DNA from: Gammaproteobacteria bacterium
GTDB lineage: Bacteria > Gemmatimonadota > Gemmatimonadetes > Longimicrobiales > Gaopeijiaceae
Direction: 5' to 3'
Length of the DNA: 64,000 bases
Assembly: GCA_028821195.1 (NCBI GenBank)
Contig: JAPPHB010000138.1
Location: 1 to 64,000 of the forward strand
Shown here: piece by piece, positions 1-64,000 of the stretch
How positions within the stretch are numbered: the first letter of the stretch is position 1
Layout: each line of letters opens with the position of its first letter
Notes under the pieces: model-generated
Told to the model about the DNA's origin: nothing
What the model saw: the letters and a program-made list of their open reading frames with translations, nothing else
The model's database searches: none
Made by a program: the position numbers and the translations under genes

Positions 1-584
1 TTGGACCCCGGATGGGTTGCTAATCTACTGTCCAGAGAAATCGGGGGCACTATACGATGGGGATGAACACCGCCAGTAGCAGTCTTCGCCACGCCGGTAC
101 CTTCATGACTCGTCTCCTTCCGCTTGGGCCATGGTTGTCGCATCCGTCGCAGATGACCGGGCTTGACGGTGCGAAGGTGTGGCCGCGATCAAGAGAGCGC
201 AAGCGCAGTTGCCGCACCGTCGAGGCGGTCCGCCTGCGGGCGTTGCGGGATGCGAGAGGTTTGGTGGGCACCTGACCCGGCTGCGGACCCACGCCTTCCG
301 CGTTTACCTCGGCCGACCGCCAGCCGCGACGCCGTCGAGGAATACAGATGGGTTGACGGTAGCGACATCCACGAGCATGGCGAGTACCACGAACACGACG
401 CCTAACGGAGCCGGAGTACATGGCCTTCTTGGTAGGAGGGAAAGCAACGCGGCCAAGACGTTAGGCGAAGAGGCGAACCAAGCGGACTCCCGCCAATCAG
501 GTCCAGTTTTCCCGCTTTCGCGGTACGGTCCAGCAAGGTCCAGTCCAACGGCAGGAAACGCAGATCGTGCAGCCCTGTAAGTAG
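1..584. other. gene-poor region at window start
   Basis: I find no convincing gene here. Open frames exist on both strands, but their translations are arginine-, alanine- and proline-rich strings without recognisable motifs, as expected from chance frames in high-GC DNA. The one structured element is a long inverted repeat at 399-467, listed separately. The segment ends at an in-frame stop just upstream of an HNH nuclease remnant, so it may be decayed accessory DNA. Confidence 0.5.
399..467 (+). repeat. attC-like imperfect inverted repeat
   Basis: Perfect 9-bp outer arms CGCCTAACG (399-407) and CGTTAGGCG (459-467) enclose shorter inner arms TGGCC (421-425) and GGCCA (451-455). GCCTAAC at 400-406 fits the integron inverse core RYYYAAC, and GTTAGGC at 460-466 fits the core GTTRRRY, in the order expected on the plus strand. 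The 67-bp span is within the usual attC range. The spacing between outer and inner arms is asymmetric (13 and 3 nt), which is atypical, and no integrase is present, so the identity is tentative. Confidence 0.35.
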
Positions 585-908
585 TTAGACGATTTTCCTG
601 CCGGGATTCTGGCGATCCACACTCCGCTCTGCCGGCGCCATCATCGCGCGGTTCACGAGGGGCAGGTGAAGCTATCGGTGGCAACCGACGGAACGGTGGT
701 GTTCTTCACGCGCGGCGGGAAGATGCTGGCGGACGCGCCGAAACAAGTCTGGAGGGATTTGGCCCCGGTCCCTCCAGTTCATCCCGCGGCCCCGTCGAAG
801 GGCGAGGGAGCCGTGCTCTCAAACGGCGCCGCGCTCTATCGCGACTCCGATATCCCCTGGCGCATCGAGGCCGAGGCGCGAGAAGCCGTGGAGGAATCCC
901 TTGAATGA
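585..908 (+). pseudogene. C-terminal remnant of an HNH endonuclease (DUF222/HNH type)
   Basis: The open frame from 585, just after a TAG at 582-584, reads ...PLCRRHHRAVHEGQVKL..., which matches the second half of the HNH motif of DUF222-type nucleases (LCRRHHRxVHEG). The zinc- and DNA-binding first half and the roughly 300-residue N-terminal DUF222 region are missing. A GTG at 666 could start an 80-residue product, but that would begin after the catalytic His pair. I read this as a degraded tail and not a working gene. These nucleases are often multicopy in high-GC genomes, so loss of one copy is unremarkable. Confidence 0.6.
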
Positions 909-1016
909 TGCCGCGGTCTCCCGGGCCTGGGTGCCGGCCCGCCCTGACCCCACCTCGAGCCGGTTGCGCGCTGCTCGCGTGGTCGTGTCGGAATACGCGG
1001 CTCGCGCCGGCCGTGC

Positions 1017-1676
1017 TCACCCCGCCGCCAGCTGCCTCCGGTGATGGTCCATCTGCATCCGGTGGACCGCTCCGATGATGGCGAGCAGAACGAGGGCCAG
1101 CGGAATATCCAGCATCCAGCTGACCAGTCCCGTGGTCGCTTCCAGGCGCTCCAAACCTGCTTCGTCGACGCGGCCGCGTGCCGCCACATCCACGATGCTG
1201 ACGCCCCAGAAGGGCACGATCCAGAGGACCCACCACCAGCGCAGCAGCGGCGGTACCGGTTCGCCGCGCCAGTCGGAAGGGTTGCGGGAGGCGCGCCAGA
1301 TCTCCGTCATGGCCTGATACGGCTTCCAGAACCAGGCGATGGGCACGAAGTACCAGCCGATGGCCCACCCGGGCGTGAAGTGCATGTCGGTCGCGCCCAA
1401 CTGTCGGGTATTGTCATTGGCCCGATGAATCCAGGTGAGCACCAGGATCGCGGTGATGAGCGGCACGGGCAGCCCCGTGAACACCCACAAGATCACCCGC
1501 AGCCCGGTGTCCAACTCCGCCTCCCCTCGGCCTCCCGGCAAGGCGCGGGCACTGGACCACATCCCGAGCAGTGCGGCGGCGATACTCGCGTACAGAAATC
1601 CACGCGTCCAGTTCGTAAGCCTGGTCGGATCGCTGAAGCCCTTGGTCGGTTCGGGTGCCCTCGAAGCATGCTCCAT
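1017..1676 (-). CDS. DUF4328 family membrane protein
   Basis: A 219-residue protein with about five hydrophobic segments (near residues 20-43, 60-85, 100-120, 145-165 and 185-205). The block WIHRANDN...PGWAIGWYFVPIAWFWKPYQAMTEIWRAS, read with its gap, is the DUF4328 signature. The family is of unknown function and sits in the cytoplasmic membrane. The ATG at 1676 is chosen because it follows a strong GGAG/GAGGTGA ribosome site. That site contains the stop codon of the upstream PNPOx-like gene two bases before the ATG, so the two genes are very likely translationally coupled. A longer frame reaching 1796 would overlap the neighbour and lacks family similarity at its N-terminus. Confidence 0.8.
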   Translation of the reverse strand: MEHASRAPEPTKGFSDPTRLTNWTRGFLYASIAAALLGMWSSARALPGGRGEAELDTGLRVILWVFTGLPVPLITAILVLTWIHRANDNTRQLGATDMHFTPGWAIGWYFVPIAWFWKPYQAMTEIWRASRNPSDWRGEPVPPLLRWWWVLWIVPFWGVSIVDVAARGRVDEAGLERLEATTGLVSWMLDIPLALVLLAIIGAVHRMQMDHHRRQLAAG

Positions 1677-1678
1677 GC

Positions 1679-2407
1679 TCACCTCGCTCCAAGGCTCGGG
1701 TGCGGGGAAGCGCGTTCGACGCCTGAAGCTAGTCCAGGAAGGAGAAGCGATTCGGGCATCGCTCCAGGGTTCAACTCCACCACATGAGCCCGCCACGTCT
1801 CCGCGTCGCCCGGCGCGCCGTGCGCCTCGGATACCACCTCAAGCCGAATCGGCGTCACCTCGATGAGCAGCACGCTCTGGTCCCGGTCCGGGTAGAACGG
1901 CGTCCACGACTCCTTCCAGTGCCGGGCCTTTGCCTCCGGGTCGTCGACCAGGCGGGCCCGGCCGATGAGCGTGACGTATGCGGGCACGCCCTCGGCGAGA
2001 TAGTGAAGTGCCACCCGGGGTCGCGCGCGCAACTGCTCCACCTTGCGGCTGTCGGGGTTGGTGGCCAGCCACACCACCCAGTCACCGTCCGGCGGGAGAG
2101 GGTCCATGGCGCGCACCGCCGGATAGCCCTCTTCATCCAGCGTCGCCAGTGACACGAACGCCGCGCCCTCCACCACCTCGCGCGCGATCCCGAGCAGTTC
2201 GGCGCGCGACGGCGTCTGGGCGCCAGCCGTGCCCGCCAAGGCCAGTGGGGCCATCCACGCCGCCATCGCGAGTGAAGCCATCCGCGCGGCCACGGCCACC
2301 GGGGTCATCCACGCCGCGGCCTGCGAGGTCATCCAAGCCGCTGCGGCCTGCGGGGCGATCCTCACGAGGCGCGCGCCCGCTCTACACGTTTTACATATTT
2401 TACGCAT
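1679..2407 (-). CDS. pyridoxamine 5'-phosphate oxidase-like (general stress protein 26 type) exported protein
   Basis: A 242-residue protein. Residues from about 65 carry a flavin-binding split-barrel domain of the PNPOx/general-stress-protein-26 family (FVSLATLDEEGYPAVRAM; RKVEQLRARPRVALHY; WTPFYPDRDQSVLLIEV). Such proteins bind flavin or F420 and often have unknown substrates; I cannot assign a reaction. The N-terminus, about residues 15-62, is an Ala/Met/Trp-rich repetitive hydrophobic stretch ending in AGTAGAQ, which looks like a signal peptide. This is unusual because family members are normally cytosolic. The start lies in an AT-rich patch with short CGTAAAA-type repeats, 33 bases after ychF, on the same strand and probably in the same transcript. 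The exact start is uncertain. Confidence 0.7.
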   Translation of the reverse strand: MRKICKTCRAGARLVRIAPQAAAAWMTSQAAAWMTPVAVAARMASLAMAAWMAPLALAGTAGAQTPSRAELLGIAREVVEGAAFVSLATLDEEGYPAVRAMDPLPPDGDWVVWLATNPDSRKVEQLRARPRVALHYLAEGVPAYVTLIGRARLVDDPEAKARHWKESWTPFYPDRDQSVLLIEVTPIRLEVVSEAHGAPGDAETWRAHVVELNPGAMPESLLLPGLASGVERASPHPSLGAR

Positions 2408-2440
2408 CTTACGTATTCCAGACCTCGCTTCAACATTCTA

Positions 2441-3553
2441 CTAGACGTTGAAGAGCACCCGCAGGACATCCCCGTCCTTCACGACGTAGTCCCTGCCTTC
2501 CACCCGCAGCCGCCCGGCCGCCTTCACCGCCTGCTCCGATCCGTATTCCTCCAGGACATCGAACGGGATGACCTCCGCCCGGATGAAGCCGCGCTCCATG
2601 TCCGAGTGGATCTTCCCGGCGGCTCGTCGCGCGTCGGTGCCCGCGCGGATGGTCCAGGCTCGCACTTCCGGCCCCGCCACGGTGAAGAAGGAGATCAGAT
2701 CCTGCAGCTTGTAGGCCGCGCGGATGAAGCGGTTGAGGGCGGGCTCGGCCAGCCCCATCTCGCGCAGAAACTCCCGCTGATCCGCCGGCTCGAGCATCGC
2801 GATCTCCGCCTCGAGGCTGGCCGAGAGCGACATGCCCCCGGCGCCCATACGGGCGAGGGCCTCTTGGAGTTCATCCGGTAGCGGGTCCTCCCGTTCTTCC
2901 GGCAGCGGCGCGTCGAGTTCATCCGGGCGCGACTCCGGGATATCGCCCGACAGCGACTCCCCCGGGTCGTCTTCCTCGCGGTTGAGCACGGCCAGCAGCG
3001 GCGCGTCGGTGACCAGCGAATAGCCGCGCAGGAGCGAACGATCCAGGTCCGACTCCGGAAGCAGGCGAAGCGGCCGTTCCGACTCGAGCGTCTCCCGCAT
3101 GCGTTCGAAGGCCGCCACCTCGAGCCCGCGCTTCGCTTCCTTGCGCGCCCGCTCCAGCCAGCGTTCGACGAACACCAGATCGGCGAGGACGCATTCGGCG
3201 TGGAACGCCTCGAGCTCGGCGGCGGGATCGGGGGCGTGCTCGAGCGCCGGGTTGTCGAAGCCGCGCAGCACGAGGCAGAGGGCGTCCTGGTCGCGCACCT
3301 GCTGCAGCGCCGCGGTCGAGAGCCCGCGCTGTTCGGAACCGTGTTCTCCGGGGATGTCGCAGAAGACGATGCTGGCGAAGGTGGTCTTCTTCGGCCGGTA
3401 GAGGGCCGAGAGCCACTCCACCCGGGGATCGGGCACGTCCACTACGGCGCGGCGCACCTCGCCCCCGTATCCGACCGGGGCGTCCTGACCGGTCATCGCA
3501 TTGAACACGGTCGTCTTCCCCGAACCCGGGAAGCCCACCAGGCCAACCTTCAC
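2441..3553 (-). CDS. ychF: YchF/OLA1-family P-loop ATPase/GTPase
   Basis: A 370-residue Obg-related P-loop protein. The Walker A motif GFPGSGKT is at residues 7-14, the G3-like DIPG follows near 65, and the G4 position reads LNREE. YchF members carry NxxE there in place of NKxD and so prefer ATP. The C-terminal roughly 85 residues form the TGS-type DUF933 domain (DLISFFTVAGPEVRAWTI, HSDMERGFIRAEVI, DYVVKDGDVLRVLFNV), the best diagnostic. YchF binds ribosomes and is linked to stress responses. The P-loop differs from the usual GLPNVGKST and the middle region is Asp/Glu/Pro-rich, so this is a divergent member. Translation starts at GTG 3553 behind GGAGGG. PNPOx-like and DUF4328 genes follow closely on the same strand. 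Confidence 0.85.
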   Translation of the reverse strand: MKVGLVGFPGSGKTTVFNAMTGQDAPVGYGGEVRRAVVDVPDPRVEWLSALYRPKKTTFASIVFCDIPGEHGSEQRGLSTAALQQVRDQDALCLVLRGFDNPALEHAPDPAAELEAFHAECVLADLVFVERWLERARKEAKRGLEVAAFERMRETLESERPLRLLPESDLDRSLLRGYSLVTDAPLLAVLNREEDDPGESLSGDIPESRPDELDAPLPEEREDPLPDELQEALARMGAGGMSLSASLEAEIAMLEPADQREFLREMGLAEPALNRFIRAAYKLQDLISFFTVAGPEVRAWTIRAGTDARRAAGKIHSDMERGFIRAEVIPFDVLEEYGSEQAVKAAGRLRVEGRDYVVKDGDVLRVLFNV

Positions 3554-3584
3554 GCTGTCGTTCCCTCCATTCTCGTGGCTGAGT

Positions 3585-3656
3585 CAAGGAATCTGCTTCT
3601 GACATTCCTTGCCTGCCAGCCTTGCGAAGTCGGCGCAAGCGTGATCCCTTGCAAGG
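3585..3656. promoter_or_regulatory. cluster of CAAGG/CCTTG inverted repeats in a divergent promoter region
   Basis: The short region between divergent ychF and the DUF1761 gene holds perfect 8-bp arms CAAGGAAT (3585-3592) and ATTCCTTG (3604-3611) with an 11-nt spacer, a CCTTGC half-site at 3620, and a 10-bp palindrome CCTTGCAAGG (3647-3656). The density of one half-site in a divergent intergenic region suggests a regulator-binding region. No regulator gene is adjacent. Confidence 0.35.
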
Positions 3657-3698
3657 TTCTACCGATTGATGGGCACGGGCACGAGCGAGGACAGCGCA

Positions 3699-4133
3699 AT
3701 GGAACCGACGGTCTCGGTCAACTACCTGGCCATCCTCGTCTGTGTCGTCGTCGCGATGCCGCTTGGATTCCTGTGGTTCGGGCCGCTCTTCGGCAAGATG
3801 TGGGCCCGGCACATGGGGATGGAGGGTGAAGACGCCCAGGGAGGGATGGCCAAGGCCATGGTCATCTATGCCCTGGGCTCATTCCTTCTCGTGTTCGTGC
3901 TCGCCCACTACGTCGCTCTGGTGCGGCCCTCCGCGTGGGGAGTGGGTCCCGATCAGGCGCCCTGGGTCTACGCCTGGAACGGCGCGTTCTGGCCTTGGCT
4001 GGGCTTCTTCCTTCCGCTTCAGATGGGGCGGGTCGCGTGGGAAGGGAAGAAGTGGGGGCTGGTCGCCATCAACTCCGGGTTCGACCTGGTCCGGCTGCTG
4101 ATTTTCGCGATCATCCTCACGCACTGGCACTGA
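3699..4133 (+). CDS. DUF1761 family membrane protein
   Basis: A 144-residue protein with four predicted transmembrane helices. The N-terminal VNYLAILVCVVVAMPLGFLW followed by WFGPLFGKMW is the hallmark of DUF1761 (Asn-Tyr start, Gly/Pro-containing helix, WFGPLFGKxW). The function of this family is unknown and the location is the cytoplasmic membrane. The ATG at 3699 follows GAGG at a spacing of 8 and places the conserved N-terminus correctly; an upstream TTG/ATG pair at 3666-3671 would add 11 residues without support. It is divergent from ychF and 124 bases upstream of leuA, so it is probably a separate unit. Confidence 0.8.
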   Translation: MEPTVSVNYLAILVCVVVAMPLGFLWFGPLFGKMWARHMGMEGEDAQGGMAKAMVIYALGSFLLVFVLAHYVALVRPSAWGVGPDQAPWVYAWNGAFWPWLGFFLPLQMGRVAWEGKKWGLVAINSGFDLVRLLIFAIILTHWH

Positions 4134-4257
4134 TCCCTCACGTACCGGAGCAGTCGGCGTAGCGGCGCGACGCCGGCGGGAAGCGATCGCAGGTCCCCTG
4201 TCCCGGGCATAAGCTGTTACCATTTCTCCGGGCAGTACCGATTACCGAGGAGTACAC

Positions 4258-5463
4258 ATGGCCAGGATCACGGTCTTCGACACCACTCTGAGAGACGGCG
4301 AACAGTCCCCGGGCTGTACCATGACCCCGTCCGAGAAGTTTCGCATGGCGCACCAGCTCGAGGAGCTGGGCGTGGATGTGATCGAGGCGGGGTTCCCGAT
4401 CGCCTCCGACACCGATTTCGACGCGGTCGGGACCATCGCACGCGAGATCCGCGAGCCGGTGATCGCCGCGCTGGCGCGGGCCACCGCGGGCGACATCGAC
4501 CGGGCCGGGCACGCGGTGGAGGGAGCACGCCGGTCGCGCATCCACACCTTCATCGCGACATCGGACATCCATCTCGAGCGCAAGCTCGGCATCGGGCGCG
4601 AGGAGTGCCTGGAGCGGGCGGCGGCGGCGGTCGAGCGCGCCTGCCGCTTCACCGACGACGTGGAGTTCAGCGCCGAGGACGCCACCCGCACCGATCTCGA
4701 CTTCCTGTGCGCCGTGATCGCCGCGGCGGTTGAGGCGGGCGCCACCACGGTCAACATCCCGGACACGGTCGGCTACACCTTCCCGGCCGAGTTCCGCGAC
4801 ACCCTGCGCGAGCTGGTGGCCAGGGTGCCCGGGCTGGGCGACGAGGTGGTGCTGTCGGTGCACTGCCACGACGACCTGGGGCTCGCGGTGGCCAACAGCC
4901 TGGCCGGGCTCGACGCCGGAGCGCGGCAGATAGAGTGCACCATCAACGGCATCGGCGAGCGCGCGGGCAACGCATCGCTCGAGGAGATCGTGATGGCGCT
5001 CAAGGTGCGCGCCGACATCAACGAGCACTTCACCGAGGTCAACGCCGAGAAGCTCTATCCGACGAGCCGCCTGCTGAGCGAGACCATCGGCGTCATGCCG
5101 CAGCCCAACAAGGCGATCGTGGGCGACAACGCCTTCGCGCACGCCGCGGGCATCCACCAGCACGGCATGCTGAGCGACCGGGCCACCTACGAGATCATGA
5201 CCCCGGAAACGGTGGGCGCGCCTCCGACGCAGCTCGTGCTGGGCAAGCACTCCGGGCGGCACGCGCTGCGCCACCGCTACGAGAAGCTCGGGCACGACCT
5301 CACCGACGAGGAGATGGCCGAGGCGTCCCGCTATTGCACGGATCTCGCGGAGCGCCGCATCGACGTGACCGACGAAGCCCTGCTTTCGATCCTGCGCAGG
5401 ATCAAGGGCGAGGAGGGTGAGTCGCGGGTCCAGGGCAGATCGGCGGACCGGGCCTACAGGTAG
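4258..5463 (+). CDS. leuA: 2-isopropylmalate synthase, short form without regulatory domain
   Basis: This enzyme condenses acetyl-CoA with 2-ketoisovalerate, the first committed step of leucine synthesis. The HMGL-like TIM barrel is clear: [13 protein letters not shown] at residues 7-19, with the metal-binding Asp, the HCHDD motif at 202-206, and [10 protein letters not shown] from 295. The protein is only 401 residues, whereas classical LeuA is about 510. It ends shortly after the accessory subdomain, so the C-terminal leucine-binding allosteric domain is absent. Homocitrate or citramalate synthase-like activity is a possible alternative for short forms, but the neighbouring ilvC-ilvD-leuC-leuD genes favour LeuA. 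The ATG is preceded by GAGGAG. A terminator-like hairpin separates it from ilvC. Confidence 0.88.
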
Positions 5464-5473
5464 CCCGGCGCAT

Positions 5474-5507
5474 CCGGATGATCCCTCCAGATCAGCGGAC
5501 CTTTTTT
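5474..5507 (+). terminator. Rho-independent terminator or attenuator between leuA and ilvC
   Basis: The arms TGATC (5479-5483) and GATCA (5490-5494), extended past small bulges by CCG/CGG, close a CCTCCA loop and are followed after ACC by six T residues (5502-5507). This is the classic layout of an intrinsic terminator. It lies 11 bases after the leuA stop and 56 bases before the ilvC start, so it could end leuA transcription or attenuate read-through into ilvC. Confidence 0.6.
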
Positions 5508-5562
5508 CCACTTTAGAGCAGTCGCGCGCACGGGCGCGCGCACAGAACGAGGATACCGGCAG

Positions 5563-6552
5563 ATGAGCGAAGCGACGATGGGAAGCAACGGGGCTTCCAC
5601 CGAACTCCTTCAGGGACGGTCCGTGGCCGTCATCGGCTACGGCAGCCAGGGGCATGCGCACGCCCTGAACCTGCGGGACTCGGGAGCCGACGTCGTGGTG
5701 GGTCTCTACGAGGGAAGTTCGTCCGCGGACAAGGCGCGGGCCGACGGGCTCGAGGTGGCCTCCGTCGCCGACGCCGCAGCCGGGGCCACGGTCGTCTCGA
5801 TTCTCATCCCCGACACGATTCAGCGGGACGTGTACGAGGCCGAGATCGAAAGGCACCTGAACGCCGGGGATACCCTCGTCTTCGCCCACGGCTTCAACGT
5901 CCACTACGGCGAGATCGTGGCGCCGGAGCACACCGACGTGATCCTCATCGCGCCCAAGTCCCCCGGCAACCGCGTGCGTGAGGAGTTCGTCGCGGGGCGC
6001 GGGGTGCCGGCGCTCTACGGGGTGCATCAGGATGCCAGCGGCGGCGCGACCGAGTTCGCCCGGGCGTACGCCGCGGGGCTGGGATGCGCGCGGGCGGGCA
6101 TCCTCGAGACGACGTTTGCAGCGGAGACCGAGACCGACCTGTTCGGGGAGCAGGCGGTGCTGTGCGGGGGCTTCACCGCGCTGGTGCAGGCCGGCTTCGA
6201 GACGCTCGTGGAAGCCGGCTACGATCCCGCCCTCGCCTACTTCGAATGCCTGCACGAGCTGAAGCTGATCGTGGACCTGGCGTACGCGCACGGCATCTCG
6301 GGGATGCGCCGCGAGGTCAGCGACACCGCCGAGTACGGCGACTACGTCAGCGGTCCGCGGGTCGTGGGCGATGCCTCGCGCGCGGCGATGAAGGAGATCC
6401 TGGCGGACGTCCAGTCCGGAGCCTTCGCGCGCCAGTGGATCGAGGAAGCGCGCGGCGGACGCGAGGCGTTCGACCGCATGCGGGTGGAAGGCGCCGAGCA
6501 TCCCATCGAGACGGTGGGCAGAAAGCTGCGGTCGCACATGGCCTGGCTCTAG
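5563..6552 (+). CDS. ilvC: ketol-acid reductoisomerase
   Basis: This enzyme converts 2-acetolactate or 2-aceto-2-hydroxybutyrate to dihydroxy acids using NAD(P)H and Mg2+, for valine, leucine and isoleucine synthesis. At 329 residues it is a class I (short) enzyme. The Rossmann motif GYGSQG is at residues 25-30 and the cofactor-loop region GLYEGSSS resembles the NADPH-preferring pattern. The Mg-binding [12 protein letters not shown] and [12 protein letters not shown] motifs are intact. [15 protein letters not shown] marks the substrate region. The ATG at 5563 follows GAGG. The gene is 7 bases upstream of ilvD and in the same orientation. Acetolactate synthase genes (ilvB/ilvN) are not in this window. 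Confidence 0.93.
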
Positions 6553-6559
6553 TCCGGGG

Positions 6560-8251
6560 ATGAAGCCGCGGCAATTGCCCCTCCGCAGCCAGGCGCTGGT
6601 CGCCGGGCGGGACCGGGCGGCGGCGCGCTCCATGCTGCGCGCGGTCGGCATGGAGGACGACGACTTCTCCAGGCCGCTGATCGCGATCGCGAACACGTGG
6701 ACCGACACCACGCCGTGCAACGCCCACCTGCGCGACCTTGCCGACTCGGTGCGGCAGGGGATCCGCGAGGCGGGGGGCATGCCGCTCGAGGTCAACACCA
6801 TCGCCATCTCGGACGGGATCACGATGGGGACCGAGGGCATGAAGGCCTCGCTGGTGAGCCGGGAGCTGGTCGCGGATTCGATCGAGCTGGTGGGGGACGC
6901 CTACGGGTTCGACGGCGTGGTGGCCATCTCCGGGTGCGACAAGACCATCCCGGGCACGGTGATGGCGCTGGCGCGCCTGGATCTGCCCAGCCTGATGCTC
7001 TACGGCGGGTCGATCCAGCCGGGCCGCTACCGGGGGCGCGACGTCACCATCCAGGACGTGTTCGAGGGGATCGGGGCGTGCGCGGCCGGGCGCATCACCG
7101 AGGAGGACCTGGACGAGCTGGAGCGCGCGGCCTGCCCGGGCGCGGGTTCGTGCGGGGGGCAGTTCACCGCTAACACCATGGCGACCGTCTTCGAGGCGAT
7201 GGGCATCTCGCCGATGGGCAGCGGCTCGGTGCCGGCCACCGATCCGGCCAAGGCGGGGGTCGCGCGCGACTGCGGCCGCTTGGCCGTCGACCTGGTGCGG
7301 CGCGGGGTGACCGCCCGCGACATCCTCACGCGCGCGGCGATGACCAACGGGATCACGCTGGCGGTGGCCACCGGCGGGTCGACCAACGCGGTGCTGCACC
7401 TGCTGGCGGTCGCGCGCGAAGCGGGGGTGGAGCTCGAGCTGGAGGACTTCGACCGCATCAGCGCGCGTACGCCGGTGATCGCGGACATGAAGCCGTGGGG
7501 CCGCTTCGTGGCCACCGACATGCACGCGGCGGGCGGGGTGCGGCTGCTGGCGGCCCGGCTGCTGGGCGCGGGGCTGCTCGACGGCGGCGCGGCCACGGTC
7601 ACCGGGCGCACGGTGGCGGAGGAGGCGGAGCTGGCGGCCGAGGCGGCCGGGCAGGAGGTGGTTTCGTCCGTGGAGGACCCGGTGAAGCCGCACGGCGGGC
7701 TGCTCATCCTGAGGGGCAACCTGGCGCCCGACGGATGCGTGCTTAAGGTGGCCGGCCCCGAGCGCGGCCATCACAGCGGCCCGGCGCGGGTGTTCGACTG
7801 CGAGGAGGACGCGTTCGAGGCGGTGCAGGCGGGCGCCATTTCCGCGGGGGACGTGGTGGTGATCCGGGGGGAGGGGCCGCGCGGCGGGCCGGGCATGCGG
7901 GAGATGCTGGCGGTCACGGCGGCGCTCACCGGGGCGGGGTTGGGGCCCTCGGTGGGGCTGCTCACCGACGGCCGCTTCTCGGGCGCCACCCACGGGCTGA
8001 TGGCTGGCCACGTCGCGCCCGAGGCGGTCGACGGCGGGCCCATCGCGGCGGTGCGGGACGGCGACACCATCACCTTCGACGTGGCCGCGCGCACCCTCTC
8101 GGTGGACCTGAGCGACGACGAGATCCGCGAGCGGGCGAGCGTCTGGCGCCCGTCCGCGCAGTCGGCCAACGGCTCCGCCACCGGCGTCATGCGCAAGTAC
8201 GCGCGCCTGGTCGCGTCCGCGTCCGAGGGCGCGGTCACCAACCGGGCATGA
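6560..8251 (+). CDS. ilvD: dihydroxy-acid dehydratase
   Basis: This Fe-S dehydratase forms 2-keto acids from 2,3-dihydroxy acids in valine/isoleucine synthesis and feeds 2-ketoisovalerate to LeuA. At 563 residues it has the usual length. The three cluster-ligand cysteines of IlvD/Edd proteins are present: Cys53 in TTPCNAH, Cys126 in GCDKTIPG, and Cys198 in [25 protein letters not shown] near the C-terminus is another family signature. It begins 7 bases after ilvC and is followed 25 bases later by leuC, so ilvC-ilvD-leuC-leuD form one transcription unit. Confidence 0.94.
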
Positions 8252-8276
8252 GCGAGACACGCACCGGCGAGCGCGC

Positions 8277-9686
8277 ATGAACGCCCGACCCACCACCCTG
8301 TTCGAGAAGGTCTGGGAGCAGCACGTCGTGCGCTGCGAGGAGGGGCGCCCCGACCTCATCTACATCGACCTGCACCTGGTGCACGAGGTCACCTCGCCGC
8401 AGGCGTTCGCCGGGCTGAACGCGGCCGGCCGCGCGGTTCGCCGCCCGGAGCGCACGCTGGCCACCGTCGACCACAACGTGCCCACCACCCACCGCTCCCT
8501 CCCGGTCGCCGACCCGGTCGCGACCCGCCAGATCGTGGCGCTCCGCGAGAACGCCGCCGAGCACGGCATCACCCTGTACGACATGGGCCACGAGCGGCAG
8601 GGGATCGTGCACGTGATCGGCCCCGAACTGGGCGCGACCCAGCCCGGCATGACCATCGTGTGCGGGGACAGCCACACCTCCACCCACGGGGCCTTCGGGG
8701 CCATCGCCTTCGGGATCGGCACCTCGCAGGTCGAGCACGTGCTCGCCACCCAGTGCCTGCTCATGGAGCGCCCGCGCAGCATGGAGGTGCGCTACCGCGG
8801 GCGCCTGGGGCCGGGGCTGACCGCCAAGGACCTGATCCTCCACACCATCGGCCGCATCGGGGTGGCGGGGGGTGCGGGCCACGTGGTGGAATACCGCGGC
8901 GAGGCGATCCGCGCGCTCTCCATGGAGGGCCGCATGACCGTGTGCAACATGTCCATCGAGGCAGGTGCGCGCGCCGGCATGATCGCGCCCGACCAGACCA
9001 CCTTTGAGTATCTGCGCGGGCGCCCGCGCGCGCCCACGGGCGAGGCCTTCGACCAGGCGGTGGCGCGCTGGTCGACCTTGCGCACCGACCCGGGCGCGCG
9101 CTTCGACCGGGTGGTGGAGGTCGACCTGGCCGGCCTGGAGCCGCAGGTGACGTGGGGGACCAACCCCGGCATGGTGGTCCCCGTCTCCGGGCGGGTCCCC
9201 GACCCGGCCGACCTCACCGACCCGGACAACCGGGCCACCGCCGAGCGGGCGCTCTCGTACATGGGGCTCGAGCCCGGCACGCCCATGCAGGACATCGAGC
9301 TCGACCGCGTCTTCATCGGCTCGTGCACCAACTCCCGCATCGAGGACCTGCGCGAGGCGGCGCGGGTCGCGCGCGGAAGCAAGGTGAGCCCGCGCGTGCA
9401 GGCCCTGGTGGTGCCCGGCTCCACCGCGGTGAAGGCGGCCGCCGAAGCCGAGGGCCTCGACCGCGTCTTCCGCGACGCCGGCTTCGAGTGGCGCGAGTCC
9501 GGCTGCTCCATGTGCCTGGGGATGAACGACGACATCGCGGGGCCCGGCGAACGCTGCGCCTCCACCTCCAACCGCAACTTCGAGGGCCGGCAGGGCAGGG
9601 GGGCGCGCACCCACCTGGTGAGTCCGGCGATGGCTGCGGCCGCCGCCGTGGCGGGCCGCTTCACCGACGTGAGGAGCCAGGCGTGA
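8277..9686 (+). CDS. leuC: 3-isopropylmalate dehydratase large subunit
   Basis: LeuC is the aconitase-type large subunit that, with LeuD, isomerises 2- to 3-isopropylmalate. At 469 residues it is full length. Diagnostic motifs are [12 protein letters not shown] at the N-terminus, [21 protein letters not shown] near 125-145, and the 4Fe-4S ligands in [13 protein letters not shown] and [10 protein letters not shown]. The stop codon overlaps the GTG start of leuD by four bases (GTGA), which keeps subunit synthesis balanced. Confidence 0.94.
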
Positions 9687-10285
9687 GCACCACCTCCCAC
9701 GCCATCCAGCCGCTCCGCCGCGTCGAGGGCATCGTGGCCCCGCTGGACCGCGCCGACGTCGACACCGACCAGATCATCCCCAAGCAGTTCCTGAAGCGCG
9801 TCGAGCGTGCGGGCTACGGGCAGTTCCTCTTCAACGACTGGCGCTTCCACCCCGACGGCTCCCCGCGCGCCGATTTCGTCCTCAACCAGCCCGGACACGC
9901 CGGGGCCGCCATCCTCGCGGCGGGGCGGAACTTCGGCTGCGGCTCCTCGCGCGAACATGCCGCCTGGTCGATCGCCGACTACGGCTTCCGGGTCGTGATC
10001 GCGCCCAGCTTCGCGGACATCTTCCAGGCCAACTGCTACCAGAACGGCATCCTGCCGCTGGCGCTGCCCGAGGTGGAGGTCGCTGGGGTGCTGGCCCGCG
10101 CCATCGAGCATCCGGGCTACGCGCTGACCGTCGACCTGGAAGCCTGCACTGTCGCCGACGCAGCCGGATGGCGCCTCGGGTTCGAGATCGACGACTTCCG
10201 GCGCCGGTGCCTGCTCGAAGGCCTCGACGACATCGGCCTCACGCTGCAATACGAAAGCGAGATCACCCGCTTCGAGACCCGTTGA
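9683..10285 (+). CDS. leuD: 3-isopropylmalate dehydratase small subunit
   Basis: A 200-residue swivelling small subunit of isopropylmalate isomerase. It shows [17 protein letters not shown] at the N-terminus, the substrate-binding [15 protein letters not shown], and [18 protein letters not shown]. The GTG at 9683 overlaps the leuC stop and sits behind GAGGAG. Its own stop overlaps the TTG start of the next gene (TTGA), so the membrane protein downstream is expressed from the same message. Confidence 0.93.
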
Positions 10286-11595
10286 CAGCTCCCGCGCCGC
10301 TCTCCCAGCGGTCCATCCTGCTCTTCTGGGCGCCTCTCGCCGCCACATGGCTGATGATGGCGGTCGAAGGGCCCTTCCTCGCCGCGGTCATCGCCCGGCT
10401 GCCCGACGCCAAGATCAACCTCGCGGCCTACGGCGTCGCCTTCGCCATCGCGATGCTGGTGGAGTCCCCGGTGGTCATGCTGATGACCACCTCCACGGCC
10501 CTCGCCGAGGACGCGCACAGCTTCCGCAAGCTGAGGCGCTTCGCCCTCCTCCTGAACGCGGGCACCACGGGGGTGCTGCTGTTCGTGCTCCTGCCCCCGG
10601 TGTTCGACCTCATCTCGCTCCAGGTGCTCGCGCTTCCCGGGGAGGTGGCGCTGCTCGTCGAGGATGCCCTCTGGCTGCTTGTGCCGTGGCCGGCGGCCAT
10701 CGGCTACCGGCGCTTCTACCAGGGACTGCTCATCCGCGACGGGCGCCCGCGCCTGGTCGCCGCGGGGACGGTGACCCGCATCTCCGCCATCGCGCTGACG
10801 GCGCTGGTGCTGGCCCGGCTGGGCATCCCGGGCACGCTCGTGGCGGCCGGCGCGATGACCGCCGGGGTGTGCACCGAGGCCGCGGCGAGCCGCTGGATGG
10901 CGCGCGGATCGGTGGCGCGGATCCTCGCCTACACGTCGCCGGCCGGTCCGGGCACCCTCAACTACGGCGTCATCTCCCGCTTCTACTACCCGCTCGCGCT
11001 CACCTCGCTGCTCGGCTTCGCGGCCCAGCCGCTGCTCACCTTCTTCATGGGGCGGGCGCCCGCTCCGGTCGAGTCGCTGGCGGTCTTTCCGGTGGTGGGC
11101 TCGCTCACCTTCGTCTTCCGCGCGGTGTGCCTGGCGTATCAGGAAGTCACCATCGCCCTCCTGGGCCCGCGGCACGAGCAGCTCGTACCGCTGCGCAGGT
11201 TCGCCGTGTCGCTGGGGCTCGCCACCACCGCCTGCCTGGCCGTCTTCGGGCTCACCCCCTTCTCCGGCGTCTGGTTCGAGACCATTTCCGGGCTCACGCC
11301 CGACCTGGCCGCCTTCGCCATCCTGCCCACCATCCTCTTCATCCCCCTGCCGTTCCTGTCGGCCTTCCTCTCGCTCGAGCGCGGAATCCTGATCAAGGGC
11401 CGCCGCACCCGGCCGGTAACCCTGGCAACCGCCACCGAGGTGGTGTGCATTGCGGTGGGCTTCCCGCTGCTGGTGCAGGCCTTCGGGTGGGTGGGCGTCA
11501 CCGCCGCGGCGGGAGCGTCGCTTGCCGGCCGGTTCGCCGCGGTGAGCATTCTGGTTCCGTCGGTTGTCAGAGTAGTGCGCCGGGCTTCCCGCTGA
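10282..11595 (+). CDS. MATE-like polytopic membrane transporter
   Basis: A 437-residue protein with about 12 hydrophobic helices and no large soluble domain. Features such as FWAPLAATWLMMAVEGPFLAAVIARLPDAK near the N-terminus, and the two-half arrangement, suggest the MATE/MOP flippase superfamily; the substrate cannot be predicted. The TTG at 10282 is chosen because it overlaps the leuD stop in a TTGA junction and no better start lies nearby. The coupling with leuCD raises the idea of a branched-chain amino acid or intermediate exporter, but that is inference from position only. Confidence 0.65.
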   Translation: MTAPAPLSQRSILLFWAPLAATWLMMAVEGPFLAAVIARLPDAKINLAAYGVAFAIAMLVESPVVMLMTTSTALAEDAHSFRKLRRFALLLNAGTTGVLLFVLLPPVFDLISLQVLALPGEVALLVEDALWLLVPWPAAIGYRRFYQGLLIRDGRPRLVAAGTVTRISAIALTALVLARLGIPGTLVAAGAMTAGVCTEAAASRWMARGSVARILAYTSPAGPGTLNYGVISRFYYPLALTSLLGFAAQPLLTFFMGRAPAPVESLAVFPVVGSLTFVFRAVCLAYQEVTIALLGPRHEQLVPLRRFAVSLGLATTACLAVFGLTPFSGVWFETISGLTPDLAAFAILPTILFIPLPFLSAFLSLERGILIKGRRTRPVTLATATEVVCIAVGFPLLVQAFGWVGVTAAAGASLAGRFAAVSILVPSVVRVVRRASR

Positions 11596-11710
11596 CGACA
11601 CCTCCCAGAGGGTGACGCGCGCCCAAACGCCGCCGCCCATCTCTGGCGAAGGCCCGCCGTTTCTACGAAATTACAGGACTGCGCAGCCACCAATCCGGCA
11701 AGGGAACGTC

Positions 11711-14008
11711 ATGAAATCCTGTCCCGCTCTGTCCGCATGTATCCTGGCCTTCCTGGCCGCCGGCCCGCTGCTCGCCCAGAACTCGCAGTCCGGGTCCGCG
11801 AACGGCGCGGCAGGAGGGGCTCTTCCGACGGTCGCCACCGCCACTGAAGTCGTGGAAAGCCCGAGCATCGACGGCTTTCTCGACGAGGCAGTGTGGCAGC
11901 AGGCCCCGGTCATGACCGGCTTCACCCAGCGCGAGCCCATGGACGGGCAGCCCGCCACCGAGCAAACCGAGGTCCGGGTCGTATTCGATGCGGAAGCCCT
12001 CTACGTGGGTGTGTGGGCATTCGACAGCCAGCCCGACAACATCACCTACGGCGAGCGCATCCGGGACTACGAGGTGCGCCAGAGCGACAACGTCGTGTTC
12101 GTGCTGGACACCTACAACGACGACCAGAACGGCTTCGTCTTCGGCACCACCCCGACCGGCATCGAGTACGACGGGCAGGTCGCCAACGAGGGCCGTGGCG
12201 GCGGCCGCTTCCAGGGGGGCGGCTTCAACACCCGGCAGCGCTTTCAGTCGGGCTCCGGCGGCGGCTTCAACAAGAACTGGGACGGCAGCTGGACGGTCGC
12301 CACCACGACCGACGACCAGGGCTGGTATGCGGAGTTCCGCATCCCCTTCAACACGCTGCGCTACGGCAACGATGTCGAGAACTGGGGCTTCAACGTCGCC
12401 CGCCGCATCCGGCGTTTGAACGAGGAGTCGTTCTGGACCCCGGTTCCACGCGAATTCAGCCTCTATCGCCTCAACTACGCCGGAGACCTCGAGGGATTGC
12501 GTCCTCCCTTCCAGCGCCTTGCGACGGTCACCCCTTATGTACTGGGGTCCAGCGCCCGCGACTACACCAACGCCAGCGAGACCGGTTTCGGCCAGGACGG
12601 CAACGTCGGCGGCGAGGTCAAGTTCCAGGTCACCCAGGGTCTGACCCTCGACCTCACCTACAACACCGACTTCGCCCAGGTCGAGGTCGACGATCAGCAG
12701 CTCAACCTCACCCGCTTCGCCCTCAATTTCCCCGAGAAGAGGCCCTTCTTCCTCGAGAACGCGGGCTTCTTCAACGTGGGCGGCGGGGGCGCGGACCTGT
12801 TCTTCAGCCGTGCGATAGGCATCCACCGGGGCCAACCGGTGCCCATCAAGGGCGGCGCGCGGCTGTCGGGCCGGGCCGCGGGCCTGAACGTCGGGCTGCT
12901 GCACATCGAAGCCGACGGCGTCAGCGACCTGGGGGCGGACGCTCACGGCTACTCGGTCGCCCGCCTCGCCAGGGAGCTGCCCAATCGCTCGCGCGTCGGG
13001 GGCTTGTTCATCAACAAGAGCGGCCCCGCGGGCGACTTCAACCGTACGCAGGCGGTGGACGCCGCCGTGGGCGTGGGAGAGGCGGTCACCTTCGGCAGCT
13101 TCTTGGCGAGGACCGACGGCCCGGAAGCCGGCGCCAACGAGTACGCCTGGGACTTTTCCGGAAACCTGAACATGCGGAGTTTTTCGCTGACCGGTCAGGT
13201 CCGCGAGATTGGCGAGGGATTCAACCCGGAAGTGGGCTTCCTGCCCCGGCGCGGATACCGCTACTACCAGTATCACGTGATGTACAAGATCCGTCCCACG
13301 TGGCTTCGCGAGATCCGGCCGCACGTCTCCTACTTCACCTACCACAGCCGCAAGAGCGGCGTCGAGACGGGCTTTCAGGAATCGGCCCGGCTGCATGTCG
13401 ACTCCCACTGGGAGTGGCCCTCGGGGGCGCAGATCCATACGGGCGCCAACCTCGTCACGGAAGGCATCTACCAGCCCTTCACAATCCGGGGCACCGAGGT
13501 GACCGTCCCGGTGGGGACCTACCGCGGCTGGGAATCCCAGCTGGTCTTCAACAGCAACGCCGCCGCCCGGCTCTCGGCCACGTCGCGGATCAACTTCGGC
13601 AGCTTCCTGACCGGCAGCCGCTGGGGCGGAAGCGGCTCCGTCACCTTCCGGCCCAATGCGTCGTTCAGCACCTCCGGGCGCGTCACCTACTATGACGTGA
13701 GCCTGCCGGAGGGGAAGTTCGAGACGGTGCTGCTGGGGATGAACTTCGGCTACTTCTTCACCCCGCGCATCTACCTGCAGTCGCTGGTGCAGTATTCGAA
13801 CCAGGTCGACAGCTGGTCAGCCAACCTGCGCTTCGGCTGGCTCAATACCGCGGGCACGGGGCTGTTCATCGTCTACAACGACGTGCAGGGCTTCGACTAT
13901 CCGGCCGGACTCAACCACGACGGCGCGGGGCGCTTCGTCGAGAGCGGGACGCTGGCCCGGTCGTTCATCGTCAAGTTCACGCGGCAGTTCAACGTTCTGG
14001 GAGGGTAG
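11711..14008 (+). CDS. CBM9-like/DUF5916 outer-membrane protein, copy 1
   Basis: A 765-residue exported protein. The signal peptide MKSCPALSACILAFLAAGPLLAQ is followed by a carbohydrate-binding family 9-like beta-sandwich at about 35-240 (IDGFLDEAVWQQAPVMTGF; VRVVFDAEALYVGVWAFD). A DUF5916 beta-barrel continues to the end, finishing in IVKFTRQFNVLGG. The family is presumed to lie in the outer membrane; its ligand is unknown. The ATG at 11711 gives the signal peptide directly. A close paralogue lies 2 kb downstream (15968-18289) and most positions are identical by eye, so this is a recent tandem duplication. copC follows after 2 bases. Confidence 0.85.
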   Translation: MKSCPALSACILAFLAAGPLLAQNSQSGSANGAAGGALPTVATATEVVESPSIDGFLDEAVWQQAPVMTGFTQREPMDGQPATEQTEVRVVFDAEALYVGVWAFDSQPDNITYGERIRDYEVRQSDNVVFVLDTYNDDQNGFVFGTTPTGIEYDGQVANEGRGGGRFQGGGFNTRQRFQSGSGGGFNKNWDGSWTVATTTDDQGWYAEFRIPFNTLRYGNDVENWGFNVARRIRRLNEESFWTPVPREFSLYRLNYAGDLEGLRPPFQRLATVTPYVLGSSARDYTNASETGFGQDGNVGGEVKFQVTQGLTLDLTYNTDFAQVEVDDQQLNLTRFALNFPEKRPFFLENAGFFNVGGGGADLFFSRAIGIHRGQPVPIKGGARLSGRAAGLNVGLLHIEADGVSDLGADAHGYSVARLARELPNRSRVGGLFINKSGPAGDFNRTQAVDAAVGVGEAVTFGSFLARTDGPEAGANEYAWDFSGNLNMRSFSLTGQVREIGEGFNPEVGFLPRRGYRYYQYHVMYKIRPTWLREIRPHVSYFTYHSRKSGVETGFQESARLHVDSHWEWPSGAQIHTGANLVTEGIYQPFTIRGTEVTVPVGTYRGWESQLVFNSNAAARLSATSRINFGSFLTGSRWGGSGSVTFRPNASFSTSGRVTYYDVSLPEGKFETVLLGMNFGYFFTPRIYLQSLVQYSNQVDSWSANLRFGWLNTAGTGLFIVYNDVQGFDYPAGLNHDGAGRFVESGTLARSFIVKFTRQFNVLGG

Positions 14009-14010
14009 GG

Positions 14011-14400
14011 ATGAGATTCAGCCGGTCCGCCGCTGCGTCCCTTGCAGGATGCACGCTGCTGCTGGTGCTCATTCTGACGGGTGCCCTGGATCACCTCGCG
14101 GTCCACTTCGCCCTCAGCAAGTCCGAGCCGGCCGCGGAGGCGACGGTATCGCCGCCCGAGGCGTTGCGTCTGTGGTTCACGCAGGCACCCCAGGACAACT
14201 CCATGTTGATTCGGCTGATGACGGGAGATGCCATGGTCGAGACCGGGCCGCCGATCCCCGATTCCGAGGACGACAAGGTGTACAGCGCGGCGGTAGGGCG
14301 GACCCTTGAAGAAGGCGGCTACATGATCTCCTGGCGCGCCATGGCCGCGGACGGTCACGTCGTGCGCGGACAAATCCCCTTTACCGTCCAGGTTCCATAG
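14011..14400 (+). CDS. copC: CopC-domain copper-binding periplasmic protein
   Basis: A 129-residue protein with an N-terminal signal/anchor (about residues 8-28) followed by a CopC/YobA beta-barrel. The family pattern HxxLxxSxPAxxxxVxxxPxxLxLxF is visible as HFALSKSEPAAEATVSPPEALRLWF (read as two blocks), and WRAMAADGHVVRG holds the C-terminal conserved His region. CopC proteins bind copper in the periplasm and hand it to CopD. The gene starts 2 bases after the DUF5916 stop and is followed directly by copD, in a -1 frame relative to it. Confidence 0.75.
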   Translation: MRFSRSAAASLAGCTLLLVLILTGALDHLAVHFALSKSEPAAEATVSPPEALRLWFTQAPQDNSMLIRLMTGDAMVETGPPIPDSEDDKVYSAAVGRTLEEGGYMISWRAMAADGHVVRGQIPFTVQVP

Positions 14401-14417
14401 GCGCCGGTCTCGAGGTT

Positions 14418-15326
14418 CTGCCCATCGCCGACGCTCTCGTCGGCTGGCTGTTCTTTGCCGGGCTCATTACCACCTGGGGGGCGGCGTCCAGCCGCTGGCT
14501 CATTGCGCCCCGGGTTCTGGGGCGGCGACGTCACTCCGTCATTGCGGCGGCCCGCACCGTGGGGCTGGTGGGCTCGACGGCGCTCGTGGCGGGTGTCGGG
14601 TTCCTCTTCTGGCGGCAGCTCCGCGACTTTCGCGATCCGCTCGTGCCCTGGCAGGAAGACGCTTCGGTGCTCCTGTCGACGGACTGGGGGTTGAGCTGGC
14701 GATTGATGGCGATCGGGGCGCTGGTGACGGTCGCTGCCTTCGCCTGCGCGGCATCGGACGGCCGGGGTTCGGAGTTCCGGCGCGCAGCCTGGATCGTGGC
14801 AAGCTCGCTCGCGGGGCTGATGTGCGCGTTCCCCGCGTTCAACGGACACGCGGCGGCCACGGAGGGCCTGCGCTGGATCTCGATTCCCGCGGACATCGTC
14901 CACGTCCTCGCCGCGGGAAGCTGGATCGGGGGACTGTTCTTCGTGCTCATCGCCGAACTCAGGGAACGCCGACAAACCGGTCGGGGAAACGCCCTGCTTG
15001 CCGAGGTCCTGCCGCTCTTTTCCCAAGTCGCGCTCATCTCGGGCGCCCTGCTCGTCGGGACGGGCGCGCTGGCGTCCTGGCTTCATGTTGCATCGCTGGA
15101 TGCCATGGTCTCGACGAGATATGGGCGCATCCTGCTCACCAAGATCGGACTTGTCGTGATCGTCATGATCCTGGGGGCCGTGAACTGGAGAGTTCTCACG
15201 CCGAAGCTGTGGGGCGTCGGCGGGGCAAGGCCTCTGCGCCGCAACGCGATCCGGGAGCTGACCGTCGCCCATCTGGTCATTCTGGTTGCGGCCATGCTGG
15301 TGCGGACATCGCCGCTCGAGGGCTGA
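14418..15326 (+). CDS. copD: CopD-family copper-import membrane protein, start codon unresolved
   Basis: The reading frame from about 14400 to 15326 encodes roughly 300 residues with about eight helices. HVLAAGSWIGGLFFVL and SGALLVGTGALASW are typical CopD motifs with the conserved His/Trp. Similarity begins at IADALVGWLFFAGLITTWGA (from 14424), but no ATG, GTG or TTG occurs in frame between the copC stop and 14559, where a GTG would delete the first helix. Possible starts are ATA 14397 (overlapping the copC stop), CTG 14418 or ATC 14424, the last 8 nt after a GAGG. Alternatively copC and copD may be joined by a -1 frameshift, or one indel may have split a CopC-CopD fusion. Confidence 0.7.
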   Translation: MPIADALVGWLFFAGLITTWGAASSRWLIAPRVLGRRRHSVIAAARTVGLVGSTALVAGVGFLFWRQLRDFRDPLVPWQEDASVLLSTDWGLSWRLMAIGALVTVAAFACAASDGRGSEFRRAAWIVASSLAGLMCAFPAFNGHAAATEGLRWISIPADIVHVLAAGSWIGGLFFVLIAELRERRQTGRGNALLAEVLPLFSQVALISGALLVGTGALASWLHVASLDAMVSTRYGRILLTKIGLVVIVMILGAVNWRVLTPKLWGVGGARPLRRNAIRELTVAHLVILVAAMLVRTSPLEG

Positions 15327-15507
15327 ATCGGCGCACCACGGCGATGGCGGTCCCCGCGAAGCCGCCGGGCGAGGGGCGGGAGAACGCGGGCTGGGGATCA
15401 GCGAAAAGCCCCGATTGGGTGTCTTTCGAGGGCAAGGTCCGGCTTCGAAGTGAGCTGGCGCCGCTTCCTTCCCCGATAGCATCCATCCTGACCTCCTGAG
15501 GCAAGCC

Positions 15508-15921
15508 ATGAGCGGCACCAATCGCGGCGGATTCAACGAGTTGACCCTCAACGTCCTCCGGATCGTAGCGGCGCTGCTGTTCATGCAGCACGGAGTGCAG
15601 AAGCTGTTCGGCGCGCTCGGGGGCAACCAGGTGGAGTCGCTGATGAGCCGATTCGGCGTCGCCGGCATCCTTGAGTTCGGGGGAGGGTTGCTGCTGGCGA
15701 TGGGGCTCTTCACCCGCCCGGTGGCGTTCATTCTCGCGGGTGAGATGGCCGTGGCCTACTTTACCGCCCACCTGCCGCAGGGGTTCTGGCCCATCATGAA
15801 CCAGGGCGAGCTGGCGATGTTCTACTGCTTCACGTGGCTCTTCCTCTTCGCCAACGGGCCGGGCAGGTACTCGCTGGACGCGTGGCGGGGCGGTCGCGGC
15901 GGAGGGTCGCAGGATGGCTGA
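15508..15921 (+). CDS. DoxX family membrane protein
   Basis: A 137-residue protein with four helices. VLRIVAALLFMQHGVQKLFG at the N-terminus and LEFGGGLLLAMGLFTRPVAFIL are characteristic of DoxX. Members form small membrane complexes linked to thiol/oxidative stress or quinol-related reactions; the exact role here is unknown. About 180 bases without a gene separate it from copD. The DUF5916 copy 2 begins just after its stop. Its position between the duplicated DUF5916 genes means it was either carried in the duplication or inserted between them. Confidence 0.85.
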   Translation: MSGTNRGGFNELTLNVLRIVAALLFMQHGVQKLFGALGGNQVESLMSRFGVAGILEFGGGLLLAMGLFTRPVAFILAGEMAVAYFTAHLPQGFWPIMNQGELAMFYCFTWLFLFANGPGRYSLDAWRGGRGGGSQDG

Positions 15922-15967
15922 AGGCAGGGGCAGGGGCACTGGCATCGCAGGAATCCGGGGGAAACGG

Positions 15968-18289
15968 ATGATCACTCGAACCACACGAGCAGGGCGCCGT
16001 GCGGGCATCATGGTTCCACTCGGCGTTGCCGCCTTTCTGGCAGCCGGGCCGCTGCTTGCCCAGAACGCGCAGTCGGATGGCAACGCGGGCTCGGGGGCCC
16101 CGCTGCCGGTGATCGCCACCGCCACCGAGGTTACCGAGGCGCCCATCGTCAACGGCCGCCTGGACGATGCCGCCTGGCAGCAGGCCTCCGTCATGACCGG
16201 CTTCACGCAGCGCGAGCCCATGGACGGGCAGCCCGCCAGTGAGCGCACCGAGGTCCGCGTCGTGTTCGACGCCGAGGCTCTCTACGTCGGCGTGTGGGCG
16301 TTCGACAGCCAGCCCGAAAACATCACCTACGGCGAGCGCATCCGCGACTTCGAAGTGACCGAGAGCGATGCCATCGTCTTCGTGCTGGACACGTACAACG
16401 ACGACCAGAACGGCTTCATCTTCGGCACCACCCCGACCGGCATCGAGTACGACGGCCAGGTTGCGAACGAAGGGCGCGGCGGCGGCCGCTTCGGGGGCGG
16501 CGGATTCGGATTCAACTCCCGCCAGCGCTTCCAGTCGGGCTCCGGCGGCGGCTTCAACAAGAACTGGGACGGCAGCTGGACCGTCGCGACCACGACCGAC
16601 GGGGAAGGCTGGTATGCCGAGTTCCGCATCCCCTTCAACACGCTGCGATACGGGAACGACGCGGAGGCTTGGGGCTTCAACGTGGCCCGGCGCATCCGGC
16701 GCCTCAACGAAGAGTCGTTCTGGACCCCGGTGCCGCGCGAATTCAACCTCTACCGCCTCAACTACGCCGGCGATCTCGAAGGACTGCGGCCTCCGTTCCA
16801 GCGCCTGGCGACCATGACCCCCTACGTGCTGGGCTCGACCGCTCGAGACTACACCAGCGCCACCGAGACCGGCTTCGGCCAGGACGGCAACGTAGGGGGC
16901 GACGTCAAGTTCCAGGTCACCCAGGGGCTCACCCTGGACGTGACCTACAACACCGATTTCGCGCAGGTCGAGGTCGACGACCAGCAGCTCAACCTGACGC
17001 GCTTCCGTCTCAACTTTCCGGAGAAGCGCCCGTTCTTCCTCGAGAATGCCGGGTTTTTCAACGTCGGCGGAGGAGGCGCGGACCTCTTCTTCAGCCGCGC
17101 CATCGGCATCGCCGAGGGCCAGCCGGTGCCGATCAGGGGGGGCGCGCGGCTCTCCGGCCGGGCCGCGGGGCTGAACGTGGGGCTGCTGCACATCGAGACC
17201 GGCGGAGCCGAGGGGCTCCAGGACCCGCAGGGGTATTCGGTGGCGCGGCTGGCCAGGGAGCTGCCCAATCGTTCCAGGATCGGCGGCCTGTTCATCAACA
17301 AGGGCGGACCTGAAGGCAACTTCAACCGCACCTGGGCGATGGACGGCGCGCTGGGCATCGGGGAGGCGCTCACCTTCTCGAGCTTCGCGTCGAGAACCGA
17401 CGGACCGGGAACCGCAGGCAGCGAGTATGGCTGGGATCTCTCCACCGGCTGGACCAGCCGGGACCTCGAGATCAACGCCAACGTCCGCGAGATCGGGGAG
17501 GGGTTCAACCCGGAGGTGGGGTTCCTGCCGCGCCGGGGGTATCGCTACTACCAGGCTTTCGTGATGTACAAGATCCGGCCCTCGTGGCTCCGCGAAGTCC
17601 GGCCCCACGTCATGTACAACACCTACCACAGCCGCAAGACCGGCGTTGACCGGGGCTTCCAGGAGTCGGCCTTCCTCCACGTCGACACGCACTGGGAATG
17701 GCCCTCGGGGGCGCAGATCAACACCGGCATGAACCTGGTCACGGAGGGGCTCTACGAGCCGTTCCGGATTCGCGGCACGGATGTGGTCGTGCCCGAGGGG
17801 ACGTACCGGGGCTGGGAGACCAATCTGGTCTTCAACACGAACGCTTCGGCCCGGCTGTCGATGTCGTCGAGCGTCAACATCGGCAGCTTCCTGAGCGGCA
17901 GCCGGTGGGGCGGCGACGGTTCGGTCACGTTCAGGCCGAACGCGTCGTTCAGCACATCGGCGCGCGTCAACTACTTCGACGTGAGCCTTGCCGAGGGGAA
18001 CTTCGAGACCGTGCTGCTGGGGCTGAACTTCGGCTACTTCTTCACCCCGCGCGTCTACCTGCAGTCGCTGGTGCAGTACTCGAACCAGGTGGACAGCTGG
18101 TCCGCCAACCTGCGCTTCGGGTGGCTGAACACGGCCGGGACCGGCCTGTTCATCGTGTACAACGACGTGCAGGGCTTCGACTACCCGGCGGGGCTGAACC
18201 ACGGTGGCGGGCGCTTCGTCGAGAGCGGCGCGCTGGCCCGTTCCGTCATCGTCAAGTTCACCCGGCAGTTCAACGTGCTGGGGGGATAG
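15968..18289 (+). CDS. CBM9-like/DUF5916 outer-membrane protein, copy 2
   Basis: A 773-residue paralogue of the protein encoded at 11711-14008. The architecture is the same: signal peptide (…IMVPLGVAAFLAAGPLLAQ), CBM9-like domain with VNGRLDDAAWQQASVMTGF, Gly-rich loop GRGGGRFGGGGFGF, then a DUF5916 barrel ending VIVKFTRQFNVLGG. Divergence is concentrated in the signal peptide, the loop around residues 185-200 and a barrel segment near 440-510, which may be surface loops under selection. The ATG at 15968 is preferred because GGGGGA precedes it; a start at 15914 would overlap doxX by 8 bases. An M28 peptidase gene follows 29 bases downstream. Confidence 0.85.
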   Translation: MITRTTRAGRRAGIMVPLGVAAFLAAGPLLAQNAQSDGNAGSGAPLPVIATATEVTEAPIVNGRLDDAAWQQASVMTGFTQREPMDGQPASERTEVRVVFDAEALYVGVWAFDSQPENITYGERIRDFEVTESDAIVFVLDTYNDDQNGFIFGTTPTGIEYDGQVANEGRGGGRFGGGGFGFNSRQRFQSGSGGGFNKNWDGSWTVATTTDGEGWYAEFRIPFNTLRYGNDAEAWGFNVARRIRRLNEESFWTPVPREFNLYRLNYAGDLEGLRPPFQRLATMTPYVLGSTARDYTSATETGFGQDGNVGGDVKFQVTQGLTLDVTYNTDFAQVEVDDQQLNLTRFRLNFPEKRPFFLENAGFFNVGGGGADLFFSRAIGIAEGQPVPIRGGARLSGRAAGLNVGLLHIETGGAEGLQDPQGYSVARLARELPNRSRIGGLFINKGGPEGNFNRTWAMDGALGIGEALTFSSFASRTDGPGTAGSEYGWDLSTGWTSRDLEINANVREIGEGFNPEVGFLPRRGYRYYQAFVMYKIRPSWLREVRPHVMYNTYHSRKTGVDRGFQESAFLHVDTHWEWPSGAQINTGMNLVTEGLYEPFRIRGTDVVVPEGTYRGWETNLVFNTNASARLSMSSSVNIGSFLSGSRWGGDGSVTFRPNASFSTSARVNYFDVSLAEGNFETVLLGLNFGYFFTPRVYLQSLVQYSNQVDSWSANLRFGWLNTAGTGLFIVYNDVQGFDYPAGLNHGGGRFVESGALARSVIVKFTRQFNVLGG

Positions 18290-18318
18290 GGGGCGTCATC
18301 AACGGGAGGCTTCGCCCG

Positions 18319-20052
18319 ATGCCGAGCACTACTCTCCGCCGGTTCCGATCCGCCGCCGCCGGTCGTCGCGCGGCCGCCCGGATCCCGTCCATTGCGGCGA
18401 TCCTGTCCATTGTCCCGATCCTGACCTTCGGCCCGCTTGCCGACCTGGTCCTTGCGGCGTCTTCTCCCGCACTGGTGGCGCAGGAAGCCGCGCCCGCCAT
18501 CGAGACGATCCGGCAGTCCGACCTGAGGGCCGACCTGTCCTTCCTCGCCGGAGACGAGATGGGCGGCCGGCTGGCCGGGTCCCCCGAGGGCCGGATCGCG
18601 AGCGCGTTCATCAAGTCGCGCTTCGAGCGGCTGGGGCTCACGCCGGTCGGCGACGGGGGCTCCTACTACCACTCCTTCAACGTCGTGCAGACGGAGGTTG
18701 GCGAAGACAACCGCCTCACGGTGATGCTCGACCGCGGGGTCACGCTCTCCCGGGAGCGCGGGCAGGACTTCTACCCCTTGCGCGAAAGCGGCACCGGCAC
18801 CGCCGGAGGGAAGGTGGTGTTCGCCGGCTTCGGCATCTCGGCGCCCGAGCTCGGGCACGACGACTATCGCGGGGTGGCGGGCCGGATCGTCCTCATCGTC
18901 GACCACGAACCCGCCGAATCGGATCCCGGGAGCGCCTTCGACGGCCTCGTGAACTCCGAAGCCGCGGCCGCGTACCGCAAGATCGCTGCGGCCGAGGCGG
19001 CGGGCGCGCTGGGCGTGCTGCTGGTCACCGACGTCCACAACCACCCCGGCCCGGTCAACTTCAGCGCCCAGGCCGAAGGCTACTGGCCGTCGACCCCCCG
19101 GCGCATCGGCCGCTACACACTCGCGAGCCGCCTCGACCGCATCAGCATCCCGGCCCTGCGCATCTCCCCCGCGCTGGCGGAGAATCTGGTCTCGGGCACG
19201 GGGCGCACCCTCGAGGAGCTCTCCCGTTCGGCCGAGGCGGCGGGCGGAATCCAGTCCGTGATGCTGCCGGGCGTGCGAGTCGACATTTCCGCGGATGTGC
19301 GCCGGGAGACGCGCACCGAGCGCAACGTCGTGGGGCTGATCGAGGGCTCCGACCCGGAGCTGCGCGACGAATGGATCATCATCTGCGCGCACTTCGACCA
19401 TGAGGGTACCGACGGCGCCGTGGTCTACAACGGCGCGGACGACGACGGATCCGGCACGGTGGGGCTGATCGAGATCGCCGAGGCCTATCAGGAGGCCGCG
19501 CAGAGGGGCGAGACTCCCCGGCGCTCGGTGCTGCTCGCCGCGTGGGACTTCGAGGAGAGGGGCCTGCTGGGTGCCTGGGCCTGGGTCGAGAACCCGCTTC
19601 ATCCCCTGGAGCAGACCGTGGCCGTCCTCAACATGGACATGATCGGGCGGAACGAGGAAGTGGTGGTGGGCGGCGGCAATCGCTTCCGGGGACTGGACGT
19701 CCAGTCTGGCGAATCCAACGCCAACGCCATCAACATCATGGGCACGACGCGCAGCGCGGATCTCAGGTCCGAGGTCGAGCAGGCGAACGCGGTCGTCGGA
19801 CTCGAGATGCGCTTCCGTTACGACAACCACCCCATCCAGTTGCTACGCCGGAGCGACCACTGGCCCTTCATGCAGGCAGGCGTGCCCGCGCTCTTCTACC
19901 ACACCGGGCTCCATCCCGACTATCACCGGCGCGACGACGTGCCGGAGCGCATCAACTGGGAGAAGCTGGAGAAGGTTGTGAGGCTGGTGTACCAGACCAG
20001 CTGGAGCCTGGCCCGGCGGCCCGAGGGGCCCGCGCGAATCAGCGAGCGGTAA
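18319..20052 (+). CDS. M28 family metallopeptidase with PA domain
   Basis: A 577-residue exported aminopeptidase-like protein. After a long hydrophobic signal region (residues 1-55), the co-catalytic zinc site of M28 is visible: H358-x-D360 in CAHFDHEG, the bridging Asp in NGADDDGSGT, Glu412/413 in FEERGLLG, Asp in NMDMIGR, and the last His in HTGLHPDYHRRDD. A protease-associated insert (about 150-285) precedes the catalytic part. It probably releases N-terminal residues from peptides in the periplasm or outside the cell. The ATG at 18319 follows GGGAGG. It sits behind the DUF5916 gene and converges with an M19 dipeptidase gene, consistent with peptide scavenging. Confidence 0.88.
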   Translation: MPSTTLRRFRSAAAGRRAAARIPSIAAILSIVPILTFGPLADLVLAASSPALVAQEAAPAIETIRQSDLRADLSFLAGDEMGGRLAGSPEGRIASAFIKSRFERLGLTPVGDGGSYYHSFNVVQTEVGEDNRLTVMLDRGVTLSRERGQDFYPLRESGTGTAGGKVVFAGFGISAPELGHDDYRGVAGRIVLIVDHEPAESDPGSAFDGLVNSEAAAAYRKIAAAEAAGALGVLLVTDVHNHPGPVNFSAQAEGYWPSTPRRIGRYTLASRLDRISIPALRISPALAENLVSGTGRTLEELSRSAEAAGGIQSVMLPGVRVDISADVRRETRTERNVVGLIEGSDPELRDEWIIICAHFDHEGTDGAVVYNGADDDGSGTVGLIEIAEAYQEAAQRGETPRRSVLLAAWDFEERGLLGAWAWVENPLHPLEQTVAVLNMDMIGRNEEVVVGGGNRFRGLDVQSGESNANAINIMGTTRSADLRSEVEQANAVVGLEMRFRYDNHPIQLLRRSDHWPFMQAGVPALFYHTGLHPDYHRRDDVPERINWEKLEKVVRLVYQTSWSLARRPEGPARISER

Positions 20053-20115
20053 CCGGTCCCGGGTTCTCCTGGCGCCTGTCATGAGATCCGGGCAGGCTGC
20101 GCGCCCGCGTGGTGA

Positions 20116-21450
20116 TCATCCCTCTCCCGCCTGAATCTCCGCCGCGATGGCCTGCACTTCGTCGAGCACCCGGAGCAGGTTGCCGCTCCAGAGCATCCCG
20201 ATTTCCTCCTCGGAGTAGCCGCGCCGCACCAGTTCCAGGGTGACGTTGAAGGTCTCGGAGGCGTCGTCCCAGCCCTCCACGCCACCGCCCCCGTCGAAGT
20301 CGGAGCTGATGCCGACGTGCTCGAGGCCGATCAGGTCGACCAGGTAGTCGATGTGGTCGACGAAGTCGGAGACGTCGACGTCGGGTGCCGTTCCGGACTC
20401 GTCGACCCGCTCGGTGGCCTGGCGCCGCGCCATGGCCATGGCTTCGGCGTACGTGACCTGTTCCACCTGCGAACGCCGGGCCAGCTCGTCGTCATCCATG
20501 AGCTCGACGCCCATCTCTGCGGCGATCTCGCGTGCAAGCGCCCCTATGGCCTGCTGGCGCGTTTCGGCCTTATCGCGGTTGGTGAAGCGACGAAGCGCGA
20601 CGGTCTGCACCACACCCCCGTTCTCCCCCACGGCCAGAAGTTGCTCATCGTCGAGGTTTCGACTCACGTCGCTGAGCGCGCGGGCCGCCGAATGGGACGC
20701 CATCACGGGTGCGCGGGTCAGCTCGAGCGTCTGCATGATCGAGGGCTTGGAGGGATGCGAGATATCGATCATGATCCCGAGGCGGTTCATCTCCGCGATC
20801 GCCTCGCGTCCGATCTCACTCAGGCCGCCGTGCAGGAAGTTGCCGTCCTGCTCGCCGGAGTGCGCGTCCGATAACTGGCTCGGACCGGTGTGGGCGAGGG
20901 ACATGTAGCGGGCGCCGAGTGCATGGAACTGTTCGATGCGCGACAGGTCGAGACCGAGGGAATACGCGTTTTCGACGCCGATCATCGCCACCAGCTTTCC
21001 GGAGGCCGCGATGCGGCGCACGTCGTCCGAAGTCAGCGCCAGCTCGATGCGGTCCGGGGCGTATTCCTCCACCAGGCGATGGATCGAGTTGAACTTGTCC
21101 ATGGCGTTGTCGTAGGCGGCCGCGTACCCCTCGTCGTCGAGAGGGCCCTGTCCGGTGAAGACGACGAACCACGCCACGTCCAGCCCGCCCGCCTCCATCT
21201 TCGGCAGGGTGACCTGCGTCGGGAGGTCCATTATGTAGTTGCGCTCGGCGGTGAAGTTTGATGTGTTGATGTCAACGTGTGTGTCGAGCTTGGTCACGCG
21301 CTCGTGAATCGCGCTGGCTCGGGCGATCATCTCTTCCTCGGATTCGGCGGAGGCTGCGGAGGCGGGGTCGTCGCTGGTGCCGGTGCACGCGACGGTGGCG
21401 AGGGTGGCCAGGAGGGCGAGTCGGCGGGTGATGGATCGAGGGGTCGTCAT
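20116..21450 (-). CDS. membrane dipeptidase (M19), lipoprotein
   Basis: A 444-residue renal-dipeptidase-type zinc enzyme. The lipoprotein signal RRLALLATLATVAC ends at a lipobox Cys. The M19 barrel shows KLDTHVDINTSN (the metal motif is DTHVD, where DxHxD is typical), MIGVENAYSLG with the bridging Glu, MSLAHTGPSQLSD, IDISHPSK, ASHSAARAL and GISSDFDGGG. It would hydrolyse dipeptides, including D-residue-containing ones. The ATG at 21450 follows a good AAGGAG, whereas the longer frame to 21567 lacks signal features. Converges with the M28 gene. Confidence 0.88.
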   Translation of the reverse strand: MTTPRSITRRLALLATLATVACTGTSDDPASAASAESEEEMIARASAIHERVTKLDTHVDINTSNFTAERNYIMDLPTQVTLPKMEAGGLDVAWFVVFTGQGPLDDEGYAAAYDNAMDKFNSIHRLVEEYAPDRIELALTSDDVRRIAASGKLVAMIGVENAYSLGLDLSRIEQFHALGARYMSLAHTGPSQLSDAHSGEQDGNFLHGGLSEIGREAIAEMNRLGIMIDISHPSKPSIMQTLELTRAPVMASHSAARALSDVSRNLDDEQLLAVGENGGVVQTVALRRFTNRDKAETRQQAIGALAREIAAEMGVELMDDDELARRSQVEQVTYAEAMAMARRQATERVDESGTAPDVDVSDFVDHIDYLVDLIGLEHVGISSDFDGGGGVEGWDDASETFNVTLELVRRGYSEEEIGMLWSGNLLRVLDEVQAIAAEIQAGEG

Positions 21451-21608
21451 CGCAGAACTCCTTGGCGTCCGGAGGGGCGCGGCCGTGTCATGCCTCGGAG
21501 CCCCACGGGGGTCAGGGATGGCATGGGGTCCGCGGTTGGGCCGCGTGGGTTCAAGATAGGGTGGCACGGCCGTACCGCGAGAGAGTCGGACCCACCTGAC
21601 AGCGGCCG

Positions 21609-22637
21609 TCAGGGCAGACGCGTGATCTCGTCGGCCTCGAAGCGCGGCAGCTCCCGCCGCGACGACCCGCGGTCCAGCACGATCCCCTGCGCGGGCGGGA
21701 CGAACCGGCCGACGACTCGTCCGGGGATGCCAGCGTCCTCCAGGCGGTGCAGGAGGCCGTCCGTGCCGGCCTCCGAGCAGGCGACGAGGAGTGCTCCGGA
21801 GCCGATGGCGCCGAGGATGTCGAGGCCGTAGCGACGCATCAATCGCGCTGATTCGTCGAAGTGGGGGATCTTCGCCTCCTCGACGATCGCCCCGAGCCCC
21901 GCCGCCTCGACCATCTCTCGGATGGCCGTCGCTACGCCTCCTTCCGTCACGTCGTGCATCGCGTGGACGCCCGGCGCGCGCGCGGCGATGCGGGCTTCGG
22001 GTACCACGCTGATTCCGGGATCCCTCAGGAAGCGGGCCGACCGGGCCTGGAACTCCGGGCCGAATCTCCGGCTCACATCCTCCGCGAATTCGGTTGCGAT
22101 GATGGCGGTGGCCTCGATGGCGATGCCCTTGGTGATGACGAGCAGGTCGCCTTCGCGAGCCCCGCCGCTCGGCTTCACGTGCTCCGGGGTGGCCACCCCG
22201 ATCATGGCCCCGGCGACGACCTCGTGACGCACGGCGGCGGTGACTTCGGTGTGGCCACCGGCGGGGATCGCGCCGACTTCGCGGCAGCCCGTCCAGATGC
22301 CGTCGGCAATCCGTACGACCCGCGCCGCATCGGTCCCGGGGGGTACGAGAATCGAGGACAGGAACCAGCGGGGTTCTCCCCCGGTCGCGGCCACGTCGTT
22401 GGCGTTCACGATGACGGCGTGCCAGCCGGGGTCGGCGCTCGGGAAGGTGATCGGATCGGCCGCCAACACGATGCGCGGCTCGCTCCCGGCGGCGGCAACC
22501 GCGGCATCCTCGCCGGATGCGGGCCCCGGATCGAGACCGGCGCCACCGCCGAGCCGGCGCAGCACCTCGCGGAGCACGCGGGGTGGGATCTTTCCTTCAG
22601 GCAGGTGCTCCGAGCGGCGTGTGTCGGCGTCGCTCAT
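21609..22637 (-). CDS. AIR synthase-related (PurM/HypE/ThiL-like) protein
   Basis: A 342-residue protein of the PurM-like ATP-grasp-independent kinase/synthetase superfamily. AIRS N-domain features include GEDAAVAAAGSEPRIVLAADPITF and WHAVIVNANDVAATGGEPRWFL; C-domain features are HAMHDVTEGGVATAIREM and the Gly-rich GAIGSGALLVA. This layout is closest to HypE-like AIR-synthase-related proteins of unknown substrate; no other hydrogenase genes are nearby, so HypE itself is unlikely. The ATG overlaps the stop of the APC permease gene (ATGA). It ends a three-gene unit with a DDAH-like hydrolase and a permease. Confidence 0.75.
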   Translation of the reverse strand: MSDADTRRSEHLPEGKIPPRVLREVLRRLGGGAGLDPGPASGEDAAVAAAGSEPRIVLAADPITFPSADPGWHAVIVNANDVAATGGEPRWFLSSILVPPGTDAARVVRIADGIWTGCREVGAIPAGGHTEVTAAVRHEVVAGAMIGVATPEHVKPSGGAREGDLLVITKGIAIEATAIIATEFAEDVSRRFGPEFQARSARFLRDPGISVVPEARIAARAPGVHAMHDVTEGGVATAIREMVEAAGLGAIVEEAKIPHFDESARLMRRYGLDILGAIGSGALLVACSEAGTDGLLHRLEDAGIPGRVVGRFVPPAQGIVLDRGSSRRELPRFEADEITRLP

Positions 22638-23956
22638 GCCCCGCGGCGCCAGAGATAGTACACCGGCGCGCCCGCCGCGATGATGCCGAAGCTGAAGAGT
22701 GTCGAGCCGGGCGCGCCGACGAACGCGCTGATCAGCATCGCCATCGAGGCGAGAAGAAAGATCCAGGGGACCCAGGGATAGCCGAAGGTGCGGTAGGGCC
22801 GGGGGTGATCGGGCTTGAGCCTCCGCAGGCGGAAGACGCCCCAGACCACCAGGATGTAGAACGGCCAGAGTCCCAGGATGAAGACCTGGACCAGCTCGGC
22901 GAAGGTTCTGACCGAGACGTACCCCACCCCCAGCACCGTCACCAGCGCGATGGCCGCCGCCGGGGTTCCCCACCGAGCATGGATGCGCCCGACCGGCCGG
23001 AAGAAAAGGCCGTCCTCGGCGAGCGCGTAGAACACCCGCGGCCCGCCGAGCAGCGTGGCGTTGAGCGCCCCGAAGGTCGACACCACCACCAGTCCCGCCA
23101 CCAGGGACGCCCCCACCGGCCCGAAGATGCGGATCGCCGCGTCCGAGGCGACGTGCTCCGAGGCGGCCAGCTCCGCCACCGGCATGACCCACAGGTAGGA
23201 GGCGTTCACGAGGATGTAGACGGCCGCCACCACCAGCGAGCCGCCGATCAGGGCGCGGGGGAGGTTGCGCCCGGGGTCCTTGACCTCACCGGCCGCGTAG
23301 AGCAGCTCGCCCCACCCGTCGTACGCCCACAGCACGGCGATCAGCGCGACCCCCGCACCGCTCCATGAGGCGGGCGTGAAGCCGGGCGCGCCGGCGAGCG
23401 CCCCGGTGCTCCCGTCGCCGAACAGGAAGATCGCGAGCGACAGGCCCACGATGGCGAGCACCTTCGCCCATGTGGTCACGTTCTGGACGGCCGCGCCCCA
23501 GAGCACCGAGCGGGCGTTGGTGGCGCCCAGCACGACGATGGCGAGGGCGGCGACGACGCGCACGCCGGCCTCGGTGAGGGGAAAGAGCGCGTCCACGTAG
23601 GCCGCGAAGATGAGCGCGATGCCGCCCAGCACGGCCGGTTGGATGAGCAGCAGCCGCGTCCATCCGAAGACGAACGCCGGCATGGGACCGTACGCCTCGC
23701 GCAGGTACACGTAGGTGCCGCCGGAGCGGGGGAACATGACCGCCAGTTCGGACATGCTGAGGGCGGCGCAGACGGTGATGGCAGAGCCGAGCAGCCAGAG
23801 CAGCGTGATCGCGCCCACCGAACCGGCTTCGCGGGCGATCTCGGCGGGCACCCCGAAGATGCCGCTGCCGATGATGGCTCCGACCAGGATCGCGCCCGCG
23901 CTCCAGACCCCGAGCTGGCGCTTGAGGGTGGCGGGTTGAGGCGACCCGTCCGTCAC
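22634..23956 (-). CDS. APC superfamily amino-acid permease
   Basis: A 440-residue transporter with about 12 helices. The first-helix signature VGAIIGSGIFGVPAEIA is the substrate-binding GSGIFG unwound segment of APC/LAT-type permeases. SELAVMFPRSGGTYVYLREAYG and YDGWGELLYAAGEVKDPGRNLPRALI are further family motifs. The substrate is probably an amino acid or amine. The GTG at 23956 overlaps the stop of the upstream DDAH-like gene (GTGA), and its own stop overlaps the ATG of the AIRS-like gene. Confidence 0.88.
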   Translation of the reverse strand: MTDGSPQPATLKRQLGVWSAGAILVGAIIGSGIFGVPAEIAREAGSVGAITLLWLLGSAITVCAALSMSELAVMFPRSGGTYVYLREAYGPMPAFVFGWTRLLLIQPAVLGGIALIFAAYVDALFPLTEAGVRVVAALAIVVLGATNARSVLWGAAVQNVTTWAKVLAIVGLSLAIFLFGDGSTGALAGAPGFTPASWSGAGVALIAVLWAYDGWGELLYAAGEVKDPGRNLPRALIGGSLVVAAVYILVNASYLWVMPVAELAASEHVASDAAIRIFGPVGASLVAGLVVVSTFGALNATLLGGPRVFYALAEDGLFFRPVGRIHARWGTPAAAIALVTVLGVGYVSVRTFAELVQVFILGLWPFYILVVWGVFRLRRLKPDHPRPYRTFGYPWVPWIFLLASMAMLISAFVGAPGSTLFSFGIIAAGAPVYYLWRRGA

Positions 23957-24933
23957 CCCGCGACCCGCTCCCGCGTGACCACCCCGCTCAGACACCCGAT
24001 CCCGCCGGCGCACTTGTGGATCTCTCCCAGCTCCACGGTGACGCACTCCATTCCCGCGTCCTCGTAGGCCGCCTGCAGGATGGGGCAGCCCTCCGGCATC
24101 AGTATCCGCCGTGGTCCCAAAGTCACGAAATTGTGCCCGAAACCGCGCACCATCTCGTGGTCGTCGGGAAAGAAGCGCACCTGGTAGCCGTGCTTGCGGA
24201 GCGCCTCCAGCGCCGTCCACGGAATCCGGCCGGGACGGCCGAAGGCCAGGTCGCGGTCGGCGAAGCGGACCTCGCCCATCAGGTGCATGGAGGTGTGCGG
24301 CAGGTCCACCACCAGCGTCTCGACGCCGATCTCCGCCAGGGTTGCCGCCACCTGCGCCGCGCCCTCGCCGTTGGTGCGCAGGCCCCGCCCGATCATCGCC
24401 GCGCCCGGCGACAGCCAGCAAAGGTCGGCCCCTTCGAAGGTGCCCGTGCCGCCCACGCTGCGCAGGATCGGCACTCCGCAGTCGGCCAGCCGGCGAGCGA
24501 TCCAGCGCTCCTCGCCCGCCCGCACGGTCGATGCCGGACGCCCCACGATGGCCCCCGAGGGCGTCATCACGAACAGGTCGGCGCAGAACATCTGGTTGGG
24601 GGGCGCGCTGCCCGGATCCACGTACACGACCTGCACGCCGTTCGCCCGGTAGGCATCCGCCATGGCATCGTGCTGCGCGCCGCACAGCGCGGCGTCCGGG
24701 GCCTCCAGCATGAGGTGCTCGTCGGCGTCTTCGACCTCGAAGAGCTCCGCACCCGGGCGATGCAGCAACACCGCCTGCAGGGTCGCGTACTCGCTGTCGA
24801 TGCCGCACCGGGACCACACCGACCCCAACTCATCGGCGAGGGAGGCTTCACGGGCGGGCCAGCTCGGGCCCCCGTAGGCGGCGGCGTGGGCGGGTGGGCG
24901 GACGGCGGTGCTCTGGTCCATGGGCTCCAACAT
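23953..24933 (-). CDS. dimethylarginine dimethylaminohydrolase / amidinotransferase family protein
   Basis: A 326-residue pentein-fold protein. YATLQAVLLHRPG near the start, MFCADLFVMTPSGAIVG, GTFEGADLCWLSPG, TSMHLMGEVRFADRD (catalytic His) and the C-terminal KCAGGIGCLSG (nucleophilic Cys) match the DDAH/arginine-deiminase-related group. It likely hydrolyses a guanidino compound such as arginine or methylarginine; transfer instead of hydrolysis cannot be excluded. Starts at 24933 or 24921 are possible, the second behind TGGAG. The permease and AIRS-like genes that follow overlap by 4 bases each, suggesting uptake and breakdown of one guanidino substrate. Confidence 0.8.
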   Translation of the reverse strand: MLEPMDQSTAVRPPAHAAAYGGPSWPAREASLADELGSVWSRCGIDSEYATLQAVLLHRPGAELFEVEDADEHLMLEAPDAALCGAQHDAMADAYRANGVQVVYVDPGSAPPNQMFCADLFVMTPSGAIVGRPASTVRAGEERWIARRLADCGVPILRSVGGTGTFEGADLCWLSPGAAMIGRGLRTNGEGAAQVAATLAEIGVETLVVDLPHTSMHLMGEVRFADRDLAFGRPGRIPWTALEALRKHGYQVRFFPDDHEMVRGFGHNFVTLGPRRILMPEGCPILQAAYEDAGMECVTVELGEIHKCAGGIGCLSGVVTRERVAG

Positions 24934-25044
24934 GCCTCACCGGGACGGCATCGCCAAGACCCGCGGTTCCCATCAGCCCATCCGCGCGCCCGGGCCCGTC
25001 GAACCCGTACGAGCTGAGCTGCGTGCGCATCGCCAACGGCAGCG

Positions 25045-25872
25045 TCAGTCCCGCGCGCCCTCCAACGGCCACACCACGCGAAACCCTATGTCCTCCGACT
25101 CGAAGCCCGAGCGCAGGTACCTGACGCGGTCCGCGGCACGAAGGGCGAACGGCGGGGAGAGAAACGAGCCGCCCCGCAACCTGCGCGAGTCATCATTCAC
25201 GGGCGTTCGCCCCGGATCGAACCAGATGGGCGTTACCCACTCCGCCACGTTGCCCGCCAGGTCGTAGATGCCTTCCGGCGTTGCGCCCTCCCGCCGGGCC
25301 ATCACCTCGATCGGGCCCCTCGGGTCGCAGGAGCCGTAGTGCACCCGGTCGCACGCAGGCTCCGAGTTGCCCCACGGGTACTTCCGTCTCTCGGAGCCTC
25401 TCGCCGCAAACTCCCACTGTGCTTCGGTTGGCAGACTTCCACCAACGGAGATGGCGTAGGCCATGGCTTCCCGCCAGGTGACATTGACGACCGGATGGCG
25501 CTCCTCCCCGCTCGAGAACGCGTGCCCCGCGTCGAATCGCCGATACTCCTCGTTCGTTACCTCGTGCTCCTGCATCCAGAAGCTCCGGACCGTGCGCGGA
25601 CGCGGATACTCGTCCCGTTTCGAGTACGGACTGCCCGGCGCGACGATCGTGTCCCAGTCGTCGCTGCCGCTTATGAATGTGCCGCCCTCGATCAGAATCG
25701 CCCGGTTCAGCGGGTCGACGACACCGGGCCCCGAAGGCGGACGGGTGGCGACATCGCCGTGACCGTCGTTGAAGAAGCCCATCCACCGCACCAGTGCATA
25801 CCCGCAGATGAGAATCACGCCGGCCAGCACCGTCATCCTGAGCGACACGGATCCCCCGGGTGCGAACCTCAT
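25045..25872 (-). CDS. SUMF1/formylglycine-generating-enzyme-like protein lacking catalytic Cys
   Basis: A 275-residue protein with an N-terminal membrane anchor (about residues 10-30) and a SUMF1/FGE fold from about 55: GGTFISGSDDWD, FWMQEHEVTNEEYRRF, HPVVNVTWREAMAYA, LPTEAQWEFAARG, YPWGN, DLAGNVAEWV, RRLRGGSF and DIGFRVVWP. Genuine sulfatase-modifying enzymes have a Cys pair between GGSF and GFR. Here that stretch has no Cys, so the protein is probably a non-catalytic member, as are many bacterial FGE-sulfatase-domain proteins. The ATG at 25872 shares one base with the stop of the upstream STN protein (TGATG), placing it last in the sigma/FecR/TonB operon. Confidence 0.8.
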   Translation of the reverse strand: MRFAPGGSVSLRMTVLAGVILICGYALVRWMGFFNDGHGDVATRPPSGPGVVDPLNRAILIEGGTFISGSDDWDTIVAPGSPYSKRDEYPRPRTVRSFWMQEHEVTNEEYRRFDAGHAFSSGEERHPVVNVTWREAMAYAISVGGSLPTEAQWEFAARGSERRKYPWGNSEPACDRVHYGSCDPRGPIEVMARREGATPEGIYDLAGNVAEWVTPIWFDPGRTPVNDDSRRLRGGSFLSPPFALRAADRVRYLRSGFESEDIGFRVVWPLEGARD

Positions 25873-28634
25873 CAGAACGGCGCCGTCGTACGAAAATGCC
25901 ATTGCCACGCGGGCTCATGTGCCCAGTCAACGCCCGCCCGCGGCCTCCCGGGGACCCGGGTTCCGTGCGGGTACCACCAGGGCGCAAGCGGCCGTGCCAC
26001 ATCCACGCGCAGAAAGCCGTTGAACACCGACACGCCAAGCCCCGCGGACTGCAGGCTTCCGCCGTCCACCCTCGCCCAGTCGTGGAAGACCGAGAGGGCA
26101 ACCAGGCTGACCTTGCGCTGCAGCTCGATCCGGCTCCTCCAGACCTGTCTTCCCCTCAGCACGGTCTGGGGATAGCCGCGCAGCCAGTCACCGGAACTCC
26201 CCAGCCTCCAGATCTCTTCCGGAGCGGGGTCTCCAGCGACGCGCGCGCCACCGGCCTCGAGCGCCATCGACAGGTCGGCCGGCAGGGGCAGGACCAGCAT
26301 GCCCGTGACCGACAGGCGGACGTTGGGATAGTCGCCGACCAGTCCCCGCAGCGATATGTCGGCGCCGCCGTTCACCCTGCGTCCGGTGAGGCCGCCCCAC
26401 CAGGGCCTCCAGAACAGATCGACTCCGTGACGCCTGCGCGCGTCGCCGTCCAGCGTGGTGTTCGTCTCGGAGAACAGGCTCAGCGAGGTCCAGGATCGGT
26501 CGCTCCTCGGAGGGAGCAGGTGGATGGCGGCTCCCCGGACCACGTAGTAGTCGGAAGGATCGGCGACGTAGGCCCAGCGCGGCGAACGCTGCGAGGTGAC
26601 GGTTCCTCCCGACTCCCGAAGCGAATGGTAGAGCGAGAATCGCACGCGACGACCGGTCCGGCCGTATTCCGCGGCCAGATCGATGCTGGGTTCGTGCCGC
26701 CGCGTTCCCGTCCGCACCGTCAGCGCGCCCCGTCCCCACGAGAAATCGCGGATCAGCCGGCTGCCCACCGACAGACCCTCTATCGGATTGTAGCGCATGA
26801 GCCTCGGGGTGAGTACCGGCGCTTCGAAATACCATTGGCGGATGTCCGGATCCGTCCCGGCGCCTTCCAGGTCCCCGGCACCGGGGGCCATGCCGATGGA
26901 ATCCAGGACTTCGCCGGCCTCGTCGACCATGCTCCCATACAGTCCGTCTTCGCGATCCTCCCAGATTGATGGAGGCAGATGGGCGCTTGCGCCGAGCGCC
27001 CGCCAGTCGCGCCCCACGATCACCACGGTCCCCGAGTCGGGTTGCGAACCGTCCTTTACCACGACCGTGTCTCCCTCCTCGCGCCAGGACTCGACCAACT
27101 CCGCGGTCGCCCGCGCGGGATCCGGTGGATCCGCGGCGCCCGTTGAGACTTGCTCGATGTCGAACTCCCAGTCGTGAAACCCCCGCACCGTGACCCTATC
27201 GGAGTCCTCGGCATCCCATTGGTCTCCGCTGGTGATGTAATGTGCAAAAGTCGCGCGCCTCGGAAGCCAGTAGCGGAGGTTCCACATGGAATAGTCGACA
27301 ACCGCTACCGCCACGCCGATTTCCAGCCCTGGGCCCATTGCCGCGTTGAGACCGTAGTTCAATATCCGGCCGAACAATCCCGGACGGGGCGGGGAAGGCA
27401 CCTCGACATCGCCCAGCGCGGTGCCGCGATATACCTCTTCGATGTCCAGCAGGGAGCCGCTCCCGCGGCGAAAACTCAACTCGGAATCGATGGGCTTGGC
27501 GGGGCGGTAGGCGGTCCGCACCACCCCGGAGGTCTCCGGGTCGATCCACAGCACTGCGAAGACCAGCCCGAGGTGTTGGGCGCGGGGGTGCGCGGTCACG
27601 CTCACCGCCTGTACGGAACGTCCCGCGAAGTGCACCGAAATCGTGTCTCCCGAGCGGAACCGGTAGAAGCGCTCCGCGCCCTCGTCGAGCGGGGTCACCG
27701 TGGGTACGAACCACGACTCGGCGGCGCGTGGACCCAGGCCGGAAACGATGAACAGGCTGAACGGATCGCGGGCCGGATCGGCGGCAAACCGTGCCGCAAG
27801 CCCTTCGGGCCGGCCGGACTTGAAGCGCTGCCCACCGACTTCCATGCGGGATCCCAGCACCCGCAGAACCGTGGGCTCGTTCCTCGACCAGCGAACGCGG
27901 GTGGCCGACTCCCGCCGCACGATGGGCCGGTCGCGAACCAGCATCGAAAATTCGAAGGAATTGCGCTCCCTGACGACGGCCGTATAGGACGCGATGTCCG
28001 ACAAGGCCGCCTCGCGGGCGGCGCGCGCACCCACGATCAGCCGGCGGGCGGTCTCGTCGAGGTAGGCGTCCGAGGCGGCTGCCTCTTCCGGCGCCGGGGC
28101 AGCGGTCGGCTCATCCGCGGCCGCGACCGCGACCCCCGCTCCCCTCAGGCCACCGAGGGTAGCATCCATGGGCAGCACATCCCGCGGGGCCCGGGGCACG
28201 ATGATGACCTGGGATCCCAGCTCCACGTAGCCCAGGTCGGTGCGGGCAAGCAGCTCGTCGAGCGTGCGCGCAACGTTCTTTGTTGCGCAGTCGCAGTCGA
28301 CGACGCGGTCCGGCGGGAGAAGGCTGGGGCTGAAGGCGATCTGCACCCGTGAATGCTCCGCGAGTCGGACGAGGGCTTCGGCGAGCGGCAGTTGCTCGAT
28401 GGAGAGCCGGGCGGTGGTGGCGAGGAGGCTGCCGGGCTCGGGGTCGACGCCGATTTCGCCCGTGAGGCGCGCCACGTCGTGAGTGTCCTGCGCAACGAGC
28501 CCCGGGGGAGAGGCTCCCGCGAGCCAGGCGGCGAGCAGCATCGGCGCGAACTGGACCCCGCATCGCATCAGCGCGCCCCCGCCATGCATCAGGCGACTGC
28601 CCCCGCCGCGCATCACCCTGCCCCCGCCGCGCAT
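25872..28634 (-). CDS. STN-domain outer-membrane protein with DUF5686-like barrel
   Basis: A 920-residue exported protein. Residues 1-50 form a long signal region with repeated M-R/H-GGG units, then MLLAAWLAGASPPGLVAQ. An STN (secretin/TonB short N-terminal) domain at about 60-140 is nearly the same as that of the TonB receptor upstream in the operon. From about 175 the sequence (AREAALSDIASYTAVVRERNSF; VDYSMWNLRYWLPR) resembles DUF5686-type proteins, followed by a beta-strand-rich C-terminus ending in Phe, as in outer-membrane barrels. No TonB plug is visible. The start overlaps the DUF4249 stop and the stop overlaps the SUMF1 start, both TGATG. It may be a second signal-receiving partner of the FecR encoded in this operon. 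Confidence 0.7.
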   Translation of the reverse strand: MRGGGRVMRGGGSRLMHGGGALMRCGVQFAPMLLAAWLAGASPPGLVAQDTHDVARLTGEIGVDPEPGSLLATTARLSIEQLPLAEALVRLAEHSRVQIAFSPSLLPPDRVVDCDCATKNVARTLDELLARTDLGYVELGSQVIIVPRAPRDVLPMDATLGGLRGAGVAVAAADEPTAAPAPEEAAASDAYLDETARRLIVGARAAREAALSDIASYTAVVRERNSFEFSMLVRDRPIVRRESATRVRWSRNEPTVLRVLGSRMEVGGQRFKSGRPEGLAARFAADPARDPFSLFIVSGLGPRAAESWFVPTVTPLDEGAERFYRFRSGDTISVHFAGRSVQAVSVTAHPRAQHLGLVFAVLWIDPETSGVVRTAYRPAKPIDSELSFRRGSGSLLDIEEVYRGTALGDVEVPSPPRPGLFGRILNYGLNAAMGPGLEIGVAVAVVDYSMWNLRYWLPRRATFAHYITSGDQWDAEDSDRVTVRGFHDWEFDIEQVSTGAADPPDPARATAELVESWREEGDTVVVKDGSQPDSGTVVIVGRDWRALGASAHLPPSIWEDREDGLYGSMVDEAGEVLDSIGMAPGAGDLEGAGTDPDIRQWYFEAPVLTPRLMRYNPIEGLSVGSRLIRDFSWGRGALTVRTGTRRHEPSIDLAAEYGRTGRRVRFSLYHSLRESGGTVTSQRSPRWAYVADPSDYYVVRGAAIHLLPPRSDRSWTSLSLFSETNTTLDGDARRRHGVDLFWRPWWGGLTGRRVNGGADISLRGLVGDYPNVRLSVTGMLVLPLPADLSMALEAGGARVAGDPAPEEIWRLGSSGDWLRGYPQTVLRGRQVWRSRIELQRKVSLVALSVFHDWARVDGGSLQSAGLGVSVFNGFLRVDVARPLAPWWYPHGTRVPGRPRAGVDWAHEPAWQWHFRTTAPF

Positions 28635-29701
28635 CAGCCCGCCACTCCCGACCCGCACAGGGGCACGTCCCCCGCCCCTTCCGCCGCGCGCGACTCCACC
28701 TCGACCTTCCAGCGCACCGAAGTTCCGAACATCCCGGTGCCGTCGCCGAAAACCGAGGGAACCACGGTCTCGCCGTTGATGTTCAGCCGGCCCTCCCGGA
28801 TCCAGTTGGCCCAGTTGCGGTCCAGGGCCGCGATGGTGACCTCGGCGCGTGCGCCGCCGGGAAGCCCCGCGTCCAGCGTGCGATGCAGCTCCACGTTGTC
28901 GACGTCGGACAGCAACTCGAGCAGGAAGTCCCCGGGGAAGACCATGTCGGTCACGTCGCGTCCCCGGCCGAGCACGGTGACCGGCAGGTACAGTGGATCC
29001 GACGACGACCAGAGGCTCGGGCTCAGGCCGGTGATCTCCGCCTCGCCGACATGGGCCCAGGCGCCGTCGACGGGGGCCCACGCGAAGCGATAGCCGGAGC
29101 CGGGCTCCACCCGGCAGCGTCCGTCCTCGACCGAGAGACCCTGCGGTACGAACGCGTCGGGCATGCGGCTGGTCCCCTTCAACACGGCGCCGTCCGGCGT
29201 CGTCACGGCGAGGGTGAGCACTTCGCCGGGCGCGAATACCGCGGACGGCGCAGCGGCGGTATGGCAGGAACCGACTGTGCCCAGGGGCCCGTCCTCCCCA
29301 TACAGATCCTCGGGCAGCACCGTGCACGCCCCCAACGGATCCTCTTCCGCCGCAAGCGACAGGGAGCGCCCGGACGCGCCGGTTATGCGCCCGGCAGCGC
29401 CCGGCACTTCCGTCAGCAGTTGCTGATACGCCTCGCTGACCACCACGACCGCCCGGGTGTCGATCCGAGAGGGCTCGGCAGGGTCGATGGTGAGCACGAC
29501 CGTGGCCAGGACGACCAGCGTCTTCTGTCCCGAACCCGTCGGGACGTCGGTCACGTCGCAGCCAGCAGCACCGACCATCATCCCCAGCAGCGTCAGCAGG
29601 AGACGTATCCCGGCAGGGCCCATCCGGGACCGCTCGGTCCGCATCCGCGACCGCGGGAGTGCCGCCCGGCCCGCATCGTGATCCCGCGCCCCGGCGCCCA
29701 T
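28634..29701 (-). CDS. DUF4249-like lipoprotein partner of the TonB receptor
   Basis: A 355-residue protein. A basic N-terminal extension leads into the lipoprotein signal RLLLTLLGMMVGAAGC. The body has the DUF4249 layout: early VVLTIDPAEPSRIDTRAVVVVSEAY, a central LAVTTPDGAVLKGTSRMPD and a C-terminal MFGTSVRWKVEVES. DUF4249 lipoproteins are generally found next to TonB-dependent receptors and are thought to act at the outer membrane in capture or signalling. The ATG shares one base with the receptor stop (TGATG) and its stop does the same with the next gene, so translation is tightly coupled. The true start may be at an internal Met closer to the signal. Confidence 0.72.
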   Translation of the reverse strand: MGAGARDHDAGRAALPRSRMRTERSRMGPAGIRLLLTLLGMMVGAAGCDVTDVPTGSGQKTLVVLATVVLTIDPAEPSRIDTRAVVVVSEAYQQLLTEVPGAAGRITGASGRSLSLAAEEDPLGACTVLPEDLYGEDGPLGTVGSCHTAAAPSAVFAPGEVLTLAVTTPDGAVLKGTSRMPDAFVPQGLSVEDGRCRVEPGSGYRFAWAPVDGAWAHVGEAEITGLSPSLWSSSDPLYLPVTVLGRGRDVTDMVFPGDFLLELLSDVDNVELHRTLDAGLPGGARAEVTIAALDRNWANWIREGRLNINGETVVPSVFGDGTGMFGTSVRWKVEVESRAAEGAGDVPLCGSGVAG

Positions 29702-32520
29702 CAGAACGACACCTCCACGCCGAGGGTGGGCAGGATCGGGAGCATGTGGTTATCCAGGGCCGTCAGGTTCCCCCGGTTGTAGTGGCGCTGACGCCACAAC
29801 ACGTTGTTGCGGTTGTAGAGGTTGATCACGCTCACGTAGGGCGACAGGGTGCCCCAGCCCCTTTGCAGCGTCTTGCGCAAACTGACGTCCAGCCGGTGGT
29901 AGGCGGGAAGCCGGGCCCCGTTTCTGGGTCCGAGCAGCGCGGTCCTGACGCTCGCATAGTCATAGCGGAGGTCGGTCAGCCGCTGCTCGTACTTGCGGAA
30001 TCTCGCCAGTTGGGCCGTGTAGGGCGTGCCCGTGCCCAGGTTCCAGCGCAGGCCGGCCTCCACGCCCCAGGGCAGATCGCGCTGGATGGCCACGTCGATC
30101 TCGAGGCGCCGGTCGAAGATCGGCGGGAATTCGATGATCGGCGGGGGCAGCAGGCCCGAATCCGTGTCCACGAACGACCGCGTGGCTTTCAGAAACGATA
30201 CGGACACCCACCCTCGCGTCCTTCCCGCGTCCTTGCGCAGCAGGGCGTCGATCCCGATGGAGCGGCCGTCGCCCGTCAGCAGATCGTCCGCCGGATCCGT
30301 CGGATCGTCGGCCCAGTTCTGCGCGATCACGCCGTCGAAGGTGCGCAGGTATCCCTCCGCGGACGCGAACCACTCGCGGTCGCTGCCGAAGAAGCCCTCC
30401 ACGCCCGCCTGGACCTGGTCGGAGATCACGGCCGGCACGTGTTCGCCCGACAGCACCCACGCGTCCATGCCGATCGGCAGCCGCTCGTCGCGCAGCGAGT
30501 GCAGGAACTGCGTCTGGCGTCCTCCGGCCACGCGCACCGCCCAGCGGCCGCCGCCCAGGAAACGCTTGACGGCGACGCGCGGCGACGGCACGGCTTCGGC
30601 CGGGCCCGCCCGCGGGCTCCAGCCGTCCCATCGGAGCCCGGCCTCGAGCAGCCACGGGCGGCTCGGGGTCCAGGCCAACTGCGTGTACGCGCTCGACTCC
30701 CAGCCGCTGCTCTCGCTGTTCTGGAAGTTCGGGGGAACGCCCTCGGACACATTGCGGCTTTCCCGGTGGGCGGCCGCGACTCCCGACTTCCATCGCATGC
30801 GCGACGTAGGACGGAGTTCCAGATCGGCCCCGAGCGAAGACTGGCCGATCTCCGTCTCGATCCGCGTGTCTTCGTATTCCGTGAAGTTGAAGCGGGCTCC
30901 GAAGCGGGAGTATGCGCCGTGGACCTCGAGCGTCCCCCCTCCCGGCATGAGATGGGTCCAGGATGCCCCGACCGCGTCGTTGCCCCAGGGCCAGCGGACG
31001 TTCCAGCCCGGGTCCTGATCGTCGCCGAGATCATCCACAACGGACTCCATGCTCGTGAACAGGAATTCGAGCTCCCGCAGATTGATCCTGTCCCGGCCCG
31101 AGTACGCGTTGATGCGCACCCGATCGCCCCCCTTCGTCCACCCCTCGAAGACGGCCTGGAGGTCCGCGAGGGAGTAGGGGAATGCGGAGTCGGTCAGCCT
31201 GGTCACCAGGTCCCAGTAGCTGCGGCGCACCGACACCTTCCAGCGCGAGGCGGCGAGCCCCAGGCCGTCCCGGATCCCGGGCGCGAGGCCGCCCCGCACC
31301 GCCACGCGCGACGAGATCAGGCCGAGGCCGGCGTCGACGCCCAGGGTGCCGTCCCCCACGTCGGATTCCACGAGCAGCACCGACGATGTCCGTCCTCCGA
31401 ACTCCGCGGGAAAGCCTCCGGACCGGAGCTCGGCGCGCTCGACCATGTCCGGATTGAAGACCGAGAATATCCCCATCAGATGGTAGGGATGAAACAGCGG
31501 CACGCGGTCCATCAGGAACAGGTTCTGATCGCCCGAACCGCCCCGCACGTTCAGGACGGCGGTGAAATCGGACACCCGGGTGACGCCGGGGAGGATGCTC
31601 ACGGCCCGGACCGGATCCGGCTCCGCCAGCCCCGGCAGGTTTCTGAGCTCCTCCCCGCTCAGTTCCTGAACCGTGATGCCCGCCGATTCCTCGAAGCGCG
31701 CCCGCTGGCGGCTGCGCCGGGCCTCGACGACCACGGGATCCAGCTCGATCGCCTCCTCCGCGAGCGAGATCTCAAGCTCGAGGTCCGTGTCCGGCGCCAG
31801 CTCGATCACCTCATCGTGGAGGGCGTAGCCGATGCGCCCGATGGTCAGGCGGTAGCGGCCGGCCATGAGGTCGCGGAAGGCGAAGAAGCCGAGGGCGTCG
31901 GTGCCGGTCACGCTCTCGACGGTGGAGTCCGCCGCCAGCCTGAGGCGGGCGGTCGCGCTGGCTACCGGGACCTCGACCTCGGAGCGCACCCGGCCGCTGA
32001 GGGTCGCATCCAGGGGCAACGCTGCCCGTGCCGCCCGGGGCACGATGATGACCTGGGCGCCCAGTTCCACGTACCCCAGCTCCGTGCCGTCGAGCAGCCG
32101 GTCCAGGGTGCGCGCAACGTTCCGTGTTGCGCAGGCGCAGTCGACGACGCGGTCCGGCGGGAGGAGGCTGGGGCTGAAGGCGATCTGGATCCGGGAACTC
32201 TGCGCGAGCTGGACCAGGGCTTCGGACAGAGGCATCCGGTCGATGGAGAGGCGGGCGGCGGCGGCGAGCAGGGTTCCGGGCTCGGGATCGACTCCGATCT
32301 CGCCCCTGAGTGCGGTCAGCTCGGTGTCCTGGGCGGTGGCGGATGCGGGGATGAGGATGACGGCGGCGATCAGGATGAGCACGGCCGCGATCGATGCGAA
32401 GGTGGTCCGGCGGATCCCGCACTCGCACGGAGTCGCGCAGGCCCCGCCGATCCAGGTGCCGATGAGCCGATGCCTCATGGAAGTCCGGGACGCCCTCAGG
32501 CGATTCCGTACCGGAATCAT
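29701..32520 (-). CDS. TonB-dependent receptor with STN signalling domain
   Basis: A 939-residue FecA-like transducer. After a long signal region (to about 64, ending ASATAQ) come an STN domain (about 80-145), a carboxypeptidase-regulatory-like domain (about 155-235), a plug (SAGITVQELSGEELRNLPGL; VLNVRGGSGDQNLFLMDRVPLFHPYHL; GGFPAEFGGRTSSVLLVE) and a barrel ending with Phe. The STN domain of such receptors contacts FecR in the periplasm when ligand is bound. The ligand is unknown. The ATG at 32520 overlaps the fecR-like stop (ATGA). Directly downstream is its DUF4249 partner. Confidence 0.88.
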   Translation of the reverse strand: MIPVRNRLRASRTSMRHRLIGTWIGGACATPCECGIRRTTFASIAAVLILIAAVILIPASATAQDTELTALRGEIGVDPEPGTLLAAAARLSIDRMPLSEALVQLAQSSRIQIAFSPSLLPPDRVVDCACATRNVARTLDRLLDGTELGYVELGAQVIIVPRAARAALPLDATLSGRVRSEVEVPVASATARLRLAADSTVESVTGTDALGFFAFRDLMAGRYRLTIGRIGYALHDEVIELAPDTDLELEISLAEEAIELDPVVVEARRSRQRARFEESAGITVQELSGEELRNLPGLAEPDPVRAVSILPGVTRVSDFTAVLNVRGGSGDQNLFLMDRVPLFHPYHLMGIFSVFNPDMVERAELRSGGFPAEFGGRTSSVLLVESDVGDGTLGVDAGLGLISSRVAVRGGLAPGIRDGLGLAASRWKVSVRRSYWDLVTRLTDSAFPYSLADLQAVFEGWTKGGDRVRINAYSGRDRINLRELEFLFTSMESVVDDLGDDQDPGWNVRWPWGNDAVGASWTHLMPGGGTLEVHGAYSRFGARFNFTEYEDTRIETEIGQSSLGADLELRPTSRMRWKSGVAAAHRESRNVSEGVPPNFQNSESSGWESSAYTQLAWTPSRPWLLEAGLRWDGWSPRAGPAEAVPSPRVAVKRFLGGGRWAVRVAGGRQTQFLHSLRDERLPIGMDAWVLSGEHVPAVISDQVQAGVEGFFGSDREWFASAEGYLRTFDGVIAQNWADDPTDPADDLLTGDGRSIGIDALLRKDAGRTRGWVSVSFLKATRSFVDTDSGLLPPPIIEFPPIFDRRLEIDVAIQRDLPWGVEAGLRWNLGTGTPYTAQLARFRKYEQRLTDLRYDYASVRTALLGPRNGARLPAYHRLDVSLRKTLQRGWGTLSPYVSVINLYNRNNVLWRQRHYNRGNLTALDNHMLPILPTLGVEVSF

Positions 32521-33536
32521 CGACCCTCGTCCGCGTCGCGCACCCGCATCCGAACCCTTCCCTCGCCGATGCTGCACCGGGCGTCGATGACGTTGCAGAT
32601 GACGGTCATGACCTCGTCCAGCGATTTCGACGTGAACCACATGGTCAGCGTCCGCTCCAGCAGGACGGCATCCTCGACCGCTACTTCCGCGCCGTATCGT
32701 TGCTCGACCTCCCGAATGGCGAGGGCCAACGGCGTGTCCTGGAAGATGATGAAGCCCTCCAGCCACGCGGCCGCCTCCTCGATCGGGGGCGCGGCGGTAA
32801 CGGGGCCGGGGCGGCCTTCGATGATGCTCGCCGCCTGCCCGGCGCCGACCTGGACTTCCTCGGTCGCGGTTCCGAGCGCGACGGTTCCTTCGACGACGAC
32901 CAATCGGAGCTCGTCGAGCTGGGCGGTCAGATGAAAGCGCGTTCCGAGGACGCGCGCGGTGCCCGCCGCGGTGGTGACCCGGAACGGCTGTGCCGGATTG
33001 CTGGCGATGGAGAAGAACGCCTCGCCCTCGAGGACGACGGCCCGGGCGGATCCGTCCACGTTACGCATCCGGCTGCCCGGACCCAGGCGGATCACGCTGC
33101 CGTCACCCAGGCGGACCATCGCGGTCTCGCCGGGCGCCGTGATGAACTCCTGGGACGCCAGACTGCCCCCGCCGGTGCCGCTCGCGGCCGGTTCCCGCGC
33201 GTCCCAGATGACCAGAGCCGCCGCCGCGAAGACGCCCGCGGTGGCCCAGCCCGCGAACAGGCCGAATCGGGAGCGCGCGGGTCGTCTGCGCGCCCGGTCG
33301 TCTGCGCGCCGGATGGCGGCGGCTCTCCGGGCTTCCGCCTCGCGGACCACCAGGTCGGTGGCGGGCGGGGCGCCGGGCTCGACCTCCAGATCGGCCGCGC
33401 TCGCGGCTTCCACCAGCAGCCGGAGGTCGTTCACTTCCTCCTGGGCCTCCGGGGTCTCGCGGAGCCATGCCTCGACCGACCGGTTTTCGTCGGCGGTCGT
33501 CCGGCCGCGCAGATACTGTAGAAACAGTTCGTCCAT
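32517..33536 (-). CDS. FecR-family anti-sigma regulator
   Basis: A 339-residue single-pass membrane regulator. The cytoplasmic part (1-95) begins MDELFLQYLRGRTTADE, a typical ECF anti-sigma N-terminus. One helix is near 98-118 (GLFAGWATAGVFAAAALVIW). The periplasmic FecR domain (about 130-240) shows FITAPGETAMVRLGDGSVIRLGPGS and GEAFFSIASNPAQPFRVTTAAGTARVLGTRF. A C-terminal STN-like/DUF4974 domain (about 265-335) has IIFQDTPLALAIREVEQRYG. It should relay receptor occupancy to the sigma factor encoded just upstream. The ATG at 33536 follows AAGGA; the longer frame to 33635 does not fit the family. Confidence 0.88.
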   Translation of the reverse strand: MDELFLQYLRGRTTADENRSVEAWLRETPEAQEEVNDLRLLVEAASAADLEVEPGAPPATDLVVREAEARRAAAIRRADDRARRRPARSRFGLFAGWATAGVFAAAALVIWDAREPAASGTGGGSLASQEFITAPGETAMVRLGDGSVIRLGPGSRMRNVDGSARAVVLEGEAFFSIASNPAQPFRVTTAAGTARVLGTRFHLTAQLDELRLVVVEGTVALGTATEEVQVGAGQAASIIEGRPGPVTAAPPIEEAAAWLEGFIIFQDTPLALAIREVEQRYGAEVAVEDAVLLERTLTMWFTSKSLDEVMTVICNVIDARCSIGEGRVRMRVRDADEGR

Positions 33537-33638
33537 CTCTCTCGATCCTTCCGGGGTTCCCACCGGGAACCGTTGTCCTACACCCGAAGAGCGCACGGCG
33601 CGCCGCCGGCTACTATTGGAACGAGGCACGAGCATGTC

Positions 33639-34223
33639 TCAGCCATCGGCCGCCACCGCCCGGCGAACCGTCCTGAGCGCGGTCGACATCTGGTTCGCCA
33701 CGGTCTGCGCCGAAACGTTCATCACGGCGGCCGCCTCCGCGTGGGAAAGTCCCCGCTGGAACACGAGCTCGAACACTTCGCGCCGGCGGTCCGGCAGCGA
33801 CGCCACGGCGGCCCGGAACCTGTCGGCCAACAGCCTGGCGTCGAGCACGTCGGCGGGGGTCGCGGCCTGTCCGCCCCGTATCGCATCGTCCCGCCCCTGC
33901 CGGTCCTGCCAGCGCCGCCGCACCGCGCGCCTGCGTTTCTCGTCGATGACCAGGTGACGGACGATGCGGTACAGGTAGACCCGCGCGGAGCCTCGCGGAC
34001 GCCATCCGCGCCGCCGTTCCCAGACCTGGATGAAGGCCTCCTGGGCCATGTCGCGCGCCAGGTCGACATCGCCCACCTGACTCGCCGCATAGCGCACCAG
34101 CTCGGGCCAGCACAAGTCCATCAACCGGCCCAGAGCGGGCTCGGATCCCCCGCGGATCTCGTCCATCAGCGACGTCAGGACGTCGTTGTGCGCCGAATCC
34201 GGGTTGGGGCTGGTTACTGACAT
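33639..34223 (-). CDS. ECF RNA polymerase sigma factor (FecI-type)
   Basis: A 194-residue sigma-70 family protein with region 2 (LMDLCWPELVRYAASQVGDVDLARDMAQEAFIQVWERR) and region 4 (LASLPDRRREVFELVFQRGLSHAEAAAVMNVS...). It lacks regions 1 and 3, as usual for ECF factors. It likely directs transcription of the FecR-receptor operon, which starts 102 bases downstream, so that interval may contain a sigma-dependent promoter. The start at 34223 is preferred over 34286 because the extra residues are Arg/Cys-rich and unlike the family. It is divergent from the D-aminoacylase-like gene. Confidence 0.88.
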   Translation of the reverse strand: MSVTSPNPDSAHNDVLTSLMDEIRGGSEPALGRLMDLCWPELVRYAASQVGDVDLARDMAQEAFIQVWERRRGWRPRGSARVYLYRIVRHLVIDEKRRRAVRRRWQDRQGRDDAIRGGQAATPADVLDARLLADRFRAAVASLPDRRREVFELVFQRGLSHAEAAAVMNVSAQTVANQMSTALRTVRRAVAADG

Positions 34224-34381
34224 CTGGTGTTGAATAGTGTCGACTTTGGGTCGGCCACGCTGGCGACTCCTGCAGTAGTAGCGCACGGCGCAGCCATGTC
34301 TACTACAACGTGCCGGTCTGGCTGGCTCCGCGCCCGTTCTCTACGATGTCCGGGTCACGCAATCGAGCCGGAGGCCATCCG

Positions 34382-36085
34382 ATGGAAGAACGCCGCCAAC
34401 GCATTTCACCCCGTTGCCGGGCCTCCCTTGTCGCGGTTCTTCTGAGTATCGCCACGGGCGCCTGCATGCAAACGGGGGACGGATCCTCCGCGGACCACGC
34501 TCCCTTCGACATCCTGATCACCAACGCGCGCGTGGTGGACGGCGCCGGCAATCCCTGGTTCCGGGCGGACGTAGGGGTGCGCGGGGACCGCATCGCTGCC
34601 GTGGGCCGGCTCTCGGACCGCGCGGCAACCCGGACCATCGACGCGGGCGATCGCGTCGTCACCCCGGGCTTCGTCGACATGATGGGCCAGGGCAGCCTGG
34701 TGCTCATCACCGATCCTCCGAGCGCCGAGAGCAAGCTCCGCCAGGGCATCACCACCTACCTCTCCGGCGAGGGCGGCTCGCCCGCACCCCAGAGCGCCGA
34801 AACCCAGCAGAGTCCGCCCGTCATCGACGGCGACACGCTGCGCTGGCGCAGGTACTCGGAGTACTTCGCGATCATGGAGAGCTACGGCATCCCCATCAAC
34901 GTGGTGCACGACGTCGGCCTCACCCAGGTGCGGCGCGTCGTGCTCGGCGCGGAGGATGTCGCCCCGACGCCCGAGCAGCTCGAGGAAATGCGGGAGCTGG
35001 TGCGCGAAGGCATGGAGGACGGGGCCGTCGGGGTGTCCACTTCTCTCATCTATCCGCCCGCCATCTATGCGAGCACCGAGGAGCTCATCGCCCTGACTTC
35101 GGTCGCGGGCGAATACGGCGGCGTCTACTTCACGCACATGCGCAACGAAAGCCACGCGGTGCTCGAAGCCATCCGCGAAGCCATCACCATCGGCGAGGGC
35201 GCGGGCGTGCCCGTGCACATCTATCACCTGAAGGCGGCGGGCCAGCGCAACTGGCCGCTGATGGATGAGGCGCTCGCGCTCATCGACTCCGTGCGCACCG
35301 CGGGGATGGATGTCACGGCGGACATCTATCCCTATGTGAGAAACGGCATCGGCCTGGGGTCATTCCTGCATCCCCGGCACTACGCGCGCGGGACCCAGGC
35401 CTTCCTGGAGACGCTCTCCGACCCGGAGCTGCGCGCGCAACTGAGGAACGAGGTCGAGACCGACTCCGAGTGGGAGAACTGGTATCAACACGTGGGAATG
35501 GACTGGAACAACGTCCTCATCGTGGCCGCGTCGGACGAAGTGAATCCGGACGTCATCAACCGGTCCGTGGCCGAGGCCGCGGAGGTGCTGGGAACGGATC
35601 CCTGGAACGCCTTCTTCGACCTGGTGCAGGCCGGGGGCGTAAGCGTAAACCCGCTCAGCATGAACGAGGAGCAGAAGTGGGCGGCGTTCCGAGCCCCGTT
35701 CGTGATGATCGACACGGACGCCTCGCCGGTGAATCCGGCATCCACCGCCAGCTCGCACCCGCGCGCCTTCGGGGCCTTCCCGCGCGTCATCGCCAAGTAC
35801 GTGCGCGAGGACGGGGTCATCACCCTGGAGGAGGCCATACGCCGCATGACTTCGCTGGCCGCCCGCAGGCTGGGCCTGTACGACCGCGGCATCGTGGCGC
35901 CCGGCATGGCCGCCGACCTGGTGGTCTTCGACCCGGCCGAGCTCCGCGACATGGCCGAATTCGGCTCGAACGCGATGCGCTATGCGGAGGGGGTCGACTT
36001 CCTGTTCGTGAACGGTACGCTGGTCATCGACGAGGGGGAGATGACCGACGCGCGGCCGGGGAGGCTGCTCAAGCGTGCGGGGTAG
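34382..36085 (+). CDS. N-acyl-D-amino-acid deacylase-like amidohydrolase, lipoprotein
   Basis: A 567-residue amidohydrolase-superfamily protein with a lipoprotein signal (VAVLLSIATGAC). Family motifs include ITNARVVDGAGNPWFRADVGVRGDRI, YFTHMRNE (metal His), HIYHLKAAG (metal His), MIDTDASP (catalytic Asp) and GMAADLVVFDP. Two key places differ from D-aminoacylases: the DxHxH segment after TPGFVD reads MMGQGS, without His, and the metal-bridging Cys position (GNCG) reads GEGG. The protein is therefore a variant subfamily with perhaps one metal; activity on N-acyl-D-amino acids is uncertain. The ATG at 34382 follows GGAGG. Converges with the BNR lipoprotein gene. Confidence 0.78.
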   Translation: MEERRQRISPRCRASLVAVLLSIATGACMQTGDGSSADHAPFDILITNARVVDGAGNPWFRADVGVRGDRIAAVGRLSDRAATRTIDAGDRVVTPGFVDMMGQGSLVLITDPPSAESKLRQGITTYLSGEGGSPAPQSAETQQSPPVIDGDTLRWRRYSEYFAIMESYGIPINVVHDVGLTQVRRVVLGAEDVAPTPEQLEEMRELVREGMEDGAVGVSTSLIYPPAIYASTEELIALTSVAGEYGGVYFTHMRNESHAVLEAIREAITIGEGAGVPVHIYHLKAAGQRNWPLMDEALALIDSVRTAGMDVTADIYPYVRNGIGLGSFLHPRHYARGTQAFLETLSDPELRAQLRNEVETDSEWENWYQHVGMDWNNVLIVAASDEVNPDVINRSVAEAAEVLGTDPWNAFFDLVQAGGVSVNPLSMNEEQKWAAFRAPFVMIDTDASPVNPASTASSHPRAFGAFPRVIAKYVREDGVITLEEAIRRMTSLAARRLGLYDRGIVAPGMAADLVVFDPAELRDMAEFGSNAMRYAEGVDFLFVNGTLVIDEGEMTDARPGRLLKRAG

Positions 36086-36103
36086 GTCCCCGGTCAGGGC
36101 TCC

Positions 36104-38146
36104 CTAGCGTTTCCGCTCGAAGATCGACACCCTCATGGCCAGAATCTTCTGTCCGATGTAGCCGGCGACCGGCGTACCCGACATGCGCGCGTCGATGTCG
36201 CGGCGGTACACCGCCGCTTTACCCTCGAGCGTCGCGCACTCCTCGAGAACGATACGCGTCCCGTAAGTGACGAAGCTGTCTCTCGGGAGCACCCCTTCCT
36301 CCCCCACGATCCACTCCGGCCTGCCGAGGCCGTCGATCGGCCCTTCGGACCGGGGCACGCCTATCTGCGAGAACATCTGCTCGACCTTCACCGTGAGGGG
36401 GAGGTCCAGGGGCTCGCTCCATCGGTTGAGCAAGTCCACGCTCACATCGAAGCTGCAGGAGGCGGCGTCGAACGTGCTCTTGTTGACGAGAACCGCGACC
36501 GAGTCGGTAACGTTGCGTCCGAGATCCGCGTTCCACTCAGCCCGGGTCCTGGCCGTTCCGGCGACCTCCACGGGCGCGGTATACAGCTGCGCGACCCCGG
36601 TCCGGTTGTCGACCCAAACGGGGTGGAATCGACCGTCTGCCGCCACCATCATTCCGACGTAATCTCCCACCTCCTCGTAGGTGCGGTGCGCTCCGCCCGT
36701 GATGACCGCGATCCAGCTGCTGCCGCCACTGGGTCCGGGGACGGCGCCCAGGCCCGCATACCCTTCCCGTTCTCCCTCCGCTCGCGCGTACGTGTGTGCG
36801 GCCTCGCTCACCGCAACGCTGGGCAGCACGCTTTCGCCCCCGTCCAGAGAGGCCGTGAATCGCTGACGGAACTCCTGATTGAGGGGATCTTCACGACGGT
36901 CGAGCCAAGTGATCCCAACGACCCCGTCGCGGTTGACTGCGATGTCGGGCATGAACGAGTTTGGGCCTGCGGAATCGAGGGGAATTCGGGGGTCGTCGAC
37001 TGGAAGGGGGCTGGCCCATTCCTCACCGTCGTCCGACCAGCTCAACATGATCTGACAGCGTCCGTACGTGTGGTCCGTGAACGCGACGTAGGCCCGCCCG
37101 TGGAATGGGCCGTCGGAATGATCGACCGCGATCTCCGGAGGGCCGCCATCGGGCGTACACGGCGTGGTCTTTGCGACGTGGTGCGGTTGGTGGATGGTCC
37201 TCCCACCTTCGGTGACCGTCACGACGGAGGCGAAGTTCTTCGTGGCCGTGTCTCGGTGAGCTTCCCACCACGGGGGGTCCCACCAGGGCGTCGGCGAAGG
37301 AGCGGGGGGCGTGGGCTGAAACGGGGGGCGGACATCGACGGGAACGAGGACCCGCCCATCCGGATGCACGACCGGTGCACCGACATGGCCCTGATACCAG
37401 TCCTTGGGGATGAACATGTCGACGGGACCTGCGTAGGTCCGGCCGGAGTCGGCCGAGACCACGAGCGACACATGCCGCCGCGGAAGCTCGCCCTCCTCCT
37501 CCTCGACCCGCACGCCCACAGCGTAGACGTGTCCGTGATACGGCCCGCCCGTCCAGTCGACGACGAGATCCGCGTTGTCCACGAACGGTCCGAGCACGGG
37601 TTCGCTCCACGTGAGGCCACCGTCCGTCGAGCGGAAGAAGTGGGTGATGACGTGTGACTCGTACGCGATCCTCGGGTCCCCGCGGGCCGGTAGCGACGCG
37701 AAGTAGGCCATACCTCCCGGCCCGAAGGCGCAGGCGGGGTCCCATGTCGTGCCCCACCGCGAGATCGTGTCGTTCAGCGCGATGCCCCAGGTCGCACCCG
37801 CGTCATGGGACACATAGATGCCCGTCGACAGCCGGCTTCGGGTGGGATCGACGATCATCGAGCACACCGCCATGCGGGTCGAGTCCGAGGGATCGGCATG
37901 GGCGAAGTACTCCGAGTGCGCCGCAGCGGCATGATCGCCACTGACGAGCACATTCCGTCCCACCTGGATCAAGGAGCGTGCCTGGCGGGGCTGTTCAGGC
38001 GGCGCGCACGCCGCGGTCGAGAGGATGAATACGGAGGCGAGGACGAACACGACCGCCAGGCGGGGCGCCGTGCGGCCGAATCCTGCAGCCGGGGAATCCC
38101 GGACGGGGAGGTGTGGAGGCGGTGACGAACCGCGGGCGAGACTCAC
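36104..38146 (-). CDS. sialidase-like BNR-repeat lipoprotein
   Basis: A 680-residue secreted lipoprotein (VFVLASVFILSTAAC). Asp-box/BNR repeats are seen as STGIYVSHDAGATWG, FFRSTDGGLTWSE, VVSADSGRTYAGP and SWSDDGEEWASP, typical of a six-bladed sialidase/neuraminidase-like propeller at about 60-520. The C-terminal roughly 150 residues (SVDLLNRWSEPLDLPLTVKVEQMF) look like a beta-sandwich. I see no clear sialidase Arg triad, so enzymatic activity cannot be claimed. The GTG at 38146 overlaps the stop of the TolB-like propeller gene (GTGA), making it the last gene of that operon. Confidence 0.72.
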   Translation of the reverse strand: MSLARGSSPPPHLPVRDSPAAGFGRTAPRLAVVFVLASVFILSTAACAPPEQPRQARSLIQVGRNVLVSGDHAAAAHSEYFAHADPSDSTRMAVCSMIVDPTRSRLSTGIYVSHDAGATWGIALNDTISRWGTTWDPACAFGPGGMAYFASLPARGDPRIAYESHVITHFFRSTDGGLTWSEPVLGPFVDNADLVVDWTGGPYHGHVYAVGVRVEEEEGELPRRHVSLVVSADSGRTYAGPVDMFIPKDWYQGHVGAPVVHPDGRVLVPVDVRPPFQPTPPAPSPTPWWDPPWWEAHRDTATKNFASVVTVTEGGRTIHQPHHVAKTTPCTPDGGPPEIAVDHSDGPFHGRAYVAFTDHTYGRCQIMLSWSDDGEEWASPLPVDDPRIPLDSAGPNSFMPDIAVNRDGVVGITWLDRREDPLNQEFRQRFTASLDGGESVLPSVAVSEAAHTYARAEGEREGYAGLGAVPGPSGGSSWIAVITGGAHRTYEEVGDYVGMMVAADGRFHPVWVDNRTGVAQLYTAPVEVAGTARTRAEWNADLGRNVTDSVAVLVNKSTFDAASCSFDVSVDLLNRWSEPLDLPLTVKVEQMFSQIGVPRSEGPIDGLGRPEWIVGEEGVLPRDSFVTYGTRIVLEECATLEGKAAVYRRDIDARMSGTPVAGYIGQKILAMRVSIFERKR

Positions 38147-39994
38147 CCGTCGCAAGGCGGTGCCGGTCCACCGCCTCCATCTTCGGCGACCGTGCTCCCG
38201 GTGGCGAGCGCGACGACCTCGATGGCAGCCTCGCGCATCGTCACCGCGAGCGTACGTCCGTCGGGGCTCACGCTCGGCTGGAGTGCGCCGAGCACGCCGG
38301 TCGTAACCTGTTCCGTCGCGCCGGTGGGGATGTCCACCCGCCAGACCTGGAAGGGCCCGAAGCCGTCGTTGCGCGAGTAGAAGAGCGACGCGCCGTCGGC
38401 GCTCCATTCGGGCGCGCTGTACGGTTCGCCATTGGCAAAGGAGACAACGGCGGTGGGGGTTCCACCCGCGGCCGGCACCGTGTAGACGGTGACGCGGCCG
38501 TCCTCGAACGAGCGTCCGTAGAAAGCCAGCCGCTCGCCGTTCGGCGAGAAACGGGCTCCCATGGCATAGCCCCGGAAGCCGTGGAGCGGGACCCGGACAG
38601 GGTCGGCGACCGCGAACCCCGTAGCGGGATCGACAGCGACCGAGTACACGGACCCCGGGTTCCCCTCGAGCGGCGGGCCGTGACTGCTGAACGCGAGCGT
38701 CCGACCGTCCGGACTCCAATCAGGCTCACCGGTGTCCGCGCCCGGTCCGAAGTGTGTAAGTCGTGTGGGTCGCTCGCTTCCGCCGACCGGGACGATCCAT
38801 ATGTCGTCGCTCTGCTCCAGGTGCGAGTGGAAGGCGAGCCACTGGCCGTCGGGCGACCACGCGGCTCCGTAGTCTTCGCCCTCCTCCGAGAGGAGCGTTC
38901 GGACCGTGCCGGTCGGGGCGCGCTCCGCATCGAGGTCAAGGACGCCCAGGTCGAAGTCGATGGGCATGCGGACGCGTCGCCAGGAGAAAGTGATGAAACC
39001 CAGCGCCCCCCCCCGCGGGGTGCCAGGAAGGCAGGAAGGCGCTCGTGGAACCGGCCGTCGTCACATCGATGGGTTCCCCCCCCGTCACCGGAACGAGTCC
39101 CACCGCGGTGCGCGTTTGGTACACACTGAGCGCGACGCGTCCGTCGGCGAGCGGCGTGACCGCGAGCACGTCACGGCCGTTGTGCATGAGCCGTTCGGCC
39201 GGAGCTCCGTCCAGTGGCACGCGCCAGCCGACAAAGAGCGAGTCGTCGATTCCCGCTGCCGCGAGATGGAGCGCGCTGCCTGTGGGAGACCATTCGGCGC
39301 GGGTGTCCCAGCCGAAGCGGAGGTCGGCGGCGAGCGTGCGCGTCTCGCCGGTCGCGATCTCGGTCACGGCCAGGTCCGCGCGTCCGCCTGCGACGCGAAA
39401 GTATGCGACGACGCGCCCGTCGGGCGATCGCACGGGCGCGACCCATCCCCCGGCGCGGTCGACGACCACGGATGCCGTGCGGCCGGGTCCCGGCGCATAC
39501 GCGACCCACGCGGTATCGGCGCCCGCGTATCGAAGCGCGGTCACGGTCCCGTCGGGCAGCAATCGCGGATAGTCGACGCGTGCGTCCCCCGGATCCACGA
39601 TGCGCGACTCCCGGCCGGTGGTCGGGTCCAGGGTCCAGACCCCGTGACGACCGGAATGGCGGTCGACGTAGACGACGCGCGAACCGTCGGGCGACCATGT
39701 CACCCGCGACCGTCCCGCTGGCGTGCTCGTCACAACGCGATCCCCGGTCGCTACGTCGTAAACCGTCAGCGATCTCCTGTCCGCGGCATAGTCGGCGAAT
39801 ACGACCCGATCGCCGGCAGGCGACGGGATGCCCGGATAGGCGTCGTACAAGTCCGTGTGCACGTGTCGTGCGAGCACCACGTCCGAGACATCTTCGACAT
39901 CGCTTCCGCACGCCGCCGCCATGAGGAGCGGTACTGCCGCGAGGCCGCGGACCGCAGCCGACCGCGAACGCGGCCTACCGAGGGTGAAGCTCAT
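38143..39994 (-). pseudogene. TolB/PD40 beta-propeller lipoprotein split by a poly-G frameshift
   Basis: Two frames encode adjoining halves of one WD40-like PD40 propeller. The first, from ATG 39994 behind GAAGGAG, has the lipobox LLMAAAC and repeats such as RVTWSPDGSRVVYVD. It runs to SWHPAGGG and then into unrelated sequence, stopping at 38936. The second resumes in another frame with FITFSWRRVRMPIDF and SPDGQWLAFHSH, ending at 38143. The switch point is a run of nine G on the coding strand (39006-39014). With eight G the frame is continuous, about 616 residues. This can be a true mutation, a phase-variable tract or a sequencing error. It follows the hydantoinase gene by 27 bases and overlaps the BNR gene. 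Confidence 0.82.
39006..39014 (-). other. nine-base poly-G tract at the frameshift point
   Basis: Nine consecutive C on the plus strand, G on the coding strand, lie exactly where the propeller gene changes frame. A second run of eight (39076-39083) about 60 bases upstream in the coding sense is in frame. Such tracts slip during replication and can switch surface-protein genes on and off. Homopolymers are also the commonest site of sequencing error. Confidence 0.8.
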
Positions 39995-40021
39995 CTGATC
40001 TCCTTCGTTCGACAATCCGAC

Positions 40022-41464
40022 CTACGGCGCCTGCCATCTCCCGCGTCGCAGCAGTTCGCCGCTGCCCGCCCCAGCCAGGATCTCCCCGTCCTCATACACC
40101 ACCTCGCCGCGGCGCAGCGTCATCACGGGCCAGCCCGTGACTTCCCATCCGGAATAGACCGAGAAGCCGGCCCCGGAAAACATGTCCTCGTCGCGGATGG
40201 TGCGCGTCTCGCGCGGATCCCAGAGGACGATGTCGGCGTCCGAGCCCACCGCGACCGTGCCCTTGCGCGGGTAGAGCCCGAAGAGTTTGGCGGCGTTGGT
40301 CGAGGTCACCGCCACGAAGCGCTCCTCGGAGATGCGCCCCTGGACGACGCCCTCGGAATAGAGCATCGGCCGCACCACCTGGAGGTTGTTCATGCCGCCG
40401 CGGTGCCGGGAGATGGTCTGCGACGGGTCCATCTTCTCCTCGCGCAGTTGGGCGACATGGTCCGTGCCGAGCACATCCACCGATCCGCTGGCGATGCCCG
40501 CCCACAGGGCGTCCTGATCTCGCTGCCCGCGTAGCGGCGGGTACGCCACGTAGAGCCCGCGGTCGGGTCCCTCGAAGCGCTCGCGCGTGAAGTGGAGGTA
40601 GATGGGCCGGGTCTCGACGAAGACGCTGAGCCCGCGGTTCCGGGCATCCTGCAGCACCCGCAGTGCGCCTTCGGAGGAGACGTGAACGGCGTAGATGGGC
40701 GCCCCGGTAGACTCGGCCATGGCGACCGCACGCTGGGTGGCCACCACTTCGGCGACCACCGGACGGCTTTCCGCAAAGTACTCGAGCGAGGTGCGCCCGG
40801 CGGCGGTCAACTCGGCGGCCACGTGGGCCAGGATGGGCCAGTCCTCGCAGTGCACCATGGTCAGGATGCCGGCGCGCCCCGCCGCGTCCATGGTCGCCAT
40901 GTGGTCGGGCACCGCGGCGTCGAACGTGGTCCACACCATGAAGATCTTGGCGCTGGTCTGACCGGTCTCGGCGGCCAGCGTGATCATCTCGCCCTGCTGG
41001 GTTCTGGGGGTGATGCCCGCGTGCAGGATGACGTCCGCGATCGCCTCCTCCCGGATGAGCGCCGCCTCGCGCTCGATGGCCTGGGCGAGAGTCTCCCCCC
41101 GGGCGTGAAAGGCGAAGTTCGAGATGGTGGTGATGCCCCCCGCGAGCGCCGCCTGCGACCCGGTGCGGTAGTCGTCGCGGGTGGTTCCCCCCAGGTGGAC
41201 GTGCGGATCGACCCCGCCCGGCATGACCAGCAGCCCGGTAGCATCGATCGCGCGGGCGCCGGACCCTGCGGCCAAACCGGTCCCGATCTCAACGATGGTC
41301 CCGTCGCGCACCCGCACGTCCGCGTCGAACCGCCCCTCCGAGGTGACCACCGTGCCCCCGCTGATGAGGATCTCCTGCGCGGCCAGGTCGGGTGCCAATG
41401 CTCCCGCCGCCAACACGCCGGCCGACAAGAGGGTGGGGAGAGCCATTCGCGGCGAGGGGAACAT
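40022..41464 (-). CDS. exported dihydropyrimidinase/hydantoinase-like amidohydrolase
   Basis: A 480-residue cyclic amidase with an N-terminal signal (ALPTLLSAGVLAAGALAPDLAAQ), unusual because hydantoinases are normally cytoplasmic. The metal centre appears intact: DPHVHL (HxH), the Lys expected to be carboxylated in TSAKIFM, VHCED, AVHVSSEG and GTDHV. Other family motifs are ISGGTVVTSEGRFDADVRVRDGTI and VGSDADIVLWDP. It would hydrolyse cyclic ureides or imides such as hydantoins. TTG 41467 or ATG 41464 are the likely starts; neither has a strong ribosome site. It heads an operon with a TolB-like propeller and a BNR lipoprotein. Confidence 0.83.
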   Translation of the reverse strand: MFPSPRMALPTLLSAGVLAAGALAPDLAAQEILISGGTVVTSEGRFDADVRVRDGTIVEIGTGLAAGSGARAIDATGLLVMPGGVDPHVHLGGTTRDDYRTGSQAALAGGITTISNFAFHARGETLAQAIEREAALIREEAIADVILHAGITPRTQQGEMITLAAETGQTSAKIFMVWTTFDAAVPDHMATMDAAGRAGILTMVHCEDWPILAHVAAELTAAGRTSLEYFAESRPVVAEVVATQRAVAMAESTGAPIYAVHVSSEGALRVLQDARNRGLSVFVETRPIYLHFTRERFEGPDRGLYVAYPPLRGQRDQDALWAGIASGSVDVLGTDHVAQLREEKMDPSQTISRHRGGMNNLQVVRPMLYSEGVVQGRISEERFVAVTSTNAAKLFGLYPRKGTVAVGSDADIVLWDPRETRTIRDEDMFSGAGFSVYSGWEVTGWPVMTLRRGEVVYEDGEILAGAGSGELLRRGRWQAP

Positions 41465-41577
41465 CAACTGGTTCGCGTAGAGGAACGACGCTCCACCAGG
41501 GGACGAGCGCCGAGACGGGTGAACTGGATCGAGGTCAGGATGGGATCGCGGGCCATGACCGGGAGGAGCGAGTGGAT

Positions 41578-41605
41578 CCGTAATGAGAAGTAACTCTCAT
41601 TACGG
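41578..41605. promoter_or_regulatory. 28-bp palindrome, likely operator
   Basis: The arms CCGTAATGAGA (41578-41588) and TCTCATTACGG (41595-41605) are perfect inverted repeats around a 6-nt spacer. There is no T run on either side, so it is not a standard terminator. Its position about 115 bases upstream of the hydantoinase start suits an operator for a dimeric regulator. The surrounding sequence is noticeably richer in A/T. Confidence 0.55.
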
Positions 41606-41770
41606 TAGGTCGTCAATCGGCATGTCGCCGCAAAGGCTCGCTCGCGCCTGCTTCGCGTCCTTCCCGTTGACCACGTCGTTCCGTCAAGCGCGGGATTCGC
41701 ATTCTCCGCGTCTGTCGCGAAAGACTAGGTTTCACCATCGTCCGCAGAGAGGCCCGAACCGGCTCGATGA

Positions 41771-41935
41771 CTTCGCGGCCACCTCCTCGACGCGGACATT
41801 GGGGAGGGGTACCGCGTGGGGGCTGTAACAGGTGAAGACTGGGATACCTTCGGCAATGTGCACGACCTGGCGTTCGACAGGCTCTCCGACGGGCGCGCAG
41901 GTGTGAATCGGTGCACACGGCGGTCTAGAGGCTGA
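41771..41935 (+). pseudogene. remnant resembling the start of a six-bladed beta-propeller protein
   Basis: The frame after a TGA at 41768-41770 reads DIGEGYRVGAVTGEDWDTFG followed by NVHDLAFDRLSDG, then stops at 41933. The pattern VGxVxGxDxxxFGxVxDLAFD is what I know from the first blade of 6-bladed propeller (NHL/TolB-like) lipoproteins. Neither a signal peptide nor further blades are present, so this would be a leftover from a deleted gene. Identification rests on a short stretch. Confidence 0.4.
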
Positions 41936-41994
41936 GCATGCGCCGCGGCGACGCCAGGGACGCAGGCCCTCCTCCGGGATTGGGTTGGGAGGCA

Positions 41995-43362
41995 ATGCGC
42001 CTGGCCGCCGTACTGGCCGGAGTTTCCCTCCTCGCCGTGCAGTCGCTCTGCGCCCAGTCGAGTGAGGAGCAACCCGCGACTTCCCCCGCGGGCGAGACCG
42101 ACTCGGCGGCTATCGCGACTCTCGGGGCGTGGGCCGATCAGGTGTGGCTGTCCATGCTCGACCGCGACGGTGCCTACTACGGCCGTCTGGCAGAAGAGGG
42201 CATCTTCCAGCGGTTCAACCCTGAAATGGACCACGAGTACGAGCTGGATGTCCGCTCGGGCCTCTTCGATCCCGGTGAAGACGCGCGCTGGGCCGACTTG
42301 CCCAACGGCCTTCGGGTTGCCGGGGGCTCGCTCAACAATCCGCACATCCTCAACGTCGTGGACTGGCGCCAGGAGACCCACATTTCCGGTCCCGTGGACC
42401 TGATGGCGCGCTACCGCCGAGAGCGATCGCTCACGGCACGGCGCGACTACCCGTGGGTCGGCGTGCGCTGGCGCGACATGCTCGGAACGCCGTGGACCGT
42501 GCGGGTGGGGCTCGGCATCCACTTCTTCAAGCCGTCCGCGGACGTGGAGGTCGCGCTGGCACGCTCCTGGAGAGACAGGGAAGACAGGAGCTGGACGCTG
42601 GAGGTGCGCCTCGCAGCGCTCGACGCCTTCAACGAAGCGATCTTCCAGGGGCTGGGAGTGAGGGCAGACGACGTGGACGCCCACTACGACTACGCGGGGG
42701 CTCCCCTCGCCGCTCGCACGACCCTGAGGGCCGCGGCGTCACGCTGGCGGGCGGAGCTGCACGCGGGATTGAGCCGAAGAAGCGAGGTGCAGGTGACCTT
42801 TCCGGCAACCGGTCGGGCCCCGTTCACCCAGCTCGAGAAGGTCGCGTTCCTGGGCGCACTCTTCCAGGTCACGCCGCTCGAGCGCGTGACGTTGGCGCTC
42901 TACGGCACCTGGGCGAGGGCGGACACCGAGCGGCGGGCGCCCGCGAACGTGCCCGGCTTCACTCTGCGCGAGCAGACGGTGACCGTGGGCGCCCGCACAC
43001 GGACCCGCCTGAACCCGCTGTGGGCGGTCGAGACGGGGCTGGCGCGGGTGCTGCGACCCGAATGGCACACGCCGGCAGGGGGCGCTCGCCGCGAGCACCG
43101 CGATCGCGGGGTCTTCGCCCGGGCGGCCCTCGTCCGGTATCCGGAAGCGGGATGGACCAGCCGCCTGGCCTACGTCCTCCTGGACCGCGATGCGGGCTCT
43201 CGGGCGCCTTGGCTCACCGCGCAGAATCAGGGACTGATCACGGAAGCGGGCCACCGGTTCCGGTCGGGCTTCGAGGTGACGGCCGGGCTCCGCTGGGATC
43301 TGGACAGCTTCGGACGGGATCGGTTCGAGGGCGCCCATCTGCGGCTGTCGGCCGCCTGGTGA
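41995..43362 (+). CDS. outer-membrane beta-barrel protein, function unknown
   Basis: A 455-residue protein with signal peptide MRLAAVLAGVSLLAVQSLCAQ followed by regularly alternating strands ending in HLRLSAAW with an aromatic C-terminal residue, typical of outer-membrane barrels. I do not recognise a specific family. Blocks such as DLMARYRRERSLTARRDYPW and RVGLGIHFFKPSADVEVALA look like amphipathic beta strands. The ATG at 41995 follows GGGAGG closely and gives a clean signal; a start at 41938 would add 19 unlikely residues. It converges with the leishmanolysin-like gene 13 bases downstream. Confidence 0.6.
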   Translation: MRLAAVLAGVSLLAVQSLCAQSSEEQPATSPAGETDSAAIATLGAWADQVWLSMLDRDGAYYGRLAEEGIFQRFNPEMDHEYELDVRSGLFDPGEDARWADLPNGLRVAGGSLNNPHILNVVDWRQETHISGPVDLMARYRRERSLTARRDYPWVGVRWRDMLGTPWTVRVGLGIHFFKPSADVEVALARSWRDREDRSWTLEVRLAALDAFNEAIFQGLGVRADDVDAHYDYAGAPLAARTTLRAAASRWRAELHAGLSRRSEVQVTFPATGRAPFTQLEKVAFLGALFQVTPLERVTLALYGTWARADTERRAPANVPGFTLREQTVTVGARTRTRLNPLWAVETGLARVLRPEWHTPAGGARREHRDRGVFARAALVRYPEAGWTSRLAYVLLDRDAGSRAPWLTAQNQGLITEAGHRFRSGFEVTAGLRWDLDSFGRDRFEGAHLRLSAAW

Positions 43363-43375
43363 TGGTCGGCTCCTG

Positions 43376-45286
43376 TCAGCGCCACGATGAACGCCAGTTG
43401 ACCGGCCTCGACGCGCACCCTTGCGGCGTGCGGTAGGGCAGCTCCCAAGGCCGCGCGGGGCCGACAGCGGGTGTCGGGATCGAACCGTGGATGTCGATGA
43501 GGCAGTTGTCGTCGCCGTCCTCCCTGTCGGCGTAGACCCTGGCATGGGCTGCGCCGACCGTGTAGTCCTCGGCAACCGACATGTCGACCACCCACCCGAG
43601 ATCAGCCAGGGCTCCGAGAGTGATGGCCGACACAGGCGGGCGCTCTGCGACTCCGATACGCGCCGACATCAGTTCCCCACCCATCTCGGCTTCGGACCAA
43701 TGGGAGCGGTAACCATCGTCCTCCAGAGGGACCCCAGACCCTTGTCCGCCAAGGTCCAGGAAGGCCGCCACGGCGTTGCGTCCCAGGAAGGCGTGATCCT
43801 GAATGAGCTCGTCCCACGCCGCAGTACCGGCAGCCATCCCGAGGATGTGGCCGATTTCGTGCCGAACAGTCTCGTACATGAGGCCGATGTTCGGTGAGTG
43901 GAATCTCGGATCCCTCTTCTGCCCCAGGAACATCTGTTCCGAGAGTTCCATCCATCCTTCACGGGTGATCTCGTCCGAACACAGTGGTGCTGCAGCGGCC
44001 AAGGGCCCACCCAGTTCCCGGAAACGGGTCTCGACGCTCACTTCCAGCGTGCCGGCTGCAACCCCGCAGGACTCGGAATCGGAGAGATTGTGGTCCGCTA
44101 AAGCGCGTTCCCACCATCCAACCGCTCCGTCAATGACGGACCGCACGCAAGGAGGGAGTTCATCGGCATAGTCGAGCTCGACGCGGAACGGAGCATCGCG
44201 CGACGCGCGCGGCACACCTGTAGCGGGACACCGGATGTCCCCGACATACAGGGCTCCGGGCCAGAAACTGCCCACGTACTCAAGCTCGGTTCGAACAGCG
44301 AACACAAGACCCGCAACCCCGTCTGCCAGCCCGGTGACGGTCAACAACCCACCCTCGCGCACCTCGATCTCTGCGACGTCTTCCGGGCCGGGTGGCTGGC
44401 CCGGGCTCGAAGTCACGCCCGCCTCATAAGTTACCGGCAACCCGCGAGGACTCTCGTACCATCCGCGCAGATCGATCTGCACCGTGCCGCCGACATCGAC
44501 ATGGACGGGAAGATCCAGACTACGGCGCCTGCTCTCGATGAAACCCAGATCGGCAAGGACGAGAACCACTACCGTGTCGGCAAGCGTTGCCGAGTCAGAA
44601 GCACGAACCGCCATCGCCTCCAGTCGCGCCCAAATCGGATCGTCCGGCCTCGCATTCCCTGTATTGAGGAAAACACGCGAGCCGTCATAACCACGCGGCG
44701 CCCAGGCTTCGACGTTGGTGGTGAGGCCCGCGGCATTAGGAAATGCAATCGAATCCAGCAGCCGCCACTCGATGGGCTGGACCATCTCATGACCCTCTTT
44801 GTCGCGCACCGTAGCGCCAAGCGTCAATATATTCCATAGTTCAACGGTATCTTCGGCCAACTCGACGAGGTCACTCGGATAGTCATCATAGGCAAACCTG
44901 TCGATCGAGATTGCTGCCGCCGCCTGTGCTACGACAACCTCCGCCAGACCCTGTGCGCTCCCGCTCGTGGCAGTTATCGTCGCACTTCCGTTCGCGACCG
45001 CGGTGACGAGCCCCGTGCTGCTCACGGCGGCAACATTGGGCGCACTGCTGGACCACGTTATCGGCGCCTGCCCCATCGCGTTTCCGTTCTGATCCGTCAC
45101 AACGGCGTTCAGCGGAACGCTGGCCCCAATGGCGTCCAGGTTTGCCGTGGATGGACTCACCGTGATGGTCGCCGGCCGTGGCGGATCGGGGGCCGGCGGA
45201 CTTGTCGGGTCGGGGGTGGTCGTCTCGTCGCCGCAACCAGCCATCAACAGGGCGCCGGCGAGGAGGATTCGGAGAGTCGTTCTCAA
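43376..45286 (-). CDS. leishmanolysin-like zinc metalloprotease lipoprotein with BIG2 domain
   Basis: A 636-residue secreted lipoprotein (LRILLAGALLMAGC). A bacterial Ig-like group 2 domain lies at about 38-125 (ITVSPSTANLDAIGASVPL; WSSSAPNVAAVSSTGLVTAV). Zinc motif HEIGH is at 476-480 (RHEIGHILGM), and a later SHWSEAEMGGELMSARI provides the third His and Met-turn region seen in M8 leishmanolysin-type peptidases. It probably degrades extracellular protein or acts at the cell surface. The start is a TTG at 45286 behind GGAG. The C-terminus after DMSVAEDYTVGAAHARVYAD carries no recognisable sorting domain. Confidence 0.75.
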   Translation of the reverse strand: MRTTLRILLAGALLMAGCGDETTTPDPTSPPAPDPPRPATITVSPSTANLDAIGASVPLNAVVTDQNGNAMGQAPITWSSSAPNVAAVSSTGLVTAVANGSATITATSGSAQGLAEVVVAQAAAAISIDRFAYDDYPSDLVELAEDTVELWNILTLGATVRDKEGHEMVQPIEWRLLDSIAFPNAAGLTTNVEAWAPRGYDGSRVFLNTGNARPDDPIWARLEAMAVRASDSATLADTVVVLVLADLGFIESRRRSLDLPVHVDVGGTVQIDLRGWYESPRGLPVTYEAGVTSSPGQPPGPEDVAEIEVREGGLLTVTGLADGVAGLVFAVRTELEYVGSFWPGALYVGDIRCPATGVPRASRDAPFRVELDYADELPPCVRSVIDGAVGWWERALADHNLSDSESCGVAAGTLEVSVETRFRELGGPLAAAAPLCSDEITREGWMELSEQMFLGQKRDPRFHSPNIGLMYETVRHEIGHILGMAAGTAAWDELIQDHAFLGRNAVAAFLDLGGQGSGVPLEDDGYRSHWSEAEMGGELMSARIGVAERPPVSAITLGALADLGWVVDMSVAEDYTVGAAHARVYADREDGDDNCLIDIHGSIPTPAVGPARPWELPYRTPQGCASRPVNWRSSWR

Positions 45287-45324
45287 GGCGGATGCTCCGG
45301 ATTCGTGTTGGTCCTGGACCAGCG

Positions 45325-47070
45325 TCAGGCCTTCGCCCCCACCGGATCCACGCGCACCGTCACAATGTCCGTGTCGTGATATTTCTGGTGGCGCACCGAC
45401 GTGGCCAGGTGGCGCAGCAGCCTGAGCGAGACATCGCGCTCAACCGGCAGCTCCGCCGAGAGGCCCCCAAGGAGGGCCAGACGATCTTCGAGGTTGCCTT
45501 CGCCGGTTACAGCCAGGAACTCGAGTTCGGCGCCGCCGGCGTCGGCCCGGGCCGTGACGCGCAGCCGCCGCTCGCCCGGCGCGTCGTCGTCCTTCGCCTG
45601 CTCGACCAGGATCAGCAGGGTCTCTTCGGCGGCGAGGTCAAGCCGCTGCCCGATCTCCGCATCCATTCCGGCACGGGACGCGAAGCGCCCCAGGAAGTCC
45701 TGGATCTTCGGCAGCGCCTCGACATCGAGGCTCGTTTGCATGCGTCGGCGCGGCGGCCCGGTCAGCTCCATGAAGACCGAGAGCACGATCGCGGTCAGCC
45801 CGCCCGACGTCATCCCGTTCTCCAGAAGCGAACCCGCCCATCCGAAGTACTCGGCCGGGATGCCGCCGCTCTGGAAGCCGGAGCCGATCCAGAACGAGAC
45901 GCCGATGATGGTGGCCTTGCGGTAGTCGATGCCCTCCTGCGTGACCATCTCGACGCCCAGCACGAAGAGGATCGCGATGAGGACGATGATGTACGCGCCC
46001 ACGACCGGGTCCGGGATGGCGAGCAGCACGGCCGTGGCCTTGGGGAAGAACGCCAGCGCGATGAAGATGAGCCCGATGCACATGCCCACCCGGCGCGCGG
46101 CGATCCCGGTGATGTCGACGATCGAGACGCTGTTCGAGTAGGTGGTGTTGGGGACCGTGGCCAGCAGACCCGACAGCAGGTTGCCGACCCCGTCGGCCGC
46201 TACCGCGCCTTGCACCGCGCGGAAGTCGGTCGCCCGCCGCTCGCGCCACGACACCCGCTGGATCGCCATGCCGTCGCCGATGGTCTCGATGGCGCCCACC
46301 AGCGTGACGAAGATGAACGCCGGAAGCATGGCCCAGAAGCCGGCGCTCAGGCTCAGGTCGAAGCCGGGCCATCCCGCCGCCGGTACTCCGAACCAGAGCG
46401 CCTCGCCCACGATTTCCATGTTGTAGGTGCCGAATCCGGCCGCGACCAGGCAGCCCCCGACCGCGCCGATCACCGACCCCCAAAGACGGAGCGCCCCGCG
46501 CGCCCGAAGAATGACGACGACGGTGATGGCAATCGTCGTCAGCGCGGTCAGCGGCGCGGCGGCCGGCGCGGCCCCCTCCGGCGCCACGAAGAGCAGATCG
46601 AAGCCGATGGGCATGACGGTGACCGCGATCAGCATGATCACCGTGCCCGCCACCGTCGGCGTGATGAAGCGGCGCAGCAGCGACAGGCGCGAGGAGATCA
46701 GAAACTGGAAGAGCGACGAGGCCACGATCAGGGTGGCCAGCAGCGCTGGCCCGCCCAGTTGCAGCGCCGCGACCGAAACCGCTATGAAAACGCCCGAGGT
46801 GCCCATCAGCAGGACGTATCCCGCCCCGATCCTGCCCAGCGGTCTCGCCTGGATCATCGTCGAGATGCCGCACACGATCAGCGCCGCGAACGCCGCCCAG
46901 GTCAGGTAGGTCTCGCTTCCTCCCCCGGCCCGCACCACGATCGCCACCGTGATGACGATGCCCGCGATGTTGAGCAGGATGTACTGGAACCCGAGCCCGA
47001 AGGACACGCCCCAGCCGGGAGTTTCGTCAGCCTGATAGCGAAGGTCCTGCCGCGTAGTGGAGGGAGGCAT
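45325..47070 (-). CDS. NCS2 nucleobase permease fused to a C-terminal RsbW-like ATPase domain
   Basis: A 581-residue protein. Residues 1-435 are a UraA/xanthine-permease-type transporter with about 14 segments: LGFQYILLNIAGIVITVAIV, ISSRLSLLRRFITPTVAG, PAFIFVTLVGAIETIGDGMA and GLLATVPNTTYSNSVSIVDITG. Residues about 445-575 form a soluble domain resembling anti-sigma-factor/histidine-kinase ATPases (HATPase_c_2): an N-box-like LDLAAEETLLILVEQA and a following beta/alpha layout, but the Gly-rich ATP-lid motifs are weak. A cytosolic regulatory role tied to nucleobase transport is possible. The ATG at 47070 lacks a strong ribosome site. It is divergent from the CocE-like hydrolase gene. Confidence 0.78.
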   Translation of the reverse strand: MPPSTTRQDLRYQADETPGWGVSFGLGFQYILLNIAGIVITVAIVVRAGGGSETYLTWAAFAALIVCGISTMIQARPLGRIGAGYVLLMGTSGVFIAVSVAALQLGGPALLATLIVASSLFQFLISSRLSLLRRFITPTVAGTVIMLIAVTVMPIGFDLLFVAPEGAAPAAAPLTALTTIAITVVVILRARGALRLWGSVIGAVGGCLVAAGFGTYNMEIVGEALWFGVPAAGWPGFDLSLSAGFWAMLPAFIFVTLVGAIETIGDGMAIQRVSWRERRATDFRAVQGAVAADGVGNLLSGLLATVPNTTYSNSVSIVDITGIAARRVGMCIGLIFIALAFFPKATAVLLAIPDPVVGAYIIVLIAILFVLGVEMVTQEGIDYRKATIIGVSFWIGSGFQSGGIPAEYFGWAGSLLENGMTSGGLTAIVLSVFMELTGPPRRRMQTSLDVEALPKIQDFLGRFASRAGMDAEIGQRLDLAAEETLLILVEQAKDDDAPGERRLRVTARADAGGAELEFLAVTGEGNLEDRLALLGGLSAELPVERDVSLRLLRHLATSVRHQKYHDTDIVTVRVDPVGAKA

Positions 47071-47260
47071 GGGCGGTTGCGCTCAGGTTGTGGGGGACTG
47101 GCCCCGGCACGTAGCAAGCGGCGCGCCGTAGGGGTCGCGACGGGGAGGATAGACGGGGGCATAATCGGGCCGCGGGCGCGGGGATGGCAAGGCGGGGCAT
47201 TGCCCGGACTCCAGGCGATGTGCTACCGCTAAGCATCATGCCGGAATTCAGGAGTCCCTC

Positions 47261-49198
47261 ATGAAACGCCCAGACGATCCGACCGCAGCCTCTCCAGCGC
47301 GGACCGCAGCCTCTCCAGCGCGGACCGCAGCTTCTTCGATACTCGGCCTGGCCGTCCTCGCACTCACCGCGTCCTGCGGCGACGCCCCTTCGAGCGGGGC
47401 GGGGGCGATCGGCCCGGTCAGCACCCTCGAGCGCAACCAGGCGCTACACATCCCCATGCGCGACGACGTGCGGATCGCGGTCGATGTCTGGCTTCCGGAA
47501 GGGATCGAGCCGGGCGCCCGCCTGCCGACGATGGTGCGGGCCACGCGCTACTGGCGGGCGCGCGGGCTGGTCGATGTCCCGCTCGAGCTCGCGTCCAACT
47601 TCGACGAGGCCGAGCGCTGGAACAGGGCAGGGTACGCGCTGGTTCTCATTGACGCGCGCGGGAGCGGGGCCTCCTTCGGCATCCGGCGCTTCGAACTCGC
47701 CGAGGACGAAGTGCGCGACTACGGGGAGGTCGTCGACTGGATCGTGGCGCAGCCCTGGTCAAACGGACGGGTCGGTGCCTACGGGGTGTCGTACGCGGGC
47801 AATACCGCGGAGATGCTCGTCGTCAACCGGCACCCGGCGGTCAAGGCGGTCGCGCCGCTCTTCAACGACTTCGACAACTTCGGGCACCTGGTCTTTCCGG
47901 GCGGCGTGCTCACCGTCGGTTTCCTGGAGAGCTGGTCGAACCGTACGCGCATGCAGGACCTGAACGACATCTGCGGGCTCTCGGGCGTGGATGGTTCGGA
48001 GTGCGATGAACTGCGTCGCAGCCAGGTGACGGGCGTCAAACCCGTGGACGCGGACCTGGACGGCGCCCTCCTCGCGGCGGCGGTGGCCGAACACGAGGCC
48101 AACACGGTGCCCTTCGGGGCGGCGCTGGAATACGAATTCCGCGACGATCCGTTCGGCCGTTACGACGAGACCAACGTCGGGCACCGGCGGAGCCCATCCG
48201 GCCACCTCCCGCAGATCGAGGAGTCGGGCGCGGCGATGTTCATTCGGGCCGGCTGGCAGGACGCCGGCACCGTGAACGGTACCCTGGGCCGCTACAACAC
48301 CATCTCCAACGCGCAGCACGTCTTCATCGGGCCGTGGGACCACGGGGCGCGCAACGACGCCGATCCCTTCCGGCCGGACGACACCCCGGTCGCCCCCGAC
48401 GCGGCCGCGCGGTTCACCGAGCTCGTCGCATTCTTCGACGCGCACCTCAAGGAGGGCGGCTCCGCACAGACGCCCAGCGAGATCAACTACTACACGCTCG
48501 GCGCGGACCGGTGGACCCGTACCGAAATCTGGCCGCCCGAGGGGTTCGAGGATGTCACCTGGTACTTCGGCGCGGAGGGGATGCTGACCCGGGAGGCCCC
48601 GTCCGCCGCCGACGCCGAGGACGCCTACACCGTCGACTTCACGGCCACAACGGGCACGCGCAACCGGTGGTACACCAACGGCGGGGGCGGCGACGTGGTG
48701 TACGGGGACCGGCGGGAAGTGGACGCGAAGCTGCTCACCTACACCAGCGCCCCGATGGTGGTCGACACGGAGATCACGGGCCACCCGGTCGTCACCCTGC
48801 ACGTCGCCTCGACCGAGTCCGACGGCGCGTTCATCGTCTACCTGGAGGATGTCGCCCCGGACGGCACCGTGCGCTACATCACCGAGGGGCAGTTGCGCGC
48901 CGTGATGCGCGCGGTCACGGACGATCCGCCGCTCTACCGCAAGTACGGGCCACACCGCTCCGAGCTGCGCGCCGACGCGATGCCGCTCGTGCCCGGCGAG
49001 GTTGCCGAAATCAGCTTCGACCTCTGGGCCACATCCGTGGTGATTCGGGAAGGGCACCGGATCCGCGTCGCCATCGCGGGCGCGGACGCCGACACCTTCC
49101 TCCGCTATCCCCGGGACGGAAGCGCGCCGGTGCTCTCAATTCAGCGCAACGCGACCCATCCCTCCGCGATCGTGCTCCCGATGAAGTCGATGTCCTGA
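47261..49198 (+). CDS. CocE/NonD (S15 X-Pro dipeptidyl-peptidase-like) alpha/beta hydrolase
   Basis: A 645-residue secreted lipoprotein-like hydrolase (LGLAVLALTASC). The catalytic triad is visible: Ser177 in GVSYAGN, Asp334 in AGWQDAGT and His361 in GPWDHGAR. The N-terminal IPMRDDVRIAVDVWLPEG and C-terminal jelly-roll (VVDTEITGHPVVTLHVAST; GHRIRVAIAGAD) fit the CocE/NonD family, which cleaves esters, acylated compounds or X-Pro peptides. Residues 8-24 contain the in-frame repeat TAASPAR from a 21-bp DNA repeat. The ATG at 47261 follows AGGAG. It stands alone, divergent from the NCS2 fusion gene. Confidence 0.85.
   Translation: MKRPDDPTAASPARTAASPARTAASSILGLAVLALTASCGDAPSSGAGAIGPVSTLERNQALHIPMRDDVRIAVDVWLPEGIEPGARLPTMVRATRYWRARGLVDVPLELASNFDEAERWNRAGYALVLIDARGSGASFGIRRFELAEDEVRDYGEVVDWIVAQPWSNGRVGAYGVSYAGNTAEMLVVNRHPAVKAVAPLFNDFDNFGHLVFPGGVLTVGFLESWSNRTRMQDLNDICGLSGVDGSECDELRRSQVTGVKPVDADLDGALLAAAVAEHEANTVPFGAALEYEFRDDPFGRYDETNVGHRRSPSGHLPQIEESGAAMFIRAGWQDAGTVNGTLGRYNTISNAQHVFIGPWDHGARNDADPFRPDDTPVAPDAAARFTELVAFFDAHLKEGGSAQTPSEINYYTLGADRWTRTEIWPPEGFEDVTWYFGAEGMLTREAPSAADAEDAYTVDFTATTGTRNRWYTNGGGGDVVYGDRREVDAKLLTYTSAPMVVDTEITGHPVVTLHVASTESDGAFIVYLEDVAPDGTVRYITEGQLRAVMRAVTDDPPLYRKYGPHRSELRADAMPLVPGEVAEISFDLWATSVVIREGHRIRVAIAGADADTFLRYPRDGSAPVLSIQRNATHPSAIVLPMKSMS
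47281..47335 (+). repeat. 21-bp tandem repeat inside the signal-peptide region
   Basis: The 21-bp unit starting GACCGCAGCCTCTCC occurs exactly twice (47281-47301, 47302-47322), followed by a partial third copy. It encodes repeated TAASPAR in frame just before the hydrophobic signal segment, so copy-number change would alter the N-region length without a frameshift. Confidence 0.8.
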
Positions 49199-49250
49199 CT
49201 GCGCCTAACCCACCCGCACGCCGAGCGCCTTCCCCGGTCGCAGGATGATT

Positions 49251-50489
49251 TTACGGCTCAAAATCAGCCTCGTGACCGTAACGCGTGAGCAGCGATGCCA
49301 GTTCCGGAAGCGATAGATCGAGCACAGAGGCGGCTCGCCTCACGGAGAGATTCCCCGCGTCGAGGGCATCGGCGACACACCGGACGAATTGCGCGCTGAA
49401 CGCAGGAATCGCTGCTTCCCTGCCCGGTGCCGGACCACTCGCGATCGGAAGCCGGTCAGCGAGCGCGTCGACCTGCTCCCGCGACAGCAGGTAGAGGCGG
49501 CGGAGGCGGCGCACGTACACCTCCACCGGGACCCGGAGTTGCGCGGCACCCTCGATCAAACGAGCGGGGAGGTCGCGCGATCGCCTCACGCGACTCCACT
49601 CCTCCTCAGCCATGTCCGCTGCAATCATGTCCTCCGCGGTCATGCGCATCGGCTCTCCCGGGCTCACGATGCCTTCCCGCTCCCGCTCGAATCCCAACTG
49701 CCGCCGCAGAACGGGCCAGGGCATCAGGAGCGCGGTAGCAAAGCTCTCGGCTACTCGCGCAACCAGCCATCGCTTCCCCCGGCGTGGCAGGCGAACGGAT
49801 TCCACTCGGTCAGGCGGAATTGCGTCCCAGGTCAACAGGCGGAAGAGTCCGTGCGCCATGCCGTAGTTCCGATGCCCTTCGAGCTCACGGCGGTTGACGA
49901 GCACGCCCTTGATTCCTTGAGCGCGGACAGCGGCACTCGCGATGCCGGGTGGGGCATCCACCTCGAGCACCAGAATCCCCAGACGATCTTCCAGCACTGA
50001 CCTCAGCGTCGCCGCCGGACAATCTCCGAGTTCCATGCGCTCGGAGAACGCCGCACCCGCGTCGCGCGCGTCACTGAAGGAGGAGTGGCGCGTTAGCGAG
50101 AGCTTCAATTCCAGCCATCGAGGCTCGCGTCCCAGCTCCCGGGACAACTCCCGGTACATCGCGATCCATCGCCCCGCTCTGCGCTCGAATTCGTCGACAG
50201 CCGCGCTCGTCACGTCTGGACCCGTCCGGAACGTGAATTCCCCTTCACCCTCCAAGCGGAACGGGTCGGTGAAGTAGTCCAGGTCGACGCCGAGAAGGTC
50301 CATCGCCAGGATGAGCTGCTCTGCGCTGAGCGAGCGTTGCCCATCTTCGATGCGGGTGACGTTCTGGCGATGGTTCAGGCCCAGGCGTCCCGCCAGTTGG
50401 TACTGCGTCAGCCCGGCTCGTTTGCGGGCCGCCCTCAGACGGGCGGCAATCCGGGAGGTCAGGCCGGCAATCCGGGCTGTTGGTCGCAT
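49251..50489 (-). CDS. XRE-family regulator with degenerate ImmA/IrrE-like domain
   Basis: A 412-residue protein. The helix-turn-helix is at about 14-65 (RLRAARKRAGLTQYQLAGRL; RQNVTRIEDGQRSLSAEQL). Residues about 165-300 follow the ImmA/IrrE (DUF955) layout, but where the zinc motif HExxH should follow RNYGMAH the sequence is HGLFRL, losing the Glu and the second His. It is thus probably a binding-only relative of the XRE-ImmA regulators found in phages and toxin-antitoxin systems. The ATG at 50489 starts just before the HTH; a frame reaching 50687 adds 66 residues that look non-coding and begins inside an operator-like repeat array. No partner toxin gene is adjacent. Confidence 0.7.
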   Translation of the reverse strand: MRPTARIAGLTSRIAARLRAARKRAGLTQYQLAGRLGLNHRQNVTRIEDGQRSLSAEQLILAMDLLGVDLDYFTDPFRLEGEGEFTFRTGPDVTSAAVDEFERRAGRWIAMYRELSRELGREPRWLELKLSLTRHSSFSDARDAGAAFSERMELGDCPAATLRSVLEDRLGILVLEVDAPPGIASAAVRAQGIKGVLVNRRELEGHRNYGMAHGLFRLLTWDAIPPDRVESVRLPRRGKRWLVARVAESFATALLMPWPVLRRQLGFEREREGIVSPGEPMRMTAEDMIAADMAEEEWSRVRRSRDLPARLIEGAAQLRVPVEVYVRRLRRLYLLSREQVDALADRLPIASGPAPGREAAIPAFSAQFVRCVADALDAGNLSVRRAASVLDLSLPELASLLTRYGHEADFEP

Positions 50490-50889
50490 TCGGATGCTTG
50501 GGCCTGGAGAACGGGGAATGTTGGGCAACCAGGACCCGTTGGCCGCCGGCTGGCTGTAGCCAAGCCAGGACTGGTTGTAGCCGGGCCCGAAGCAGCCGAT
50601 CCGCCGCCGGTGCCGTGCTGCCTTTTCTTGTGCAGCGGGCCCGTCTGCAGAGTGTTGCCAAATCGAAAAGGCAACATATTGTTGCATTTTGCGTTTTGCA
50701 ACACGCCACGGAGGGGTCAGACAGACGATACTCTAACCCGCAGCTGATCTCGTCCAGTCCGCAGCCTGTCTCGCCAACCCGCCACCTTCATCGCCCCCTT
50801 TCCTGGCACCGGAAGGCGGTGCTGTCACTTGCACAGAATCCCAAGACCGAATTGGGTCTCAGCCGCATCAGCGCATGAACCTGGCCCGC
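50490..50889. other. intergenic region between XRE regulator and P450 genes
   Basis: About 400 bases without a supported gene. The central AT-rich part carries the TGTTGC repeat array (50653-50701). Short direct repeats TGTAGCC flank 50555-50580. Near 50840-50860 small overlapping hairpins (AGACC/GGTCT, CCCAA/TTGGG) lie just beyond the P450 stop and could contribute to its termination, without a clear T tract. Confidence 0.45.
50653..50701. promoter_or_regulatory. array of TGTTGC/GCAACA inverted repeats, putative operator
   Basis: Three overlapping dyads lie in a 49-bp AT-rich stretch: TGTTGCC (50653-50659) with GGCAACA (50670-50676); a near-perfect palindrome GCAACA-TAT-TGTTGC (50671-50685); and TTGC-GTTTT-GCAA (50689-50701). 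The repeated half-site TGTTGC suggests cooperative binding of a dimeric regulator. The nearest candidate is the XRE protein encoded downstream on the minus strand, about 165 bases away, implying autoregulation. Confidence 0.55.
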
Positions 50890-52155
50890 TCAGCCCACCC
50901 GTACGTCGAGGTGCTCCAGCCCCCTGAGGACGATGCTTGGCCGGTACCTCGCCGGGCGCCTGCCGAAGCCGAGCCGGGGGAATCTCTCCAGCAGCACCTC
51001 CAGCGCGATCCTGCCCTCCAGGCGGGCGAGGGGCGCGCCCAGGCAATGGTGGATGCCGCGGCCGAACGAGATGTTCGGCTGGCCCGACCGCGTGATGTCC
51101 AGTTGCTCCGGCGCGGGGAACCGTTCGGGATCGTGATTGGCGGATCCGATGAGGAGGGTGATCATGGTACCCTCCTTGACGGCCAGACCCCCGAGTTCCA
51201 TGTCCCGGAGCGCTACGCGCATGTCCAGTTGGACCGGCGGATCGTAGCGCAGGAGTTCTTCCACCGCCGAAGGGATCAGTTCGGGCCGCTCCCGCAGCAG
51301 GGCGAGCTGATCGGGGTGCCGAAGGAGGGCCCGGACTCCGTTCCCGATGAGGTTCGTGGTGGTCTCGTTGCCGGCCGTAAGGAGAAGGCGAAGCATCACC
51401 CTGGTTTCCTTGGCGGTCAGCTTGTCGCCTGCGTCCTCGGCCTCGACCAGCCGCGAGACGAGATCGTCGCGGGGCTCGCGGCGGCGCTGCTCGATGATGG
51501 CGGTGAAGTATTCCGCGAATTGCCGGGCAGCACGGTACACCTTCTCTTCCTCTTCCGGAGAAAGGAACGGCTCGAGAGCGCGCGCCAGATCGTCGGACCA
51601 GACCTTGAAGCGCTCGAGGTCGCGCTCCGGAACGCCGATCATCCTCGCGATCACGATGGTGGGAAGCGGCACCGCGAAGGCCTTCATGAGGTCGAATTCG
51701 CGGGCGTCTCCGATCTTGTCAAGGAGCGTGTGCGCGGTGGCGCGGATGTAATCCTCCATCCTTGCCACCTGACGGGGCGTGAATGCCCGGTTGACGAGCG
51801 CGCGCAGGCGGGTGTGGTCGGGCGGGTCCTGCGCGAGCATGCTCGGCGTGAGCTTCTTCCGTGTCGCAATGGAGCCCTCCGAGGAGGTCACCTTGCTGAA
51901 GTCGTTGCCGAAGTTCCTGTGATCCCGGAGGATGCGGTCGATGTCGGCGTAGCGGGACACCACGACCTGATCGGCGAAGATGCTGCGGTGAATCGGGTCG
52001 CGGTCGCGTAACTGGCGGTACAGCGGGTAGGGATCGGCGACGAAGCGGGGTGAGAGCGGCCGGTAGGCGACCCCGGTTCGCAGCCACTCCCCGGCCAGCC
52101 GGATGTACATATGGGCCACCCAGAAGGCCCTTGCAATCGCGTTCCGAGGCACCAT
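50890..52155 (-). CDS. cytochrome P450
   Basis: A 421-residue soluble bacterial P450. The I-helix LLLTAGNETTTN holds the oxygen-activating Thr, ExxR appears as EELLRY, and the heme-binding loop FGRGIHHCLGAPLARLEG carries the axial Cys371. LAQDPPDHTRLRALVNRAFTP is the usual C-helix motif of CYP107/CYP102-unlike class I enzymes. The substrate is unknown, and no ferredoxin or reductase gene is adjacent. The ATG at 52155 follows GAGGAGAGG and begins the region with family similarity. It is divergent from the VPS10-like gene across about 135 bases that likely hold both promoters. Confidence 0.9.
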   Translation of the reverse strand: MVPRNAIARAFWVAHMYIRLAGEWLRTGVAYRPLSPRFVADPYPLYRQLRDRDPIHRSIFADQVVVSRYADIDRILRDHRNFGNDFSKVTSSEGSIATRKKLTPSMLAQDPPDHTRLRALVNRAFTPRQVARMEDYIRATAHTLLDKIGDAREFDLMKAFAVPLPTIVIARMIGVPERDLERFKVWSDDLARALEPFLSPEEEEKVYRAARQFAEYFTAIIEQRRREPRDDLVSRLVEAEDAGDKLTAKETRVMLRLLLTAGNETTTNLIGNGVRALLRHPDQLALLRERPELIPSAVEELLRYDPPVQLDMRVALRDMELGGLAVKEGTMITLLIGSANHDPERFPAPEQLDITRSGQPNISFGRGIHHCLGAPLARLEGRIALEVLLERFPRLGFGRRPARYRPSIVLRGLEHLDVRVG

Positions 52156-52290
52156 TCCGTAGCTTTCCTCTCCTCGTTGTCTGCCGCCTGGCAGGCATGG
52201 GTGCAAGTACGCCGCCAGCCGGTACAGGTTGCATGCCGGTGCCGTGCCGGCGCGCGAGCAGTCGATTCTCCCGAAGCGGAAAAAGCAAGC

Positions 52291-55200
52291 ATGAGAACCC
52301 AGCGCAGCTCGACCCCGAATCGCCGGCGCATCCTCCGCGCCGCGGCCGCCCTCGCTGTCCTCTCTGCGGGGACCGCGTCGTTCCCGTCCGCGCAAATCCA
52401 CGCCCAATCCGCGCTTGAGACGGCCATCTCGCATCTCGAGTATCGCGAGCTAGGGCCCGCGCTCATGGGCGGGCGCATCGCGGACATCGCGGTGGTGGAG
52501 TCGAAGCCGCAGATCTTCTACATCGGCACCGGCACGGGAGGCGTGTGGAAGACCGAGAACCACGGCACCTCGTGGACGCCGGTTTTCGACGATCAGCCCA
52601 CGAGCTCCATCGGAGCCGTCACGCTCGACCAGTCGAACCCGAACCTGGTCTGGGTCGGCACCGGGGAGCCGCAGAACCGGCAGTCGTCGGGCTGGGGGAA
52701 CGGCGTCTACAAGTCGGTGGACGGCGGCGGGACCTGGCAGCACATGGGGCTTGAGGGGAGCAAGCATGTCGGGCGCATCCTCATCCATCCGCGCAACCCG
52801 GATGTCGTGTACGTGGCGGCGGTCGGGGATCTGTGGGGGCCCAATGAGGAGCGCGGGGTCTTCCGGACGCGGGACGGGGGCGAGAGCTGGGAGAAGGTCC
52901 TCTACATCGATGAGGACATTGGCGCCATCGACATGGCGATGGACCCGAGCGACCCTAACACCGTCTTCGCGGGGATGTACCAGCGGCGGCGCACCGGCTG
53001 GGGCTTCAATGGGGGCGGCCCGGGGGGCGGGCTCTACCGCACCCTGGACGGGGGCGACACCTGGACGGAACTGACCGAGGGACTCCCCGATGGCGACAAG
53101 GGACGCATCGGGGTGGCCGTCTTCCGCGGGGACGGGAACATCGTCTACGCGCTGATCGAGGCCGAGCCGCGGAGCCCGGGGCAGGGCTTCGGAGGGGGCG
53201 GAGGGCCGTCCCGGAGCGGGCTCTTCCGCTCGCTCGACCGCGGCAACACGTGGGAGAAGATGTCGGACACCAACCCGCGCCCGATGTACTACTCGCACGT
53301 GCGCATCGACCCGACCAACGTGGACCGGATCTACGTGCTCGGGGGCGCTCTGATGGTGTCGGACGACGGCGGGCGCACCTTCCGCAGCGACGGCGCCACC
53401 CAGGTACACGTCGATCATCACGACCTCTGGATCAACTCGGCCGACCCGGATCATCTGATCCTGGGCAGCGACGGCGGCGTGTCCGCGAGTTGGGACGGCA
53501 CCGCGCACTGGCGCATGTTCGACAACCTGCCGCTCGGCCAGTTCTACGCCATCGGCCACGACATGCGCGATCCGTACTTCGTGTGCGGCGGGCTGCAGGA
53601 CAACGACGCCTGGTGCGGGCCCTCCAACACGCGCTCGTTCCACGGCATCCGGCACGACGACTGGTACGAGGTGGCGTACGGGGACGGCTTCTTCGCCATC
53701 GTGGATCCCACCGATTCGACCATCGTGTACGCCGAGTCGCAGCACGGGAACATGAACCGGTACGACCTGAACACCGGCGAGAAGATCCCCATGCGGCCCA
53801 TCACCGGCCCGCGCGAGAACGGCGACACCGCCAAGACCTACCGCTACAACTGGAACTCGCCGCTGCAGCTCTCGCCCCACGATCCCGCGACGGTCTATCT
53901 GGGCGCCAACTTTCTCATGCGCTCGCGGGACTATGGCATGTCGTGGGAGGAAGTCGGGGGCGTCGACCTGACGAAGCAGATCGACCGCGAGGAGCTCGAG
54001 ATCATGGGTGTCCTCGGGTCGGAGCCGCAGATGTCGGTGAACGACGGCATCTCGACGTACGGCAACATCACCAGCTTCGCGGAGTCGGAGCTCGCGCAGG
54101 GGCTGCTCTACGTGGGCACCGACGACGGCAACCTGCAGGTGAGCCGCGACGATGGCGCGACCTGGACCAACGTGGTCGACCGCATTCCCGGGCTGCCCGA
54201 GCGCACCTACGTGAGCCGGGTCGAGCCTTCGCACCACGTCGAGGGGCGGATCTATGCAAGTTTCGACGGCCACCGCAACGCCGACTACGCGGCCTACGTG
54301 TACGTGAGCGAGGATTACGGGCAGAACTGGTCGCGGATTACGAACGGGCTGCCGGACGGCTGGTCGGTGAACGTCGTAACCGAGCATCACCGCGCCCCCA
54401 ACCTGCTCTTCGTGGGCAACGAGACGGGCGTGTTCGTGTCGGTGGACCGGGGCGGGGAGTGGGTCCAGCTCAAGAACAACCTGCCGACGGTGCCGGTGGA
54501 CGACATTCTCGTGCACCCGCGCGACAACGACCTGCTGGTGGGCACCCACGGCCGCTCGTTCTACATCCTGGCGGACGTGACCCCGCTGGAAAATCTGTCC
54601 GAGACGATGCTGGCCGAGGCCGGCCGGGTGTTCCCGGAGGCAAGGCCGACGATCATGTGGGCGGAGCGCGGCGACTGGCCCTTCCAGGGCGCGACCTACT
54701 CGGCCCCCAATCCCCCGCGCGGGTCGCTGATCCGGTACTACCTGCGCGATGAGTGGGAAGCACCGATGGCGGCTGAGGACGACGAGGAAGGAGGGAACGG
54801 GAACGGCAATGGGTCCGGGGATGGGGATTCGGGACAGGAGGCGGATGACGGCGGTGACGGGGATGGGCGCGACGATGCAGGGGTGGGACAGGACGCGGAT
54901 GAGAGCGATGACGCGGCCGGGCGCTCAGATGGGGATTCGGGACAATCTTCGGATGATCAGGACGACACCTTCGCCCTGACCATCACAGACACCCAGGGCA
55001 ACGACGTTCGCACCCTCGAGGCCCCGAGCGAGCCCGGCATAAACGAGGTCGTTTGGGACTGGCGTTTCGACGCTCCGTACGAGACCGATGGCCAGCAGGG
55101 CGGCGGAGGTGGCGGACCCTTCGGAGGCGGCACGCCTCAGGGACCAGTCGCACTCCCCGGCGTCTACACGGTGAGCATGGACGTCGGCGGTGAGTCTTTC

Positions 55201-55683
55201 TCGTCAACGATCGAAATCCAGGCCGACCCGCGGCGCCCCATGACCATGGCCGACCGCACGGCCCGCCAGGACGCACTGATGAGCCTGCACCGGCTGGCGG
55301 TGCCGATCAACGACGCGACCCAGGCCATCCGCCGTCTGGAAGGCCAGTTGGACGACGCCGAGGAACTCATCGACGGCGCCGACGATCCTCCCGAGGGCAT
55401 CGAGGAGGAGCTGGAAGCCATCCGCGAAGCGCTGGAGGAGATCGAGGACGACGTGTCGGAGGCCCGCCAGAACGCAGGAGTGGCCAGAGCCATCCAGCAG
55501 TCATCGACGCATCCGACCGAGGACCACATGTGGCAGGTCGACCACGCCTGGGAGGTGATGGGCGAGACCGTCCCCGAGCTGAACGAGTTGATCGAGACGC
55601 GGGTGCCCGCGCTCAACGCGCAGCTGTACGCCGAGGGCGTGCGGCCGGATGCTGGGGACGTCGTGGAGCTGCCGGGGAGGTAG
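52291..55683 (+). CDS. VPS10/sortilin-like BNR-repeat exported protein
   Basis: A 1130-residue secreted protein with a Tat-like or Sec signal (NRRRILRAAAALAVLSAGTA ... AQ). Residues 45-780 are a large propeller with many Asp-box repeats (GGVWKTENHGTSW, GVYKSVDGGGTW, GVFRTRDGGESWEK, GLYRTLDGGDTW, VYVSEDYGQNW), as in VPS10-domain and xyloglucanase-like proteins. Residues about 829-892 are an Asp/Gly/Ser-rich acidic linker. Then follows a beta-sandwich-like domain with PGVYTVSMDVGGESF and a helical tail (about 1000-1110) with RRLEGQLDDAEELIDG, probably a coiled coil. Role unknown; surface binding or glycan processing is plausible. ATG 52291 starts the signal. Confidence 0.8.
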   Translation: MRTQRSSTPNRRRILRAAAALAVLSAGTASFPSAQIHAQSALETAISHLEYRELGPALMGGRIADIAVVESKPQIFYIGTGTGGVWKTENHGTSWTPVFDDQPTSSIGAVTLDQSNPNLVWVGTGEPQNRQSSGWGNGVYKSVDGGGTWQHMGLEGSKHVGRILIHPRNPDVVYVAAVGDLWGPNEERGVFRTRDGGESWEKVLYIDEDIGAIDMAMDPSDPNTVFAGMYQRRRTGWGFNGGGPGGGLYRTLDGGDTWTELTEGLPDGDKGRIGVAVFRGDGNIVYALIEAEPRSPGQGFGGGGGPSRSGLFRSLDRGNTWEKMSDTNPRPMYYSHVRIDPTNVDRIYVLGGALMVSDDGGRTFRSDGATQVHVDHHDLWINSADPDHLILGSDGGVSASWDGTAHWRMFDNLPLGQFYAIGHDMRDPYFVCGGLQDNDAWCGPSNTRSFHGIRHDDWYEVAYGDGFFAIVDPTDSTIVYAESQHGNMNRYDLNTGEKIPMRPITGPRENGDTAKTYRYNWNSPLQLSPHDPATVYLGANFLMRSRDYGMSWEEVGGVDLTKQIDREELEIMGVLGSEPQMSVNDGISTYGNITSFAESELAQGLLYVGTDDGNLQVSRDDGATWTNVVDRIPGLPERTYVSRVEPSHHVEGRIYASFDGHRNADYAAYVYVSEDYGQNWSRITNGLPDGWSVNVVTEHHRAPNLLFVGNETGVFVSVDRGGEWVQLKNNLPTVPVDDILVHPRDNDLLVGTHGRSFYILADVTPLENLSETMLAEAGRVFPEARPTIMWAERGDWPFQGATYSAPNPPRGSLIRYYLRDEWEAPMAAEDDEEGGNGNGNGSGDGDSGQEADDGGDGDGRDDAGVGQDADESDDAAGRSDGDSGQSSDDQDDTFALTITDTQGNDVRTLEAPSEPGINEVVWDWRFDAPYETDGQQGGGGGGPFGGGTPQGPVALPGVYTVSMDVGGESFSSTIEIQADPRRPMTMADRTARQDALMSLHRLAVPINDATQAIRRLEGQLDDAEELIDGADDPPEGIEEELEAIREALEEIEDDVSEARQNAGVARAIQQSSTHPTEDHMWQVDHAWEVMGETVPELNELIETRVPALNAQLYAEGVRPDAGDVVELPGR

Positions 55684-55710
55684 GGACATCCGGAGGCAGG
55701 CGCATCGGCC

Positions 55711-55774
55711 AACCGACACATAGCCGCACGTCTAACCGACACATAGCCGCACGTCTAACCGACAATTGGCCGCA
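55711..55774. repeat. 23-bp tandem direct repeat
   Basis: The 23-bp unit beginning AACCGACACATAGCCGCACG is present twice exactly (55711-55733, 55734-55756), with a diverged partial third copy (55757-55774) that runs up to the stop of the AAA/DUF4143 gene. It lies between the convergent VPS10-like and ATPase genes, so it could mark a termination or recombination site. Confidence 0.85.
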
Positions 55775-57034
55775 TCAGATCACCCTCCACCACGGCGCCG
55801 CGAGCACCCCGGGAGTGATCCACTCCACCGAGTCGCCGCCGTGTAACAGCAGGCCGGCTCGCGTGGTCCGGTGGTACTCGGTCCGGAACGCACGCAGACC
55901 CCCGGTGTCGCCGAGGCGGGGCCGCCTGGTGGCCTTCACCTCGATGGGCAGCACTGCCCCGTCCACCTCGATCACGAAGTCCACCTCCTCCCCGGTGGTC
56001 GTGCGCCAGTGCAACACTTCGGCGCGCCGGGGCCGGGAGTCTCGCCATGCCAGCAGGTCCTGAAGCACAAGGTTCTCCAAGTGGGCTCCCCGGGGTTCGT
56101 CCTCCTGGGACAGGTACATCGCCAGGCCCGTGTCGCTCCAGTACAGCTTTGGAGCCTTGATCAGCCGCTTGGTGCGATTCACCGAATAGGCGGGGATCCG
56201 CGCGAGCAGGTAGGAGGTTTCGAGCAGGTTCAGCCAGCGGTGCACGGTCGGCTGCGCGAGGCCGATGTCCCGGCCCACTTTTGCCTGATTGAGCAACGCA
56301 CCAAGGCGGAGGGCCGCCGCGCGCATCAGCCGCCGAAAGTCCGGAAGAGCCGCGATCGACGAAAGAGCCTGCAGATCCCGCTCCAGATAGGTCCGCACGT
56401 AGCCATCGAACCAGATCGCCCGCTCGGCGGGAGCATCGAGATGGACGGCGGGAACGGGGAAGCCGCCGCGTCGCGCGAGCGCCCGCCAGTCCTCGGGATC
56501 CGCGGAATGCTCCGTCACTACATCGAGCCAATCCTGGTCAGGAGACTTGACCAGGTTCTCCCAGATACCGCACCGGCCAAGTCCCAGCTGCTCTCGTCGC
56601 GTCATCGGCCAGAGGGTGAGATAGCTGGCGCGGCCCGCCAATGACTCCGATACGCGCCGCATCAGAAGCAGGTTGGCGGATCCGGTCAGCAGAAAACGCC
56701 CGGGCCGACGCTCCCGGTCGATCTCTCGCTTGACGGCGCTCAGGAGGTCCGGTTCGCGCTGAATTTCGTCGAGGGTCACCGGCTGGCTGCCTCTCACCAG
56801 TGCATCGGGGTCACGGCGGGCCAGGTCTAGAACGTCCAGATCGTCGAGCGACAGGTATCGGCGGCGATCGCTCGCCGCATGTACAGACCCGTCAGGCTGC
56901 TCCGACCGGTCGAAGGCGCGAGCGAGCGTACTCTTTCCCGCTTGGCGGGCCCCGGCCACGACGACGGCTGGCATGACGCGCATCATGCTGTCAAGCGTGC
57001 CGGAAACGGCGCGGGGAAGGGGAGGATTATTCAT
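55775..57034 (-). CDS. AAA ATPase with DUF4143 domain
   Basis: A 419-residue ATP-binding protein (AAA_14). Walker A AGARQAGKST is at residues 27-36, Walker B-like VTLDEIQ follows near 85, and sensor LLTGSANLLLM near 115. After a winged-helix-like segment (LNQAKVGRDIGLAQPTVHRWL) comes DUF4143 with the nuclease-like signature EVDFVIEVDG...IEVKAT of the PD-(D/E)xK superfamily. The function is unknown; members are widespread, mobile and often solitary. ATG 57034 or 57052 are possible starts; neither has a ribosome site, and the palindrome directly upstream overlaps that region. Confidence 0.82.
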   Translation of the reverse strand: MNNPPLPRAVSGTLDSMMRVMPAVVVAGARQAGKSTLARAFDRSEQPDGSVHAASDRRRYLSLDDLDVLDLARRDPDALVRGSQPVTLDEIQREPDLLSAVKREIDRERRPGRFLLTGSANLLLMRRVSESLAGRASYLTLWPMTRREQLGLGRCGIWENLVKSPDQDWLDVVTEHSADPEDWRALARRGGFPVPAVHLDAPAERAIWFDGYVRTYLERDLQALSSIAALPDFRRLMRAAALRLGALLNQAKVGRDIGLAQPTVHRWLNLLETSYLLARIPAYSVNRTKRLIKAPKLYWSDTGLAMYLSQEDEPRGAHLENLVLQDLLAWRDSRPRRAEVLHWRTTTGEEVDFVIEVDGAVLPIEVKATRRPRLGDTGGLRAFRTEYHRTTRAGLLLHGGDSVEWITPGVLAAPWWRVI

Positions 57035-57037
57035 GGT

Positions 57038-57067
57038 GTGAATGATAATCATTCACGCCGTGAATGA
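57038..57067. promoter_or_regulatory. 19-bp palindrome plus extra half-site at the ATPase start
   Basis: GTGAATGATAATCATTCAC at 57038-57056 is a perfect 19-bp palindrome, and a further direct half-site GTGAATGA lies at 57060-57067. The palindrome sits 3 bases before ATG 57034 and contains ATG 57052, so binding there would block initiation. The winged-helix segment of the ATPase itself could be the binding protein, giving autoregulation. Confidence 0.6.
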
Positions 57068-57080
57068 ACAGTGCCACCGA

Positions 57081-57168
57081 TGAAACACCCATCAAGAAAA
57101 CAAGTTGTTTTAAATCAACAACTTACAGAACTTGCAAGTGATTTGACGGGGTTCCGATCAAGAAAACG
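57081..57168 (+). repeat. 88-bp direct repeat, copy A
   Basis: This copy and copy B (58794-58881) align over 88 bases without gaps, with 65 matches counted by eye. The ends are best conserved: TGAAACACCCATCAA at the left, and ATTTG-CGGG then TTCCGATCAAGAAAACG at the right. Copy A also forms a hairpin, AAGTTGTT (57102-57109) with AACAACTT (57117-57124). It lies just downstream of the AlbA_2/HATPase gene, which both copies flank. Confidence 0.85.
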
Positions 57169-57204
57169 CAATGCGGAATCTGCGTCAGGTGCCCTCCCGA
57201 TCCA

Positions 57205-58674
57205 TCACTGTGCCCAGAACGGCAGGTATCTTCGCAAGCGGGGACCCGCTGCGGGATCGGCAACCACAACCAGCCCTTCGTCAACGGCATCGGAGAGAAT
57301 TCGCGACGCCGTCGAAGCGTTCTTGTCAGCGATCCCAAAACGTTCTCGCAACGAAGAGTTGGTCATGGACTGTTGGGTCACATGGCGAAGACAGGCGTGC
57401 ATGTAGCAGGCATGGATACGCTCTTGGCGATCCATTTCCCGGAACGGTTTGTGGGCGAATAGCCTAGCTCGTGTGAAGCCGGGTGGTTCCTCGAAGACCG
57501 GTGCCGGAAGCGCAAAGGCCTCCACGGCGGCAACAACCTTATCGATTCCGGTGCCCCGCTCCTCGCAGATGTTCAGACGCCGCATTAGAGACGCAAGCTT
57601 CTCGTTCCGAGAACGGGGTTGTGTGTCAAGAAAGCGCTTCGTGTCGATCAGTGGCTCGCCGGGATTGCTGATCTCCAAACGACGGTCGAAAATCTCGATC
57701 ATCGGCCCGGCACCTGTTACGGTGAAGTCTTGGTGGATCAGGGCGTTGGCGACGAGTTCGCGTATTGCTACCGGCGGAAACATCGGTACTTCACGGCGGA
57801 ACGCGGGTCCCAGCACCTCGTTGGAAGGAGTCCAAGCACGGACGTAGCCTACCAGCCCTTTGAAGCCCGACGCGTAGCCCTTGCCGCCTTCCTGCTCGCG
57901 CTCGGCGTCCATGCGGCCGGAGCCCCGATAGCGGACTACGCGCACAGCCTTTCGCTTCAGGCTGGCGAATCGTGCTAACCGGCGGGCGAACAGAATGGCG
58001 CCCAGGTTGGTGATGTCGTAACCACCGGCCTGGTTTAGGCTGATGAGTTGATCGTGGGCCAAGGCCTTCAGGATGGCGTCGCGTCCATCCGGTAACGGGA
58101 CTCCTAGCAGGTGAAAATAGGTCGGGTAGTCAAGAGTTTGGAGGATGTCTGGACCGGTGAGATGCTCGGCCGCGATGCCGTCTTCGAAGGTAGAGTCCAG
58201 CAAGAGGCGCCAAAGCTCCCTTTCCCTGGCGGGGTGATCTCGCAGTTTTCTTGTGGAACTGCCGATACGAACGAACTCGGTGCCTTGGAAAGCCACCGGT
58301 CGGTTCGTTGCACGCTCGACCGCAAGCAGGACAACTCGCGATCCGTCGACCTCGAGTTCCTTGAAGTGGAAGGAAACCTGCGGCTCCAGGAGTCGTGCAA
58401 GCCAAGGTTCGAGGGGCTCGTTCCCCTTCTTCTTGGCGCTGGGAACGAAGTTGGTTCCCACGAGTTTGTGTGTGCGGTCCTGCACTCCCCAGACGACGTA
58501 ACCGCGCGGTTTGCCATGCAGAACGGCGGAGTTTGCCAAGGCGGAGATGTACCCGCCAATCGACTCAGGGCTCCTGTAGTTCGCCTTGAATTCCACCCAC
58601 TCGGTCTCGTGAGGGAGGGCACGGAGTTCACCAACCAAGTCGGCGAGGTAGCGGGAGGAGCGTGGATCCGGCAC
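57205..58674 (-). CDS. AlbA_2 (Schlafen-type) DNA-binding domain / HATPase_c_4 protein
   Basis: A 489-residue protein. An AlbA_2 domain at about 20-150 shows ETEWVEFKANY, ISALANSAVLHGKPRGYVVWGV and FVRIGSSTRKL. A HATPase_c_4 (GHKL-like) region at about 300-420 shows PPVAIRELVANALIHQDFTV, MIEIFDRRLEISNPG and CEERGTGIDKVV. The C-terminus (IADKNASTASRILSDAVDEGLVV) looks like a winged helix. Such proteins are usually called transcriptional regulators or ATP-binding proteins, and several AlbA_2 families occur in defence islands. GTG 58674 follows GGAAGG. The gene is flanked by two copies of an 88-bp direct repeat and its GC content is lower than the core genes. Confidence 0.82.
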   Translation of the reverse strand: MPDPRSSRYLADLVGELRALPHETEWVEFKANYRSPESIGGYISALANSAVLHGKPRGYVVWGVQDRTHKLVGTNFVPSAKKKGNEPLEPWLARLLEPQVSFHFKELEVDGSRVVLLAVERATNRPVAFQGTEFVRIGSSTRKLRDHPARERELWRLLLDSTFEDGIAAEHLTGPDILQTLDYPTYFHLLGVPLPDGRDAILKALAHDQLISLNQAGGYDITNLGAILFARRLARFASLKRKAVRVVRYRGSGRMDAEREQEGGKGYASGFKGLVGYVRAWTPSNEVLGPAFRREVPMFPPVAIRELVANALIHQDFTVTGAGPMIEIFDRRLEISNPGEPLIDTKRFLDTQPRSRNEKLASLMRRLNICEERGTGIDKVVAAVEAFALPAPVFEEPPGFTRARLFAHKPFREMDRQERIHACYMHACLRHVTQQSMTNSSLRERFGIADKNASTASRILSDAVDEGLVVVADPAAGPRLRRYLPFWAQ

Positions 58675-58793
58675 CGAGCGCGGCCTTCCGTGAAACGGTT
58701 GCGTCGTCCTTCAGGATTGATCCCATTCTAGCGAGAACCGGGGTGATTCGGCCATTCGGTTTTTGATGAGACGTGTGCGGAACACTTCCAAAC

Positions 58794-58881
58794 TGAAACA
58801 CCCATCAAAAAAGTAAGGTGTTGCAGATAATAGGCTTACGGATTTCAAGGATGATTTGGCGGGTTTCCGATCAAGAAAACG
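58794..58881 (+). repeat. 88-bp direct repeat, copy B
   Basis: This is the upstream partner of copy A, in the same orientation, beginning 119 bases before the AlbA_2 gene start on the coding strand. Its left end pairs with a nearby inverted motif: TTTTTGATG (58760-58769 region) faces CATCAAAAA in the repeat. Intergenic sequence around it (58675-58984) contains no gene. Confidence 0.85.
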
Positions 58882-58984
58882 ACCGGATCCTAACGCCTTA
58901 CAGGTCACTCCAGATGACCCCGCGGTCAGGCCCAGCAGGTGCTCCTGGAGGTCCTCCCGGTTACTTGATTCGCGTCCGTCGGCG

Positions 58985-60100
58985 TCACCGCCCCCGCGCC
59001 CGCCCCGGCTCCTCCACCAACCCGTCATCCAGCAACTGCTGGAAGTGATCCACGATGGATTCTGCGGCCGGCCGAAAGCTCATCCCCAGATCCGACTTCG
59101 CGTACGCGTTATCGAAGCGCAGCCGATGGCCCGCGTTGCGCCAGACCAGCTTCCGCGGGACTCCCAGCAGAGGCGAGAACAGCGTGGCCACCAGCCTGGG
59201 AGCGGTGTAGCGCGGGAAAGGGAAGCGGCTGCCGAAATGGCTCCGCAGGACCCGGACGACTTCCGGGAGGCTCATCGTTTCGCTGACCAGGATGTGGCGC
59301 CCGCTCGCTTCCGGGATCCGCCCCGCGCGCAGGTGGCCCTCGGCGACGTCGCGCACGTCGACGATCCCGAATTCGACGTGGGCCACGCCCAGGCGCAGGC
59401 GGCCGTTGCCGAGTTCGCGCATGAGCTGGACGCTCTCCGGGCTTGAGTGCGGGTCGAGGGAGGGCCCGAGCACCAGTCCGGGATTGACGGCGACCAGGTC
59501 CCATCGGTCCTGCTTCCCGGCGATGCGCCAGGCCAGGCGCTCGGCCTCGGTCTTCGCGTACGAGTACGGCAGATGGCGTTCGCTGCTGGTCTCGTTCCAG
59601 TGGCTCTCGTCGAAGCGGTCCGCCTCGATGCGCCCGAGGTCCCTCGTGTCTCCATAGATCGCCGAGACGCTGGAGGTGAGGACGACGCGCCGCACCGACG
59701 GGGTCCGGTTGGCCGCCTCCAGCACGTGGCGGGTGCCCCGGGTCGCGGGCTCGATGAGCTGGCGCACCGCGTCCTCGACGCCGCGCACGACGACGGGCGA
59801 GGCGGTGTGGAATACGAGGGCGCATCCCGCCATGGCCCGGTCGAACCCGCCGCGCTCCATCAGATCCGCCCGGAAGAGCGACAGCGTGCCGGGAAGCTCC
59901 CCGGCCATCGCCAGCAGGTGTTCCGTCTTCCGGGGATCCGCGGGATCGCGGACGGTGGCGCGGACGTCGAAGCCGCATTCGAGGAGCCGCCTGACCACCC
60001 ACGACGCCACGTAGCCGTTGGCGCCCGTGACCAGGGCCGGACCCGGGATGGGTTCGCCGGACTGTTGCCGCCGCGGAGGGGAGTGCATCTTCGCCATCAT
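58985..60100 (-). CDS. NAD-dependent epimerase/dihydroflavonol-reductase-like oxidoreductase
   Basis: A 371-residue extended short-chain dehydrogenase. The nucleotide-binding ALVTGANGYVASWVVRRL begins near residue 22, VFHTASPVVV follows, the Ser/Tyr/Lys catalytic set is in LTSSVSAIYG and YSYAKTEAE, and VNPGLVLGP is also typical. The group includes dihydroflavonol 4-reductase-like and cinnamoyl-CoA reductase-like enzymes; the bacterial substrate is unknown. Tandem Met codons at 60100, 60097 and 60088 make the start uncertain. It is divergent from the sarcosine-oxidase-like gene with only 54 bases between. Confidence 0.85.
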   Translation of the reverse strand: MMAKMHSPPRRQQSGEPIPGPALVTGANGYVASWVVRRLLECGFDVRATVRDPADPRKTEHLLAMAGELPGTLSLFRADLMERGGFDRAMAGCALVFHTASPVVVRGVEDAVRQLIEPATRGTRHVLEAANRTPSVRRVVLTSSVSAIYGDTRDLGRIEADRFDESHWNETSSERHLPYSYAKTEAERLAWRIAGKQDRWDLVAVNPGLVLGPSLDPHSSPESVQLMRELGNGRLRLGVAHVEFGIVDVRDVAEGHLRAGRIPEASGRHILVSETMSLPEVVRVLRSHFGSRFPFPRYTAPRLVATLFSPLLGVPRKLVWRNAGHRLRFDNAYAKSDLGMSFRPAAESIVDHFQQLLDDGLVEEPGRARGR

Positions 60101-60154
60101 CAGTTTCGCGTGCCGTGCGCGTCTCGGAGCCCCGACGAGGGGGAAAGGGAAAGA

Positions 60155-61285
60155 ATGTACGACGTCATCGTGATCGGCGTGGGCGGGATGGGCAGCGCCA
60201 CGGTCTACCAGCTCGCGCGGAGCGGCCGCAGGGTGCTGGGCCTGGAGCAGTTCACCGTCCCGCACGCGTTCGGTTCCTCGCACGGGTCCACGCGCATCAT
60301 CCGCCTGGCGTACTCCGAGGGGCCGCAGTACGTGCCGCTGCTCCGGGCCGCGTATCGATACTGGCGAGAGCTGGAGGAGGTCTCGGGCGAGTCGATCCTG
60401 GTGGTGACCGGCGGTCTCGACATCGGGCCGCCCGACAGCCCCAAGGTCGAGAACTCCCGGCGCTCGTGCCTCGAGCACGGCATTCCCTTCGAGGAGCTCG
60501 ACGGCGCGGAGGTCAACCGGCGCTTCCCCGGCTACCGGGTCCCCGAATCGCTGCGGGCCATCTACCAGGCGGACGCCGGCTTCGTGCGCTCGGAGGTGGC
60601 GATCCGGGCGCATGCCGCCGCGGCGCGCGATCTGGGCGCCGAGATCGTGACCGAGTCGCCGGTGCGCGGGTGGGAGAAGCGCGCGTCGGGCTTCCGCGTG
60701 GAGACGGCGAGCGGCACCTACGAGGCCAGGCAACTGGTGTTCACCGCCGGCGCGTGGGCGGGCCGACTGGTGCCGGAACTCGCGCCCCTGTGCCGGCCCG
60801 AGCGCCAGACGATGCTCTGGACGGAGCCCCTGAACGCGGCGCCGTTCGAGCCGGAGCGGTTCCCGATCTTCGTCCTGCAGGCCCCGCTAGGGCGCTACTA
60901 CGGCTTCCCCAGCGACCGCGGCGAGGGGTTCAAGATCGGCAAGTATCATCTTCGCGTGCAGCCCGTGCCCGACCCGGATCACCTGGACCGGGAAATCTCC
61001 CCGGAGGACGAAGCCGCCGTGCGCGAGGGAATCGCGGCCTACTTCCCGGAGGCGAACGGCCCCACCCGCCGCATGGTGGCGTGCATGTTCACCACCAGCC
61101 CCGACGAGCACTTCATCCTGGACCGCCACCCAGCCATGGACGACGCGTTCATCGCCGCCGGCTTCTCCGGCCACGGCTACAAGTTCTGCAGCGTGATCGG
61201 CCGCATCATGGCGGACTTCTGCTTGGGCGAGGAAGGGAAGTGGGGGGTGGAGGGGTTCGGGTTGGGGGAGGGGAGGTTCTCGTGA
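60155..61285 (+). CDS. monomeric sarcosine oxidase / N-methyltryptophan oxidase-like flavoenzyme
   Basis: A 376-residue FAD-dependent amine oxidase. The N-terminal YDVIVIGVGGMGSATVYQLA is the dinucleotide-binding fold, and SHGSTRIIRLAYSEGPQYVPL is typical of MSOX/MTOX. Cys310 in ACMFTTSPDEHF lies where covalent FAD is attached in these enzymes, and FKIGKYH holds the Lys/His region near the flavin. It would demethylate N-methyl amino acids to give formaldehyde and H2O2. ATG 60155 follows a GGGA-rich site. The C-terminal tail is Gly-rich. Confidence 0.87.
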   Translation: MYDVIVIGVGGMGSATVYQLARSGRRVLGLEQFTVPHAFGSSHGSTRIIRLAYSEGPQYVPLLRAAYRYWRELEEVSGESILVVTGGLDIGPPDSPKVENSRRSCLEHGIPFEELDGAEVNRRFPGYRVPESLRAIYQADAGFVRSEVAIRAHAAAARDLGAEIVTESPVRGWEKRASGFRVETASGTYEARQLVFTAGAWAGRLVPELAPLCRPERQTMLWTEPLNAAPFEPERFPIFVLQAPLGRYYGFPSDRGEGFKIGKYHLRVQPVPDPDHLDREISPEDEAAVREGIAAYFPEANGPTRRMVACMFTTSPDEHFILDRHPAMDDAFIAAGFSGHGYKFCSVIGRIMADFCLGEEGKWGVEGFGLGEGRFS

Positions 61286-61369
61286 CCCCCCGACGTCATG
61301 GTGCAATCCCGGCGCGTGTGTCCTTGAGATGGTTAGCCCATGACTACAATCCACAGCACGGGAGCAGGT

Positions 61370-62665
61370 ATGAAGCCATCAATCCTTGAATTGAATCGCC
61401 TCTTAGACGACACACTGTTCGAGGAGATCTCTCAGGGCGTTGCACATATTATTGAGAACGCCGAGAGTCTGGAGTCGATGGCGGTCCGTCTCATTGAGCT
61501 AGGCGAGTACCGCGGGGCGAAGATGTTCCGTGCTCTCGCCGCGGAAGAGTCGGCGAAAGTCCTTATCCTTGTTGACGTAGTAAGGTGCCCACTTGAGGAG
61601 TCGGACAAGCGGATCGGGACACTGAGACGCTTCTACAGTCATCTCCCCAAACACATCCACGCTAGGGCATGCCAGTGGCGCACTGCCGATTTCGCGGAGC
61701 TAAAGCGAGCAATTCACCGTGAGCGACGCACTCTCTACCTCGATGGCCCCAACGAGGTCGATTGGATCTTTCAGAACTATGCTTCGACCGAGCGAGAACG
61801 ACCAATGTACGTCGACTACGTCAAGGATATCACCGAAGACGACGGCGATTGCTGGTGGTTGTCTCCCCTATCTGAACGCAAGTATTGGGAGAGCGAGTCG
61901 GCAACTCCTACGTCCCTCATCACTGCTCGTGCTCTTGACGGTATGGGGCTAACCACACCCGAAGGACTATCCATCGTTGCAGATGAATGGCGGCCGTTCA
62001 AGCCTGAGCCGGAGACAAGTTATTTCTTCGACTTATCTCCGCGAATAAAGCAGACTCTGCTTCGTGTGATGCATGAGGGACTGTGCCCCGAGATGCAGTC
62101 CCATTACTACTGGACAGTTATCGATCACTGGCCGTTTCCGCTATGGTCGCTCGATCTCACACCCTTGAAAATCACAGTAGAAGAACTGCGCGGAGAACGT
62201 AAAGAGGGTATTGAGGTTATCAAGATATTGGAAGCACAACGTGAGCCTCCGCCTCGAATATCGCGAGACACGCTGGAAGCACTGGATAAAGCATACGCAG
62301 AGTGGCGGTGCGATGAAGACCAGCTGATTAGTCGTTATGCCAGCAGCAGCGGGGATACCAGGTTGGTCGTGCTTACCGGTTCGCTAGGGCGTGAGATAGC
62401 ATCGCTGGAGTCAAACAAGAAGCTGAAGGATATGGTGTTTACGCTAACTCCCGAGGAACGCATGGACCTAATCACGCTGGGGTGGTTCGGGCGAGACCCT
62501 CAATCCGGCTGGGAGCATTGCTACCATCGTGCGCGGATGGTTGGCTTGGACGACTCTATCGACTATATATGCGGACTTGGCCGGTACTGGCTAAAGGGAT
62601 TCGAGCGGTGGAAAAGCGAGCCGGAGTTGCCGGCGAGCCTGAGGTCTGGTGGCCAGACGGTGTAA
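61370..62665 (+). CDS. AbiV-like (HEPN-type) protein with extended C-terminus
   Basis: A 431-residue protein. The first roughly 130 residues fit the AbiV abortive-infection family: SMAVRLIELGEYRGAKMFRA, the conserved AAEESAKVLIL (EExxK), and RRFYSHLPKHIHARACQW with the conserved H...KH...R. AbiV proteins are thought to be HEPN-like and to stop phage development. The remaining 300 residues have no motif I recognise; such an extension is unusual because AbiV is typically about 200 residues. GC content is visibly lower than the flanking genes, suggesting transfer. ATG 61370 follows GGAG; ATG 61340 is less supported. Confidence 0.6.
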   Translation: MKPSILELNRLLDDTLFEEISQGVAHIIENAESLESMAVRLIELGEYRGAKMFRALAAEESAKVLILVDVVRCPLEESDKRIGTLRRFYSHLPKHIHARACQWRTADFAELKRAIHRERRTLYLDGPNEVDWIFQNYASTERERPMYVDYVKDITEDDGDCWWLSPLSERKYWESESATPTSLITARALDGMGLTTPEGLSIVADEWRPFKPEPETSYFFDLSPRIKQTLLRVMHEGLCPEMQSHYYWTVIDHWPFPLWSLDLTPLKITVEELRGERKEGIEVIKILEAQREPPPRISRDTLEALDKAYAEWRCDEDQLISRYASSSGDTRLVVLTGSLGREIASLESNKKLKDMVFTLTPEERMDLITLGWFGRDPQSGWEHCYHRARMVGLDDSIDYICGLGRYWLKGFERWKSEPELPASLRSGGQTV

Positions 62666-62750
62666 CCGTGTTGAGACTTGTGAGGTCCGGCGTGCACTGC
62701 GGACCGCGAGAAGTCGGCGAAAACGGGAGTGGTGCGCGCTGGCCGCGGAA

Positions 62751-63878
62751 TCACTTCGAGGAGCCGATCGGGATATGTACGACAACATCGCCTCCGAACT
62801 CCAGACCAGCTAACTTGCAAGCTTGCTTAATCCGCCTCAGTTTGTCGGTGTTGCTGCAGTGAGTGGCGATCCACCATCCGCCGGGGAGAGATAGGGAGTA
62901 TTGGCGAAAATTGGGCTTGCCGGGATAGAGAAGTTCCTTGCTCTTGGCAACGTATTGGCGCACCCTGCCGTAGTGCTTTTCGGAGTACCGCCTGCAGAAG
63001 TCGGGGTCCATGGAAGCGAGGCGACGGAAGACAGCACCGAGCAACTCGGCTCCGGTGTCGAAGGTCTGGGTGCTTCCCTGGAAACTGAAGGAAGGTTTGC
63101 CTCCAGGCGCAACCGGCTGCACTTGGGGTGGAACTGGCTTGGGCGGTTTCTTCTTGGGTGCTGGTGCTTTGGTGCCTGGCGTGGCTTCGCCGATTCCGAT
63201 CTGCGCGCGGATGAACGCAGCAGCACGCTCGGGATCTGGGCGAACCTGCGTGGCAGCCTCTACTTTCTGTGAGAACAGGTCTAATAGCGAGGACTGGGGT
63301 TCGGAGAGCAGCTCCCTCCAAACCGAAGCGTACTTCGACGCTGCTTCCTTCTGAAAGTGAATTCGCTCGTAGTCGCGCTGGGCCCGTTTGCGCGCTGCAC
63401 CGGACCGGACATCGCCGACGTTCAGGTATCTCTGGAGCGTGCCGGCGGCATCGCTAGCATCCTCTTCGAGGAGGTTAATCCGCGCAAACTGTCGCTCGCC
63501 GTAGTCTCCCTGGCCGGCCGGGAAAAAGAAGCTCCATGTCTGACCGTCCGTTAGGACCGCGATCGGTACGCCCTGGTGAAAGCAGTATTCGAAGAGCTGC
63601 CTTTGCCCCTTGCTATCTGCTTTGCCGAGGTCCTTCACCTCGACGAGGACGGAGGGCTTGCCGGGCGGATGGCAGAGCGCGTAGTCGACCTTCCTGGAAC
63701 CAATTTTGAATTCTGGAGTCACCACCTGAACGTTGAAGACTGGCCACTCCAGCTCGTGGAGGACACGCTTCACGACTCCCTGGCTGATCTCTGCCTCGCT
63801 CCGGAAGCTGCCAACGGCGATGCCCTTGGCGAGATCTTCGATTGCCGAGAGGAGGGAGTCGGACATAGGGTAGCTCAT
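62751..63878 (-). CDS. type I restriction HsdR N-terminal-like nuclease protein
   Basis: A 375-residue protein. Residues 25-140 form a PD-(D/E)xK fold like the N-terminal nuclease domain of HsdR: SEAEISQGVVKRVLHELEW, Asp65 in KVDYALCH, and Glu80-Val-Lys82 in VLVEVKD, then GQRQLFEYCFHQGVPIAVLTDG. There is no helicase domain, so it is a stand-alone nuclease-like protein. A Pro/Lys-rich linker (about 235-260) leads to a C-terminal domain (about 265-370) that I do not recognise, with YVAKSKELLYPGKPN and GGWWIATHCSN. Starts at 63878 or 63866 are possible. It converges with the AbiV-like gene. Confidence 0.68.
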   Translation of the reverse strand: MSYPMSDSLLSAIEDLAKGIAVGSFRSEAEISQGVVKRVLHELEWPVFNVQVVTPEFKIGSRKVDYALCHPPGKPSVLVEVKDLGKADSKGQRQLFEYCFHQGVPIAVLTDGQTWSFFFPAGQGDYGERQFARINLLEEDASDAAGTLQRYLNVGDVRSGAARKRAQRDYERIHFQKEAASKYASVWRELLSEPQSSLLDLFSQKVEAATQVRPDPERAAAFIRAQIGIGEATPGTKAPAPKKKPPKPVPPQVQPVAPGGKPSFSFQGSTQTFDTGAELLGAVFRRLASMDPDFCRRYSEKHYGRVRQYVAKSKELLYPGKPNFRQYSLSLPGGWWIATHCSNTDKLRRIKQACKLAGLEFGGDVVVHIPIGSSK

Positions 63879-64000
63879 GGGGTTAGAGGGCGCGGATGCA
63901 TGGACGCGACGTTAGGCATCAGTAGTCTACAGCGTCGGCATGGTCAGCGCGAACGGATGGCTCAGGACTCCGCCGACGGATGATCACGAGTCAGCTGCCC
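63879..64000. other. window end, no gene seen
   Basis: No coding sequence is supported here. A second GTTAGGC heptamer occurs at 63911-63917 within GACGTTAGGC, the same decamer as at 457-466 near the other end of the window. No matching inverse core is visible in the last 120 bases. Confidence 0.4.

Follow-up and report, generated by a model that had tools for sequence, protein, structure and literature searches.

In the Fec, Pup, Fpv and Fox systems, an ECF sigma factor, a FecR protein with an STN-like C-terminus and a TonB receptor with an N-terminal STN signaling domain are encoded in one row. PupB contacts PupR through helix 1 and strand 2 (PMC7186176), and overproduced signaling domains inhibit signaling and protect the anti-sigma factor (PMC11637429). 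In the VreA-VreI-VreR (PUMA3) system of Pseudomonas aeruginosa, the 23 kDa VreA protein takes the place of the receptor and carries an STN but no barrel (PMC2729926).

The locus described here lies in a 64,000-nucleotide stretch of DNA (the window) from a sponge- and marine-associated genus of Gemmatimonadota. Similarly to Fec, Pup, Fpv and Fox, and as expected of a FecIRA-type locus, it encodes an ECF sigma factor, a FecR protein with FecR and FecR_C domains, and a TonB receptor with an N-terminal STN. It differs from them in that a second, non-TonB outer-membrane protein bears a copied STN, and genes for a lipoprotein and an FGE-fold protein are added. VreA is the nearest precedent for an STN on a barrel other than a TonB receptor, since it too places the domain on a protein other than a TonB receptor adjoining an ECF sigma factor and regulator (PMC2729926); here, however, the ordinary receptor remains and the STN belongs to a large outer-membrane protein. 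We favor, with some reserve, the reading that this is a FecI-FecR-FecA-type operon whose receptor STN was copied onto a DUF5686-like protein, both STN domains being likely to dock on FecR. No account of such an STN fusion, and no mention of DUF5686, was found in the literature searched, nor was a direct case of several receptors sharing one anti-sigma factor.

The gene row and its products

An initial reading of the DNA without database searches (the sequence-only reading) had described a row of sigma, fecR, TonB receptor, DUF4249, second STN and SUMF1 genes in which every junction from fecR on overlaps. Gene calls, Pfam and profile-profile comparison bore out the genes (Table 1), and the junctions were confirmed. 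A gap of 102 nt separates sigma from fecR; fecR and the receptor gene then share an ATGA overlap, also kept in the relatives read, and TGATG overlaps follow at the receptor/DUF4249-like, DUF4249-like/STN-DUF5686-like and STN-DUF5686-like/FGE-domain junctions.

Table 1. Features of the gene row and its flanks, in window positions
Feature	Position	Strand	Remarks
Dyad GTAGTAG-N19-CTACTAC	34274..34306	(-)	upstream of sigma; sole copy in genome
Whole gene row	34223-25045	(-)	six genes
ECF sigma factor, 194 aa	33639..34223	(-)	Pfam Sigma70_r2, r4_2 and ECF above cut-off
FecR-type anti-sigma/sigma regulator, 339 aa	32517..33536	(-)	PF04773 and PF16344 above cut-off
TonB-dependent receptor, 939 aa	29701..32520	(-)	Pfam CarboxypepD_reg, Plug and barrel above cut-off; STN weak
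STN signaling domain 1 (TonB receptor)	32011..32295	(-)	
DUF4249-like outer-membrane lipoprotein, 355 aa	28634..29701	(-)	profile-profile comparison
STN + DUF5686-like outer-membrane protein, <=920 aa	25872..28634	(-)	Pfam: STN only (weak)
STN signaling domain 2, copy of STN 1	28167..28451	(-)	74/95 aa identical
DUF5686-like body of second STN protein	25872..28076	(-)	C-terminal residue Phe
FGE/SUMF1-fold protein, 275 aa, N-terminal membrane anchor	25045..25872	(-)	PF03781, E 7.8e-37
Arginine-deiminase-like gene	23953..24933	(-)	111 nt downstream of operon

At its start, the second STN gene has four copies of a short G-rich GATGC.GGCGGGGGC-type repeat (28550-28640), one of which supplies the TGATG overlap. 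Because each copy carries its own ATG and the leader varies among relatives, the start of this gene is uncertain, and the real one may be a later ATG at about 28568. In one relative (L009), the overlap falls on the repeat copy immediately before the signal peptide.

Pfam found neither a plug nor a TonB barrel in the second STN protein and, without a plug, its identification as a TonB receptor was rejected. Profile-profile comparison aligned its body with Gemmatimonadota members of DUF5686 over 386 columns (95.9%, E 5.6e-9), a distant, profile-level similarity with no PF18939 (DUF5686) match above the Pfam cut-off; the protein differs from that family by its N-terminal STN and by lying below Pfam detection. 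A distant family member of the body also matches Omp85. A PDB profile search with the body returned chance matches only, and an AlphaFold model of the whole protein, built with 8 close relatives, reached a mean pLDDT of only 25.7. The lipoprotein likewise had no PF14054 match above the Pfam cut-off and aligned by hhalign with Gemmatimonadota DUF4249 members (84%, E 7.6e-6) over only 151 columns. DUF5686-like and DUF4249-like would thus be fair names rather than memberships.

The catalytic cysteine pair of formylglycine-generating enzymes (FGE) sits in the C-terminal GGS region. The last protein of the row matched PorK/GldK, SUMF1/2 and FGE in the PDB and has the FGE-sulfatase fold in common with PorK/GldK and the enzymes, but its translation has no Cys after RLRGGSF, where the active pair would lie, and an active FGE enzyme was rejected for want of a Cys pair in this region. 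It also differs from both groups in having a single-pass anchor. The protein is probably accessory, with a structural role in the manner of PorK/GldK; no type 9 secretion genes were seen within the operon.

No support was found for the suggested complex in which the SUMF1-like and DUF5686-like proteins would be present at a fixed ratio. In the window, a simple gene call showed overlapping junctions in 8 of 30 same-strand neighbor pairs, among them the neighboring permease and arginine-deiminase-like genes; overlap by itself is therefore weak evidence, and was rejected as proof of one complex. A complex held at fixed ratio by coupling is further disfavored because the coupling to the FGE-fold gene is lost in three relatives, with a gap of about 130 nt in L008 and a junction opened by about 1 kb and an inserted gene in L004 and L009. 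The gene found between the STN/DUF5686-like and FGE-fold genes in the latter two (L004:3004-3639, L009:12953-13570) encodes a probable outer-membrane protein of 205-211 aa.

Origin, retention and distribution of the second STN

Within each genome, STN 1 and STN 2 share 71-80 of 95 residues. Their DNA identity is 0.78-0.87 in the domain, against 0.33-0.38 in the 20 codons upstream and 0.57-0.70 after the domain; these ranges include a value of 0.83 in the domain against 0.38 upstream. In a tree of 59 STN sequences, both STN sets of the genus formed a single clade (support 98/95), separate from all sister-genus receptor STNs, and the receptor STNs of the genus formed their own clade (97/90) within it. 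STN 2 sits between the signal peptide and the DUF5686-like body, and in paralogues of this body from the same genus, at 62-64% identity, the signal peptide runs straight into the body. The tree, the higher DNA identity within the domain and the STN-less paralogues demonstrate, at the level of sequence comparison, that the receptor STN was copied within the operon and inserted behind the signal peptide of the body protein in the genus ancestor. The dN/dS of STN 2 (0.08-0.32) is near that of the body, and the flanking linker gave 0.27-1.13. Such substitution rates show that purifying selection maintains STN 2 as a distinct domain attached by a flexible linker.

Both STN domains score 16-17 bits against a Pfam cut-off of 28.4. 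An AF2 model of STN 2 (core pLDDT 80-88) was confirmed by Foldseek as an STN fold, with PupB (bound to PupR) first, followed by the FpvA and FecA signaling domains, all at probability 1.00 and none reaching E 0.001. Receptor signaling domains ranked above most secretin N0 domains, with some secretin domains close behind.

The sequence-only reading had proposed a search for this neighborhood in other Gemmatimonadota, and the order was indeed found within the genus, the fusion in none of the other genomes of the family. The full order of sigma, fecR, STN receptor, DUF4249-like, STN/DUF5686-like and FGE genes was found again in six contigs (L003, L005, L007, L009, L010 and L051); three more (L004, L006 and L008) show its end, and the FGE gene follows in all genus contigs read. 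Since the order recurs in every same-genus contig that spans the row, it is not due to chance. The fusion itself was detected in 10 of 11 genus genomes, the eleventh being 67% complete, and a joined STN/DUF5686-like match in 0 of 110 other genomes of the family. The relatives read were largely MAGs, the in-depth search covered Gemmatimonadota, and a GTDB-wide pattern scan had a reach of close relatives only. The body alone is widespread across Gemmatimonadota, and in about 30 other loci around the best body matches it lacks an STN and does not adjoin fecR.

In the sister genus, the standard layout is sigma, fecR, STN receptor and DUF4249-like gene; the last adjoins the STN receptor in most of its loci and is the usual partner gene of STN receptors in the family. 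Several sister-genus genomes have two to five STN receptors per single FecR, with tandem receptors behind fecR in L128, L130, L134 and L135. These loci resemble the present one in combining a single FecR with two to five STN proteins, but their full-length STN proteins are TonB receptors, whereas the second STN here is on a non-TonB barrel. STN proteins at FecR loci of other families that were missed by the receptor profile also proved to be TonB receptors on inspection. A single FecR with several STN partners is thus an established habit of the family; what is new is that an STN sits on a non-TonB barrel. The description of the locus as unlike the simple FecIRA layout was right but incomplete, as the sister genus already has the DUF4249-like gene and tandem STN receptors.

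Two further features of the sister-genus operons were seen. The third STN in L135 (11060-11650) is on a 196-aa frame without a barrel, and may represent a receptor that has been truncated or else a stand-alone STN protein. Lipoprotein-like proteins of 253-254 aa with no Pfam match are encoded between the tandem STN receptors of L130 (11872-12636) and L135 (6722-7483), where they occupy the place of the DUF4249-like gene.

FecR and its possible STN partners

The host assembly is a MAG of 140 contigs, 99.6% complete with a recorded contamination of 5.9%. It contains one FecR/FecR_C match, as do seven other sampled genomes of the genus, and two signaling-type STN domains, both in the operon; a third Pfam STN match is a secretin, and the Pfam STN search found no other signaling-type STN. 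Good, if indirect, support for the proposal that one FecR may receive input from two outer-membrane proteins comes from this inventory, from the descent of STN 2 as a selected copy of the receptor STN and from the conservation of the order in the genus. Judged from these sequence data, the cell's sole FecR probably has two different outer-membrane partners; a shared operon does not in itself prove contact between STN 2 and FecR.

The FecR protein matched the PupR periplasmic domain (6ovk_R in the PDB) at E 4.5e-6. The strand aligned to the mapped PupB-PupR interface, QIAFSPSLLP, is identical in STN 1 and STN 2, and the end of helix 1 near that interface differs between them (QSS vs EHS). The alignment score is weak, and conservation of this strand is family-wide and may reflect the fold instead of contact with FecR; its identity would therefore count as support and not as proof.

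A different arrangement would have STN 1 or the FGE-fold protein as the partner of STN 2, thereby joining the barrel to the receptor complex and leaving signaling to FecR to the receptor alone. Work cited in PMC11637429 indicates that one STN domain can associate with another; within the genus, the genes for receptor, lipoprotein, barrel and FGE-fold protein stay together. However, the STN 2 model is nearest to signaling domains that bind anti-sigma factors, and its PupR-facing strand is unchanged, and we regard such a pairing as unlikely, though by no means negligible. It is improbable that each STN feeds a different anti-sigma factor, with one partner encoded elsewhere or not FecR-like: the single FecR/FecR_C match comes from a nearly complete genome and recurs in the seven others, and neither STN groups in the tree with a receptor from beyond the operon's own lineage, although the search covered FecR-like domains only and the assembly is fragmented.

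Very little probability attaches to STN 2 as a decaying, functionless by-product of a recent duplication. The genus is known from MAGs and is of limited depth, and one frame break was seen inside STN 2 (L006/G280), near a contig end; against this, frames are intact in 9 genomes and the dN/dS of the domain is close to that of the body, so that a relic is largely refuted by selection.

The most likely docking site for both STN domains is the STN-like C-terminal domain of the single FecR. The receptor and the DUF4249-like lipoprotein would import a putative ligand, and the second barrel, in which no plug was detected, is for that reason unlikely to answer a ligand via TonB in the usual way. In our view, the second barrel most likely either acts as a co-expressed brake or buffer on sigma, by holding or protecting FecR, or reports its own assembly state. 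The brake idea is in keeping with the inhibition and protection described for overproduced signaling domains (PMC11637429); a plug-less STN barrel in one operon with the receptor would fit such a protector role. As a reporter, it may instead signal its own assembly or the state of a partner. More tentatively, and with less than even confidence, FecR could integrate transport and envelope status, with a ligand-gated TonB receptor on one side and a plug-less DUF5686/Omp85-like barrel on the other whose grafted STN sets the threshold of FecR or reports the state of the barrel.

The locus shows how a signaling domain of a TonB receptor came, within a single operon, to another kind of outer-membrane protein, and it ties a poorly known DUF5686-like outer-membrane family to a regulatory circuit. 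A genome with a single FecR and two STN domains would also provide a natural test of the current question of whether contact with an STN is activating or protective for the anti-sigma factor, as a second STN without ligand gating should be a protector only.

The flanking region

The dyad lies between sigma and a divergent amidohydrolase gene. It is found upstream of sigma in most genus members, including L009 despite its different flanks; no copy turned up in L139 or the cut L005. The predicted RNA fold of the sigma leader was no better than that of shuffled sequences (z -0.66), and for this reason the dyad is taken as a DNA site, possibly an operator or promoter.

Behind the operon, arginine-deiminase-like, amino-acid permease, AIR-synthase-like and M19 dipeptidase genes (20116-24933) stay downstream in most relatives. 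The arginine-deiminase-like gene is found behind the operon in most genus contigs and not in L009, which is without both it and the downstream amino-acid permease gene. Because of the flanking amidohydrolase, dipeptidase, amino-acid permease and arginine-deiminase-like genes, our guess is that the imported substrate would be peptides or amino acids.
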